Positions 1-64,000 of a stretch of DNA of 64,000 bases are shown here, piece after piece. Position 1 is the stretch's first letter. Every line of letters begins with the position of its first letter. The stretch covers positions 38,286,619 through 38,350,618 of the forward strand of contig OX031071.1 in assembly GCA_943736015.1 (NCBI GenBank). The letters run 5' to 3'. The notes under the pieces were generated by a model. The model saw only the letters and a program-made list of their open reading frames with translations. It was not told the DNA's origin and ran no database searches. Made by a program: the position numbers and the translations under genes. This stretch comes from Tridacna crocea (lineage: Eukaryota; Mollusca; Bivalvia; Cardiida; Cardiidae).

Positions 1-737
1 AAGAATTTTGAGGTTTTTCTTTTTTGTTCCAATATTTAGAAATTATGACCCCCGTGGCTGGGCCAGTTCTGACCCCAGGGACATCATATAAACACATTTT
101 GTAGAGGTCTACTAGGAGGTGCTACATACCAAATATCAAAGCCCTACAACTTCTAGTTTCAAAGAAGAATTTAAGTTTTCATTTTTGTTCCTATGTTCAA
201 ACTTGTGTCTCCCGGGACAAGGCCAGTTTGGATCCCAGGGGCATCGAATTAACAAACTTAGTAGAGGTCCATTAGGAGATGCTACATACAAAATATCAAA
301 GCTCTAAGCCTTCCAGTTTCAGAGTTTTTTTTTTTTTTTTAGGTTTTCCATCTTTGTTGCTATGTTTCGAACTTGTGACTCCAGGGGCGGGGCCAGTTTT
401 GACCTCAGGGGCATCATATAAACAGTTTTGGTAGAGGTCCACTAGGATGCTTCATTCCAAATATCAAAGCTCTTCGCCTTCTAGCTTTAGAAAATAAGAT
501 TTTTAAATATTTTGTTTCTTTTTTTCCTTTTGGTTGCCATAGCAACCGGAGTTACGGGTTGAATTAAATCTATTGAACAACTTTGGAAGAGTTTCACCCA
601 AGGAACATCCGTGCCAAGTGTCATCAAGACTGGTCCAGCAGCTAAGATGGAGAAGACGTTTAAAGAAATTATGGGCGGTGTACAACGGACATTGGGCGAT
701 CTCAAAAGCTCACCTTGAGCAATTCATGCTCAGGTAA
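1..737 (+). mobile_element. Pearl/Helentron-like non-autonomous element, left-truncated
   Basis: About 163-bp units recur (GGGGCCAG-type box near 44, 207 and 374, each followed by a CATCATATAAAC-like and a GTAGAGGTCCACTAGGA-like box). They lead into a conserved 3' domain with a GGTTGCCATAGCAACC palindrome (about 533-548) and a terminal GCTCACCTTGAGC...GCTCAGGT hairpin near 707-733. The same 3' domain closes the elements ending near 25182 and 48640. The left end lies outside the window. There is no coding capacity. Confidence 0.6.
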
Positions 738-857
738 TGCAAAACGATAATGCAAGTGTAATTAGATCAATATCTTACATGGATACTACATAATTGTATT
801 GATTTGTTTTAAATTAAATCTTTACTAAAAGACAAAATCTTAGCCTTGCTCACACTG

Positions 858-1005
858 AAAACATTTGCAGATGACAAATTAAAAGTTACATGCAGCCTGA
901 ATTTTGGAAATTCGTAAGGTAGAAAACATTAAGGAAAAAGGAGAAAATGCTGGTAACCAGCATTTTACTCCTTTTTGATGCGCTTCTTTATCTTTTTTGC
1001 AATTA
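858..1005 (+). repeat. Degenerate TTAA-MITE relic
   Basis: Retains the internal boxes AAAACATTTGCAGATGACAA and GGAGAAAATGCTGGTAACCA followed by the hairpin partner, but both inverted termini are lost. Confidence 0.6.
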
Positions 1006-1092
1006 ATTCCAAAGTTGTCATTAAGACTTTTTTTTAAAAGTTTAATTTCATAGATAGACATTTTTATTGAAAGAAATATATATTAGTAAAAT

Positions 1093-2020
1093 AACAAGAG
1101 GGCCACGATGGCCCTGTATGGCTCCACTGGCTAATAAGTAATAACAAACAAAACATTACAATTTTTGACCAATCTGTTTCAAATTTGAAGACATACTGAA
1201 TTTTTTCTATAAAATTTGAGAGAGTTATGACCCCCAGGCAAAGCTATTTTTTACCATAAAACTATAGTTACTTGAATCCTGTCGGAGGTCCTCAGGATAA
1301 AGGTCCATATCAAATAATACAGGTCTAGAATGTGTAGTTATAAACAAGATCTTCAAAGGTTTCTCAATAAAAGGCCCTGCTGGCGGGACAAACTTGACCC
1401 CAATACTTTCATTTAGGCCCTCTTGGTAGAGGCGCACTAGCTAAAGCTACATGCAAAATTTGGTGGTCCTAGGACTTATGTATAGGTACAAGGAGCTCTT
1501 TAAAGTTTTCTCAATATAAGCCCATGTTAAACTTGTGACCCCCTGGGGTGGGGCCAAATTTGACCTCACCTGCTAGATAAAGCTACATGCCAGATTTGGT
1601 AGCTCTAGGCCTTATTGCTACGTAATAGAAGATTTTTAAAGTTTTTCCTATATAAGCCCATCTAAAAATTGTGACCCCCGGGGCCAGGCACAATTTGAGT
1701 TCAGAGCTATTACTTTGGGCATTCTTGGTAGATACCGACTTGATAAAGATACATGCCGTTTGGTGGCCCTAAGCCCTATGGCTAGGTACCGTAGGTATTT
1801 TTCCCTATATAAGCCCATATAAAACTTGTGACTCCCAGGGTGATGCCAATTTTGACCCCAGGCCTATCATTTGAAGGAACTTGGTAGAGGTCCACTAGAG
1901 AAAGCTACATGCTAAATTTGGTAGCCTTAGTACTTATCATTTCTGGAAAGAAGATTTTCAAAGATTCTCAATATTTTTCAGTTTTGTCGCCATGGCAAGA
2001 AGAGTTTTTAAATTGTTTTT
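1093..2020 (+). mobile_element. Pearl/Helentron-like element with AACAAGAG hairpin head
   Basis: Begins AACAAG followed by the small hairpin AGGGCCACGATGGCCCT. It continues with degenerate tandem units of about 140 bp (AACTTGTGACCCC boxes near 1529, 1669 and 1825; GATAAAGCTACATGCC boxes) and ends after a GTCGCCATGGCAAG box near 1986. The usual GAGC terminal hairpin is missing, so the 3' end is truncated or diverged. No protein is encoded. Confidence 0.6.
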
Positions 2021-2050
2021 CCTTGACAGACATTATCACTATCATTACTT

Positions 2051-2278
2051 TTATCCCATTACCACACAAATGTTACTTTTGACGACCCTTAAAAAGAAGC
2101 ATCTAGAAAAATTTGTGAGAAAAGGACAAAATGCTGGTAACCAGCATTTTCTCCTTTTTCCACAATGTTTTCTACCCTTCACAACACAAATTTCAAAGTT
2201 ACAGAACTTTCATTTTGTCATCTGCAAATACTTTCAATTTGAACAAGCCTAAAACTTTGTTGTTTGATAACGAGTTAA
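2051..2278 (-). mobile_element. TTAA-MITE copy, reverse orientation
   Basis: Terminus TTATCCCATTACCACACAAA on the left and a degenerate TTGTTTGATAACGAGTTAA on the right. The central GGACAAAATGCTGGTAACCA hairpin is preserved. The length of 228 bp is typical for the family. Confidence 0.85.
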
Positions 2279-2422
2279 GTCATATCTTCTCTTTCTAGTA
2301 ACTGTAACTATACAAATTAAAGTCTTCTCTTATTTCTCTCTTGTGCTAAACGAAAAAAACAAAAATACATAAATGGGTGTGGCTATTATTTATAAATAAC
2401 ACAGGTATATACACATGATTTG

Positions 2423-2639
2423 TTAACCATTTTTCCCACATGACAAAACTTTAGACCCATACAAGTTGAAAACATTTGCAGATGAAAATTTCTGTGGCTA
2501 AAATGAAGGACATTTTCTTTGCTTGAGAAGGAAAGATTGTGGACAAAAGGAGAAAATACTGTTATCAGCATGTTCTCTTCTTCTCACAATGTTCTTGAAA
2601 GATGTGTTGAAACTCGGAATTGTGTGGCACAGAGGTTAA
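2423..2639 (+). mobile_element. TTAA-MITE copy, forward orientation
   Basis: Starts TTAACCATTTTTCCCACATG and ends TTGTGTGGCACAGAGGTTAA. The internal box TTGAAAACATTTGCAGATGA and the central hairpin are diverged but recognisable. Confidence 0.75.
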
Positions 2640-2644
2640 AGGTG

Positions 2645-3183
2645 GGTACTTAGAATTTTCACATCACACCAAATCAAAAAATATATATATCACTAAAATT
2701 TATATGACAAAACAATACAAATCATCAATAATTAAGAATCATAAAATTACCAAAAAAAATTTTTTTTTGATGGTATTCCCTTAAAAGGCTACATAGCCTC
2801 TTTAGCTATTTTTAGATTTCGCGCCAAAAAAAGAAAAATGCATTGTGGGAATGTTAAGTGACCAGCATGTGACTAATGATGCTTAAATTCCATTACATAA
2901 CAAACATGTAATCATTTTTCATAATATCTTCTTCGGATGCTATGTTTGAAGCTTCATCTGTGTATTTGCAGTATGTAAATAAGCGAGTTGTTCATGTAAA
3001 AACAGAACGTGTTTCCCGTCGATGTTGACCTTGGTCGTAGTAAATCTCTAATTTCTTGTTTTGTCAGATGTTTTTAGTCTACTGGGGTAATATGAATGAC
3101 GATTATAAGGCTTTGGGAGCTTAAACATGATATTTTTATATTTTTGTAAACTTTTCGTCCCTAATTCTGAAGGGCCACCTTTA
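2645..3183 (+). repeat. Dispersed 0.54-kb repeat, copy 1 (unoccupied MITE site)
   Basis: Matches 19765-21355 and, reversed, 53633-54366. Shared landmarks in order are CAAATCATCAATAATTAAGA, TTCCCTTAAAAGGCTA, GCATTGTGGGAATGT, the GTATGTAAAT/GCGAGTTG block, GTAGTAAATCTCTAATTTCT, and the end CTGAAGGGCCACCTTTAAG. At about 2799 this copy has TTTA where both relatives carry a MITE inside TTAA. I see no coding capacity. Confidence 0.75.
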
Positions 3184-3643
3184 AGCCCTTTTTTCTTTTA
3201 CAATCCTTATCTAACTCATCTGAAACATTTTTTCAATCTTTTTTTTAAATTTAGATTAAATCAACAAATAAATAAAGTCCAACACAAAGATGTATCAGTA
3301 ACTATTGCCCTGGAAAACATTTAAGGAAAAGTAGGCATCACTCATAATGAGCAACCGCTCCATTACCCACGACACATTCTTCTCTGTGATTTAATATGAC
3401 TATCATTTCTGTACATCTTTTCCGTCAGTGCTTTTAAAAATCAACAGATTAAATTCTAATACAGCAGCACAATACACAGAAACTTTTCAAAAATAGTCTA
3501 CAACTTTTACAAATTTAACAAGTTTACAAATTTAAAATAAACTAGAGCTATCACTCAACGTGATCATACCCCCACCAGCTCCTTGCCACCAAACAGGTCT
3601 TTGTCACAGAATGCAGAATGGTTGAGTACAAAAGTAAGAGTTT
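3184..3643. other. Unassigned AT-rich spacer
   Basis: No gene, splice-flanked exon or repeat was recognised here. Confidence 0.5.
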
Positions 3644-4890
3644 AACAAGAGCGGCAAATTGTCGCATGATACGCCCGTCTTACCCTAAGTTGTTAAGCTG
3701 GGGCATGCACCGGACAAAATTCAAGTATGAAACACGACAAAGGACAATAACTCAAAAATAAGCGAGCAAGAGTTATGATTCCTGTGCTCTGCACTCCCCC
3801 TTGACGAGACCTATCCATCCATGAAATTTCATAACCCTAGCTAGTATAGTTTTGGAGATACGCTCCGGACAAAATTCAAGTATGAAAAACAACAAAGGGC
3901 AATAACTCAAAAATTACGGGAGCAGGAGTTATGATTCCTATGCACTGCACTCTTCCTTGATGAGATCTATCCACCCATGAAATTTCATAACCCTAGCTAG
4001 TATAGTTTTGGAGATATTCACCGGACCAAATTCAAGTATTAAAAACGACAAAGGGCAATAACTCAAAAATTAAGCGAGCAAGAGTTATGATTCCTGTGCA
4101 CTGCACTCCCCCTTGGTGAGATCTATCCAGCCATGAAATTTCATAACCCTAGCTAGTACAGTTTTGGATATACGCTCCGGACAAAATTCAAGTATGAAAA
4201 ACGACAAAGGGCAATAACTCAAAAATTAAGCAAGCAAGAGTTATAATTCATGTGCACTGCACTCCCCTTTGGTGAGATCTATCCACCCATGAAATTTCAT
4301 AACCCTAGCTAGTATAGTTTTGGAGATATGCTCCGGACAAAATTCAAGTATAAAAAACAACAAAGGGCAATAATTCAAAAATTAAGCGAGCAAGAGTTAT
4401 GATTCCTGTCTATTGCACTCCCACTTGATGAAAATTATCCACCCATGAAATTTCATAACCCTAGCTAGTATAGTTTTGGAGATATGCTCCGGACAAATTT
4501 CAAGTATGAAAAAGAGATTTGTCCAGAATCATCAAAGGGCCATAATTCCATGAAACCTAAATAAACCATAACCAAAATAAGATATGCACATCTCTGCTTA
4601 ATACTGAGTCTATTTGTGTAGTTTGAACCAACTCTGTCCAATAGTTGATGAGAAAAAGAGCGGACAAGAAATTTCATGAAAGGGCCTAACTCAGTGAAAA
4701 ATCAATGAACCATAACCAACATTTCATATGCACATTTCTGCTTAATACTGAGTTTACCTGTGAAGTTTGAATAAAATTCGTCAAGTAGTTTATGAGAAAT
4801 AGAGCGGACGAAAAGCTACAGACCGACGGACGGACCGACCAACAAGCTGACTCCTATATATCCCCCAAACAGAGTTTTGGGGGGTATAAT
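3644..4890 (+). mobile_element. Pearl-type element with 156-bp tandem core
   Basis: Head AACAAGAGCGGCAAATTGTC carries a short hairpin. CGGACAAAATTCAAGTAT starts units at 3711, 3866, 4022, 4178, 4334 and 4490, a regular 155-156 bp period. A diverged unit follows, then an ACGGACGGACC tail near 4830 and the closing hairpin CCCCCAAAC...TTTTGGGGGG followed by TATAAT. Head, tandem core, ACGG microsatellite and tail match the published description of bivalve pearl elements, which are now grouped with Helentron-associated elements. Confidence 0.8.
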
Positions 4891-5365
4891 TATTGTAACT
4901 CTTATCAAGTAGAGACCATTCAAAAAATGTTTGCAGTGGTGAAATCTCTCAAATTCAATATTTTGCGGTTTAAGTAACTAGCAGTGCTAGAGACCAGTTT
5001 TGGACACTTTAGCTGACTGTGTAGGTCAAGATCAGACTGCATAGAATATGCATTCTAATGCAGAATAATATGACTCTGATTTCATGATTTTAGCATAATT
5101 GATATCAAGGTCTTGTTTCTTGATTGCTTGATAACTGTTTACAAATATGTATCAGATTTTTCCATATATTTGGAAATGGTCAAGTGTACTACATAACATA
5201 ATCACTTTGTAAATATCTAGCATATTTCTAGTCCCAAATCTGCATTCCTTTTCATTTCAGAGTTGTATTAACTGATTTTATTCTGAATGTTTGACGAACA
5301 TTGTTTATTACCTCATAATCATTAGGTTCAGGTTCAGTGTGTTGAAAAATGGCAATAGTGTTGAA
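4891..5365. other. Unassigned spacer
   Basis: No gene recognised. It contains a GGTCAAGATCAGACTGCATA motif near 5023, one of several dispersed copies of a GATC-rich hairpin. Confidence 0.45.
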
Positions 5366-6480
5366 AACAAGAGGACCGTGATAGCCCTGTATCGCTCCAC
5401 TGGTTAATAAGTAAAAACACTACTAGCCAAACATTACAATACTTGGTAAATTGGTTTCAAACTGAAAGACATAAAGAGTTTTTTTTTCTATAAAACCCCT
5501 TGAGAAAGTTATGAACCCAGGGCAACGCTTTCTTTTACCACAAATCTATAATAACTTGAATCCTGGTGGATGTCCACAAGATAAAACCCTAGCCCAAACA
5601 GTACACATCTGGAATATGTGGTTATAAACTTAAAGATTTTTAAATCTTCCTCAAAAAAAGGCCCTATAAAATATAAGGGTCCTGATCAGGGCTAATTTTG
5701 GTAGTCGTAGGCCTTACAGCTAGCGAGGTGAAGATTTATAACGTTTTCACAATGAATGCCATTGTAAAACTTGAGAACCCGGTGTATGAACAAACTTGAC
5801 CCCATGGCCATAATCTGAGTCCTCCTGGTAGATGTCCACTAGACAAAGCTACATGCAAAATTTGGTAGCCCTAGGCTTCATGCAAATAAAATTGGATTTT
5901 TGAAGTGTTTCCTGCACAAACCCATGTAAAACTTGTGACCTCTGGGATTGGGCCAAATTAGACCCAAGGGCTATAAATTGGGCCCCTTTGGTAGACATCC
6001 ACTACATAAAGCTACATGCCAAGTTGATTGTTAGATACGAGAACCCATATAAAACTTCTGATCCCCAGGGCGGGGCTAAATTTGACCCCAGGGCTATAAT
6101 TTGGGCAGTCTTTTTTAGATAAAGCTACAAGTCAAATTTGGTAACCCAGCGCCTTATGGCCAGATACCAGAAGGATTTTAAATTTTTTTTTTGTATAAGC
6201 CCCCAGGGTGTCCCTGGGACTGGGTCAGTTTTGATCCCAAGGCCAATAATTGAATGAACTTGGAAGAGGTCTACCAGATAAAGCTACATGCCAAATTTAG
6301 TTGGTCAAAGCCTTATGGTTTCAAACCTGAAGAGCTCCAAAGATTTTCAATATTTTTTCAGCTGTGTTGCCATGACAGCCGCAGGTTTTGAAGGAATCAC
6401 ATTCAAGAAATTCTGAAGACAACTATGCCAGGATCATTTCTATAAAGTTTCATCAAAATTCACACCAGATAATGAGTTAA
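5366..6480 (+). mobile_element. Pearl/Helentron-like element, old copy
   Basis: Head AACAAGAGGACCGTGATAG is a decayed version of the head at 1093. The interior is the same degenerate AACTTGTGACC/ATAAAGCTACATGCC unit series. The 3' domain begins with GTTGCCATGACAGCC near 6367. The terminal hairpin is not evident. Confidence 0.6.
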
Positions 6481-6489
6481 ACGAGAAAT

Positions 6490-7110
6490 CGATCATAACG
6501 AATAATATCTCCTCAAATCCACGCTTCTTATAAACTCCCAGGAAGTGTGGACTTAGCTCTGGCAATGCAAATGCATTAGCTGATCTATGTCCACACTTAC
6601 TGCAAAGGTAAGCTGTTGTCGTGGGTGACATGTTAAAAGTTGACAAAGTACACAGATTTTTTTAACAAATAAATAATCAAAGACAGTGCATAAATAAAGT
6701 GCATTCTGATCTAGAATAGAGTTAAAAATAAACAAAGATAATAAAAGAAAAAGCACAATTAATGATAATGGTGATTACAATAATAAGGTTTGGTGATGAA
6801 CAAATTCAACATATACTATTTACAGCTATTCAAAATTTACATACTACACTGCATACAACAACAAACTTATACAATACACAATTCATGAGATCTGTATAAC
6901 AGATACTGTAGTTAATTTTCCATTGGGTACCGTGATATATTAAGGCTGATCAGGGACTTTCATGCGCTGCACGCTTTTGTTCTGGTTGCGTCAGTCAATG
7001 AAGACATTCAATTCGTTTGTAAAAGAACAACCTGTAAAACATGTAAAGAACACCTAACATGACCCATTTTCCAGCTAATCCTAGATATCATCAAGACATT
7101 CTGACCCTCT
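6490..7110. other. Unassigned spacer
   Basis: Several short unrelated open frames on the minus strand, none recognisable. No repeat identified. Confidence 0.4.
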
Positions 7111-7283
7111 TTAATTCTTTACCAAAGGATAAAATTTTAGACTAGTCCAAATTAGAAGCAGTTACAGACGACTCAATAATTGCTAAAATGCCAGTGACCA
7201 GCATTTTTTTCTTTTTCCACAGTGTTTTTATAAGGTTTTTTCTCAGGGTCATTTAAAGTTGGAATTGTGTGGTAAAGGGTTAA
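7111..7283 (+). mobile_element. TTAA-MITE copy with internal deletion
   Basis: Ends TTAATTCTTTACCAAAGGAT and TTGTGTGGTAAAGGGTTAA. At 173 bp it lacks part of the left half, but the hairpin AATGCCAGTGACCAGCATTT remains. Confidence 0.8.
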
Positions 7284-7314
7284 AAGTTTTGGACTGAAAA
7301 TGTGGCTTCTAGAG

Positions 7315-7420
7315 CATACACAAGGTTCTTTCAAGATTTTGACATAGTGCCCTAGTTTTTCACCAAACATACACAAGGTTCTTTCAAGATTTTGACATAG
7401 TGCCCTAGTTTTTCACCAAA
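7315..7420. repeat. Perfect 53-bp tandem duplication
   Basis: The unit starting CATACACAAGGTTCTTTCAA occurs at 7315-7367 and again at 7368-7420 without a visible difference. Confidence 0.85.
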
Positions 7421-7601
7421 CATAACCCATTTTCAAATTCGTCCAAGATATAATCAAGACTCACATTCTGACAAAGTTTCATAGGTATAGAAAGAAGATG
7501 TGGTCTGTAGAACGTACACAAAGTAAAAGTTGATGATGAAACACGCATGTCGCATGACACGCCGAACACCAAACACTACACAATCACAAAGTACAAAAAA
7601 C

Positions 7602-7660
7602 TAGAGGCGCTTGAGCGCCTGTATCGCTCCAAAGTCCTGATTTTTCTGTAAAGGTGAAGA
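7602..7660 (+). mobile_element. Solo head of a pearl/Helentron-like element
   Basis: AACTAGAGGCGCTTGAGCGC forms a perfect small hairpin followed by TGTATCGCTCC, the head arrangement seen at 1093, 5366 and 47126. No body follows. Confidence 0.5.
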
Positions 7661-7689
7661 GAAGTTTTTAACAATTACCATTCATTCCA

Positions 7690-7870
7690 GCATTTTAGGT
7701 CACTAAAGAAAAAAAGCTATGAAAAACATTGTGAGAAAAGAAGAAAATAATAGTAACCTACATTTTCTTAGTTTTACACAATAATATCTACCCTTTTTGA
7801 TAAAAGTTTTTACTAATTTGAAGATTTATTATGTTCTCTGCAACATCTTTCAATTATGACCAGTTATAAA
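7690..7870 (-). repeat. Degenerate TTAA-MITE relic
   Basis: AAAAACATTGTGAGAAAAGA and a decayed hairpin partner are visible, followed by TCTGCAACATCTTTCAATTA, the reversed inner box. Termini are lost. Confidence 0.5.
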
Positions 7871-8086
7871 AATTCTGTCTTCTGGTTATAGTTAAAGAGG
7901 GTCTTGTTACAAACCATTTTGGCTGGGGAAACATCAAAATACAGAAAAAAATATGCATTGTGGCAATTGTTTTATTGAAGTTGCAGGATCAGTTTGACTG
8001 GATAACAAAATGCCTTATCACAACAGTAAAACCCTGTCCCTCTTTGTACTAGGTCACTAGTAGGTCAACAAACCTTTACCAGAACT

Positions 8087-8222
8087 AACAAGAGCTTCGC
8101 AGAGCGGCGCATATACGCCCGAAGGGGCTTGTCAGTAAAATGAGTTGCATTGATGGATGGGCCATGAATGAAGAGTAGTTATTCTCCATGATATGTGAAA
8201 AATATTAAAGGGCAATAACTAA
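8087..8222 (+). mobile_element. Truncated 5' head of a pearl-type element
   Basis: AACAAGAGCTTCGCAGAGCG, then TATACGCCCGAAGGGG and an AAAGGGCAATAACT box. This is the same head as the reversed element whose 5' end is at 50884. It is cut at about 8222, where a different hairpin, GGACTGAAGGTCC, begins. Confidence 0.65.
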
Positions 8223-9230
8223 ATCAAAGGACTGAAGGTCCTGAAAATCGCCATTTGTTGAAGGGCTTGAAGATTTAGAAGATTTTTGACCTCAAACAAT
8301 AATTCAAGTGGCACATCTAATCATCAAGGAGAACAAGTACACCCTTTTTTTTCCCCCCATCCATGTATAAATATAAGAGTGACGCTCTGCACAAGCTGAT
8401 TTTGGCTTATTAAAACATATGACCTTGACAATGGACTGACCGAAGAGATCACTTCATAATGGAATATAAAATGACCAAATAATTCTGAAATCCACCAACA
8501 AAGGTTGGATTTATGCTCAGGATTAATACAGACAATACATACAGACGGATGGCTATACAATTAAAGCTACAAGCTCAACAACAAAATGTTTCCTCATAAA
8601 ATAAAGTTCTAATTTTGTTCAGCATTCAAACAGCTAACTTTTACTTAGTGGACACCAAGGTGATGACAATACCTCAACTTTATGTTCCAGAGTAGTCGAG
8701 CTAATATGGAAACCCTTTTAGGCGAATCTCTGCTATTAGGTTATACATTTTTTATGTAATTGTGATCCAATACATTGTTTAACTGCATTAAGGGAACAGA
8801 ATTTCATTTGTATTGTCAAAAGCTTTTTTATTTAGAACACTTCTCCAGTAGCTAACTAAAACAGCTTTTTTGTCCAGGACAAAAACACCTCATTATGGTG
8901 GACTAAATGAACAACAACAAATTAAATTGAAAAAATATAAACTGTTTATTTAAAAAGTAAACTATTAGCACAATATCGATTATGCTTGGTACAAAATTAA
9001 AGCAGCTTTAAGAAAACATTACAAAATAATGATGAAAATTTGACCATACCATAAAATAACATGAGCTTTTACTTGAAGACAGAGCTTTAAGTAAAATCAA
9101 TTTGCTATTTCTAGACAGATCTTGTAAATCTTACTGGGTATAACCAAATCTGACATAAAAAAAAAAAAATTACTAAAATTCACTCATCATGCATTGCATA
9201 TCTCACAACTTCCTATTTTTTTTTGTTTTG
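8223..9230. other. Unassigned stretch opening with a GGACTGAAGGTCC hairpin
   Basis: The opening AATCAAAGGACTGAAGGTCC is repeated at about 23756, so it is probably the end of another mobile element. The rest is AT-rich with no recognisable gene. Confidence 0.4.
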
Positions 9231-9606
9231 TTTTCAAACTGGAAGTTTCAGAACTGAATCACCATGTAGTAAGTTTAGCCTCATCTATCAGAGACACTGT
9301 ATGTGAACATGCTTGCTACAGGTTGTTTTCCTTTACTCTTTCCCAAGACTTTGAAAACAAGAGATTGTTTGTTTCGTGTAAAGTACCAAAATAGTTATAT
9401 AATTGCAGTCAAGGTGCATTTTCAAACTGGAAGTTTCAGAACTGAATCAGCATGTAGTAAGTTTAGCCTCATCTATCAGAGACACTGTATGTGAAAATGC
9501 TTGCTACAGGTTGTTTTCCTTTACTCTTTCCCAAGAATTTGAAAACAAGAGATTGTTTGTTACATGTAAAGTACCAAAATAGTTATATAATTGCAGTCAA
9601 GGTGCA
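9231..9606. repeat. 188-bp tandem duplication
   Basis: Unit TTTTCAAACTGGAAGTTTCA begins at 9231 and 9419. The copies differ at only a few positions (for example ATCACC/ATCAGC and GTTTCG/GTTACA), so the duplication is recent. Open frames inside it are not recognisable proteins. Confidence 0.85.
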
Positions 9607-10262
9607 TGAAATAAACATTCAGTGAAAACACTATATATATCATTAAAAAAAAAAACCCTTGAATGAAAAAAATTAACAGAGATAACAAGAGGCATAGGGT
9701 CCCACACACTTTACTGGCTGTCAAACCTCTTTAACATCTCCTTTCCTTTATTTTCCAATGTCATAAACTCAATGTCAAAAGTAACCTTCCTTTATGATGG
9801 AACACTTATCATTCTATGAAAATTAAAGAGAACTTGATGAAAATTGTACTTGAACGTATTTAAGAATTTGGTAAATTTCTATAAGCCCCTTTTCCAGTGT
9901 GTGCATTTCTTTTTTGTTGTTGTTGAAAAAATTAACCTACTTTCCAACACAGTTGAATCAAAGAAAAGGGATAAACCTTCACCCTATAAGTTTGGCTTAT
10001 CTCTTCCTTTGAGGGAGAGGGTTTATAACTGATCTTTGGTTCTGACACTAAAGGAAATTTTACTGAATAGAGCAAGCAAACATTTGCAATTTGCATCCTC
10101 TATATAAGAGTACATCGAACACAGGCTCATTTAAGCATATCTGTGAAGTCCTTTTTGATGTAAAAATATTGATAAAGCAAATTACAGTTTCATTTGAAAT
10201 GATGGCACCGCATGCAGAGGGTAACAATTAACTTACCGTAATGTATTTCATGTTGTTTTTTT
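9607..10262. other. Unassigned spacer
   Basis: No gene or named repeat recognised. Confidence 0.4.
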
Positions 10263-10488
10263 TTAATCTTTACTACACAATCCTGACAATAAAAGATCCT
10301 GAAAAAATGGCATTTTGAAAACATTCTGGGGAAAGGAGAAAATGCCGGTGACTAGCATTTTCTCCTTTTTCCCAATGTTTTTCACCCTTTCCAAACAAAT
10401 TTCAATTTTTCATTTACATTCATTTTGTTGTCTGCACATGCTTTCAATTTGAACCAGTTTAACATTTTGTCGTTTGGTAAAGACTTAA
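10263..10488 (-). mobile_element. TTAA-MITE copy, reverse orientation
   Basis: Starts TTAATCTTTACTACACAATC and ends TTGTCGTTTGGTAAAGACTTAA-like. The hairpin GGAGAAAATGCCGGTGACTA is slightly mismatched at its centre. Confidence 0.85.
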
Positions 10489-10821
10489 ATGGCAATTACA
10501 GATCCAAACAAATTAATTTAACACATTTTACAAACTCTTTTTCTTTTAAGCAACAAAAGACTCAATGGAATTGCTGCTAGCTGAGAATTTCACATCTTTT
10601 GGAAGAAGCAAATAAAAATCTTCCATGGGACATGAAAATCCTGCAACAAGCAAATCAATATCAATGATGCAGATTCCATCATTTTCTGTAACCACGGAAG
10701 ATTCCATGTTACCTCAAAAATTTGTTGTTGTCAGTTCCTTGTTTGGCAATTTCGTTACCTGTCAGAAACAAAAAGAGAATAATGGTGAATATCTTTATCT
10801 ATATTCCTCTTTAGGTCCAAT

Positions 10822-11000
10822 TCTAACCCATTCTCAGATGACAAAGTTTTACACTGGTCAATGTGCATCGAAGTTGCAGACAACAATTTCAAAGAAAAAA
10901 GTGAGAAAAGCCAAAATTGCCTGTAAGAATCAATTTCTCCTTTTCCCCTAGATTATAACTCTGGATTGTTAAAACATGTGATTTTTTGGGAAAGAGTTAG
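10822..11000 (+). mobile_element. TTAA-MITE copy, shortened and decayed
   Basis: Left end CTAACCCATTCTCAGATGAC, right end GGGAAAGAGTTAG. The middle retains GTTGCAGACAACAATTTC and a weakened hairpin. Confidence 0.65.
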
Positions 11001-11037
11001 ATCTCAAATGCTCTTATGGGACAAATCTAATTCAAGG

Positions 11038-11236
11038 TCTGGACTTTTAATGACCCTAAGAGAGAAGCCTTCTGAAAACGTTGTGGGAAAATAAGAAAAT
11101 GCTGGTATGCAGCATTTTCTCAATTTCACAAAATGTTTTCTACCCTTCCAAACCCAAATTTTCATTTTCCACTCATTTTTTTTTTTGTTGTCTGCAAATA
11201 CTTTCGATTTGGACCCAGTCTAAATTTTTTTGTTAT
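11038..11236 (-). mobile_element. TTAA-MITE copy missing its left terminus
   Basis: Internal reversed boxes CTTTTAATGACCCTAAGAGA, the hairpin AAAATGCTGGTATGCAGCAT and TTGTCTGCAAATACTTTCGA are present. No inverted terminus is left at the low-coordinate end. Confidence 0.7.
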
Positions 11237-11593
11237 AGCATGTGAAAGATGAAAAGAAAGCCATGGTTTTGAGATTTGATTTTAATGAGATTAGTGAACA
11301 TATAATTATCTTTGATAATTACAGATATTACAAAATGTTAAAGTTTTGCAAATTGCTAACAACACCGAAGCTATATAGTAATACCTCAGGTTATCTCTAA
11401 AAACAGTCAAGTCATTTATCATGAATTTGAATTTTGAAAAATCTGTTACCAGCTTTTAGCTTTTCTCCCTTCGAATCTATGTTTTTAAAATTAATATTTT
11501 GTAAATTTTGTAATGATTCTAAAGCTACAGCAATACGTGTCAATTCTAGGATGTGGGGATTATGTGCACATTTTTCCCCACTAACCATTCCAC

Positions 11594-11822
11594 TTAACCC
11601 TTTACCACACGAGAAAATTCTAGACTGGTCCAAATTGAAAGCATTTGCAGACGAAAAAATAAAGGTGACTGAAAAATAGAAATTTGTTCTGGAAAGGGTA
11701 GAAAACACTGTGGGAAAAGGAGAAAATGCTGGTTACCAGCATTTTCTCCTTTTCCCACAGTGTTTTCAAAAGGCTTCTTTCTCAGGGGCGTCAAAAGTAG
11801 GGATTGAGTGGTAATGGGTTAA
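11594..11822 (+). mobile_element. TTAA-MITE, well-preserved reference copy
   Basis: TTAACCCTTTACCACACGAG at the left and TTGAGTGGTAATGGGTTAA at the right, 229 bp in all. Central arms GAAAACACTGTGGGAAAAGG and its complement pair perfectly for about 33 nt around GGTTACC. This is one of the cleanest copies for defining the family. Confidence 0.93.
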
Positions 11823-12221
11823 GGTGTTCGAGGCCTAACTCTCTGCAAAATCATCGTCTAATATCGTGTAATATCGACGTACTCGGACAAGCTGTCGGTT
11901 AATCTCGGTCTCTACCGTAGTTTTCGTATTTTTTCTGGATGAACTCTGCATACCGGTGATTTTTTTCAGACAGTATTCTAGAAATTTTTAGAAAACGAAA
12001 TTTATTTTTTTACCAAAAAACTGATTTGATTTTAGTTGTTTGTAAGTCACGTGACGTGGGTTTTCCCCACTTGACGTATTTATGTTTGGTTCCAAAATGG
12101 CTGCCCTTATCGACAAAATTAGGGACTACCGTTGTCGTTGCCGAAAAACTAAATCATAGCGAGCCAAAAGGTCAGTTATTATCTAGATCATAACTATGCA
12201 TCGGGATTTATCTGCAAAGGA
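11823..12221 (+). promoter_or_regulatory. Possible promoter region upstream of the Mutator-like exon
   Basis: It holds a TCACGTGA palindrome (12047-12054), ACGTGGG...CCCACTTGACGT flanks, and AAAATGGCTGCC near 12092, which resembles a YY1-type initiator. This cluster lies just upstream of the exon at 12222. Initiation here is inferred; no start-site signal is decisive. Confidence 0.25.
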
Positions 12222-12518
12222 ATGAGTTGCACGAGGGAGATTTGTCCGGTGGAGGGCAAATTATATGAAAAAGAACATCGCCCGGAAGGTCGACGGATAG
12301 TGGAATTTTCAGTTTTGTTAGAAGCGCTTCAAAACTGTGAAAAATGCCGACTTGGACCTGTTCCACTTACCTTGTATACTATCAAAGGTGAAACGAAGGA
12401 AGGACTTGGTGGCTGTTTGAAAGTTCAGTGCCAAAATCCAGATTTTTGCCATGTAAACACAGCACCTTATGGAAAAACGTACCGTGCTAGGAAGACTGGG
12501 GCACAAAGCTTGGTACAG
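12222..12518 (+). CDS. Candidate first coding exon of a Mutator-like transposase-domain protein
   Basis: Open for 99 codons from ATG 12222 to a consensus splice donor CAG/GTAAGA at 12518, phase 0. The peptide has GRRIVEFSVLLEALQ (residues 23-37), Cys39-x2-Cys42, then EGLGG (60-64) and Cys70-x5-Cys76. This order of GRRIV box, paired cysteines and GLGG box resembles, from memory, the N-terminal zinc-binding part of Mutator-like transposase-domain proteins found as many copies in cnidarians and molluscs. Two further candidate exons with compatible reading phase lie downstream (13273, 14973), but the expected DDE core is not visible between them. A MITE at 12554 sits just inside the presumed intron. 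It may be a domesticated gene, a decayed transposon or a fragment; I favour a fragment. Confidence 0.5.
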
Positions 12519-12553
12519 GTAAGAAAAATACAAGTGTGACTGTGACTCTACTC

Positions 12554-12764
12554 AAATCCCTGCTTTTGATGCCCCTGTGAAAGAAGCCTCTTGAAAACAC
12601 TGTGGGAAAAGGAGAAAATGCTGGTAACCAGCATTTTCTCCTGTTTCCAGTGTTTTCTACCCTTCCCAGAACAAATTTTAATTTCTCAGTCACCTTTATT
12701 TTGTTGTCTGCAAATGCTTTCAAGTTGAACAAGTCTAAAATTTTGTTGTGTGGTAAAAAGTTAA
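12554..12764 (-). mobile_element. TTAA-MITE copy, reverse orientation
   Basis: Begins within AAATCCCTGCTTTTGATGCC (extreme left end lost) and ends TTGTGTGGTAAAAAGTTAA. It has a strong central GGAGAAAATGCTGGTAACCA hairpin. Confidence 0.88.
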
Positions 12765-12956
12765 TTGGACAATGCCCCCGTAATATCCTCCATATACCGG
12801 TATGTTTTCCACAAAAAAAAATGCACAATCCAAGGACAGAAATCTGTACAAGCCTACTTAGTCTAGTGACTCTGTAATACTATATCTTTTTTTTTTTCTA
12901 AGTATTTTCTGTGTATAGAACAAAAGTGTAATAAATATGAAGATGTTTATAAAACA

Positions 12957-13010
12957 GTTGCCAGATGACAAAATTTTAGACTTGTCCAAAATGTAAGAAA
13001 ATGTAGACAA
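12957..13010 (+). repeat. Short TTAA-MITE fragment
   Basis: GCCAGATGACAAAATTTTAG and ACTTGTCCAAAATG match the left inner part of the family only. Confidence 0.55.
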
Positions 13011-13272
13011 ATATAAAGAAGAAAATAATTAAAAATGAAAACAAAAAGTTCTCTGTAGAATAGAAAAAATTGTAGAAAAAAAACTACATGTATCTTGATA
13101 CTACTAGCATTTCTTATTTTCCCCATATATTTTAATTGATAATATCTCAAGCTCATGTAAACCAATGATTGAAGGCTTCTATCAGTGAGAAAATGTATCA
13201 TGTTTGTAAAATGAAATGAATTCTTTTCAGCACTTTTACAAGTTTTTCTCATTTTTTTTCTCCTTTATGCAG

Positions 13273-13352
13273 AGCAATAGAAGAGTCTTGTGATGCTGAA
13301 TGGAAATGTAAAGAAGACATGGAGTTAAACTCTGTACCAGTAATTGAAAAAA
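13273..13352 (+). CDS. Candidate internal exon of the Mutator-like gene remnant
   Basis: A long pyrimidine tract ending CTCCTTTATGCAG precedes an 80-nt open stretch that ends at GTAAGA. Read with two bases borrowed from the previous exon it gives AIEESCDAEWKCKEDMEL..., and it leaves one base over, exactly the phase needed by the candidate exon at 14973. The ESC-rich segment is reminiscent of the middle of Mutator-like proteins. Support is splice consensus and phase only. The incoming phase does not match the exon ending at 12518, so at least one exon is missing or lost. Confidence 0.35.
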
Positions 13353-13587
13353 GTAAGAGGTAGGTTTGAATCTACACATATTACTGTGTATTTGTTACTT
13401 TGGTAAATGAGACAGTATTTATTAATTCTAAGTAGAATGCTGCTTGTTTTGTGCATTGCATCACAGTCATTGTGACACTCAGAAAGTCAGATCATAACTG
13501 CATGAAAAACAAAGCAATGTGCTTGTAAAGAATAAAAAATTATTCTATTTCAGGAGTTTTAATGGAAACACAACTTATATACAAACT

Positions 13588-13712
13588 GGAGTCTTTTATC
13601 GGAAAAAGAGAAATTTGCTTATTACAAGCAATTTCTCCTTTTCCCACAGCCTTTTTAAAAGACATGTACTGCTGACACGTAAAACCACAGCTTTGTTTGG
13701 TAAAGGGCTAAA
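13588..13712 (+). mobile_element. TTAA-MITE, right half
   Basis: Hairpin GAGAAATTTGCTTATTACAA and partner, then right terminus TTTGTTTGGTAAAGGGCTAA. The left half is missing. The AAATTGC hairpin variant is shared with the copy at 14684. Confidence 0.7.
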
Positions 13713-14121
13713 TTTGTCTCTTGTCTGATTTTTCAATCATGTTTTGTGCTATCTATATTTCAGAAAAGAAAGTGCTGGTTTGATTGTTGCTTGCCAAAAG
13801 GTTTCAAGGGCTAGGAGAAGCTGTTGACCAAGTTTCCCCGTAAAGAGCGCTATGGAATGTCATGAGCTGTAGATACTGCCTGGCAGAAAAGGGGATTTGA
13901 TAGTCTAACATGTATGTTTTCCCATATGTTTGTTCGTAGTCTTTTCATGATATTTCTTGTTTCATTTTTACAATCTCTAGACTTTTTATCATACAATATT
14001 TTGTAAGTTTAAATGAAAGAGCATGTTTATGAAAATGTGAGCTGGAGTGTGTGGCATTTGTGGTGGATCTGCTGTGATGTTTGTAGCACCCTACTACCAA
14101 ATTAAAAATTATGAAATTTCA

Positions 14122-14599
14122 TCTAACCCTTTACCAAATGACAAAATTTTAGACTGGTTCAAATTGAAAGCACTAGCAGACAACAAAATAAACATAACTC
14201 AAAAATTTAAATTTGTTTCCAGACGGGTAGAAAACATTGTGGAAAAAGGAGAAAATGCTGGTTACCAGCATTTTCTCCTTATCCCACAATGATTTCAAAG
14301 CAGACAACAAAATAAACATAACTCAAAAATTTAAATTTATTTCCAGAATGGTAGAAAACATTGTGGGAAAAGGAGAAAATGCTGGTTACCAGCATTTTCT
14401 CCTTATCCCACAATGATTTCAAAGCAGACAACAAAATAAACATAACTCAAAAATTTAAATTTATTTCCAGAAGGGTAGAAAACATTGTGGAAAAAGGAGA
14501 AAATGATGGTTACTAGCATTTTCTCCTTATCCCACAATGATTTCAAAAGGCTTCTATCTTAGGGTTATAAAAACCAGGGATTGATTGGTAAAGGGTTAA
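14122..14599 (+). mobile_element. TTAA-MITE with internally triplicated hairpin
   Basis: Termini CTAACCCTTTACCAAATGAC and TTGATTGGTAAAGGGTTAA enclose three direct copies of a 124-bp block starting GCAGACAACAAAATAAACAT at 14176, 14300 and 14424. Each block contains its own complete central hairpin. The element is therefore 478 bp instead of about 230. Confidence 0.9.
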
Positions 14600-14683
14600 G
14601 CATGCAGCATCTCATGAAATTTTTTAGACTTGTCTAACAGGATAGAATTTTTGGATGAAAAATTTACTTAGTACCAATATGAA

Positions 14684-14914
14684 TTAACCCATTTCCAGAT
14701 GACAAAATTTTAGACTGGTCCAAATTGAGGCAAATTGCAGACAACATTAAAGTGCATCTAAAATGAAAAATATGTGTGATATAGCGTAGAAAACATTGTG
14801 AGAAAAGGAGAAATTGCTTGTTACAAGCAATTCCTCCTTTTCTCACAATGTTTTCCACAGCTATATATCTTTCTTTAGTGTGTCAAAATGTGGCATTATG
14901 TGGTAATGGGTTAA
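14684..14914 (+). mobile_element. TTAA-MITE copy, AAATTGC hairpin variant
   Basis: TTAACCCATTTCCAGATGAC to TTATGTGGTAATGGGTTAA, 231 bp. Central arms AGAAAACATTGTGAGAAAAG and GGAGAAATTGCTTGTTACAA pair with their partners. Confidence 0.9.
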
Positions 14915-14972
14915 TCTCTTTGAAAAAGAAATAAATGAAAAAATAAACTCATGATATTTTTCTATTTTACAG

Positions 14973-15079
14973 CTCACACATTTGTAATGAGCAAAGCCAA
15001 ATATGGAGAAAAAGTCATGAAGGCGATAGTGAAACATAGAATCTGTGGAACATGTAAATGGTGGCAAACTCAGGGTTAA
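14973..15079 (+). CDS. Candidate exon of the Mutator-like gene remnant, ending in a stop
   Basis: The acceptor TTCTATTTTACAG ends at 14972. The following frame starts with two bases, which suits the one base left by the exon at 13352. It reads HTFVMSKAKYGEKVMKAIVK then HRICGTCKWW, with a Cys-x2-Cys-x-Trp-Trp box, before TAA at 15077. From memory this resembles the VKxRxCGxCKWW segment preceding the His-Cys box of Mutator-like proteins. A different frame stays open from 15058 to 15249 (63 codons, NLEHLKKIYSREGKDGLL...), so a frameshift or another exon is possible. I do not recognise that peptide. Confidence 0.4.
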
Positions 15080-15312
15080 ATCTTGAACATCTAAAGAAGA
15101 TTTATTCCAGGGAAGGGAAAGATGGTCTTCTGAATATATTTACTGTGAAAAACACTGAAGGCCAGCCACGTGTTACAAACACAAAGAGAACTCTAGAAAG
15201 TGTTATTCCAAAAGTTGCTGACTATTTGAGAAGTGTTAATAGGAAATGAAATCCTTCAAATTATTTTTGTGGTGGTGCTCTTCAGAAAGAAGGCAATGAA
15301 ACATTTAGATTA

Positions 15313-15541
15313 CAACTCTTTACCACATAATCCGGACTTTTAATGACCCTGAAAAAGAAACCTTTTGAAAACATTGTGAGTAAAGAATAAAAAGACTGGT
15401 AACCTGCATTTTATCCTTTTCCCATAATATTTTCTACCCATCCCAAAAGGAATTTCAGTTTCTAAGTTATACTTATTCTATCGTCTGCAAGTGCTCTCAA
15501 TTTGGACCAGTCTTAAAAATTGTCATGTGGTAAACGGTTAA
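15313..15541 (-). mobile_element. TTAA-MITE copy, reverse orientation
   Basis: CAACTCTTTACCACATAATC to TTGTCATGTGGTAAACGGTTAA-like end. Its last TTAA (15538-15541) is also the first TTAA of the next copy. Confidence 0.82.
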
Positions 15542-15765
15542 CCCATTACCGAACAACAATATTTTAGACCGGTCCAAATTGAAAGCATTTGCAAATGACA
15601 AAATAAAAGTGACTGAAATTTAAAATTTGTTTTGTGAAGGGTAGAAAACATTGTGGGAAAAGGAGAAAATGCTGGTTACCAGCATTTTCTCATTTTCCCA
15701 AGATGTTTTCTAAAGGCTTCTTTCTCAGGGGTGTCAAAATTAGGGATTGTGTGGTAATGGGTTAA
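15538..15765 (+). mobile_element. TTAA-MITE copy (first of duplicated pair)
   Basis: TTAACCCATTACCGAACAAC to TTGTGTGGTAATGGGTTAA, 228 bp. Central GGAGAAAATGCTGGTTACCA hairpin intact. Confidence 0.93.
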
Positions 15766-15786
15766 TTGAACTGCTTTGGTAAACGG

Positions 15787-16014
15787 TTAACCCATTACCG
15801 AACAACAATATTTTAGACTGGTCCAAATTGAAAGCATTTGCAAATGACAAAATAAAAGTGACTGAAATTTAAAATTTGTTTTGTGAAGGGTAGAAAACAT
15901 TGTGGGAAAAGGAGAAAATGCTGGTTACCAGCATTTTCTCATTTTCCCAAGATGTTTTCTAAAGGCTTCTTTCTCAGGGGTGTCAAAATTAGGGATTGTG
16001 TGGTAATGGGTTAA
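15787..16014 (+). mobile_element. TTAA-MITE copy (second of duplicated pair)
   Basis: Almost identical to the copy at 15538 and displaced by 249 bp. It arose by local duplication rather than independent insertion. Confidence 0.93.
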
Positions 16015-16315
16015 TTGAACTGCTTCTAAACATAATGCAATGTACATGTATATAAATGACCCGTCATCTGTAAAGTAACCTTCTCTGAAGTGCAAAAAGT
16101 GTTGACCCTGGTCAGAATGTTCAAAGTGCATTGTTTGCAAATAGCATGGCAAAGTTTAGTAATGATATGTGTGGTTTACTTGGTTTTTTTACTTGGAACA
16201 TATTTTCACTATCAAAAAGAAAAATAATTGAAAAAAAAAAATATAAAGCCAGGAATATGTAATTGCATTTTTGCTTTTTTACTTAGAATTTTTATCCACC
16301 TTTCAAATTTGACAT

Positions 16316-16920
16316 TGTTGGCATTGACCTTGTCACCAGAAGAGTAATGGTGAGCTATGCCTTCTCACAAAATTGTAAGCTTGTAACTTGAATACTTGTT
16401 TTTTTCCACAGATTTCTGGCAAATGTTACAGTTTTGATATTTTTGTGAAAATGCGACCTTGATATTTGACCTTGACCTTGTCAGAAGACCTTAAAACAGG
16501 TTACCAAAAGAAAATATGTGAGGTACATATTCCTTTCAAATATTGACTTTGAAACCAGATATTTTTAAGAAATTCCTGGCAAATGTTTAGATTTTTGTTG
16601 ATTCTTTGATAATTTGACCTTGACCTTACCAGATGATGATAACTTTTTAAACTTTGTTATCAGCTGAAACATTTTGATGAGATTCACCTTCATACCAAAT
16701 ATGAGGTTTGCAATTGTAATCCTTCAAAAATTACGGGGAAATATTTATAGTTTTGATCATTTTTTTCTAAAATTTGACCTTGATATTTGACCTTGACTTA
16801 GTCTAATGACATCAACTTTGTTATCAGCTGAAGCATAATAGTAATATGTACCATCATACCAGATATGAACTTTGTACCTTATATACATTACAAATTACAG
16901 GCAAATGTTCAGTTTTATGT
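16316..16920. repeat. Degenerate tandem repeat with TGACCTTGACCTT boxes
   Basis: ATTTGACCTTGACCTT-like boxes recur near 16470, 16615 and 16775, each preceded by TTCTGGCAAATGTT-like sequence and followed by an ATCAGCTGAA or similar box. Spacing is about 140-160 bp. It is probably an old tandem-core element of the pearl type. Confidence 0.5.
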
Positions 16921-16930
16921 TAATTTTCTG

Positions 16931-18104
16931 AGAGAAAGACCGAATGCACCGTACCATATCTAGGTCAGATTTTCTCTGAAACCGTGTGGTAAAGTTCCTT
17001 AAAAACTCTTTCCAGTATTCATTAATGGTGTCTTGAATTTTTGGAGAAGTTCTAATGAATTCAAGTTTTATTTGAATTTTTTAGGATTTTTTGAAATTTA
17101 GTGTGAACTGGTCAAACGTACTTGAAAATTGTCTAGTTGAAGGACCTATATGTGACTTTTGTCAGAATACTTTCTACCTTTGGACAAAAAAAATCCATTT
17201 TTGATTAAATTTTGATGAAGTGATATTTATTTGCTTGTTTGATACCATTTTTGTTCATAAATTTTGAAAAACCTGATAAATATGTTAAGTTTTATAGAGG
17301 TAGTAGTCTATTATTTTTATCAGTTTTGATGTTCACGGGTTATGAGATAAAATTCCTCATAATTCAACTTACACGTGGTATTTTTTTTTTTAAATTTCAA
17401 CATAAAGTGTCTTTACCAGTTACAATTGCAGTGAGACTTAGTTTATGATGATTTTGAAAAATGAGAGTTAGGCCCCGTATACCTTAATTCAAATTTTTTT
17501 TCAGTATGAAGGGGAATTTTTTCAAAGAGTATAAAAAAAGAGTAATTTGCGAATATCATCTATTCTTGCCCTTACTTTAGAATTCTTAAACAGATATCAA
17601 GTGATATCTTAGGTTTTTATTGAAATCAGTATTAGCAAAATATATGGAATGCATGCTTAATATTTTTTTTTTTCAACCAGTAAGTATAAGAAACATATCT
17701 TACCTCAATTTCTGTGTATTGAGTTGATGACACAGAGTCTTCATTATCATAGTGTTTTTCGTTGCAAATAACGTTTGTTATTTAATAATTTCTACCACAT
17801 CTCCGAGGGTAACTGCATGGCTTGACAGATTTTGCCACAGGCCCACCTTCATGTTATTGGTCCCATCATCCAGTGTTATTGTTCTCACATCTAATTCTTT
17901 CGAGTTAACCCTTACTTTGGTGGCAAGGCTGTCCTACAGAAATAGAAGAAAAAATAATTTCATAGCTTTGGATACATAGTGCAAAACTATTTAATAAAAG
18001 TAGATTAATATGTGACATATGAACTATACTTATTCATTTTTTTTTGAATGATCATAAATTTATAATTTGAAAATGGCCTCTACATGACTTAAGTTAACCT
18101 GGTA
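16931..18104. other. Unassigned AT-rich spacer
   Basis: Short open frames only, with no splice-supported exon and no family resemblance. Confidence 0.4.
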
Positions 18105-19664
18105 CAGTGGATTCCACTTAATCGCAACCCTGTTTATCGGGATTTTCGGTTATATGCAAGATTTGGTCCAGCACCGATCCATTTCCTATTTAGACAACGT
18201 AAATTTCAACGCTTAATCGGGATCCTATAAATAGAACATTTCGGTTTTTTGCAACGAAAAATTTGCAAGTTATTCGAAATTCTAGTGTTTATTAGCAATT
18301 CCTTGGGATAAGACAGCGAAAAATTCCAATCTGTCCGAGAAAAAAAAGGTTACTCAAAACGATGAAAGTCGAATTTCAGTGCATACGGAGAATCACAGAT
18401 AAAAACTGATGCAACTGCATACAAACGACGAGTCCGACATGATCCGTTTTCATAATTTAGTCATTAAAGATAAAAATTCTTGGCGTATTTCATGTTATTC
18501 TTTTCATTTAAGAAAGTGCAATAACGTTTACAAAACATCTGCAAATGGCCGACATTCTGAATATGGACCTCGTTAACTCAGTGGCTGTTTTGCAGCATTG
18601 GTGCATTAGTTTACTTCACTGGTTGCCGATTATCAAGTTCAACTATGGACGGTTACGCGAGATTTCGGGTACCAGGCTGTACACCCACCACCAAGAGCAC
18701 TGATAAATACAATGGTAATTTTAGTGCAGGAAAATTGGCGAAAAGATTACTACTTGTAATTAAATCTTGTCTTGGTATAACTCGGCAAAAATTAAAAAAA
18801 AAAAATATACATGGACTTTGTATGATCAGACTTCACACTGTGCAGTCTGATCTCGGTCTACGCTCCCCGAAAGCAACTGAAGACGAATTCGGCACTTTAC
18901 CTGTTACAAGAAAGACCGATCGAATTAACCTATCGCCGATCAGATAATTACACACTGGGTAGAAAAAAACTTAACTGTTTGTAAATGTCTCGTTGATAAT
19001 CCAATTTGTGACAAACAATTTGACTGCAGGCGTGAGAGTAAGGTGTACCGAATGTAAACTGTGAAAAACACAGAAAACCGTTTCTTACTAAGGTCTGCTT
19101 TGAATGGTATGGCCTAAATTAAGGCGTTAAAATAGAATCGTCTGTGCGGCAATCAGTCTATGACGTCACACAAAATTTTACCCACCCATTCAACCAAACA
19201 GGTGGCGAGTCGGGGTTTATACAGGTGCACAGTACACGATCATGTTGTGTAAGAATGTGCATGTACACAAGGAGTAATTGTTAGATAACCAGAAACTGGA
19301 GATATGCGTCAAAACCTGTGTTTACAAAAAGTTTGTGTTGAATTTTATGTCAAACGAAGCATCACCATGGCCAACAGCCTGGATCGTTTCTGGTACTTTG
19401 TGCACTTGATATGTAAATAAAGTAAGCAAACAAATATATTTTTTTAAAACTTGTTTAGTTTGAAATACATATATTTAAAAAAAATATGAACATTAATCAA
19501 ATGATCGGGATGCAAGATCTGAACGTCTGTCATTAGAACGAAACGATCGTCTGCATCTCTGGTTAGACTTCCGGTCTGAAAAGAGCCATCGGATTATCGG
19601 GCCGACCGCTTATTCGGGACATTTTCTCTGACAAATAGGACTTGCAAATAAGCGGAATCTACTG
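18105..19664. mobile_element. pogo/Tigger-like non-autonomous element with TA target sites
   Basis: Flanked by TA at 18103-18104 and 19665-19666. Left end CAGTGGATTCCACTTAATCG and right end (reverse complement) CAGTAGATTCCGCTTATTTG are clear inverted termini of the CAGT...TTCGCTTA type known from pogo. Related sub-terminal boxes (TTTATCGGGATTTTCGG, TTATCGGGCCGACCGCTTATTCGGG) recur inside both ends. At 1560 bp it lacks a recognisable DDE transposase. The only notable frame, 18645-18947 (100 codons, MDGYARFRVPGCTPTTKSTD...), is not known to me. Confidence 0.75.
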
Positions 19665-19764
19665 TATTGCACCCAACAATCAAGCCATACCACAAATAAC
19701 ACAAGTATGCAATTTCAAAGCCCATAAACCAACTCTTAAAAAATTAAAATCCATGTCCAAGGTG

Positions 19765-20305
19765 GGTATTTATACGACTTAAAACTTAACTGGTATTGAG
19801 ATTGATATGAAAAAATAATACAAATCATCAATAATTAAGAATCACAAAATGACAAAGAAAAAATTTTTTTGATGGTGTTCCCTTAAAAGGCTATGTAGCC
19901 TCTTAACCCATTACCACACAATCCCTTCTTTTGACAACCCTGAGAAAGAAGCCTATACAGAAAACATTGTGAGAAAAGGAGAAAATGCTGGTAACCAGTA
20001 TTTTCTCCTTTTCATACGATGTTTTCTACTCTTCACAAAACAAATTTCAGTCACTTTTATTTTGTCGTCTGCAAATGCTTTCAATTTGGACAAGCCTAAA
20101 ATATTGTCGTTTGGTAATTAGTTAAAGTATTTTTAGATTTCAAGAAAGCATTGTGGGAATGTCAAAAGACTAGCATGTGACTGGTGACGCTTAAATTCAA
20201 TAACATAACAAGCATGTAATTATTTTCCATAATCATAATGTCTTATGTTTATTTCAAAGCTTCCTTTGCGTAATTCCAGTATGTAAATGAGCGAGTTGCT
20301 CATGT
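19765..20305 (+). repeat. Dispersed 0.54-kb repeat, copy 2 (first part, MITE inside)
   Basis: Same landmarks as copy 1, interrupted by a MITE at 19903-20125 and then by a pearl-type element from 20306. It resumes at 21283 and runs to about 21355 (GTAGTAAATCTCTAATTTCT). Confidence 0.75.
19903..20125 (-). mobile_element. TTAA-MITE nested in dispersed repeat copy 2
   Basis: TTAACCCATTACCACACAAT to TTGTCGTTTGGTAATTAGTTAA-like end, 223 bp. Flanking host sequence GGCTATGTAGCCTC and AGTATTTTTAGATTTC is continuous in copy 1 around TTTA, so the insertion at a TTAA-like target is directly visible. Confidence 0.92.
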
Positions 20306-21282
20306 AACAAGAACCTTCAGAGACGGGTTATGCTCCCCGAACAAGTGCTTGTCATAAAATATATGAAATTGATATAAATTTACTTCTTTTATCCTAAAAG
20401 GACCTGTTCGTGCTCCCCAAAAATTCAAGTGAAAAGGCAATTACCAACTTAGAGATAGCCAAGACAAACTTGTAGAGGACAATAAGCCCACTAAGCCCCC
20501 TTTAAGCCCTCTTTTCCCATAAGGCAATATTGCATCATTGAAATAAATACAACTGGTGTGTGATTTTTGGCATTTTTTGATAATAATTCAAATTTCGAAA
20601 TTTCATAAAATTTTGAGCAGTCATGTAGTAAATATTACATAAAAGGATTTTTTTACATGAAGCCCCCTTTTTCCGTGTTGCAGCCTGAAATTGAGAAACC
20701 GAAAGAGAGGTACTTGGGCAACGTTCAAACAAGTTATTTTGCTTAAAAGGCCCCTTTTTCCTTGGCATTTTACAAGAAACCCCCTTTTTCCATGACAGAG
20801 GGTCAAATTGAAAAACACATAGATAAAGAAACAAGAGCACATGGTGAAACTTTGAAAAAGCAATATAACCATGAAGTTTAATGAAATTTTGACCAAAACT
20901 GAATGAGACATTAGTAAAAATTGGAATTTTGCAAGAAAACCCCTTTTTCCATGACGGAATGTCAACTTAAAAACGCCTAGATTAAAAATAGCAAGAGCCT
21001 ATGCTGAATCTTTCAATAAACAATATAACCATGAAGTTTCATGAAATTTTGACAAAAACTGAATGAGATAGTAGTAAAAATTGCAATTTTGCATTAAGCC
21101 CCTTTTTCCATGACACGGGGTCAAATGGAAAAACCAGGAAAGTTATATCGGCACCTTACCCTAAGGAGTTCATATATGAAGTTTTATCCAATTTGGTCCA
21201 GGGGTTGTGGAGAAATGACCTCGGATGGAGAGACGGAAGGACAGACGAAGCGGCGACTATATGCTTGCCCTTCGGGGAGCAT
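20306..21282 (+). mobile_element. Pearl-type element with complementary GCTCCCCGAA ends
   Basis: Starts AACAAGAACC, with TTATGCTCCCCGAA near 20328, and ends TTCGGGGAGCATAA near 21270, exact complements. The core has about 159-bp units (CCCTTTTTCCATGAC near 20781, 20941 and 21100), then GGAGAGACGGAAGGACAGAC. Alignment with copies 1 and 3 of the host repeat shows insertion between GCTCATGT and AAAAATA with no evident target duplication, as expected for rolling-circle elements. Confidence 0.78.
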
Positions 21283-21355
21283 AAAAATAGACAGTGTTTC
21301 CTGATGGTGTCAACCTGGGCCGTAGTAAATCTCTAATTTCTCTTGTTGTTGGCTG
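21283..21355 (+). repeat. Dispersed 0.54-kb repeat, copy 2 (second part)
   Basis: AAAAATAGACAGTGTTTCCT through GTAGTAAATCTCTAATTTCT continues the host repeat after the inserted element. Confidence 0.75.
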
Positions 21356-21361
21356 AAAAGA

Positions 21362-21500
21362 GGCATTAGATAGATAGATAGATTTATTGGTATGTTCAGG
21401 CCACCGGCCCATTAAACATATATACAAAGTGTACAATATGTAAACATAGTTATCGTTACATATGCAAACTTACATTTTACATGGAAAATATACACAAATC
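21362..21500 (-). mobile_element. 3' tail of a non-LTR retrotransposon
   Basis: Read on the minus strand: ATGGGCCGGTGGCCTGAACA, then CAATAAATCTATCTATCTAT. A short hairpin followed by AATAAA and a tetranucleotide tail is typical of CR1/L2-like LINE 3' ends. The body is missing. Confidence 0.55.
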
Positions 21501-21509
21501 TCCTATTTA

Positions 21510-23440
21510 CCAAATAAACCCTGACTGTATGGCCCTGAGTGTTGTTTCTGATCATTTAGCTTTTCCTACATGAATGTTTTCTGCAGGATTATTTCCCTTC
21601 GTTTCAGCCACAGTTAATTTGTCGTCTGCAAATACTTTCAATCTGGACCAGATCAATGTTTTAGTGTCATAGACTGAATCAGTATATACATTTCTCAATG
21701 ATATAGTCAAAATAAATTCACATACGATGGAAAAGAAAGGAGGAAGCTGAAGAAGAAGGAGAAGAAGAAGGAGAAAATGATAATAATAATAAATGCATAT
21801 ATCCCTCGACCTTTAACCAAATAGACCCTAGTTATATGACCATGAAATGTGGAAAGCAGGCAATGCTTTAACTGAGTATTTTACTTTTCCTACAATGTTT
21901 TCTACGTGATAAATTCCTATAATGTAAGTCAATTATTTGTCGTCTGCAAATACTTTCAATTTGGATCAAATCAGTTGTTTTGGTCTTGTAAATAGTTTAA
22001 AGCATTATACCCGTATAATTATGTACAATTGATTTCAATTAACATATAACCAAACATTTAATGTACACATTCCTCGACCCTTTACCAAATAATTCTGATT
22101 AAGTAGCATTGTAGAGTGGAGAGCGTTTTTCACAATGTTTTCCACAAGAACCATTCCCATCGTTTCAATTGCTATTGATTTTTTCATCTGCAAATACTTT
22201 CAATTTGAACAAGATCAATATTTTATAATCTAAATAATAAAATTTTATAATCCAAATAATAAAATGCAATATACATGTAACAATAATTATGATTATATAA
22301 GACAATAATCATATACATTTAATAAGAAAAGAAACTGACTCGTGCATATCAATCGACCCTTCACCAAACAAATCCTGGTTATATAGCCTTGACGTGAGGA
22401 AAGCAGGAAACGCTTTAACTGAGTATATTCACTTTTCCTACAATGTTTTCTACAAGATCAAATCCCATCATTCCAGTTTCAGTTATTTGTCGTCTGCAAA
22501 TACCTTCAATTTGAACCGGGTCACAGTTTCTTAGTCCTGTAAACAGTTATATCAATAAACACATATGGAATCTGCACAACAGATTAAACGGATTTATCGT
22601 CAAATATACATGTAAAATAACATTTTACATTATACCACAATTAATTAATCTCTCGACCCTTTACCAAATAAATCCTGTTTATGTAGCATTGTATAAGGGA
22701 GAACATTTTCCTACAATGTTTTCTACAAGTTCAAATTCCATCGCTGCTGCTTTTGTTCATCTAGTGTCTACAAATGCTTTCAATTTGAACAAGATCAATA
22801 TTCCTAGTCTAAGTAGTTTGATGCAATATATATGTAACAATAATTGTAATCAAACACAATTTAAAATTTAGCAAGAAAAAGAAATACACCTACATAATCA
22901 TTAATCCTTTACCAAATGAACCCTGGTTATATAGCCTAAAGGTAGGGCAAGCAGGAAACGCTTGAACTAAATATTTTCACTTTTCCTACAATGTTTTCAA
23001 TGAGACCCAACTCTATTGTACCAGCATCAGTTTTGTCGTCTGCAAATACTCTCAAGTTCGGCTGAATCAGTATTTCCTAATCAGGTAAATAGATTGACAA
23101 GTGTAATGTCAAGAATACATAAAAAAAAAATGTACTTATCCCTCAACCCTTCACCAACTTAACCCTATATGGCTCTGAAGTGGGAGATACATTTTCCTAC
23201 AAAATGTTTTTCAGAGAATATTTCCCATCCTTCTAGCTACAGTAATTTTACCGTCTCCAAATACTTTCAATTTGGCAAGAACAATATCTTTGTAAATAGT
23301 TAAAAGCAATATACATGTATGTAAAACAGACAGTATCTTAACAGTCGAATACGGTTATTGCCAAACACAAATTTACAATTCAAAATAAGTAAAGAAAATT
23401 AATTATGCTATATAGCCTTCTGTTAAAGGGAGGTGGAAAA
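21510..23440 (-). repeat. Satellite-like array of alternating MITE-derived monomers
   Basis: Seven or more MITE-like units lie in the same orientation, each with CCTTTACCAAAT-like, CAATGTTTTCTAC-like and TCGTCTGCAAATACTTTCAA boxes. Two kinds alternate. Type X carries GGAAAGCAGGAAACGCTTTAA (anchors near 21894, 22440, 22988). Type Y carries GTAGCATTGTA...GGGAGA (anchors near 22134, 22706, 23200). X to X spacing is about 547 bp. The central hairpins found in dispersed copies are degraded. No coding sequence. Confidence 0.75.
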
Positions 23441-23447
23441 ATACTTT

Positions 23448-23578
23448 TTACTCATCCATGAATGTTTTACATACATACACACATACATACATACATGCAT
23501 GCATGCATACTTACGCATATACATACGCTTATACATACGCACACACATACGTACATATATACATATATACACACGTAT
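23448..23578. repeat. ACAT/CATA microsatellite, degenerate
   Basis: ATACATACACACATACATAC type repeats with CATG and ACGC variants; low-complexity sequence. Confidence 0.9.
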
Positions 23579-23756
23579 CACTGCGTATTTTGATTTTCTT
23601 TCACTTTCATTATTGCTGAGATATAAATGGCAATTTTACGTACAATTGATTCATTCTCGTTTTGCATTAAGCTATAGAAACTATCTAATGTAGGAGGACC
23701 CCTATACCAAGTATACAAATACCGTCTTCGTTCATTCGTATATTGATAACAATTAA

Positions 23757-24212
23757 AATCAAAGGACTGAAGGTCCTGAAAGTCGCACTAATGGTGAAAC
23801 CTTGATATTTTGGGACTGATAGGTGGTCATCACCCTTTTACAGGACAATCTTGCTTTTACGTAATTCAAACAGCTTTGGAAAACAGAGCTGAAAGAAAGA
23901 AAAACTCATTTTTTTTTACTCAAGGTTTTCTTCCAATTAGACTCAAATTTAATGGTTTACCGTAAGTCAAATTTGATTAGTTTTCAGCAATTCTTCGATT
24001 TTGACTAGTCTGCAATTTAGTTGAGCAAATGCAGTTACTTGTAATAGGCAGCTTCCCACCAAGTTAGATCTTTTCATTTTTCTTTTTCTTTAATATATCC
24101 ATGTTGGCATATAGCCTGACATAATATACCCAAAACAATATTAAATGTATGTCATTGGTCACCTCTATTACTTGGAACTTACTGAAACAGTGCCACTGCA
24201 TACCGATGCTAG
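23757..24212. other. Stretch opening with the GGACTGAAGGTCC hairpin
   Basis: The opening matches 8223 (AATCAAAGGACTGAAGGTCC, then TGAAA-TCGC). It may be the head of the element whose tandem core starts at about 24213. The remainder has no recognisable gene. Confidence 0.4.
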
Positions 24213-25182
24213 CACCTGACAATTTTTGAAAAGGGACACATAAGGGACATCTCTGTGAAATCATTTCAAAATCTGACCAACCATTTCAGTGAAGAAGAAT
24301 TTTCAAGAATTTCTTCATGTCCGAATAGTGCAAGTGGACCCCATTTACCAGAGCCATGCTTCTTGATGGATCAGAATTTCGAAAACATTTTTGAAAATGG
24401 TCACCCAAGGAAGATTGCTTTGAAATTATTTTAAAATCTGATCATGGGTTTCAGAGAAGGTGAATTTTCAAGAAATTCTTCATTTCCATATTGTAGCCCC
24501 AATTCACCTGAGCCATGTTTCTTGGCAAATCAAAATTTCGCGAACAAGTTTTTAAAAGGGTCACCCAAGGAACATCTCTGTGAACTTTTTTCAATATCTG
24601 ATCAGCCGTTTCAGAGAAGTATGAATATTCAAGAATTTCTGCATGTCCATATAAGTACAAGTAGCCCCCATTCACCAGAGCCATGTTTCTTGATGGATTG
24701 AAATTTCGCAAACAATTTTTGAAAAGGGTCACCCATAGAACAACCCTGAGAAATTATTTCAAAATCTGACCAGTGGTTTCTGAGAAGAAGAATTTTTTAG
24801 AATTTCTTCATTCCTGATTGCAAATAGCCCCCATTCACCAGAGTCATGTTTCTTGACTGATCAAAATTTCACGAAAAAGTTTTGGAAAGGGTCACTTAAT
24901 CTGGCCAGCTGTTTCAGAGAAGAAGATTTTTAAAGAATTTCTTAGAAAACTGTTTGGTTGCCATGGCAACCAAAACTTTTGACGTAATCAAATTCTGTGA
25001 ACAATTTTCAAAGAGGACCTCCCAAGGAACATTCCAGCCAAGTTTGGTCCATATTGGCCCAGCGGTTTTGGAGGAGTTGATGTTTAAAGAATTGTTGATG
25101 ACGCATGACGGATGACAGACACCAGGTGATCCTAAAAGCTTCCCTTGAGCATGTTGTGCTCAGGTTAGCTGAAAAAACAGTC
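24213..25182 (+). mobile_element. Pearl/Helentron-like element (CACCAGAGCCATG tandem core)
   Basis: About 155-bp units with CCCCCATTCACCAGAGCCAT, GATCAAAATTTCG and AAAAGGGTCACCCAAGGAAC boxes. The 3' domain has GGTTGCCATGGCAACC (24957-24972) and AACATTCCAGCCAAGTTTGG, and ends in CTTGAGCATGTTGTGCTCAG. The closest relative here is 47126-48640. Confidence 0.72.
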
Positions 25183-25293
25183 CTAAGGTTTTTCATCTCA
25201 ACCAAACTGACTCTCAAACTATAAAAAATATTTGCAAAGTAATTAATAACTATGCAATCTACAACAGGTTAAAGACCATTGTGAATAATTAGT

Positions 25294-25514
25294 TTAACTC
25301 ATTACCAGACCAGCCCAATTTTAGGCTTGTCCAAATTGAAAGCATTTGCAGATGACAAAATAAAAGTGACAGAAAATTTGAAATTTGTTTTGTGAAGGTT
25401 AGAAAAAATTGTGGGAAAAGGAGAAAATGCATTTTTTTCCCTTTTCCCACAATGTGTTCTAAAGGCTTCTTTCTCAGGGTAGTCAAAATTAGGGATTGTG
25501 TGGTAATGGGTTAA
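25294..25514 (+). mobile_element. TTAA-MITE copy
   Basis: TTAACTCATTACCAGACCAG to TTGTGTGGTAATGGGTTAA, 221 bp. The loop-proximal hairpin is altered to AATGCATTTTTTTCCC. Confidence 0.88.
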
Positions 25515-25615
25515 TCACCACATTAAATTTGTTACACTCTTTTTGAGTGCTGAAATTGTATCTTTGCTATCCAAACAATGTAATTAATGTATCACATTTC
25601 TGTTATATCATTTCT

Positions 25616-25843
25616 TTAACCCATTACCACACAATCCCTACTTTTGACGCCCCCGAGAAAGAAGCCTTTTGAAAACACTGTGGGAAAAGGAGAAAATGCT
25701 GGTAACCAAAATTTTCTGCTTTTCCCACAGTGTTTTCTTTCCTTCCCAGTACAAATTTCAGTTTTTCAGTCACCTTTATTTTGTCGTCTGAAAATGCTTT
25801 CAATTTAGACCAGTCCAAATTTTCTTGCGTGGTAAAGAGTTAA
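25616..25843 (-). mobile_element. TTAA-MITE copy, reverse orientation
   Basis: TTAACCCATTACCACACAAT to CTTGCGTGGTAAAGAGTTAA, 228 bp. Central GGAGAAAATGCTGGTAACCA with a partly mismatched partner. Confidence 0.92.
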
Positions 25844-26179
25844 ATGTGCTGATGCTTATGTTTTTTTTTTTTCATATATAAAACATATTTTTATAATGAT
25901 GGATAAATATTTTTAAAGTATCCAATATGCTTTTTTTTTTTCATTAATAGTAACTTTATCTTCCTTAAAAAAAAAAATAGAAAGAAAAACGTGATTTTAT
26001 CACTAAGCATTTGATTCACTTCGCTATGTTTATTGTTAAATTAGTTTCATCATTGGTTTTAATCATGTAAGGCAAATTTAAAATAAAGCAAGAGTTATAA
26101 ATCGTCTTGATGACGAATACGTAATTTCTATTAATTTTTACATAAATTGAAGTTAGAAATACTATAAAAATCATGTGTT
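25844..26179. other. Unassigned spacer with T and A homopolymer runs
   Basis: Nothing recognised. Confidence 0.4.
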
Positions 26180-26307
26180 CATTTTGACTACACATTGGGT
26201 ACGTTTTGACTCCACTTGGGTAGGTTTAGACTTCATTTGGGTAAGTTTTGACTCCATTCGGGTACGTTTTGACTTGGGTACGTTTTGGTTTGAGTACGTT
26301 TTGACTG
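26180..26307. repeat. Minisatellite with 16-22 bp GTTTTGACTCCA-type units
   Basis: About seven units of GTTTTGACTCCACTTGGGTA type, the last three shortened to 16 bp (GTTTTGACTTGGGTAC). The repeated SKRTQ-like peptide in one frame is a by-product of the repeat. Confidence 0.8.
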
Positions 26308-27389
26308 TAAACCCCCTCAACAGTGCAACTGTCAATGTACGGTCGTAATTGCTGTACTTTACCTTGCGTTTCATATTTCATGTTGTATTTACTGTATACG
26401 GAGGGGATGAAATATCCTTGTCGCCACTCTTTTGGGGTCCGAACAAATGCAGTAATCAACATTTTAACTTTACTGGTGTTAATCGTTATACATGTGCGTT
26501 TGTTTTCTATCCCGTCCGCCATTTGCATTTTCTTAATCAAAGTACAATTTTGAACTTCAAACTTAAGCTAATCAAAGACCTAAAATACTAGAATTGATAG
26601 CAAAAGTTCATGTCTGATTTCCATAAAATCGTGTATGTAAGCGTTTCGCATGCAGTTTTATGTGTTACAAAAGTTTTTTGATGTGTAATGGAATAGTTTT
26701 TGGGTGTTTTGGGGTATTCGAGTGGTTTGGGGTGTTTCATCCGAGACGTGCGTTACAAACTAGGTCAAAGCTGCGGAACGAAACAAATTTTCAAATTTAG
26801 AGCGAGTTTTACGATATTTAACCCTGAATTCATGGTTTGCATGGTTTAAAAGAGTTGATTTCAAATGACATCACTCGAGTCCGAAATTCCACCCTTATAA
26901 GCGAAGCTCTACCGGTCTCGATAATACATGAATATTTACAGTAAGGTGCTCTCGATAAGCCATATTAATCCGCGATCCCTTTTAAACTCACATTAAGCAT
27001 TGATGGGGGATATCTTAGCTGAATTGGGTTTTCTTTACCCATCTAAACAAAGATAGATGTTAACTTTTCACATGATATACAAAATAACAGCATTTTTTTT
27101 AATTTAAAATTTGAGTCACGTTCTCCTTTTTCTAGCGTAGGTATATGAGTTATATGAGTTACCGGGTCCAGTCCCATCATAAAGAACAAATTCCAGACAT
27201 ACCAAAGAAAAAGTAGTTCTACAGCGACTGGGTTAAAAGCAGAGTAACTGCACCTCGTTTATGAAGTATATACGACGTTTTTGATCCAATTTTTTGCATG
27301 ATTCTTCAACCCACTATAGACACCCCCCAACCCACCCTGAGCTCCTCGAGCTCATCGCAAAAAGTCGAACGTTTTGACAAACGTGCGAC
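26308..27389. other. Unassigned region with an octamer-like site
   Basis: Contains GCCATTTGCAT near 26518, a GCCAT box beside an ATTTGCAT octamer. No exon was recognised beside it, so a promoter is only a weak possibility. The rest shows nothing. Confidence 0.3.
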
Positions 27390-28256
27390 TTAAAAAGCAT
27401 GGAATTCATTTTCAACACAGATAATACCATAATTATCTAGACAAAAAGTACAGTTTCTATTTTCTCTTACTATTCCCATATGCCTACCGATTTCTATCTT
27501 AAACTTATGGTTAGAGCATCTGAATCTAGCCAAATATTTCCAAAGTGAGAAGGACAAACCAACATACAGATATTTCTCAGGATTTAACATAGTTTTAAAG
27601 TGTTTATAGCTTTCACAACGGGTACTATTGTTAATTGATTCTATCCAATTTTGCTGCATGCAATCTTTCAGCCTCTGTTTAAAAATGTTAAGAAATAATT
27701 CAGGATCTCCAACCCCCTGTGAGAGCCAAACAATACCAAAACCAAATCTATATAGAAGTTGTTTAATTGATGTTACCCAAGTAACCCTTTCAATTTCATC
27801 CAGACTCTTTAACATTTGGTAGCAATTCTTTGGTAGTCTGTGGTCTGGCATATGTTACAATTTCAGCCAATATTTGATTGGTCTTAGGTGATAGTAAATA
27901 CAAAGTGGTAATCTCCCACACTCACCCAAGACCATACAATCATTAGTTGATGAGCGTACCCCCAGAAAATCTTTTCAAAACTGAATTTGGACTCTTTCTA
28001 CGGCTTCTATGTAATCAACCCCCCAAATTTCTCCCCCGTACAGTAGAATGGGCTTAACCATACTATCAAAAAGTTTAAAATACTCGGCATGTGAAAATTT
28101 ACCAAATTTTTTCTGGTGGGTTTTTATTGCTAAAATGCTCTTCTTAGCTTGTGCTGTTAATTTCAAATTTGGGAGTATAATGATAACTTTTTTGTAAAAT
28201 TTTGATCCCAAAATCTGAAGGGCCACCTTTAAATTCCTTCCGGCAGGCATACCCAA
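27390..28256 (-). pseudogene. LINE reverse-transcriptase C-terminal fragment, inactivated
   Basis: One minus-strand frame reads through 289 codons with two internal stops. It starts near the end of the polymerase domain: KLFDSMVKPILLYGGEIWG is the motif found at the end of the thumb region in CR1/jockey-like LINE proteins. After a TGA come FLGVRSSTNDCMVLGECGRL and PIKYWLKL, then a TAA, then a longer open part ending in NRNCTFC..., the position of the C-terminal Cys-rich knuckle. The endonuclease, palm and fingers are absent. Because both stops lie in the same frame with no frameshift, decay is by point mutation. The low-coordinate end stops before the usual His/Cys completion. The protein would act in target-primed reverse transcription; this copy cannot. 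Confidence 0.75.
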
Positions 28257-28564
28257 ACAAAGACTAAACGCTCAGCCTCTGATCTAATATGAGGGTACAA
28301 GACTTCTGATCATGTAATTGGCAGGCCGAATTGACCCCCTTCCTTTGGAAAAAGAGATGAATTTATACTAAATTCGTAGATTTTACCTGCGCTCATGGTT
28401 CAATTGAGCATTTAGAACATTCACGATTTATAGGGATCAACGATCGTCCGTAATTTCGCTTTTCTAAAGTTTTGCCAAGTTACTTGACAAATTTTGTCTA
28501 GCCGACAATTCGTGATGTTATCGAAAGTGTACATATATTCGGGTAGTCAGATTATACGGGCGAA

Positions 28565-28587
28565 AGACCGCGCCAAAGGCGCGGTCT
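28565..28587. repeat. Perfect 10-bp-stem GC-rich hairpin
   Basis: AGACCGCGCC, loop AAA, GGCGCGGTCT, in otherwise AT-rich DNA. It is similar in form to the small hairpins that open the pearl/Helentron-like elements, so it may mark an element end. Confidence 0.6.
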
Positions 28588-30649
28588 GAAGACCGCCTAT
28601 AGGTTACACGTACGAATAAAACTTAAAATCATCAAATTTCATAATTCAAATTACAAACCCCGTAAGACTTTTTTCGGCCATTTTGAATTTTTGTTGATTT
28701 TTCGTCCACTGGTGGTGAGCTTCCGGTCACAGACTGGACCGTATCAGAATTTCTTTCCAAGAGCAAAGAACATTCATCTACTGACAAATTTCGAGAACTC
28801 AGTCAGCATATGTTATGAATTTTTCTAATATCAAAATTAAACATAAATCACACAGATTTTGGGAAATGGTTGAATAAACGCGTCTTTGGAGTATATTTCT
28901 TTTTTTGCGAAAAAAAGGGGGAGGAAAAATGACGTGTTCTATGTCACACGCACTGAGTTTGTAACCATACCGATCGACTGTGTCTGTACTTCAACGTCCT
29001 TGACAACCAGAAGGTTAGTTTTTTACAAGAAGAATTCCACACAGTCAGACAAAATCCATAAGATTAAATTTACTTATTTTTTTGATAAAATTTCTTTAAA
29101 AGTTATCTATCTACAACGTTTCCCTTTCGTTCGCAAATCATTACAAAAATTCTGGGAAAAGAATATCAAAACTGTTAGTTTCAATGACGTATGAAATACG
29201 CAGCGCTTAAAATGACGTCATCTTCTGATGTCGGCCTTGATCCCTTTCGTCCTCTTGCAGTTCGCCCTATTTCGTGTTCACTTTGGTTTCTAAAACACCT
29301 TTACCTACGTCTTGTCTTTTTCAACACTTTCTTCATGAGAATAATTAAAAAAAAAAAAACTCTCAAATATGTTCTTTAATGAAGAAAAAGAGTGCTTTAA
29401 ATAGTGTTGATTTTGAGAAAGATGGCAAGACCACAGATAGATCAATATATTTTTGGGTACAACATAGATTTTTATGGGTTGGTAAGGCCATTTATTGGGT
29501 AAATGGATGGACAGGTGGATGTATGATTCTAATATGAGAGAAGATTAATTGTATAGTGTTAAAGGCCGTCTTAAGCATCATTCAGTTATTGTTAATGGCC
29601 CTAATTTCGTGACTGTCCTTGAACCGGTGATTTTTGTTCACATATCATAAAGCACAATGTTTGATGACGTCATATGGTATTTCGGCTGGTAATGCTTACC
29701 AATATTCGAACGTTTCATTGCTCCTAAATTTTAGCCAAATACCAGACAAATACATGTAAAAGTCAATTAATTGTTTTATCTAGAAATTGACTTAATTTTT
29801 CTTATATCTAAATACACTGTAGTGTTCTTTCTCTCTTACTAAAAAAACGCAAAGATCTATGTACAACTTTATACTGTAAAACTACCGAGCTACCGGAATT
29901 AAGTCAAGCCATGTTTGCTTTAGAGGGCCGACGGCATGCTGTGTTATTTGTGCACATTGGCCATGGAAATTATTATCGAAGTTAATCTTTGTCATGAAAG
30001 TAATCAGAAATAATTTATTCATGACAGGAAGTAATTTCTAGCTCCTGTTCTTTTCTAAGTTCTTAATTCCATTCTGTTGTTTCGTTGTAATCATGGAATA
30101 CGGATACTCGAGGCTATATTGGGGCGGCCAGTGTACCTATCTATGCTTTCATAGTGTTTCCAAGCCACCGGCTTCGAAACAATGGGTAGCATTGAGAGAG
30201 GAATGAATCTTGTCGCGGTGAATATCATCAATCCCCAGGAAAAGAATTGCCGCGCCCCTGTTCTCAAGTCTGTACACTACTGACTGAGCTACCAAGAGAA
30301 GACGAAGGATAGATAGATGAGTATAAAGATATATAGATGGTTATGAAGGTTTTTAAAAAGTTTTGGTATCAATATATGCAGCTTACTAAATCTAAGAATT
30401 GATCCAAGTTGTCAAAATTATGTTGATCTAGATCTACTCCGAGTTTAGATCACATTAAAGTAATTCAGAGGTATACAAGCAAAATCACTATATACACTCT
30501 TACAATTGGTAAGCAGAGCTAGAGAAAGAAAATGTATACACATACACATACTCTTACACTATCAGCCGTGCAAAGGGGGCTGATGTTGAATGTACATCCT
30601 GGACCTCGCTTGAAGGAGTCATGTAGCCTACACATACAGGTCCTCACTC
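28588..30649. other. Unassigned region
   Basis: Short open frames (for example 28886-29194, 102 codons, and 29191-29379) have no recognisable domains. Near 30212-30300 the minus strand holds TTGGTAGCTCAGTCAGTAGT, a tRNA box-A-like remnant. Confidence 0.35.
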
Positions 30650-30660
30650 TCTGAGCAGGT

Positions 30661-30943
30661 CGCCCTGCACAGTGAGTGTGGTTAGGGTATCTGACTCATG
30701 ACCTGGTGGTTGCAAATTCAAAACCTGGTTGAGGCAGACTTCCTTTCTGGCATATTTTCGCCTCTCATCTCTGTTGAAGCATGTGAGAAAAGTAGTCAGT
30801 GGCTTTTGAAAGAAAGCTGTGTTAGTAACTTAGTACTGGTGCCAGAAAGCTAGGAAACACATGTGCATCACCGACCCCATCACTGCCATGATGTGACCTT
30901 AGCTGTTAAAGTGCGTTAAACCCCAATACAACCAACCAACCAA
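30661..30943 (+). mobile_element. tRNA-derived SINE with target-site duplication
   Basis: The head carries an anticodon-like CTCATGA (GACTCATGACCTGGTGGTTG) and a box-B-like AAATTCAAAACC. The body contains GAAGCATGTGAGAAAAGTAG and the tail is GTTAAACCCCAATACAACCA followed by ACC repeats. Flanks TCTGAGCAGGT (30650) and TCTGAGCTGGT (30944) form a near-perfect 11-bp duplication. A sister copy is at 49887. The tail resembles molluscan SINEs; the exact family is not determined. Confidence 0.8.
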
Positions 30944-30961
30944 TCTGAGCTGGTCAGGATG

Positions 30962-31290
30962 ACCAGCGCGCAAAGCCCAGTTGGTAGAGTGCGGCTGTCG
31001 TGAAGGTGATATTTTGGGTCAATACTGAGGGTGCGGTTTGATTCCCACAGCTGTCATCTAAAATTACTGATATTCTTTTGGATGAAACTGAGGTACCGTG
31101 CGATGCTGCTATACACTAAGCACGATAAAGAACCAGGTATAACTTAGGAAGGGTTCGTCCTGTATCTGCACCGTCCACCATACCAATACAAACAGCTTTT
31201 GGCGTGGGGGTAGTGCACGATAAATGCAAATTGAATCAATCAGCTGGAGTAGTACCTGGAGAGCATGTAAGCATCCTTTTAGTTTTACTC
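30962..31290 (+). mobile_element. Second tRNA-derived SINE family, old copy
   Basis: AAGCCCAGTTGGTAGAGTGC resembles box A and GGTGCGGTTTGATTCCC resembles box B, at tRNA-like spacing. The downstream part includes ATACACTAAGCACGATAAAGAACC, similar to the body of the SINE at 43108. End boundary is approximate. Confidence 0.55.
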
Positions 31291-31299
31291 TTTTTTTTT

Positions 31300-33039
31300 C
31301 CCAAGGAGCTACTGACCTGGTTTTGACCCTTATAACCCACAAGGACGTCTGATTTTAGTTTCAGACACACTAATTTTTAGAGGAACTTCTCTTTTTCCAA
31401 ACATACTTTGGATCAACATCTGATCTTAAAACGATGATATCTAGATCTATGATTTGAACCTTTCATGGCTTTTCAAAGGTTGCCAAGCAGGAGAAAGAGA
31501 CAGAATCCCTAAAGAGTTTTGACAATATGCATATTCAAGCGCCTAAAATTTATGCTTTCTACATTACTTGCTAACGATATTTCTTGTTTATCTATGAACA
31601 CTGTATAGAGCTAGATGTTAGATCTCTTTTTTTGCGTATAGGTTTTCACACCCCTTTGTAGCGAAATGAAAGTGACCAGAAATAATTTATTCCTTATTGC
31701 ACACAGAGGCATAAAAATACAAGTATTTGTATGTTTATTCCGCCACTTTCAAGATTACTTCAGTTATTTACCAGCCATTGCACCTATCCCTGCTTTCCTA
31801 GTGTGCCTTTAATCAGGATTACACTAACTTCTTTCCAGCCCAGTGGCTGCTTTCCCACTCTACATTTTCCCAATGACAGATCGCAATGATTATCATTGGT
31901 TCTTGGAAAAAAAATAGTCCAGCTGGGATAAGCGACTCCTGATAATTTGGGACCAAATTAATCCTTCGCTAGTTAACACTGTATCACACAATCCAGAGTT
32001 CAAACTGCGCTGACGGAGAAGGATTCTGAGTATACTGCGGGAAAAGGATAAAATACCAGGAAAATGTTACCCTGTTGAGAACTTTTGTTGTCTACAGATA
32101 AAATATATCTATTGACATTGAAAATGTGTTGGGCAGGGTCAAACGAATATATCAGCACCGATCATGTACCGATTATGTTTTCATAGGTCTGAGGAAAAAA
32201 TTCTCTTTCGCCCGTTTCTAGGCTTTGCCTATTTTCATATTAGTTCTAGCGATATCGATTTGTATAGTAATTTGGATTAGGTCAATGTCGTAATTAATTT
32301 CACCTGATTTTTTATTTCAACTTCAATCGATGGAATGGCTGTCATGCATCTATGCATTGCGGTAAATGGGACCAGTATCAAAACGTGAGAAATAAAAAAT
32401 GGCGACACCACAACACTGCGAACAGAAACTGGGTCAACAGATTTATTTTTCCTACCACAAAGTTTAATAATCATAGATCAGGCGTACTATCAAGTAGAAC
32501 CAGGCAAATAGAAAATAACCACTTTCACTTACCGACGTATTTAAGATGGATGGACAAGCTGATGCCTGAAAGTTGTAGAGATCCTTTTTCCTCGCTTGCA
32601 AGGCGCGTTATGACGTCAACCCCATTAGCTCCTCGCATGTTATTTGATTCATACGCGTTTCAAAAATTTAAACCAACGAATTTAATTAAAGAAAAAGACA
32701 TACGAGAATAAATCAAACAAACGCATGATTTCAAAATTCATTTCTAACCATGTATTAATCAAACATTTTCAGATACGGCGACAATTTCTAATCTGTCATT
32801 TTTTTTTCTGCGGATGAACACATGAAATGAGTGATACAATCACATCGTAAAAAGCTGTAAGGTTTATTCAGAGTTACGATAGTGTTGCACGGAAATTTCA
32901 AGTTATTAGGCTCATCCTATCTTGAAAAAACCATGAAGATTCAGGAATCCACTTACAACTTTTAACCCATTTCATCCTACCTCCCCGACTGCAATAAATC
33001 TGCCATTCTTGACAGAATGGCGATTTAAAAAATAAGTTA
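31300..33039. other. Unassigned region with one decayed MITE
   Basis: 31973-32130 keeps GTATCACACAATCC, GCGGGAAAAGGATAAAATAC and TGTTGTCTACAGATAAA, a relic of the reversed TTAA-MITE. An open frame at 32352-32711 (119 codons) begins next to AAAATGGCGAC but has no recognisable domain or splice support. Confidence 0.4.
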
Positions 33040-34188
33040 CAAAGTTACAAATTTTGTGAATTGCTCTTATCCACAAGGTGTTCTATCTGTCTTTGAAGGT
33101 CCCAGATCATATCTTTTATATTTTAGAAATTATGGCCTAGACGAAAATTCAAAGTTAAAATGGCAATAACTCAGAAGGAAGGATGGCAGAGTTATGGTTC
33201 TTGTGCAATGCACTTCTTCATAATGTGTTCTATTAGTCTTTGAAGTTTCAAGATGATGGATTTTGAAGTTTGGAAGTTATGGTCTTCACAAAAATTCAAA
33301 CTGAAAGTTAACTAAGGGCAAAAACTCAAAAAATAAAAGTGGCAGAGTTATGGTTCATGTGCAATGCACTTCTCCATAATAAGTTCTATCAGTGTACACA
33401 CGAAGTTCCAAGTTAATAGCTTTTACAGTTTGGAAGTTATGGCCTGAACAAAAATTCAAAGTGAAAATTAACAAAGGGCAATAACTCAAAAAATAAAAGT
33501 GGCAGAGTTATGGTTCATGTGCAATGCACTTTTCCATAATGTGTTCTATCAGTGTATGTAGTTTCAAGTTGATACCTTTTACAGTTTGGAAGTTATGGCC
33601 TGAACAAAAATTCAAAGTGAAAATTAACAAAGGGCAATAACTTAAAAAAATAAAAGTGGCAGAGTTATAGTTTATGTGCACTGCACTTCTCCATAATGAG
33701 TTCTATCAGTGTATGAAGTTCCAAGTTGATAGCTTTTATATTTTAGAAGTTATGGCCTGGACAAAAATTCAAACTGAAAATTAACAAAGGGCAATAACTC
33801 AAAAATTAAAAGTGGCTGAGTTATGGTTCATGTGCACTGCACTTCTCCATAATGTGTTCTATCAGTGAATGCAGTTTCAAGTTGATACCTTTCATAGTAT
33901 GGAAGTTATAGCCTGAACAAAAATTCAAAGTGAAAAGTTGGTTATTCCAGAAATCAGGGGCAGATAATTTTAGAACGCAAACAGCGATCCAAATTCTAAG
34001 ACCCAGGTGCACAACTAGGCATCATGGAGATTCATTGTGGCACGTTTCAAATAATTCCGATGGAAACTGTAGGAGTTGCACACACAAGAAATTGCTAACA
34101 GTCGGACGGATGGACGGACTGACAGACGGACGACGGAAACCAAGCGGTGACATAAGCTCTGCTGGCTGAAAGCCAGTAGAGCTTAAAA
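33040..34188 (+). mobile_element. Pearl-type element, 157-bp tandem core, ACGG tail
   Basis: Units carrying GGCAGAGTTATGGTTC recur near 33187, 33344, 33500, 33658 and 33817. The tail GTCGGACGGATGGACGGACT follows near 34101, and a closing hairpin GCTCTGCTGGCTGAAAGCCA lies near 34157. The head is missing or diverged. It is the same subfamily as 49313-50884 and the solo head at 8087. Confidence 0.75.
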
Positions 34189-34189
34189 T

Positions 34190-34487
34190 GTTGGTTACCA
34201 TAATTTTCTCTTTTTCCCTCAATGGTTTCTATTTTCTTTAACAGCATCATAATAACTAGGGAATGCCCGGTAAGGATATACAGTAAATTGTCTTAGAATA
34301 AATAATTAAGTACAATTAAATAAATTTCTGCTTTCACTACATTGTTTTCAAAAGCAATCTGTTGTGGAACAAACAGAGGCCTTCAATGTGTTAGATTTGG
34401 TTAGACAAATGACGGCTAATACAAAAACAGACAATTGAAAGCCGTCTCTTTCAATTCTATTAAAATTCCGAATTGTGAAGCAAAGGG
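34190..34487 (+). repeat. Decayed TTAA-MITE fragments
   Basis: TGTTGGTTACCATAATTTTC near 34192 and, near 34340, TTGTTTTCAAAAGCAATC, then AATTGTGAAGCAAAGGGTTAA ending at the TTAA shared with the next copy. Confidence 0.55.
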
Positions 34488-34722
34488 TTAACCCTTTACA
34501 ACACGACAACATTTTAGACCTGTCCAAATTGAAAGCATTTGCAGACAACACATTCATAGTGGCCCAAATGATACACATGTTCATTAATCGGTCAGAAAAC
34601 TTTGTGGGAAAAGGAAAGGAAAAAAAGCTTGTTACCAGCATTTTCTCCTTTTTTCCACAATGTTTTCAAAAGACTTATTTCTCAGGGTCGTTAAAATTCA
34701 GGAATGTGTAGTAAAGGGTTAA
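34488..34722 (+). mobile_element. TTAA-MITE copy
   Basis: TTAACCCTTTACAACACGAC to ATGTGTAGTAAAGGGTTAA, 235 bp. The hairpin has a small insertion in one arm (AAAAGGAAAGGAAAAAAAGC). Confidence 0.88.
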
Positions 34723-34825
34723 ATATCATTCCTGCTACTACTACAGTAAAAAATTGATGATGAAAATAGACATATCCATACAACATGTCAACAGTATATA
34801 TGTTGTTTTCTACTGTAGTTGATTA

Positions 34826-35056
34826 TTAACCCATTACCAAACAACAATGTTTTAGACTGGTCCAAATTGAAAGCATTTGCAGACGACAAAATAAAGGTGA
34901 TTGAAAAATTGAAATTTGTTCCGGAAAGGGTAGAAAACACTGTGGGAAAAGGAGAAAATGCTGGTTACCAGCATTTTCTCCTTTTCTCACAGTGTTTTCA
35001 AAAGGCTTCTTTCTCAGGGGCGTCAAAAGTAGGGATTGTGTGGTAATGGGTTTTAA
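34826..35056 (+). mobile_element. TTAA-MITE, well-preserved copy
   Basis: TTAACCCATTACCAAACAAC to TTGTGTGGTAATGGG followed by TTTTAA, 227-231 bp. Central hairpin essentially perfect. Confidence 0.92.
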
Positions 35057-35201
35057 AAGACAAAACATTTCTATTTTATACAATTATTTATATCTAGAAT
35101 CAAACTTTATGTTCTGTGCAGGCTGATCTTGATCTACACAATGTACAGTAATACATAAACGTTGCTGGGAAATGAGGACACTCCTGTGAAAAAAAAAAAA
35201 T

Positions 35202-35274
35202 TGGTGCCAGTGAGGCTTGAACCAGGGGCCTCCAGGTCACAAGTCCTACACATTACCACTGAGCCACAGAGGAC
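35202..35274 (-). repeat. tRNA-like sequence (SINE head or tRNA pseudogene)
   Basis: On the minus strand, TGTGGCTCAGTGGTAATGTG resembles box A and CCTGGTTCAAGCCTC box B, ending GCACCA. The acceptor arms do not pair, so a functional tRNA is unlikely. Confidence 0.5.
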
Positions 35275-35342
35275 ATTGCTGGACCTGGCACAAATCTAAT
35301 ATTTTCTCAATTTCTCCTATTAAATGTTGCTCAATTCACAAA

Positions 35343-35477
35343 ATTTTTCATTGAATGGAGATAAAATATTGCGAGAGGAGATATTGCTAGTTAGAACATT
35401 TTCTCCTTTTCCCAGTGTTTTCAAAATCGTTCTCTTTTAGGATAGTGAAAGGTCGGGATTGTGTGGTAAAGAATTAA
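35343..35477 (+). mobile_element. TTAA-MITE, right half
   Basis: Hairpin region TATTGCTAGTTAGAACATTT is mismatched; the right terminus TTGTGTGGTAAAGAATTAA is clear. Confidence 0.65.
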
Positions 35478-35504
35478 ACAATGTTCAAATGATAAATTCT
35501 GTCT

Positions 35505-35636
35505 TTGATATTGTAGAAAACATTATGGGAAAAGAAGAAAATGCTGGTAACCAGCATTTTCTTCTTTTTCCACAATGTTTCACAAACAATTCTTCTTCAG
35601 GTCATTAAAAGTCAAGTTGGTGTAGTAAAGGGTTAA
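35505..35636 (+). mobile_element. TTAA-MITE, right half with intact hairpin
   Basis: GAAAACATTATGGGAAAAGA and the perfect AAATGCTGGTAACCAGCATT core, right terminus TTGGTGTAGTAAAGGGTTAA. It lies just beyond the stop codon of the B-box gene, possibly in its 3' untranslated region. Confidence 0.78.
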
Positions 35637-35707
35637 AAACACAAAACAGTGTGGTACAAGATTAAATAGACTTACCTTTACAGCAGGTCACCAGTATGTG
35701 TTGTTTT

Positions 35708-37459
35708 CTACTGTAGTTGATAAACTGACAAAACATTTCCTTTAGATATACTAACATGGCTGATATAAAGTTTGTTTTCTGTTTCACAATATGTCACTAA
35801 ATGTGGACCTTCCATTCCTTGTGTTTGATCCAGTAATATTTGTATGGGTCTACACTGTGTAGATATCTGGTGTATGTTGTCTGAGTGACGTCCAGCTATA
35901 TAAATATTATCATATCTATCTACAGTCAAACCACGTGGAGACTTCAGGTTAGTATCTCTGTAAACATTTTGAACTTTACCCTTGAAATCCACACTTGTCA
36001 CAGTGTTTGTCGTACAGTCACTAACAAATAGTGTAGACTTGGAATTACTAAGACAAATATAGTCTGGGCATTTAAACAGAGGTTGTCCGTTTTGGTCTGT
36101 AGAAAATATTTTCAATATTTTTCCATGTAGACTGATTAATTTAACAGCAGATTTTGGTTCATCAAATGACACAAATAATTGATTATCATTAAAAATAATT
36201 CCTCTACAGGCTCCATTAACTTGAAGTTCTTTGTTTACAGTCAAAGTCGATCCAACATTTACAAAAACTAATTCATTGTAACATGTAATGACAAGCTGAC
36301 TTTTATCAATACAAGTAACATCCCATGGTTGTGTGGAAAGTTCTAGATAAGATAGAATACTGTTACTGTCAACATTTACAAGTTTTACACTGAAGTTGTG
36401 ACAATCTGTTAGAACTATTCTGTATGGATCTATCATTACACTACCTGTAATAAAACAGTCATATTCATCTTGTGAATGTTTAACATTGATTTGTCCTACA
36501 TAACTGGCTCTAACAGATTTGGGATCTTTGTTGACCAGCTTTACATTTTCTTTCTCCTTTCTCTCCATTTTTGTTTTTCCTCCCTCCTTCTCTCTATCCA
36601 CTAATGTACCAAGATTGCACAAAGATTGAAGTAAATGTAGCATTTCCTCATTTTTGTGAAAATGATAATTTCCAATTTTGTTTTGACAGGATATGTCCGC
36701 CATTTTGTGTTCTAAGTTAGAAATCAGGGTTTCAGCTTTCTTTGCAGAGATCACCAACTGTCGCTGTTGTTTGTATTGTTTATGTTTGTCTAAGTTAGAG
36801 ACAATTTCATTGATGTCTGTGGTCATTGTATCACACGTTGTAGACACAGTTTGAGCAGCTTTTGTATCAAACTCCTTCACATCCTGGGCTTCCTTCAAAA
36901 TGGTTGTTTCCATGGAATCTAGAAGTTTGTTGATTTCTGCACGAAATGATTTCACATCCGATATAAACTGGGTGTGCACTGTTTGTAAATCTTGGTTGTG
37001 TCTTGTGGAAGTTTTCTTTATATATTTTAACTGCTGTAGAAGACTTGTTATTTTCTCTGTTAAAGATATGTAATCTGGACTTGCATCAAAGTCTTGCGCA
37101 ATGTCGTCTATGTATTCTATAGAACAAGTTTTGTGTTCAACAGTCAAACAAACACCGCAAAAAAAGTTTTTATGCATTTTACAATAGTACTCCAATATTT
37201 TTCCTTTGTGTAAAGAACAGACATTTTCTTCTGTTGAGACAAGTTTTTGTTGCGGCATTTCATCTCCATTTAAAAATTTGTGATTTCTTGATAACTTTGA
37301 CATCCTATGTACCGAACAACAATTATTACAGAAAAATTCGTCACAGTCCACACAATAATGTTTAGCATTTATATTTTTGTTCAATAGTAAACAAGGATCA
37401 CATTGAACACCTGTTGTTGTGTTGGCACTCCCTGTCTGATTTCGCCCAGACACTTCCAT
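35708..37459 (-). CDS. RING-less B-box / coiled-coil / NHL-like beta-propeller protein (TRIM-related)
   Basis: A single uninterrupted 583-codon exon, the only convincing intact gene in the window. Residues 20-60 form a first B-box (Cys20, Cys23, Cys36, Cys39, Cys44, Cys47, His51, His60). Residues 81-112 form a second (Cys81, His84, Cys93, His96, Cys101, Cys104, His109, Cys112). About 125-275 is helical and rich in Lys, Glu, Gln and Leu, consistent with a coiled coil. A charged KEGGKTKMERKEKE linker (about 295-310) precedes about 240 residues of strand-rich repeats with PWDVTCID, PDYICLSN and PRGLTVDRYDNIYIAG segments, typical of a six-bladed NHL-type propeller. There is no RING at the N-terminus, so direct ubiquitin-ligase activity is not expected. 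Bivalve genomes carry many such genes, often discussed as innate-immune or RNA-binding regulators; that role is inference. The coding exon is preceded by a splice acceptor at 37483. Confidence 0.9.
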   Translation of the reverse strand: MEVSGRNQTGSANTTTGVQCDPCLLLNKNINAKHYCVDCDEFFCNNCCSVHRMSKLSRNHKFLNGDEMPQQKLVSTEENVCSLHKGKILEYYCKMHKNFFCGVCLTVEHKTCSIEYIDDIAQDFDASPDYISLTEKITSLLQQLKYIKKTSTRHNQDLQTVHTQFISDVKSFRAEINKLLDSMETTILKEAQDVKEFDTKAAQTVSTTCDTMTTDINEIVSNLDKHKQYKQQRQLVISAKKAETLISNLEHKMADISCQNKIGNYHFHKNEEMLHLLQSLCNLGTLVDREKEGGKTKMERKEKENVKLVNKDPKSVRASYVGQINVKHSQDEYDCFITGSVMIDPYRIVLTDCHNFSVKLVNVDSNSILSYLELSTQPWDVTCIDKSQLVITCYNELVFVNVGSTLTVNKELQVNGACRGIIFNDNQLFVSFDEPKSAVKLISLHGKILKIFSTDQNGQPLFKCPDYICLSNSKSTLFVSDCTTNTVTSVDFKGKVQNVYRDTNLKSPRGLTVDRYDNIYIAGRHSDNIHQISTQCRPIQILLDQTQGMEGPHLVTYCETENKLYISHVSISKGNVLSVYQLQ

Positions 37460-37500
37460 AATGCCAGGTGCAAGGTGTCAGTCTACAAATAGAAAAGAAA
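37460..37500 (-). other. 5' untranslated leader and splice acceptor of the B-box gene
   Basis: On the minus strand, GTTTCTTTTCTATTTGTAG ends at 37483, a strong pyrimidine tract with AG. It is followed by 23 nt of leader before the ATG. This implies an upstream non-coding exon, which I could not locate with confidence. Confidence 0.6.
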
Positions 37501-37506
37501 CAAACA

Positions 37507-37732
37507 TAAACCATTTACCACATAACCTTCAGATTTACCAATACGGTAATAAAAAAAATGAAAACATTGTGGGAAAAGCAGGAAATACAGGTACATGCAA
37601 TTAGATTTTTTCCCTTTCTCACAATGTTTTCCATCATATCAAAGACAGTTCTATCATCCAAATTGAAAGTGCAGTCCTCAACTGCTTTGAATTTGGATCA
37701 GTCTAAAATTTTATATTTTGGTCAAGGGTTAA
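37507..37732 (-). mobile_element. TTAA-MITE copy inside the presumed 5' intron of the B-box gene
   Basis: AAACCATTTACCACATAACC to TTATATTTTGGTCAAGGGTTAA-like end. The hairpin core is diverged (GGAAATACAGGTACATGCAA). It begins within 25 bp of the splice acceptor. Confidence 0.75.
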
Positions 37733-37962
37733 ACATACCAACTTTCTAATTATTTCATAAACATGTTTTTTTATCCCACTGTTCTAAAGGATGCTCCATT
37801 ATGTAGAACAGAACATTTGCTTGCTGCCAAAAAAAAAAATCTTTTCCCACAATTAATGTTTCACTGTCACTAATCTATTATCTAGTATCCCTTGATACAC
37901 ATTGCAATATAGTTGATAATATTTTATAGGATAGGCTGGAAAAAGGTTGAAGGAGTAAGAAA

Positions 37963-38377
37963 TTAACTTTTTACCATAAAGTCCTGTGTTCTCATGTCCT
38001 AAAGAAAAACACTTTTGAAAACATTGCAGGAAAATGAGAAAATGCTCTTAACCCTTTATCCCATAAGGCATTTCTATGGTATCTCTAATTGACCCTAAAT
38101 AACATCAAGGATGAAGCCGTTTTTTATGGGTAATGTAAAAAATATATAAATACAAGCAATTTCACCTTTTGCCACAATGTTTTCAAAAGGCTCCTACAAG
38201 CAATGTGTAGAAATAAGTATCTATGGAGTAAAGGGTTAACAATCAATTTCTTCTTTTCGTTCAACATTCTCTACCCGTACAAAGACAAATTTTACAATGT
38301 TATCCAAATTCAAGTTATTTGCCACTAGTGCTTTCAAACTGGACAAGTCTAAATTTTGTAATTTAGTACAATGTTAA
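37963..38377 (-). mobile_element. TTAA-MITE interrupted by a second MITE
   Basis: TTAACTTTTTACCATAAAGT at the left and TTGTAATTTAGTACAATGTTAA-like right end. The element is split at the loop of its own hairpin (AAAATGCTC) by the 192-bp element at 38048-38239 and resumes with CAATCAATTTCTTC. Confidence 0.8.
38048..38239 (+). mobile_element. Second TTAA-MITE subfamily, nested copy
   Basis: TTAACCCTTTATCCCATAAG to GTATCTATGGAGTAAAGGGTTAA-like end, with internal TCTCTAATTGACCCTAAATA. The same subfamily lies at 54021-54249 in the opposite orientation. TTAA is present at both ends. Confidence 0.85.
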
Positions 38378-38580
38378 CTCTTTACCAATCAGTAAAATTT
38401 TAGACTTGTCCAAACTGAAAGCATTTGCAAACGACAAAATAAATGCGACTCAAACATTGAAATTTAACTTTAGAAGAGTATAAAACATTGCTGCCATTAT
38501 TTTCTCCTTTTCTCACAGTGTTTCCAAAAGGCTTCTACCGATGGGTCGTAAAAACGGGGGAACGTGTGGTAAAATGTTAA
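38374..38580 (+). mobile_element. TTAA-MITE copy abutting the preceding one
   Basis: TTAACTCTTTACCAATCAGT to ACGTGTGGTAAAATGTTAA. The left arm of the hairpin is partly deleted. Its first TTAA is also the last TTAA of the element ending at 38377. Confidence 0.8.
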
Positions 38581-41390
38581 GAAACATAAGCAGCGAAAGG
38601 GATGAGAACGCAACGAAGTATTGAAAAGTCATAAGTTGAAAAGTTAACAACACATCAAAAATAATTTGAGGACTATCTTTCTTTCTGGTTTGTGTACCAA
38701 TTAGATATTTCACAGCTGACCCAAGTTTGCATGAAATGTCCTCAATAATTCTTAAAATGTCAAATTAATGAAATGGACCTTTTCTGGAATTCAAAACTGC
38801 CCAAATATTGGTATTTCAAGATTCTTTGGGCCAGAGTATGTTACAAAGTAGAGGACAGAGTAGATCTAAGATCAGACTGTGAGTTCTGTGCAGTTTGATC
38901 TTGATCTACACTATCCACAAAAACAATTCTAATGGGGTTCAGCACTTTAAGGTTTAAAGTCTGGGGTACATAATACATATATTAGAAAACAGAGGTACAT
39001 CGTATTAGAATGTATCAGGTTTTTCTTCAAGACATCAAGACATCAATGACAATTACATCAAGAGAGAGCAATGACAACAGCCTAGAATTCTCTTCTAAAT
39101 TATCAAAGCTAAAACTTTTAATTGTTGCGGTTAAAATTGAAATTCAAAATTCTTATCTCCAGGATTTACAATGTAAAGATAGATATTAATTTTGAGCTTC
39201 GTATCTTGCTTCTAGAATCTTTAGTATCATGTGATGTCCATAAGTATCTTAAAAACGAAAAAAATAATAGTAACAAATAATACGAAAATACGCTACTTGC
39301 TACTTTCTGTGACGTCAGCGAATGGCCACCCGGACAAATCAAAATGTCCTGATAGAGCTGTAAAACATGACGGATATATCTGGTTGAAAGGTGTCTACTG
39401 AGGTATTGCCGAATGTCGCAGGTACATTATTGTCTTGTCTATCGCTAGGCTAAATGAGATTATGATCAATGTTTGTTTCGTGGGTGATTTTGGTTGGGAA
39501 AGGCTGTCGGGTGCTAGCGCCAGCAATCGAGACGTTGCGATCCTTGTGTTTATATTATATAGGGGAGATTTTTTTTTTCATGTTTTAACATTTATTTTGG
39601 TTATAGAATGTCAAATTCCTGTGAACGAAGTAACAAAACCTAAGGTACCAAACAACCTGGGTACGAAATGACCAGAAAATCATTAGCATTATCCCTTATG
39701 GATAAATAAATACCTTAGTTACCGTTTAAGGCTCATTTTAGTGCATTCTATATCTTGTTCAGATAAAAAATTGATTTAGAACTTATCATTTTTTCCAATT
39801 TATCAGCAGCATATTTATTTCATTCAATTTACTTCCGGGTTTGGAAAATCCATAATTTGTGCAGAACCTTTTAAGCCTATATTCTATTGTTTATGTTAAA
39901 ATTACCTGATCACTTCCAATTTTTGTTTATCGCAGACTGTGTTGACAGGATAATCATCTAATAAAATGCCGAATCGATTATGCCAAGACTCGTTTTATTT
40001 CCTAGATCTTAATATTTGTAACAGGGATCGTCATCTACGGCGTGAATCTACTCCACAGCGTTTGAGTTGAATGCGCTCTAAAGCGTTTGGGTTAAAGTAG
40101 TTCCGGCATAGATTGTGCCGGAATATCCCGGCTGTTTGCGGCTTGAAAAAGCACTTTCAAACGCTTTGGAATTTTAGTTTCAACTCACACGAAAACGCTA
40201 GACTTGTCCAAATCCAAGGGATTTGCAGACGGCAATTTAATTCAGGCTAAAATGACAGAATTTGTGTTGCAGGGTCGTTTCCTTCCCTTTAAAGTTGATA
40301 TGGATGGGTTCTTAATTTTTGGGGAACTCCAGAAAAGTGATACATGTACATTAAAGTTTCTTTCTATCCTTTAATCACTATACTTCAGAGTCCGAACATC
40401 TCTACCCTGAAAAGTTATATAATCAAAGCGTTGAGAACGCTGAAGTGGTATTTGTCAAGGAAACCCATTGTGTGGAATTAACAGTTTGAAAGAATGAGAC
40501 ATATTGTTCAAATATTGGCATAAAAGTCAACCCACTAAGTAAATGTATAACTTTTCGGTTGAAGGGAGAGTGCTCATGTACCTTAAATCTATAATTTTGA
40601 AATATCTTTAGCCTTTTACAATTAATTTCCAACATTACAACCAATTACTTTGATCAATAAATATTCATGAGCAATCACATGGAGAAGCGCGCAATCATAG
40701 GACGAACAAGCCATGGAACGAATTGGTTTGGAACAAAAAAGTAGTCAAATTTGTATCATTGCGCCAATAAAAGGCTCTGAGCGATAGAAGCTATTTTCAA
40801 TAAAAAATAAGTATCCCAACGATCGATGGCCACGCCCAATGTATCTTAATATGCCATTTCAAATTGCATATCTGAGTGCTACCGAAAAACTCATTTGCCT
40901 GAGAAAAAAAGAGTTTATCACGGATTATTTCCTTCGGCTTTGCACAAAATAAGATACATGGTTGTCAAAATTCAATCTTGAACTCATAGTGGTATTGTCT
41001 TCGACAAATACCACAAAAAACGACACGAAATAAAACAATGCAGCAAAAGTTAAATACAACAAAAGAATAATGAATGAGTAATTTCAGTCACTTTTATGCA
41101 GTGTAGTTTAAGGCTGTAAAGGATTATTATGTCAGTTGCTGACATACAAATCCTTTACCCTTACCTAAGCAAACAAATCAAGCAATACAAAACATGGCTA
41201 TGATTATAAACAATACAAATAGTAAACAAAGCTCTTATGCTAACTAATCTTATCACAAGGTAAGTTTAATCTACGGAAAAATGACTAATGTTAAATCAAA
41301 GAACTTCTAATTACAAAATAACAACAAGAACATGTTCTTACCAATTTGAGGAACTGGGTGAGTTCACATTCCACACTGTTTCACGTAAGT
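38581..41390. other. Intergenic region upstream of the B-box gene
   Basis: Contains an imperfect GATC-rich hairpin (38863-38922), a TGACGTCA site near 39310 that could serve a promoter, CGCAG/GTACAT donor-like sequence near 39420, and a MITE fragment at 40184-40275 (TAGACTTGTCCAAATCCAAG). No coding exon was recognised. Confidence 0.35.
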
Positions 41391-41396
41391 CTGATC

Positions 41397-41441
<45 letters not shown>

Positions 41442-41446
41442 GTCAT
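41391..41446. repeat. TCTG/TC microsatellite
   Basis: About eight TCTG units, then CTCTCTCTCT. Confidence 0.95.
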
Positions 41447-41847
41447 TGTGACTGCAAGTGCTGAAAATATTAATAAAAGATGTGCAAGCTAGGGAAAGTT
41501 AAGAAGCTAGACTTTACAAGAAGTGCCATACTGTTCAAAATACAAAATGGAAATACTCTGGGAAAGAAGGATGAGAACAACTGTAAAGGGTAAATTGGTC
41601 AAACAATTAAAAGACTTACGAAACCTTCAGCAAAAAAGTAAGACTTGAGGACTATGAGAAAATCATCGCAAAATGGCAACTTACATCAAATCCTTTCCTT
41701 TTTTCCACAATAATTTGTAATCAAGTGATCAAACTATGTTTTCCAAGGAAACAAATGACAGACTGAAGCGGGAATGAAAATTTTAAAAGGTCGTGTGATT
41801 GATTGGAGGGAAATGGTCGATCAAGTGGAACATAGGTATAATCAGTC

Positions 41848-42286
41848 GAACAAATTGACATGAAATAAATGACCTCTATTACCATATATTACACGCTTGA
41901 ATCATTGTCCGAACTTAGCTTCAGCTAATGTCATCTGCATGCTGAATTATGTGCACGTTTTTGTACTCTTTATGATGCCAAGAGATTTGTAGTGTCTTCA
42001 AAAGATACTTAAAATATCTGAAATGAACATTATTTTGTTGGTTTAAACTGGTAATAGGTGGCGAGAGACATAGATCTAAGATGCACTTTCTGTGCAGCCT
42101 GATCTTAATCTATGCCATCCGCAAAAGCTTTTTAATTTTGACTATATAGCGCAATAAGGGTCAAACCCGACATTTACAGTTAACAGAATTTCCGTACGGT
42201 CCGATTACACCCAATAATTTAAGTATTCACGTTTTAATTATTCTGTGCATAAAGGTCAATTTCAGGTCAATTTGTTTCAGTAATAA
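41848..42286 (+). mobile_element. 0.44-kb MITE family, copy 1
   Basis: Closely similar along its length to 57717-58150. Ends GAACAAATTGACATGAAATA and, reversed, TGAAACAAATTGACCTGAAA are inverted relatives. The interior has GTCAAACCCGACATTTAC and a GATC-rich hairpin (ATAGATCTAAGATGCACTTT...). No coding capacity. Confidence 0.75.
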
Positions 42287-42287
42287 A

Positions 42288-42477
42288 TGCAGATTGGCCA
42301 AATAGGCATGTCATATTAAAAGTGACCCTACTATATTTGTATGATAGGCTAGAAAACATAGTGGGAAAACGAGACATTGCTGTTAACTTGCATTTTCTCC
42401 TTTTCTACACTGTTTTCAAAAAGAATTCCTCAGTTTGCTCAATGCTAAAACTCGAAATTGTCTGATAAAGAGTAAAC
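42288..42477 (+). repeat. Decayed TTAA-MITE
   Basis: GAAAACATAGTGGGAAAACG and TTGCATTTTCTCCTTTTCTA recall the hairpin arms. Right end TTGTCTGATAAAGAGTAAAC is damaged. Confidence 0.6.
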
Positions 42478-42538
42478 ACAAAAATAGACCAGATCTAGTA
42501 AAAATCCGAAATTTAGCAAGTGTCATTTTCTAAGTTTT

Positions 42539-43850
42539 TAGCTGACCTGAGCACGAAGTGATCAGAGTGAGCTATTGTGATCACTCACTGTCCGTCGGCG
42601 TCCGTCTTCCGTCTGTCCGTCCGTTCACATTTCTTTGTTTACACTCTAGATAGCATCTACAAATATCAACCAATCACCACCAAACTTGGTCAAAATATAT
42701 ATGACCATAAGATCTCAGATGAGTTCGATTATTGGTTTAATCGGACCAGAAAATCTGATTTATTTGCCCTTGAATTAGAAATATTGCTATATTTCACTTT
42801 GTTTACACTCTAGTATCTACAAATATCAACCAATCACCACCAAACTTGATCAAAATATATATGACCATAAGATCTCAGATGAGTTCGATTATTGGTCTAA
42901 TCGGACCAGAACATCTGAGTTATTTGCCCTTGAATTAGAAATATTGCTATATTTCACTTTGTTTACACTCTAGTATCTACAAATATCAACCAATCACCAC
43001 CAAACTTGGTCAAAATATATATGACCATAAGATCTCAGATGAGTTCGATTATTGGTCTAATCGGACCAGAACATCTGAGTTATTTGTCCTTGAATTAGAA
43101 ATATTTTGGATGGGTCGGTGGCCTAGTGATTAACACGTTGGACTACCAATCCGAAGGTCTGGGGATCGAATCTCGGTCTGTTAGGATGCTTTTCAGAGAC
43201 ACCTCGTGTCTCCCACCCAACAAGGGGTGAACTGGTTAGAAACCCAGAGGTAGCCTCGCATGTATCGGTGCTATATACTGAGCATGTAAAAGAACCAAGG
43301 AAATCTATTCGAAAAAGAGCTAGGGTCTGGTACCCGGATTTCCTTGTATACGATTCTTTCTCTCTACTCCAATCTGCGCCTGTCAGATATGCGTATAATA
43401 ACATAGCACATGTACGAGTTGTACATAATTGTCACAAAAAAAAAAAGTTTGAAGGTGAAGGATGACTGTTACATTACTAACACAACCCTGTTAAAAAAAT
43501 CTCAACTGCGAGAAAAATATCCTTCAAAAGAGGAGTGCCACAGTGCTAGTGTGGGAAAATACCTGAGACAACAACAACATATTGCTATATTTCACTTTGT
43601 TTACACTCTAGCATCTACAAATATGAACAAATCAGCACCAAACTTGGTCAAAATATGTATGGCCATAAGGTTTCGGATGAGTTCGATTATGGGTGTAATC
43701 CGACCAGAAAGACTGGAGTTATTTGAATTAGAAAATTTGCTATATCTGACTATATTTACACTCCAGCATCTACAATTTTTAACATATCAGCACTCAACTG
43801 GGCCAAAATATATATAACCATAAGATTTCAGATGAATTCTATTATGGGTC
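42539..43850 (-). mobile_element. Pearl/Helentron-like element, reversed, with SINE inside
   Basis: Opens AGCTGACCTGAGCACGAAGT (the reversed 3' end), then GTCCGTCGGCGTCCGTC. Three to four 158-bp units follow (CAACCAATCACCACCAAACT at 42666, 42824 and 42983), the series resuming after an insertion at 43108-43578. Units 1-3 are nearly identical, implying recent expansion. Confidence 0.75.
43108..43578 (+). mobile_element. tRNA-derived SINE inserted in a tandem-repeat unit
   Basis: Head GGTGGCCTAGTGATTAACAC (box A), GGGGATCGAATCTCGG (box B), body GAGCATGTAAAAGAACCAAG and an A11 tail near 43436. It splits the host unit between AGAAATATT and ATATTGCTATATTTC. About 130 bp of further inserted sequence lies after the A tail. 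Confidence 0.7.
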
Positions 43851-43858
43851 TCATTAGA

Positions 43859-43975
43859 GTTCTCATTTCTGTTGTCTCTGCACCTAATCTCATTACAGTC
43901 TTCATCATGGTTGTCTATGTATCTAATCTCTTTATAGTCATCATTTATGTTGTCTCTTTATCTAAGAGTCCTTAT
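43859..43975 (+). repeat. 39-bp tandem repeat, three units
   Basis: Units starting GTTCTCATTTCTGTTG (43859), GTCTTCATCATGGTTG (43898) and GTCATCATTTATGTTG (43937) with exact 39-bp spacing, moderately diverged. Confidence 0.7.
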
Positions 43976-44139
43976 CAAATTTATCTAAATACCTATAATC
44001 ACTTGAGTCCTCATTCTTGTTATATACATTTGATGTTACTTCCGTAGATCAAACCAATGTTTGATTTGATGTTACTTCCGTAGATCAAGCCATTTTTTTC
44101 TTTCCTTTCAAAAATTATTATGCCATTGTTGCATGTATG

Positions 44140-44232
44140 CTTCTTTGTTATTTGTATATAACGATGAACTGCTATGTAGTTCAAGTTGAAACAATAAAGT
44201 TCTGTTCTGTTCTGTTCTGTTATGTTCTGTAT
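44140..44232 (+). mobile_element. 3' tail of a non-LTR retrotransposon with TTCTG repeats
   Basis: GAACTGCTATGTAGTTC hairpin, CAATAAAG, then about five GTTCT units. This layout is typical of LINE 3' ends; it is a different family from the one at 21362. Upstream coding sequence not found. Confidence 0.5.
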
Positions 44233-44239
44233 GTACCCA

Positions 44240-45010
44240 ACAGGGTTCGACATTAAGGCACGTCCGAACGACATTGTCTAGCAAAGAATCGGTTCGGGCT
44301 AACTAGTAGAGACTGCGTCCAGCTAGCCCGAATGGTCTAGTGCAAAAATCGAGACAATAAGTTGAGTGTCAGTTTGAATGCTCGGCATAAGTGACAAAAA
44401 TCGGCCTAAAATGCCGTTCCTCGAAAAAGATCGCGTACATAATTTGTGATTCTGTCGAAAAAGCGACAATTTAGAGACAATTTCTACAGGAAGCCCATCG
44501 CGCATGCGCGGTAGTCAATATTTTCAGTGGAAAAACCAACTCGAACCAAAAATAAATTTAGTAGACCGGTGCCTACGGCCTATTTTTTCGTCAAGAATAT
44601 GTCATAGAATTAACGTGATTTTAATCAAGCAAGAATTACCTACATGTATGTCTAGCTCTTTTACTTGGAATACCGTAGTTTCATTTTCACGACAACCGAA
44701 AATGAGTCGCCAAGATGTTTACATAGACAACGGAGCATGTGGAAAACCTGTCCATATTAACACACATAAAAAAATGCTCGATGCAAAAAGCACGTAGACC
44801 CATGACACAACGCAATGTTCCTTTTGACATTGTCCTATAAGAGTCACTTCAGACGGTCTTTTCAGCTTTTTAATGACTTTAGACAGTAAATTTCCACAGA
44901 TATCTTAATACGATATACCTTTGTGGTGCAAAACATCATTAAATTGATTACTTTACTTCTAGTTTGGAAACAATATTGTCATACTCCCTAATTTCGAAAT
45001 CTTAACCCAA
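44240..45010. other. Dispersed-repeat sequence and spacer left of the Tc1 element
   Basis: 44246-44340 (TTCGACATTAAGGC, ACGACATTGTCTAGCAAAGA, CCAGCTAGCCCGAATGGTCT) matches the two halves around the hAT-like element at 55863-55909 and 57192-57257, and so provides its unfilled target. CCCATGACACAACGC near 44799 also recurs near 56503. No gene. Confidence 0.5.
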
Positions 45011-45286
45011 TATACACTGAGCGCAAGTTCTAACCGATCACTTTCTGAAATTGTATTTTTCAAAAACTACATGGTGTATGAAAGTTTAAATTTGTAAGAA
45101 AGATTTCAAGGTAAATGTCTATCAAATCTCGCCTTTTAAAATTCGAAGTGAATTGCACGTGAGGTAAGATCCAATCACGTGACCGATTCTGATTTTCCGC
45201 CCGTGAAACACCCGTGCACTAAAGCTCTTGCGTGTACACTGTCAGACTTACTGTCTATTAAACACTGATACAGAAAAACAGAAAAC

Positions 45287-46406
45287 ATGGCGAGAATGAC
45301 ACTCGAACAACGAGAGAGGGCCATAGGAATGTTGACGGCAGGAGCCTCCATAAGACAGGTACGTCATCATAGCCAATATTTTTTACAAAATCGATGAAAG
45401 AAAAATTTAAACTGAGTGCAATAGAATTATCAAATTATGCAACCGTAATTTCGTTTAATTTCAGGTTGCTAGAACATTAAACAGGGCATTTTCAACAATT
45501 CAAGCACTGTGGAGAAAATTTACTGTGACCGGAAGTGTACGGGATCTTGTTCGTCGGCCATGGCGAAAGATTACAACACGACGCGAGGACAGATTCATTG
45601 TCGTGTCCCACCCGCGTAACCGTTTTACGTTCCCTGCACTTACTGCTCGGAACATTATCGGCCTTCACAACCGCCCAGTATCATCGTCAACGGTACGCAA
45701 TCGTCTAAAAGACGCTGGATTGAAAGCATACAGGCCGTGTAAGGTACCTAAATTATCGAATCGACACAGACATAACCGCCTTACTTGGGCACGTCAACAT
45801 TTACGTTTTACAAGGGCAGACTGGGCCAATGTTTAATTCACAGATGAAACCAGAATACGTCTTCGTGATGCCGACGGCCGTCAACGTGTGTATCGCCGTA
45901 GGGGAGAGCGTCACGCATAAAACTGTGTCAGGGAAACAGAACTATTCGCTGGAGGATCTGTTATGGTCTTGGGAGGTGTATCATTACATATAAAGACACC
46001 ACCTGTCATCATTAGAGGAAATCTTACAGCTAGAAAATACCAGGACGATGTAATTGTTCCAGCAATCATACCACATATCAGAGCAAACCGTTTTATGTCA
46101 CTGGCTCAAGACAATGCACAATGTCACAACGCAAGAGCTACTCAGGCTTTGCTGGCAGCGCATCATGTCCGACTTGTCCCTTTTCCAGCACGAAGTCCGG
46201 ACCTAAACCCTATTGAACACATCTGGGACTTGTTGAAAAGAAGAGTTCGGGCTCTTCCTCAGCCAGTAAATTTGGGCGCCCTTGAGCAGTTAATTATCAA
46301 TGTTTGGAATGGGGTACGTCAACAAGAAATCCAGCCATTTATTGCATCAATGAGAAGCAGGTATCGAGCTGTCATAAATGCTAACGGTGGACACACGAAC
46401 TACTAG
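45287..46406 (+). pseudogene. Tc1-like DD34E transposase with intron-like gap and two stops
   Basis: The protein would bind the element's ends through two helix-turn-helix units and cut and paste the DNA with a DDE site. ATG 45287 starts MARMTLEQRERAIGMLTAGA; the frame reaches 45358, is interrupted by 106 nt (GTACGT...TTTCAG) and resumes at 45465 in phase 0 with VARTLNRAFSTIQALWRKF. A second helix-turn-helix (SSTVRNRLKDAGLKAYRPC) follows. The catalytic residues are visible: first Asp in FTDE just after a TAA at 45834, second Asp in LAQDN, Glu in SPDLNPIEHIWD with 34 residues between. A second TAA lies at 45918. Both stops are point changes in one continuous frame, so the copy died recently. 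The gap falls inside the first helix-turn-helix and has good splice consensus; most Tc1 genes lack introns. Confidence 0.9.
45359..45464 (+). other. Intron-like 106-nt interruption of the Tc1 transposase
   Basis: GTACGT at the start, TTTAATTTCAG at the end, AT-rich, phase 0. It separates ...GASIRQ from VARTLN..., contiguous residues in related transposases. Confidence 0.75.
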
Positions 46407-46629
46407 TTTTTTGAATACAGACGAGTTTGACTTTTACTTTTGAGATGGGTCTACTTTTTTATGTGCTATTTTTGTATATTTCGGATTTCTGTCGTTAAAT
46501 TTTGAAGATAAACCTCTCAATGAATTATGTTAATTTTGAAATAAAATGTCTCTCGTGATATATCATTTTTTTCCAATTATATGTTAAAGAAACACTGATC
46601 GGTTAGAACTTTTGCTCAGTGTATATAGC

Positions 46630-47125
46630 TCAGGGGGTAAATGTACCCTTCAAATATAAGGCCAGTGGGAACACTGAGATAAGATTACACAAAAAATATT
46701 ATTTTAGACCTTGAGTGAACGCTGGATTCGCGCTGTTGGTTTCTGTTTGATCCGGAGGAAAATGTCATGTTTTCTCTGACAGTTTAATAAACTGAAGATA
46801 TATAAAAGGATCTGATAACATATTATATCACAATGGTTTTGTCCTTGTAAACTCATATTCTGGTATTATTCTGAACCTAAGTTAGACTAGAATGTGTGTC
46901 TGATCCTGCTTTCAAAATGGGTAAAATCGTACTTGAAATAATCTAACGGAGAGACATTAATTGATCATTACTAAACATGACATGGTCCTTTTTTCACAAT
47001 TGTTGTATATTAACAAGGAATTTCGATCCATTTTATACTTTTCTTCATTCTACAAAACTGGTCTAGTAGAAATCTGTAGTGGTCTAGTAAAAATTTCAAA
47101 TTACTGGTCCACTGGTCTAGTTGAA
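46630..47125. other. Unassigned spacer
   Basis: A CTGGTCTAGT motif recurs several times near 47065-47120. No gene recognised. Confidence 0.4.
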
Positions 47126-48640
47126 AACAAGAGGGCCAAGATGGCCCTGGATCGCTCACCTGAATTTCTGGGAGAACCATAGCCATTTCTTTCAAAATGT
47201 AATCAACCATTTCAGAGAAGTAGAATTTATGAGAATGTCTTCATGTCTGTATAGTTTAAATAGCCCACAGCCATCAGAGCCATGTCTCTTGATGGATCAA
47301 CATTTCTAGAGCAATTTTTGAGAAGGGTTAGCCAAGAAACATTTCTGTGAAAAAATTTCAAAATCTGATCAGCCGTCTCAGAGAAAAATAATTTCTTCAT
47401 GGCCAAATTGTGCAAGTAGCCCCCATTCACCAGAGCCATGTGTCTAGATAAATCAGCATTTTGCGAACAATTTTTGAAAAGGGTTACCAAAGGAACATTT
47501 CTTTGAGATTATTAAAAAATCTGATCAGCCGTTTCAGAGAAAAAGAATTTTTAAGAATTTCTTTATGGCCAAATAGTGCAAGAAGTCCCCATTCACCAGA
47601 GCCATGTTTCTTGATGCATCAAAATTACATAAACAATTTTTAAAAAGGGTCATTGAAGGAACATTTCTGTGAAATTATTTCAAAATATGACTGACGGTTT
47701 CAAATGAGAAGAATTTTTAAGAATTTATTTATTTCCCTATAGTGCAAGTAGCCCCCATTCACCAGAGCCGTATTTCTTGACTGATCAAAATTTCGCGAAC
47801 ACCTTTTGGAAAGGGTAATCCAAGGAACATCTTCGTGAAATTATTTCAAATTCTGACCAGCGGTTTCAGAGAAGAAGAATTTTTAAGAATTTCTTAATTT
47901 CCGTATAGTGCAAGAAGCCCCCATTCACCAGAGCCATGCTTCTTGACGGATCAAAATTTCGCGAACAGTTTTGAAAAGGGTCACACAAGGAACAGATCTG
48001 TGAAATTATTTCAAAATCTGACCAGCGGTTTCAGAGAAGAAGAATTTTTAAGAATTTCTGCATTTCTGTATAGTGCAAGTAGCCCCCATTCACTAGAGCC
48101 ATGTTTCTTGACGGATCAAAATTTCACGAACAATTTTTGAAAAAGGTCACCCAAGTAACAATCCTGTGAAATTATTTCAAAATCTGAACAGCGGTTTCAG
48201 AGAAGAAGAATTTTTAAGAACTTCATTTCTATATGGTGCAAGAAGCCCCCATTCACCAGAGCCTTTTTTTTTTTTTTACGGTTCAAAATTGTACGAACAA
48301 TTTTTGAAAAGGGTCACCCAAGGAATATCTCTGTGAAATTATTTCAAAATCTGACCAGCGGTTTCAGAGGTGAAGATTTTTAAAGAATTCCCTAGAAAAT
48401 CCCATTTGGTTGCCATGGCAACCAGAGTTTTTGATGGAATCAAATTCTGTGAACAGTTTTTAAAGAGGACCTCCCAAGGAACATTCCAGCCAAGTTTGGT
48501 CTAAATCGGCCCAGCGGTTTAGGAGGAGGTGATGCTTAAAGAATTGTTGACGACGCACGACGCACTGACGCACGACGGATGACGGGCACCGGGTGATCCT
48601 AAAAGCTCCTCTTGAGCAGGTTGTGCTCAGGTGAGCTAAA
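47126..48640 (+). mobile_element. Complete pearl/Helentron-like element
   Basis: Starts AACAAG with hairpin AGGGCCAAGATGGCCCT, then GATCGCTCACCTGA. About eight units of about 155 bp follow (CACCAGAGCCATGTTTCTTG and AAAAGGGTCACCCAAGGAAC). The 3' domain has GGTTGCCATGGCAACC, GACGACGCACGACG and the terminal CTTGAGCAGGTTGTGCTCAG then GTGAGCTAAAA. The sub-terminal GCTCACCTGA at the head and TCAGGTGAGC at the tail are exact complements. No coding sequence. The last 1.5 units and the 3' domain closely match 24213-25182. Confidence 0.85.
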
Positions 48641-48743
48641 AATGTTAATGTCAAACCCTGGTACCCAATCTCTTTAGATGGCCATGATTTCAATGGTTCT
48701 TAAAAATTGATTATATTGTACGATATTTGACGGATGGCTAAGT

Positions 48744-48980
48744 AAATGAACTCGTTACCAGACGACAAAATTTTAGGTTTGTCCAAATCAAAAACATTTT
48801 CTGACAAAAAAAAAAATAAAAGTGACTGAAAATTTGATTATTTTTTTGCAGGATAGAAAACATTGTGGGAAAGGGAGAAAATGCTGATTTTTCTCAGCAT
48901 GTTCTCCTTTTCTCACAATGTTTTCTAAAGGCTTCTTTCTCAGGGTCGTCAAAAGTAATGATTGTGTGGTAATGGGTTAA
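48744..48980 (+). mobile_element. TTAA-MITE copy
   Basis: Left end AATGAACTCGTTACCAGACG (TTAA mutated), right end TTGTGTGGTAATGGGTTAA. The hairpin is slightly altered at the loop (GCTGATTTTTCTCAGC). Confidence 0.88.
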
Positions 48981-49165
48981 AGTGTCTGTTGAACACATTT
49001 CGGTTAAAAACATCTCAATATCAATTAAGTTTAAAAAACATATTTATTTAACATCGATTGAAAAACAAGCTTTTACAACTTAAATCTCTCTCGATTCTGC
49101 TTCCTGGGAACTACACGAGTACTCGCGCTGGATGTGTTAGTCAATGAAAGATCCCAAAGTTGAAA

Positions 49166-49236
49166 CCCGCTCCTGGGTCTTGAACTCGGGTCCCTTTGGT
49201 TACGTGGCCGACGCTCTACCTCTAAACCACAGATAC
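49166..49236 (-). repeat. tRNA-like sequence, probably SINE head
   Basis: On the minus strand, TGTGGTTTAGAGGTAGAGCG (box A) and GACCCGAGTTCAAGACCC (box B) at tRNA-like spacing. The arms do not form a complete cloverleaf by eye. Confidence 0.5.
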
Positions 49237-49312
49237 CATCAATTAAGCATTAGCCGTTTAATTTTGTCGCTGTCATAAGGGAAATACGCATTTCTACTTT
49301 AAACCTACTTTT

Positions 49313-50884
49313 TATACGCCCGAAGGGTCGTACTATGTTATACCCCCGGTCGTCCGTTCGTCCGTCTGTCTGTCCGTCCGCCCGTCCGTCCGTTAGCAAT
49401 TTCTTGTGTACGCAACTCCTCCTACAGTTTTCATCCGAATTATTTGAAACTTGCCACAATAAATCTCCATGATGTCTACTTGTACACCTGACTCTTAGAA
49501 TTTGGATCGCTGCTTGCGTTCTAAAATCATCTGCCCTTGATTTCTGAAATAACCAACTTTTCACTTTGAATTTTTGTTCATGCCATAACTTCGATATCAC
49601 AAAAGGCATCAACTTGAAACTACATACACTAATAGAACACATTATGGAGAAGTGCAGTGCACATGAACCATAACTCTGCCACCTTTATTTCTGAGTTATT
49701 GCCCTTTAATAATTTTCAGTTTGAATTTCTGTCCAGACGATTACTTCCAAACCATAAAAGCTAATAACTTGGAACTACATACACTGATAGAACACATTAT
49801 GGAGAAGTGCAGTGCACATGAACCATAACTCTGCCACCTTTTTTTTTTTAGTTATTGCCATTTGTTAATTTTCATTTTGAATTTTGTGACCGCCCAGATG
49901 GCTCAGTGGTGAGCATGTCGGACTCATGACCTGGTGGTTGCGAGTTTGATACCCGGTTGAGGCGAACTTTCTTTCCGGCGTATTCTCGCCTCTTACCTCT
50001 GCTGAAGCATGTGAGAAAAGTAGTCGGTGGCTTTGGAAAGAAAGTTGTGTTAGTACCGGTGTGAGAAAGCCAGGAAACACATGTGCGTCACCGACCGCCA
50101 TGATATGACCTTAGCTGTTAAAATGGCGTTAAACCCCAATACAACCAACCAACAATTTTGAACTTTTGTAAATCCCATAACTTCCAAACTATAAAAGCTA
50201 TTAATTTGGAACTTCATACACTGATAAAACACATTATGGAGAAAAGCAGTGCACAACAATCATAACTCCGCTGCTCTTAATTTTTGAGTTATTGCCCTTT
50301 GTTAATTTTCAGTTTGAATTTTTGTGCAGGCCATAACTTCCAAACTATAAAAGCTATTAACTTGGAACTTCTTACATTGATTGAACACATTATGGAGAAG
50401 TGCACTGCACATGAACCATAACTATGCCATCTTTATTTTTTGACTTTTTGCCCTTTGTTAATTTTCAGTTTGAATTTTTGTAAAGATCATAACCTCCAAA
50501 CTTTAAAATCCATCAACTTGAAACTTCAAAGACTAGTAGAACACATTATGAAGAAGTGCATTGCACAAGAACCATAACTGCCATCCTTCCTTTTGAATTA
50601 TTGCCCTTTGTTAGTTTTCACTTTGAATTTCCGTCTGGGCCATAATTTCTAAAATGTAAAAGCTATGATCTTGAACCTTCAAAGACAGATAGAACATCTT
50701 GTGAATAAGAGCAATTCACAAAATTTTAAATGTGTCACCCTTATTGTTTTAGTTGTTGCCCTTTAATATTTTTCACATATCATGGACAATAACTACTCTT
50801 CATTCATGGCCGATCCGTCATATCAACTCATTTCACTGACAAGCCCTTTCGGGCGTATATACGCCGCTCTGCAAAGCTCTTGTG
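49313..50884 (-). mobile_element. Complete pearl-type element, reversed, containing a SINE
   Basis: Low-coordinate end TATACGCCCGAAGGG and high-coordinate end CCCTTTCGGGCGTATA are near-complements. On the minus strand it starts AAGAGCTTTGCAGAGCGG at 50884 and ends in an ACGGACGG tail (49355-49395) with CCGGGGGTATAACATAGTAC. About 157-bp units (AACCATAACTCTGCC, GAACACATTATGGAGAAGTG) fill the core. A SINE at 49887-50153 interrupts one unit. Confidence 0.83.
49887..50153 (+). mobile_element. tRNA-derived SINE, sister of the copy at 30661
   Basis: Head CAGATGGCTCAGTGGTGAGC (box A) and TTGCGAGTTTGATACCC (box B), body GAAGCATGTGAGAAAAGTAG, tail GTTAAACCCCAATACAACCA. AATTTTG flanks both sides (49880, 50154), a short target duplication from the host unit. 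Confidence 0.85.
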
Positions 50885-51370
50885 TTTATATTCCTAAACG
50901 CTTTAAAAGAGCTCTACTATGAATGCTGGAGAAAGCTTCCCCTGGAGAAATCGTTCCCAAACTGCTTGGGGACGATTTCAATCAAATTGTCCCTCAATCA
51001 AATTTTGGAGAAATCGTCCCTAGATCAAAAATTTGCATACAATTTTGCATTTTACGTTCTGTTTGAAAATATTTTTTGAAGGTTTTCTTTACTTTAATCA
51101 TGATTTACTTTGTGTTGCAGTGTCTTGATTCAAAACGGCTATTTGATAACACTGTCATTGTTTAGGCTATACAACAAATTTCACACTGATAGGTTGTTTT
51201 TCATCCCTCTGACGGGTAGCTAACACCTGTAAGATTTTTGTTGTTGTTGTTTGAATTTGATTTCAAACCAATAATGAAATATGTTTTAGCAGTCATTCGG
51301 CCATTCTACGTGATTTTAGCACAAAGATGATGAAGCCACATCTCTCCCTCCCATCTATCTATCTCAACGT
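50885..51370. other. Spacer with GGGACGATTT motifs
   Basis: 50938-51028 repeats GAGAAATCGT-CCC/GGGGACGATTT in both orientations; similar sequence lies near 53558-53625. No gene. Confidence 0.4.
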
Positions 51371-51383
51371 AGGTTCTTGTTTC

Positions 51384-51872
51384 CCCGTGGGGTCCCGGGG
51401 GTTTTTTACTTTATAGAATAGGACCTCGGCCTTTCTCTATGGCATGTCGTAGGAGGCGACTAAAATTAGAGACAAACGGCTGCTTTCCTCGTAATTCGTA
51501 GGATTGCAGCAGGCTGGGTAGTTCTTATTCCAAATCCTATATTTTTTTTCTTGATGTAAATAGGGTTTGGAATGGGAATCAGTTGGCCTGTGGGACCCCG
51601 TGTGGTTTAATCGGGGGTATAAGAATAAACCACTGCAGTCCCGCGATCGTCACATCTGCCATTTCATCTGGCGGAACAAAAGTGACAGCATGCATGTCGT
51701 AAAAGGCGACAAAAGGGGCATCATTTTGTGTTTCATCCATTCCTCATTTATCATGTTTGTCTTATGTTGTTGCACATGTGTGTTATTTTCACCTCGCATT
51801 ATTGTTTACTAAGTAAGTGCGCCCAATATGACCTAAGTTGTCGACGGGCCATAAAACACCATTCATTCATTC
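51384..51872 (+). mobile_element. SINE-like retroposon with 13-bp target duplication and CATT tail
   Basis: Flanked by exact AGGTTCTTGTTTC at 51371-51383 and 51873-51885. It contains GGCATGTCGTAGGAGGCGAC and, again, GCATGTCGTAAAAGGCGACA, with TGCGCCCAATATGACCTAAG and GGGCCATAAAACACC before a CATTCATTCATT tail. Head origin is not determined. Confidence 0.78.
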
Positions 51873-51899
51873 AGGTTCTTGTTTCGTCTATATTGGTTT

Positions 51900-51972
51900 T
51901 TCGTTCTCTCTGTCTCTCTTTCCCTCGCTCCCTCCCTCTGTCTGTCTGTCTGTCTATCTCTCTCTCTCTCTA
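51900..51972. repeat. TCTG/TC microsatellite
   Basis: CTCTCTGTCTCTC, CCCTCCCTC and TCTGTCTGTCTG blocks directly left of the palindromic element. Confidence 0.9.
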
Positions 51973-51977
51973 CACGT

Positions 51978-52821
51978 ATATATATGTCGTAGTCCAAACT
52001 GGAATCCAGGCAGATCCGGAATCTGCCTAGACCAAACTGGAATTTGTCTATAACAAATCAGGATTCCAGTATAGCTAGGTAGCTCTACAATCTGCCTAAA
52101 CCAAATTTTAATAATTTCTCGTTGAATATAGGGCGTCTACACATGAATCATCTTACTTTTAAACGTTAACACCCAATTAAAAGAAATGATTTAATTGAAA
52201 ATACCTCTCAATTGTAAACATAATTAAATCACTATATTTAAAAAAAAATATTAGAAAACAATGCATTTTGATCCACACAATATTTGAATCCTAATTTGGT
52301 CTAGGCAGATTCCGGATCTGCCTAGATTCCAATCTGGCCTACGACATATACATATGTCTAGGCCAGATTGGAATCTAGGCAGATCCGGAATCTGCCTAGG
52401 CCAAATTAGAATTCAAATTTTGTGTAGACCAGAATGCATCGTTTTCTAATATTTTTTTTTAAATATATTAATTTAATTATGTTTACAATTGAGAGGTATT
52501 TTCATTTAAAGCACTTGATATGATTTTTTCCACAAACGCTCTTTTTTCCACCTTTTTTATTAGTACAAAACATTCAACATTTATATTTACTCTGAATTTC
52601 TGACTAAAACTTCTTTTATTTTGGAGTTTACGTTTAAAAGTAAGATGATTCATATGTAGACGCCCTATATTCAACGAGAAATTATTAAAATTTGGTTTAG
52701 GCATATTGTAGAGCTGCAAAGCTAAACTGGAATCCCGATTTGTTATAGACAAATTCCAGTTTGGTCTAGGCAGATTCCGGATCTGCCTGGATTCCAGTTT
52801 GGACTACGACATATATATATG
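51978..52821. repeat. Giant palindrome: two MITEs in inverted tandem
   Basis: The whole interval folds on itself around about 52350 (GACATATACATATGTC). Each half is itself a MITE with about 55-bp inverted termini (ATGTCGTAGTCCAAACTGGA ...; GGCAGATCCGGAATCTGCC box). Copy A is about 51985-52347, copy B about 52353-52812 in the opposite direction. Copy B has about 100 bp (52510-52625) absent from copy A, so the left arm carries a deletion. The AGGCAGATCCGGAATCTGCC box, itself palindromic, occurs four times. Confidence 0.85.
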
Positions 52822-53632
52822 GGAATGGATTTTTACGTTTGTTTGATTTTATTGACTTTGTTACAACGGTTCATATTCTCACAGAAAAATGAAGTATGGC
52901 CTTTTCTCAGTTCTCCGTTCATTCTCGCTTCTCAGTCCATGCACTAAAGCAGAAAAAATAACCGCTCTTGACGTTTTGTTCCATCCGGGTTCTATTCTAC
53001 TGTGTCAGATATTATTCATAGCATATTATTCATAATATCCTACCCTACATCGATAGGATTTTTTATCGTATTAGAGGCAAAAATGCAAAAAAAAAAGAGT
53101 GTAATTATCAGAGTTTGAAAGAACATTTTCCATTAGATACATTAAAAAGCAAATTTTCGATGTTTTTCAACATTAAATACACCTAAATGGACTGTATTTA
53201 CCCTTTACTCGAATGGACTAGTCCGTCTGAACTTATGTGTAGAATACTCATCAGTCAGTCTTAGAGATTGGCCTTGACAATAAATCAAATGAATGGAAAA
53301 ATGAGAAAGCGACCATACTTGTCCTACTAAATACTACAAAGACACCCTAAACACAACAAAGACGCACAAAAACACACAAAGACACCATAAAGACGCACAA
53401 AGACAAAATAGTTTTTTGAGTTGTTTGCATTATGCTAGGTTAAAAAACTGACAAAATCGCGCAGACACACATGTAGGACCAAGCATCCGCCAGATCATTT
53501 CCTGCAACTAATTTTCCTGTTAATCATTTAAATCTCTGGTAATTTAAAAGCCTCGTCCCCCAAGTAGTTTGGAGACGATTTCTTGGGACGATTTCTCCAT
53601 GGGACGATTTCTCATGACACCCTTTCTAGATA
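52822..53632. other. Spacer with an ACAAAGACGC-type simple repeat
   Basis: 53327-53410 repeats ACAAAGACACC/ACAAAGACGCAC. GGGACGATTTCTCCATGGGA lies near 53591. No gene. Confidence 0.45.
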
Positions 53633-54366
53633 CCTTAAGGTGGTCCTTCAGATTTTGGGACAAAATTTTTACAAAAATAAAAAAAAAAAATAATCTTTAT
53701 ACTCCCAAAGCGTTATAATTTTCATCAATAAAACCCCAGTAGTCGAAAACCATCTGACAACAAGAGAAATTAAAGATTTACTACAGCCCAAGTCTACGCC
53801 GACGGGAAACACGGTCTATATTTTTACATGAGCAACTTGCTCATTTACATACTGGAAATACACAGTCAAAGCTTCAAACATAGTGTCCGAAGAAGACAAT
53901 ATGGAAAATAATTACATGGTTGTTATGTTATGTAATTTAAGCGTCATTAGTCACGTGCCAGTCACTTCGCATTCCCACAATTCTTCTTCTTTTTTTTTTG
54001 GCGCGAAATCTAAAAATAGCTTAAGCCTTTACTCCATAGATACTCATTTCTACGCATTGCTTGTAGGAGCCTTTGGAAAACATTGTGGCAAAAGGTGAAA
54101 TTGCTCGTGAAGAGCAATTTCACCTCTTGTCACAATGTTTTCTATACTATCAAAAGGTGTCATATACGCATGAGAAACTGCTTCATCATTGCTGTTATTT
54201 AGGGTCAATTAGAGATACAATAGAAATGCCTCATGGGGTAACGGGTTAAGGGGCTACTTAGCCTTTTAAGGGAATATACCCCCCAAAAAACCTTCTTTTT
54301 TTTGTAATATTAGGATTCTTAATTCTTGATGACTTGTATCGTTTTGCATATACATTTCAGTGATAT
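53633..54366 (-). repeat. Dispersed 0.54-kb repeat, copy 3 (reversed, MITE inside)
   Basis: Begins AAGGTGGTCCTTCAGATTTT, the complement of copy 1's end. It carries all landmarks of copies 1 and 2 and is interrupted at 54021-54249 by a MITE of the second subfamily. Confidence 0.8.
54021..54249 (-). mobile_element. Second TTAA-MITE subfamily, nested in repeat copy 3
   Basis: TTAAGCCTTTACTCCATAGA to CATGGGGTAACGGGTTAA. Hairpin arms GAAAACATTGTGGCAAAAGG and GTGAAATTGCTC pair with their partners around GTGAA. Host sequence AAAAATAGC and GGGGCTACTTAGCC lies on either side. It occupies the same TTAA as the first-subfamily MITE in copy 2. Confidence 0.9.
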
Positions 54367-55059
54367 AAACAGACAACCTAGTGATCATATGCTCTTTTAT
54401 CGCAAAAAGACAGATGGGCTGAAAAACATAATTTCAAGCGTATTAACCCAGACCTTTTCAAAAGAAGTTGGCCGTCGACGACATTATTAGATTAATCTAC
54501 TTCCGAACGGTCCCGGGCTTTAGCGCAAGAATATAAAAATTGGCATAAAGTAGTTCAATATAATAACATTAATATTGCCATTTTCTTCATAATTTACAGC
54601 TATCAAAGAAGACATTTAGATTTAAATTTTTTGTTGTACTCAACTTCTTCATGATAAATATTTCTACGTATCCCAGCATATCCATTTTGTTATAGCGCCG
54701 CAAACTCTTACCGAGACAGCGTACTCAAACTCTGTGGAGTTTTAGTTCAACCCATCCGCGGTGGAGAGGGCGTATTGAACTTCCGCAAAATTGATGCTGA
54801 TTACCGGCTTTTCGCCATTTCACTTTTTGAATGGTATCCGGCTTTAATGAAAATTTTCAGAGATTTCGAACAAACAAGTTTGCGATCGGAGCATTCGCCA
54901 CTTAGTAAATTCGCTAAAAGGGGGCACGAGGTCGCCATCTGAAAAATAAAGATGGCATACAGCGGATGGCCATTATCTCCCGCTAGATGGCATTCTATAA
55001 ATACTCATCTTCGAAGAATATGACATGCGCAGACAACGAGCGGATGGCCTCTCGGTTTG
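54367..55059. other. Unassigned spacer
   Basis: Some GC-richer stretches but no recognised gene or repeat. Confidence 0.4.
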
Positions 55060-55205
55060 AATGACGTCATAACAGTAAGAGTTCTCTCCCTTAAAGAAAA
55101 TTCGATGAACATAGGCAAGATGGCGGCGGTTTTCCAGATGAGATAAAGAAAAATATGTTAACTGCATTTTATTTAGGTTTTTTGTGTTTTAACCTTCAAA
55201 AGTAA
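55060..55205 (+). promoter_or_regulatory. Candidate promoter and 5' exon: CRE, YY1-type start, splice donor
   Basis: ATGACGTCATA (55060-55070, cAMP-response-like) is followed 50 bp later by CAAGATGGCGGCGG (about 55118), the YY1 initiator form common at housekeeping start sites. A GTAAGT donor lies at 55202. Together they look like a promoter with a short non-coding first exon. No downstream coding exon was found before the hAT-like element. Confidence 0.35.
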
Positions 55206-55909
55206 GTTGGCATATTGGTGAATTGCTACTAAATTACATTCTTATGTGACTGTAACTAACCATTTATGCAAATAACAGCATGTTTCTGAAATCGGAGTCT
55301 CCTACACAAGAAAGCGCGGTTCAAGAATGAGTAACTTGGCGGGAAATTGCACATATCCCAATTAACCAACCTCATTACAGGCAAGGATATTGAAAATTGG
55401 CCTTATTTGTAGTCGCAAAAGTTCTCTACATGTATTGCAATTGTTTATCGTGAAACATTTTCAAATTTGGCTGTTATGAGTAGATCAAAATGAAAGAAAT
55501 CTGATACAAATCCAAGGTAACATTCACAAGTAAACAAATTTTTAGACCTACTTTCTCAGTTTTCCATGACAAAAAAATCCTGTGTCATTAAAGTTATATC
55601 AACCCTAGTGACCACCAAAATAAATGACTCTGCATCATTGATAACTCAATTGTGAATAAGACCGTTCCCCGACGCAAGTTTTCAAGACAGTCCTCCGACA
55701 GATTTGGAGACAGTATTCGAACATTTTTGAAGACAGTTCCCCAGACACTTTTGTTTGATGACAAACAACAAAATAAATCTTATCATGGATATTTGATAAA
55801 GAATTTATGGATAATGATCTTTGGTGACTAATTAAAGCGTTTGTATGTTATGTGATTGCAGGGTTTGACATTAAGGCTTGTACGAACGACATTGTCTAGC
55901 AAACAATCA
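55206..55909. other. Spacer left of the hAT-like element
   Basis: Repeats AGACAGT-CCCCGA-like pieces near 55668-55750. From 55863, GGGTTTGACATTAAGGCTTG begins the dispersed sequence that hosts the hAT-like insertion. No gene. Confidence 0.4.
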
Positions 55910-57191
55910 CAGGGCTCCCGCTGTCGATCGCCAGTGGCGCCAAATGCGAAAATTTAGAGAAAATGGCACCAAAAATGAAGCACTGGCGAATGTATTGGCG
56001 ACAAGTAAATGTCTGTAAACTATCCTCTGACATACACAGTATATATCAAGTATAAAGGAAGCCTGCATAACTGTTTATCACACCTTATCAGGCTGGCATT
56101 CATTAACGGTCTTGTCTAGATTATACACCATAATTGCATACACACCACTGCTAAACAATCAAATATCAATATTTCGTCACGCCCCTTTGAGCACTCTATA
56201 TCAAACCAATCAGTTATCAGATACAAGATTTAGTCGCCGCCCATAATTTGTAAAGCCACGCCTTCAGTATGCCTTACCTGGTTACCTGGACTACATCCTT
56301 TCACTGGCTAGAAATTTATCGCGTGTATTTATCGGTCTTGTTAATGAAAAACATGATAATGGTATTGATCTGCTTATGTAGCGTAAAAATGACAGATTTT
56401 GGATCAAATTGCTACATATACCGAAAATTTTATGCACAATAATGCCGAAAACAATTTCTGAAAATTAACCCTATAAAATGGATCGTCGAAAAAGCGTGAA
56501 AACCCATGACACAACAACATGTCAGTTTGACATTGTCCGATCAAAAGCATTTCAGACTGTCTTTAGCTTTGATGATGACTTAAAACAGCAAGTTTACACA
56601 AATATATGTATAAAACTCTAAAGTAGGTGCTAAAATATGTCTTATAATGAGGAAAAACACGGATGATTATATGATGTGAAAATGCTGAATGATTGGGGGG
56701 GGGGGGGATTACATTTTATAGACCACTTTGTCTTAGTGACAGCACAGGAACAAGTTACTATATAGGACACTCATACTGAGAGAAAATACCAGAATAAAAG
56801 GACCTTTTAAAAAATTAAACATAAATATTCTCAGGATAAAAGAAATGATGTGGTAACCCTTCACCACACAATCCCAAATTTCATCCTGAATTTCTTAAAA
56901 ACTGATGGAATTCTAACAGATTGGCAGTCATAGAATTAAGGAGCTGTATTACTTTTAAAATACAAATACTATGTCCCTGCAGCTCAAAGCCTTGAAACCA
57001 TTGGGGAAAAAGAAACATAAGTAAGCTTGTACAGCACTATTAAGCAATGTATTAAGAAGCTTTAGCATTGGCCAATAAACTGAAGTATCTAAAGCACTAT
57101 GTGGCTACTTCAGTTGGCTCCTACTGGCCCCAATTTTTATGAAGTGGCGAATTTGATGGCGCAAAAATTAAAACTTGCAGGGGAAGCCCTG
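55910..57191. mobile_element. hAT-like non-autonomous element, 5-bp target duplication
   Basis: AATCA lies at 55905-55909 and again at 57192-57196. Ends CAGGGCTCCCGCTG and (complement) CAGGGCTTCCCCTG are inverted. Sub-terminal TGGCGCCAAAT and TGGCGAAT boxes appear at both ends. Flanks rejoin to match the unfilled sequence at about 44246-44340. CAGGG-type ends fit hAT, and 5-bp duplications are reported for one hAT subgroup. It has no transposase and a 13-G run at 56695. Confidence 0.75.
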
Positions 57192-57263
57192 AATCAGTTA
57201 AGGCAAGTAGAGGCTGTGTCCAGCTAGCTTGAATGGTCTAGTGCAACAAATAAGACTATCAGT

Positions 57264-58883
57264 TTAAGGTTCATGTAAAGTGTTTATTTTGCTTAATTTC
57301 ATACGTCAATAATTCTGTAATTATTAAAATTTGTCCAGGATAACCATATATCAAATTAAAGCTCTGGATGAATACAAGCTGTTTTACATAATTATACCTA
57401 CTGGCCTTGCATAATAAAACTAAAACATTGCAGAAAAAGATGACATCGTTTAAAACCTACAAAATAATAATGACATAACAAAATTGCTTAAGTTTTGGAG
57501 AAAACATAGGCTATGGTACATACCAGGTACTGCTACTACCAAAAATCCTATAGTTTCTTTAAAAAGGCACATATTTAAGTCAGAAAGTTTGACATTTTTC
57601 CCTTATTGAATTGTCAACCATGTTTGACCTACTTTGTTTTAGTAACAGGTATGGTGTCTCCACAGGATCAAAATGTACAAGTGGTTGTGTGTAATAAACT
57701 TTCATTAGTATTACCTGAACAAATTGACATGAAATAAATGACCTCAATTACCATATATTACACGCTTGATTTATTGTTCTAACTTGGCTCCGGCTAATGT
57801 CGTCTGCATGCGGAACTATGTGCATGTTTCTAAACTCTTTATGCTGCTAATAGATTTATTGTGTTTTCAAAGAATACTTGAAATACCTGAAATAACCATT
57901 ATATTGTTGGTTTAAATTGGTAATACATGGTGGGTGACTTAGATCTATGATGCACTTTCTATGCAGCCTGATCTTAATCTATGCCATCCGCAAAACCGTT
58001 TTATTTTGACTAAGGCGCAGTAAGGGTCAAACCCGACATTTACCGATAACAGTTTCCGTACAGTCCGATTATACCAGATGGTTTAAATATTCACGTTTTA
58101 ATTACTCTTTGCATAAAGGTCAATTTCAGGTCAATTTATTCCAGTAATAATTTTAGAATAAAAATGACCTGTACAAGTGAAATTTCCATGTCCACTTACA
58201 AACCCTTTCTCAAAAACAGCACCCCACTACCCCATCACACACACAAAAAGAACAATGAAAAAAATGCTTATGTCAAAAATTGATTCTAAATCCTATCTAC
58301 CAGACTGGTGACACCTTAATCCTATCTACCAGACTGGTGACACCTTTTGTAACTGCTGTTTTTGAGAAAGGGTTTGGACGTAGACATGGACATTTCACTT
58401 GTACAGGTCATTTTTATTTGTTTTATTATCTAAAATTACTAATGAAAGTTTATCATGCACAACCACTTGTACATTTTGATCCTGTGGAGACACCATACCT
58501 GTTACTAAAACAAAGTAGGTCAAACATGGTTGACAATTCAATAAGGGAAAAATGTCAAACTTTCTGACTTAAATATGTGCCTTTTTAAAGAAACTATAGG
58601 ATTTTTGGTAGTAGCAGTACCTGGTATGTACCATAGCCTATGTTTTCTCCAAAACTTAAGCAATTTTGTTATGTCATTATTATTTTGTAGGTTTTAAACG
58701 ATGTCATCTTTTTCTGCAATGTTTTAGTTTTATTATGTAAGGCCAGTAGGTATAATTATGTAAAACAGCTTGTACTCATCCAGAGCTTTAATTTGATATA
58801 TGGTTTTCCCGGACAAATTTTAATAATTACAGAATTATTGACGTATGAAATTAAGCAAAATAAACACTTTACATGAACCTTAA
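57264..58883. repeat. Long inverted-repeat element, about 0.45-kb arms
   Basis: 57264-57712 is the reverse complement of 58434-58883 with few mismatches. A second pairing, 58153-58220 with 58355-58425 (TGACCTGTACAAGTGAAAT), continues the arms inward, leaving a loop of about 135 bp with a 29-bp tandem duplication (58289, 58318). The left arm is split by the MITE at 57713-58150. No recognisable coding sequence. Confidence 0.85.
57713..58150 (+). mobile_element. 0.44-kb MITE family, copy 2, inside the left arm
   Basis: Homologous to 41848-42286 throughout. The right arm of the host reads AGTAATTTTAG without interruption where the left arm has this insert, so the insertion is directly visible. 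Confidence 0.82.
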
Positions 58884-60430
58884 GTATTATTTTCATACTT
58901 CACAAAGCAGACAACATGGGAAAATCATCTGATCGGGGAAGAGCGGAGTCGCAGGGGTGAAAGGTTTCCGGCTTATGCCGGATTTTCCAGCTTTTCAGTG
59001 CCGGAAAGGACCATTTTTCTGATTCGCAAAAATCTGTTAAGAAAATTTTAGATGGGAGTGGAGTGGGGGGGCTGGAAGGGGGAGCAAAGTTTTACCGGCG
59101 TAATAAATTCCACAGATCCAGAAAGCCTGAAATAGCATTGCTTCCATGTGTTCTCGCTAATTATGTATGGTAATCAGGATGACTGCTGCTCGAAATTTTC
59201 TTCCTTTCCTGCGGGGCGGAATTTCGGCCCCATTCCCAATTGCAAAAGTCTTTTTTTTTTTCCCAATTCCATAAAATAAAATTCCCAATTACATGCTAGA
59301 AAAAGAAAATGTGTCAACCGGGTTTTACCTGACATACAAATTTGCGGGCACTGACCACCAATGTTCCCACTCACGCAAAACCACTGTGACAAAAGCAGAA
59401 GTAGGTCATTGATAACCATTTCTTCTGATATCCCAAGATACACATCGATTTACTTTACCCATTAACACACAGTCACAGTTTTTTAAGTATTAAGAGGAGG
59501 AAGGTCTTTGAAAACATTGTGGAAAAATAAGAAAATGATAGTAATCAACATTTTCTTCTTTTATTACAATGTTTTCTACTCCATGGAAGACAAACCGCTT
59601 TCAATTTGAGCCAGGCTAAAATTTTGTTGTCCGACTAAGAATTTAGGTTAGACCGGCCCTCCACTAGGACCCCGAAAGGTTCCCGATTGTAAAAATGACA
59701 GGAACTGGATGCTTCGGCACATCTTCGCAGTGATCAGGAACCATTCTTGGTGCTTCTTAAACCCATCTGGAAACATTCTTAGTGTGTCGGGGCCGATTCA
59801 GGATCAAAAAAGCTTCGGGATCCAAATTTTAAAAGTTTGAAAATTTGGATGCCAATCGTTGAGTTCGGGGAAGCATCGGGACCGTCGGCATCCCTGCGGG
59901 GAACCTTCAGCGATCATTCTGGACGTTCTGAAACACATCGCGCTTAATCCGGCAGCATAGGGCGAGGTTTCTTATTCACTGTGTCGCCCCGAGCAGTTCA
60001 GGAAAGATAACTCGCCTATATATACCTTAGCACTCACATCGCCAACGTGTCGGCATTGATTCTTAAACGCTTCTGTATCAGGGTTTTCCCTCGGCCACAA
60101 AAATAGGGGGTCATTGTGACCCACTACTAAAATATTATGGGGTCATTTAGGAATTTGTGGGGGTCACAACAAAAATGTAATTCGCTTAATCGCTTAAACA
60201 AAAGCTACTATTTGTGAAAGTAGAGTTGATTCTCATACATTGGTGAATACTCGTACATTCATGAATCTATGTTTGTTATCAATAGTTTTTGCTCACTGCG
60301 TTACTTGGCTGCTATGAAACCTTTTACAGGTGTAAACATTCCCGAGAAGCTCTTTAAGCCAAAGAAATGGGTCAAATACAGAATTAAAATGAAAAAGGTC
60401 TCAATTTATCGAAAACCACCACTTCCCCCA
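58884..60430. other. Unassigned region with one MITE copy
   Basis: Apart from the MITE at 59456 I recognise nothing. An 89-codon frame on the minus strand (59174-59443) has no identifiable domain. Confidence 0.35.
59456..59648 (-). mobile_element. TTAA-MITE copy, decayed
   Basis: TACCCATTAACACACAGTCA at the left, TTTTGTTGTCCGACTAAGAA before GGTTA at the right. Hairpin arms GAAAACATTGTGGAAAAATA and partner are weakened. Confidence 0.7.
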
Positions 60431-60617
60431 AATAATTGATAAATTGTTTGTACATGTATATCACAGCATTTATTTACAGTTTGTGCTCATAATTTCAAAG
60501 TATGATACAGAAAATGCATCTGTGATAAGTTTAGAGGCTTTGACCTTTAGGAATACCCGTTGAGTGACGTCATTTGGCTACATTTGGAATGACTCTGTGT
60601 TTTTCCAAAATGATTCA
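60431..60617 (+). repeat. Direct duplicate of 61920-62124
   Basis: Shares CACAGCATTTATTTACAGTT, AAAATGCATCTGTGATAAGT and GTGACGTCATTTGGCTACAT with the second copy about 1.49 kb away at high identity. Confidence 0.85.
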
Positions 60618-61919
60618 CGAATGTATGGGAAATCGTCTGGTCAATTTCTGGCAGTGATCAAATGTATTTTTAGGGTGATTTCGCTATGACAAATGAGTTA
60701 AGTGTACTTTTCCTTGTTCAAAAATGATTTCTGACGATTTCGCTGCCTATTAATATGCTGGAATTTAATTATTGCTTTGTGTGTCTCTTTGAAAGAATGA
60801 AAATACCAGTAAGATTCAAGAATCTTTGAGAGAAGGGCATATACGTGTTCTTTTATGTATAGCCTCTCACTATGGTTAAGGGTTATTTTGTTTTTATAAC
60901 AGGAATCGACCATTTCGTTGGCGAAGAAAGCTTGTTGTCGGCCAAAGTGGGAAGTCTCTGTTATTTTTTTTGATAAAGATTATCCATCTCGGCCGAAAAT
61001 AAACTATTTTCACCAATTAGACAAATGACCAATTCTTGTGTTTTGACACCCGGGTCGCGTTCATGCTGCTGTTTTCAAAGAATAACAAAGTGTATCTCTA
61101 GCTAATTATATTTTACAGTGAACCCTCGAGACCTTGAAATGATGTTCTGGGTGCTCTTACCAGCCGCAGTATCGTCTGATCTTTGTTTAAGGGCTCTTCT
61201 TCCTTGCAGACAGCAAGAATGACATCGATTTCGAAAGGAAACATGTTGTTTTCATTTGAGATTGACTGGTTTAGTTTAGACCCGCTTAAAGACCAACAGT
61301 AATTTAGTACAATCGATACACAGTCCAGTGTTTCGTCCGATTTTCCATTCGTACTCCTGATTTTTCATTTGCTCACGACGTAACAGTGTCAGAAGTATAT
61401 ACGATCATTATTACCTCTTATTGTATTTGTGCGTCCACCTGGACACATTTCTGAAAAAAAATGCGGGTCATTTTCCTTAATAGTGTGTCAAAACGGAAAA
61501 CGAAAACTCTGCTGTATGTTCTGCAAGTGAACTGCAGCAATTCTGCGTGATCGGGAAACACTCGGTCAACAATCCTGGACTGATCGGCATTTTTCTGTAC
61601 TGGATCCACATACTTCGGTAAGATTTCGGCAACCCTCCACGTACTGTTCCGTGTATCACTGCCGAATGAGCCCCGTTTGCCATGCTCCGCCCATTTTCAT
61701 CCTGAAAGTTCCCCGAAATTAACCATTTTTCATCTGCAACCCTTCGACAAGCAATCAGGGTTGTACAGGAGGGCAGGGCTTAGCAAAAAAACTTCTTCTC
61801 TCTCTGGAAAACTTCTCCCGAAATTCTCAGGAGGGAGAAGTCACTTCTCCCTAAATTTCTGGGCTAGATTGATCCCTGATACAGCGGTTTACAAAATGCC
61901 GAACATGTTGGCACTGACA
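60618..61919. other. Unassigned stretch between direct duplicates
   Basis: Short frames only (for example 61677-61928 plus, 61418-61683 minus), none recognisable. Confidence 0.35.
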
Positions 61920-62124
61920 AATAATTAATATGTTGTTTGTACATCACAGCATTTATTTACAGTTTGTGCTCATAATTTCAAAGTATGATACAGAAAATGC
62001 ATCTGTGATAAGTTTAGAGGCTTTGACCTTTATGAATACTAGAGGCTTTGACCTTTATGAATACCCATTAAGTGACGTCATTTGGCTACATTTGGAATGA
62101 CTCCGTGTTTTTCCAAAATGATCG
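61920..62124 (+). repeat. Direct duplicate of 60431-60617 with extra 25-bp unit
   Basis: AGAGGCTTTGACCTTTATGA occurs twice in succession (62014, 62041), whereas the first copy has it once. Confidence 0.85.
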
Positions 62125-62143
62125 ATAATCGGATGTTTGATTG

Positions 62144-62165
62144 AGTACTCGATTAATCGAGTACT
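62144..62165. repeat. Perfect 22-bp palindrome
   Basis: AGTACTCGATT followed by its exact complement. It is followed by AGGTCCCATCCCTA, a form often seen at hAT-type ends, but no partner end was found. Confidence 0.75.
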
Positions 62166-62539
62166 AGGTCCCATCCCTAATATTTTATTTTGCCTGATTT
62201 CAGATTTATGGTGTTGTCTATTTGAAGATTTCCTGCAAATTGAAACTTTCGCACTCAAGTTGTAATCCAAAACTGGATTGAGGAAAAACTGCTATATCTA
62301 TTTTGACAGTCATTGTGATTGAACCTAGTCCAAAAGAACATTTCATAGGGGCTTAAAACATAGACTGGTTTGAAGTAGTTCATCAGATACTTGAAGTTAG
62401 AAAGCAGACACTGCATGACTCATTGAACAACTTGGACAAAAAAGAAAAACAAGAACGCTGGTCTATGTAATGAAAGAGTAGACCGAAGAATACAGAAAAG
62501 ACTGCATTGTCTATTAAATTGAAGATCTACACGGATTAA

Positions 62540-63000
62540 AGTTGTAAAAGAAATTAGCTAATTGACGCTCAAAGACTCTGGTTTACTAGTTTTTAAAAAA
62601 ACGTAACATAAACATATATATTGACCAAAATATTCTACCGAATAGAAAAAGAAGCTACAGTAACTGTTTTGTTGAAGGGTTAAAATGATAAACTTCTTGT
62701 TTATCACATTTTAAATTAGCAAATTGACACACTAAGACTTGATTTCTGCCAGTGAAGGAAAAAAAACAACCGGATTTACCATAGATTTACTTACGGCCAG
62801 CATAATTATACAGAAGAATCTAAAATTGGAGAAGAAGCTGCAGTGATTATCTATTGATTGAGGGGCAATGCAGATATAAGCATATTTCACAAAAAAGAGG
62901 AGCCACAGGAAGTGTTGAGTGAAGGACAAGGCAAATATAAACAAACAAAGGAGAAAAAGAAGCCACAGTAACAGGTCGGATAGTACGGACAGGCAGATAT
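62540..63000 (+). repeat. Degenerate direct repeats upstream of the candidate exon
   Basis: AATTAGCTAATTGACGCTCA (62551) resembles AATTAGCAAATTGACACACT (62714). GAAGCTACAGTAAC, GAAGCTGCAGTGAT, GGAGCCACAGGAAG and GAAGCCACAGTAAC followed by GCA-ATATAA boxes recur up to the start codon. Confidence 0.5.
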
Positions 63001-63004
63001 AAAC

Positions 63005-63094
63005 ATGGCAGCTCCAGACATGGATGTGATAAAAGAGATACCAGGGTACAAGGTGATCCTAAAAGCTGTCCTGAAGAGTCAGATTCAGCAGCTG
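63005..63094 (+). CDS. Candidate first coding exon of an unidentified gene leaving the window
   Basis: AAACATGGCAG gives a good start context. The frame runs exactly 30 codons, MAAPDMDVIKEIPGYKVILK then AVLKSQIQQL, and ends at the consensus donor CTG/GTAAGT at 63094 in phase 0. A MITE starts 10 bp inside the intron, as expected for tolerated intronic insertions. I do not recognise the peptide. It is a short, mildly amphipathic segment without a signal peptide. The rest of the gene would lie beyond the reversed pearl-like element at the window's right edge. Support is start context, open frame and donor; chance occurrence is not excluded. Confidence 0.45.
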
Positions 63095-63103
63095 GTAAGT
63101 GAC

Positions 63104-63320
63104 CCTTTCCCAAACAACAAATTTTTGGACCAGACCTAATTGAAAGCATTTGCAGACGACAATTCAACTCATGCTAAAAGATGATTTCTGTCTATGGTAG
63201 GGTAGAAAACATTGTGGGAAAAGGAGAAAATGCTGGTTACCACACAACAAATTTTAAGATTTCTAAATTGAAAGCATTTACAGATGACAATTCCAGTGTG
63301 GCGAAAATTATGCATTTTTT
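63104..63320 (+). mobile_element. Two partial TTAA-MITE units in tandem
   Basis: CCCTTTCCCAAACAACAAAT to the half hairpin AAATGCTGGTTACC, directly followed at 63238 by CCACACAACAAATTTTAAG, a second left half (TTGAAAGCATTTACAGATGA). Both right halves are missing. Confidence 0.75.
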
Positions 63321-63321
63321 T

Positions 63322-64000
63322 TAGCTCAACTGAGCACAACATGCTCAAGGGGAGCTTTTAGGATTACCCGGTGTCCGTCGTCCAATGTGGGTCGTCCGTC
63401 ATATGTTAAGACACACGTCATGTGTTAATGACGGACGTCTTGCATCGTCAACAATTCTTTAAACATCAACTCCTCCTAAACCACTGGGTCAGTTTGAACC
63501 AAACTTGGCTGGAATGTGTCTTGGGAGGTCCTCTTTAAAAATGTTCACAGAATTTGATTCCGTCAAAAACTCTGGTTGCCATGGCAACCAAATGGAATTT
63601 TCTAGGAAATTCTTTAAAAATTTTTTTTTCTGAAACTGATATCTAGATTTTAAAATAATCTTACAGAGATGTTCCTTAGGTGATCCTTTTCAAATGGGGG
63701 CTACTTGCACTATACAGAAATAAGAAATTGTTAAAAATTCTTCTGATGAAACCTGCTTGTCAGATTTTGAAATAATTTCACAGAGATGTTCTTAGGGTGA
63801 CCCTTTTCAAAACCTGTTTGCCAAATTTTGATCCATCAAGAAACATGGCTCTGGTGAATGGGGGCTACTTGCACAATAGGGAAATGAAGAAATTCTTAAA
63901 AATTTTTCTTTTCTCAAACGGCTGGTCAGATTAAATAATTTCACAGAGATGTTCCTTTAGTGATCCTTTATAAAAATTGTGAAATTTTTGATTCGTCAAG
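63322..64000 (-). mobile_element. Pearl/Helentron-like element, reversed, cut by window end
   Basis: AGCTCAACTGAGCACAACAT and CTCAAGGGGAGC reverse the 3' hairpin. GTCCGTCGTCC, TTTGGTTGCCATGGCAACC on the other strand, and CACCAGAGCCATGTTTCTTG units follow in reverse. Same subfamily as 24213 and 47126. Confidence 0.8.

Follow-up and report, generated by a model that had tools for sequence, protein, structure and literature searches.

It has long been asked how cut-and-paste MITEs multiply to huge copy numbers. A short hairpin element at positions 11594..11822 of the window (the whole 64-kb stretch of Tridacna crocea DNA analyzed here, part of contig C16 in a genome of 31 contigs and 1.049 Gb) raises the question in a specific form: what mobilizes this element, how common is it, and why does it carry a nearly perfect palindrome at its center?

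Structure and target site of the element

The reported copy is 229 bp long, begins with TTAACCC and ends with GGGTTAA, giving TTAA followed by CCC, within the CCC/CCY pattern, at each end. TTAA ends with inverted termini of about 20 bp, and a near-perfect central inverted repeat with arms of about 33 nt, had been predicted for this locus, and both descriptions stand. By eye, 16 of 19 bases agree between the inverted termini, and the palindrome at 11701-11767 (67 nt, 33+1+33) matches its own reverse complement at 98.5% over 67 positions, with the center base as the sole mismatch. Folded as RNA, the element reaches -89.5 kcal/mol, with a z of -9.25 relative to 200 shuffled sequences. In the 90-copy consensus the long end begins with TTAACTC and the short end with TTAACCC, and conservation across 91 full copies is 0.918 in the core, 0.83 in the inner flanks and 0.86 and 0.90 in the terminal 20 bp. 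The parts of the reported copy and its relatives in the window, which were placed by alignment unless another basis is given, are as follows.

11594..11822, + strand: reported MITE copy, family A, long end at the left (229 bp, 93.9% to the consensus)
11594..11700, + strand: long arm, TTAA to palindrome, 107 bp (sequence and family alignment)
11701..11767, no strand: central palindrome, 33+1+33 nt (self-match, RNA fold)
11768..11822, - strand: short arm, 55 bp, whose consensus read inwards matches an autonomous piggyBac 5' end
34826..35052, + strand: family A copy (93.4%)
15538..15765, + strand: family A copy, first of a 249-bp tandem duplication, with TTAA 15538-15541 common to the 15314-15541 copy
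15787..16014, + strand: family A copy, second of the 249-bp tandem duplication (15528-16025)
15314..15541, - strand: family A copy adjoining the 15538..15765 copy at the common terminal TTAA
25616..25843, - strand: family A copy (90.4%)
19903..20125, - strand: family A copy within another repeat, paralogues of which are without the MITE (filled/empty comparison)
12555..12764, - strand: family A copy, one end unmatched
25294..25514, + strand: family A copy
2051..2278, - strand: family A copy
48749..48980, + strand: family A copy
10268..10488, - strand: family A copy
34488..34722, + strand: family A copy (79.7%)
38374..38580, + strand: diverged family A copy (74.7%)
14684..14914, + strand: diverged copy with symmetric core changes at 13, 26 and 31 plus one one-sided change
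14124..14599, + strand: copy whose 124-bp inner part, including the palindrome, is in tandem triplicate, 14175-14547 (alignment, tandem-repeat scan)
54021..54249, - strand: family B copy, 55-67-107 layout, arms unlike those of A, symmetric core differences at 14, 21, 26 and 31 plus private one-sided changes
38048..38239, + strand: family B copy, damaged

The window holds 14 near-full-length matches. At lengths from about 150 bp upward there are 24 alignments, 22 to family A and 2 to family B; the core islands number 35, and copies lie in both orientations. The reversed consensus gives 0 matches at the identical threshold, which excludes chance. An earlier estimate of about 30 copies in both orientations therefore holds when fragments are counted, whereas near-full copies come to only about half that number.

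The window also contains short tandem arrays with units of about 155-168 bp (3705-4513, 24219-24895, 33055-33936, 47210-48389 and 49558-50696), a 589-aa open frame at 35708-37477 (- strand) that we take from its B-box and NHL-like look to be TRIM-type, and two open frames at 45459-46406 (+ strand), presumably a broken Tc1/mariner transposase.

Filled and empty sites were compared for 73 full copies that have usable flanks and a TTAA at each end; the comparison returned at least 173 rows, many of them matches to other MITE copies. Several of the 73 have empty counterparts. The cleanest case is a MITE inserted in a piggyBac copy (L031:844-1070), for which nine sister copies are without the MITE: eight of them (L013-L019, L033) have a single TTAA and 96-98% identity across the joint over about 200 bp, and the ninth (L023) is 93.7% identical with an altered site. 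Two further insertions, L051:196-424 and 19903-20125 of the window, both lie within one other repeat family in which the TTAA is changed in some paralogues, and L004:1399-1649 also has an empty counterpart. The filled/empty pairs thus show TTAA duplication, with one exception, L033:3350-3578, whose sisters have TTTA instead of TTAA at the joint. By a crude extension, TTAA is intact at the start in 67 of 90 copies and at the end in 67 of 90.

Autonomous partners and genome-wide abundance

A PF13843 profile search of the genome gave 118 scored transposase matches, and 26 of the best 30 are without an internal stop. Several piggyBac elements have clean TTAACCC ends with differing inner sequence. 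One, AUTO1, is 7,203 bp long and is present as two copies 99.9% identical end to end (L059 and L060), with the final TTAA present in L060 and missing in L059; further AUTO1 loci are 96-99.9% alike over the parts compared. Its termini read TTAACCCATTACCG... and TTAACTCATTACCAC..., and its open frame of 492 aa has a full PF13843 match. Another, AUTO2, is 6,376 bp long including 11 unread bases and has an open frame of 508 aa. PF13843 covers the transposases of both AUTO1 and AUTO2 (E 2.8e-88 and 1.5e-89).

The short end of family A agrees with the 5' end of AUTO2 in 34 of 38 bases (E 3.5e-10), a score reached by 0 of 1,000 shuffles and by 0 of 200 when the first seven bases are fixed. It matches AUTO1 over 39 bp at 76.9%, with a score of 50 against a maximum of 33 in 500 shuffles. 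The subterminal unit in the MITE short arm occurs four times in AUTO2 at a spacing of about 35 bp and, by eye, is repeated in the AUTO1 5' end too. Alignment of the long arm to the AUTO2 3' end stops after about 21 bases, and its score is equaled by 47 of 1,000 shuffles, or by 0 of 200 shuffles that keep the first seven bases; beyond the terminal repeat, no homology of this second end to AUTO1 or AUTO2 was found. Since its long arm is like the autonomous ends in the terminal repeat alone, the MITE does not represent a simple internal deletion of either element. The core matches inside AUTO1 and AUTO2 resemble nested or decayed MITE copies, and therefore no native palindrome is recognized in them. 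Thus the autonomous elements have TTAA ends, TTAACYC termini and the short-arm subterminal unit in common with the MITE, but differ from it in their length (6.4-7.2 kb), their transposase open frame and the lack of a recognized native palindrome.

Two smaller families described below were compared in the same manner. The family D short end matches the AUTO2 5' end with a score of 40 (0 of 200 shuffles), and the family B long end matches the AUTO2 3' end with a score of 33 (0 of 200 shuffles), the latter being one of 80 comparisons. No clear autonomous partner was found for the family B short end, for which the best score, 31, was reached by 3 of 200 shuffles.

The TTAA duplication, the 118 PF13843 matches and the two autonomous elements with MITE-like ends support the non-autonomous piggyBac reading of the original prediction, and AUTO2 (34/38) and AUTO1 (76.9%) are transposase-bearing elements with MITE-like ends, of the sort that it proposed to look for. 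In this search, which covered piggyBac transposases, no partner from a different TTAA superfamily came to light, the finding that would have refuted the prediction. As judged from these comparisons, the identity of the element as a piggyBac-derived MITE is firm. Elsewhere in the genome, clustered partial and mostly broken piggyBac DDE matches lie at C13:4.48-4.61 Mb and at C8:50.40-50.44 and 56.71-56.76 Mb; they are perhaps old arrays or domesticated genes.

Contigs C1-C18 (77 down to 40 Mb) sum, by hand, to nearly the whole genome, and abundance was measured in 20 fixed-position 5-kb stretches on 18 contigs (L039-L058), all 20 of which were used. The 90-copy consensus covers 20.5% of the 100 kb sampled (bootstrap 14-27%) with 51 near-full copies, and the reversed control gives 0 matches; by comparison, the window is 10.0% covered and has 14 near-full copies. 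Coverage per sample ranges from 1.6% to 46%. The spread of the estimate is wide: the first 10 samples, searched with the reported copy alone as query, gave 13.0% as against 20.5% overall. The MITE set occupies roughly a fifth of the genome and, at 229 bp, is a short element with a high copy number. Scaling from 51 per 100 kb would give, by extrapolation, about half a million near-full copies genome-wide. The 35-nt center of the palindrome, with the center base and pairs 21, 26 and 31 left free, occurs at 222,317 sites in the 1.05-Gb genome (control 0).

Four samples kept in the abundance figure (L045, L046, L047 and L057, on C6, C9, C12 and C17) are satellite arrays with 1.6-2.1-kb units. These units are related from one chromosome to another (79-93% over the longest alignments), are 99.9% alike inside L057, and each carry one family-A MITE copy. 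An Rfam search of the four samples gave no match.

Families with a common core, layout and arm symmetry

The samples and the window together hold 150 core islands, 41 of them without recognizable family-A arms and many of these apparently decayed. Some of the 41 make up family B, a cluster of nine copies, 229 bp long, whose arm lengths of 55 and 107 bp equal those of family A; many others were left unassigned. Identity between the A and B long arms, which are equal in length, is 0.495 (shuffled mean 0.484, maximum 0.57), compared with 0.866 for the core, so the internal region is more conserved than the arms between the two families. The short-arm interior is at 0.471 (shuffled mean 0.421) and the whole short arm at 0.636, above the shuffled maximum of 0.582; the ends of this arm are common to A and B, which marks the two families as related.

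Arm lengths were surveyed at 167 cores after the four satellite loci had been taken out; the commonest values are 55, in 64 of 102 arms in range, and 107, in 41 of 92. The short-arm distance from TTAA to core peaks at 55 in clusters 32, 33, 1, 27, 25 and 11. For the long arm, clusters 32, 1 and 27 have their peak at 107; cluster 25 does so weakly (2 of 5), and in cluster 33 the values 107 and 106 are tied. Cluster 11 (family D) has long-arm distances of 104 and 109 only, so that only its 55-bp side is clear. Families A and B and clusters 27 and 25 therefore have in common a 67-nt palindrome placed about 55 bp and 107 bp from the TTAAs, with family B resting on 9 copies and family D on 4. This set of families with one core, a 55-67-107 layout and symmetric arm changes is new over the original prediction.

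The B core differs from that of A at arm positions 14, 21, 26 and 31, and all four differences, each a G/C or A/T swap, are matched in the opposite arm; 7-9 of the 9 copies agree for each arm. In a family-A subgroup of 20 copies, both arms carry T>C at position 8. Family D (cluster 11, 4 copies) is symmetric at 8 and 26 and has C/T at 31 and G/A at 13 in its consensus. These symmetric states go back to few events: one arm-copying event could yield all four B changes, and therefore we claim no more than about three independent symmetric steps. We gave no weight to the symmetric T/T at position 31: in families B and D, C31 is part of a CpG, so parallel decay could mimic symmetry there. Clusters 21 and 4, with asymmetric cores, were not counted as families because they are old insertions multiplied inside AUTO1 copies. 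Cluster 19, whose copies form a local tandem array, carries one-sided changes, and a single position is asymmetric in 2 of 5 copies of cluster 14 and in 1 of 3 copies of cluster 30. Among 100 matches listed for the 35-nt center, by our own count 93 show symmetry at all three free pairs (13 of them non-A types) and 7 are one-sided or unlike; genome-wide there are 9,352 ATC/ATC centers versus 9 chimeric A/ATC centers.

Changes in single copies follow a different pattern. Outside the diagnostic positions, identical double changes number 14 versus 9.5 in a stratified permutation (p 0.08), and double changes of any kind 29 versus 21.4 permuted (p 0.038). G28A is found in both arms 122 times genome-wide. 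As an unpaired control, sites that combine G28A in one arm with G31A in the opposite arm number 176 for two layouts together, or 88 per layout; with G28A in either arm at about 5,480 sites, the paired excess is about 34. Doubles among the matches listed are 3 of 97 sites at position 31 and 4 of 96 at position 28. In-place arm correction is thus small, though probably not nil, and post-insertion correction was rejected as the main force behind symmetry in resident copies. Family-level differences in the palindrome are symmetric, whereas the changes in resident copies are mostly one-sided, the arms decaying almost independently. Because resident arms drift apart and correction is small, the symmetry is set in multiplying lineages, either by selection for a working palindrome or by copying-linked repair.

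At the center of the family A palindrome, 15 of 136 copies have A for T, against a mean of 2.25 and a maximum of 7 at other T sites, and for seven of the 15 the nearest relative also has A. Such an excess is the pattern expected from arm-to-arm strand switching or inversion.

Proposed role of the palindrome, and related systems

The joint reading that we favor, and consider probable on the sequence comparisons made here, is that these elements are a non-autonomous piggyBac MITE set mobilized by the AUTO1/AUTO2 lineage, with the palindrome acting in cis as a distance-bound DNA structure. A transposase of this lineage would recognize the terminal repeat together with one subterminal unit in the short arm and would cut and paste the MITEs at TTAA. 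The palindrome, whether as two protein sites in inverted orientation or as a hairpin that extrudes, would have to sit at a fixed distance from both ends for efficient mobilization or copy-number gain, and copies with matching palindrome arms would found new families. Taken by itself, the view that the palindrome is a cis-acting module under constraint, with its spacing fixed, is likely to be correct. We propose only tentatively, as a possibility that falls short of our expectation, that it may further be a portable, structure-dependent amplification module, such that families swap or erode arms and termini and multiply only with a matched palindrome 55/107 bp from the cleavage sites. It might then serve the piggyBac transpososome as a hairpin, cruciform or dimer site, or prime replicative gain by folding back, while turnover of arms and terminal repeats would perhaps also change the transposase partner. 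If true, this would account for the spread of a cut-and-paste element over a fifth of the genome.

The main rival to a cis-acting palindrome is template-switch repair during copying, by which a strand would switch template between the arms at replication or gap repair and new families would inherit symmetric changes mechanically, without any function. Template switching is reported to homogenize inverted-repeat arms and to invert spacers (PMC8604942), and it would fit the excess of A at the center base (15/136 versus 2.25) and the small excess of paired G28A doubles (122 versus 88 expected). However, correction is rare in resident copies (an excess of about 34 among about 5,480; 14 versus 9.5, p 0.08), and both the common 55/107 spacing and the conserved core sequence beside fully diverged arms are left unaccounted for, so we regard this explanation as somewhat unlikely. 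Common descent alone, with core and spacing inherited and the arms diverging by chance without net indels or constraint, agrees with the relationship of A and B through their short-arm ends (0.636 versus a shuffled maximum of 0.582), but we judge it improbable in view of long arms that are equal in length yet at random identity, beside a core at 0.866, and of the symmetric core changes.

A role of the hairpin as RNA, with transcribed copies giving small RNAs for which pairing is kept, appears quite improbable. RNA helices typically change by G-U-bridged transitions, whereas the four B differences are G/C or A/T swaps; moreover, an Rfam search of the window gave no match, and the gain to the element is unclear. 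These points stand against the stability of the fold (-89.5 kcal/mol, z -9.25). Kolobok and Sola3 are also TTAA-using superfamilies with TTAA duplication, so the duplication would be equally expected had one of them mobilized the elements. We nevertheless consider this highly improbable, since, in a search that covered piggyBac transposases, the MITE termini are homologous to those of two piggyBac elements and a CC[C/T]T start is given as a piggyBac hallmark (PMC2872659). For the RNA reading there is a precedent in human microRNAs derived from MITEs, hsa-mir-548 (PMC1784062).

Under the favored reading of a piggyBac MITE set with a cis-acting palindrome, the nearest described system is that of the CMITE families of Acropora corals (PMC2872659). 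According to the accessible part of that report, these are likewise TTAA-flanked, CCC-starting and piggyBac-related, their internal region is better conserved between families than the terminal repeats, they form tandem arrays (compare the triplication at 14175-14547 and the duplication at 15528-16025 of the window), and their homology to the piggyBac element AmiPB1 is confined to the ends. They differ in length (about 100 bp, with 75 bases of core) and in copy number (about 1,600), as against 229 bp, a 55-67-107 layout and about a fifth of the genome here, and they are set apart by description in that the same part of the report mentions no palindrome or symmetric covariation (PMC2872659).

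A literature search covering sources other than subscription journals and Repbase found no account of this family or of a palindrome-cored piggyBac MITE of such abundance. The T2-MITEs of Xenopus have TTAA duplications and termini other than those of this MITE, and unlike it belong with a Kolobok transposase. They resemble it in forming a very long-lived family (PMC6004289). BogoMITE of Blepharisma is similarly described as the most abundant repeat of its genome with few autonomous partners, but is of Pogo/Tigger origin and has about 8,000 copies (PMC9942856). The present case unites extreme copy number, autonomous partners with open frames and one structure conserved in shape, sequence and position across families. 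DNA/Unknown is reported to make up 34.9% of the T. crocea genome sequence, and the MITE family may bear on this large unclassified DNA-element fraction of the giant-clam genome (PMC10858879).
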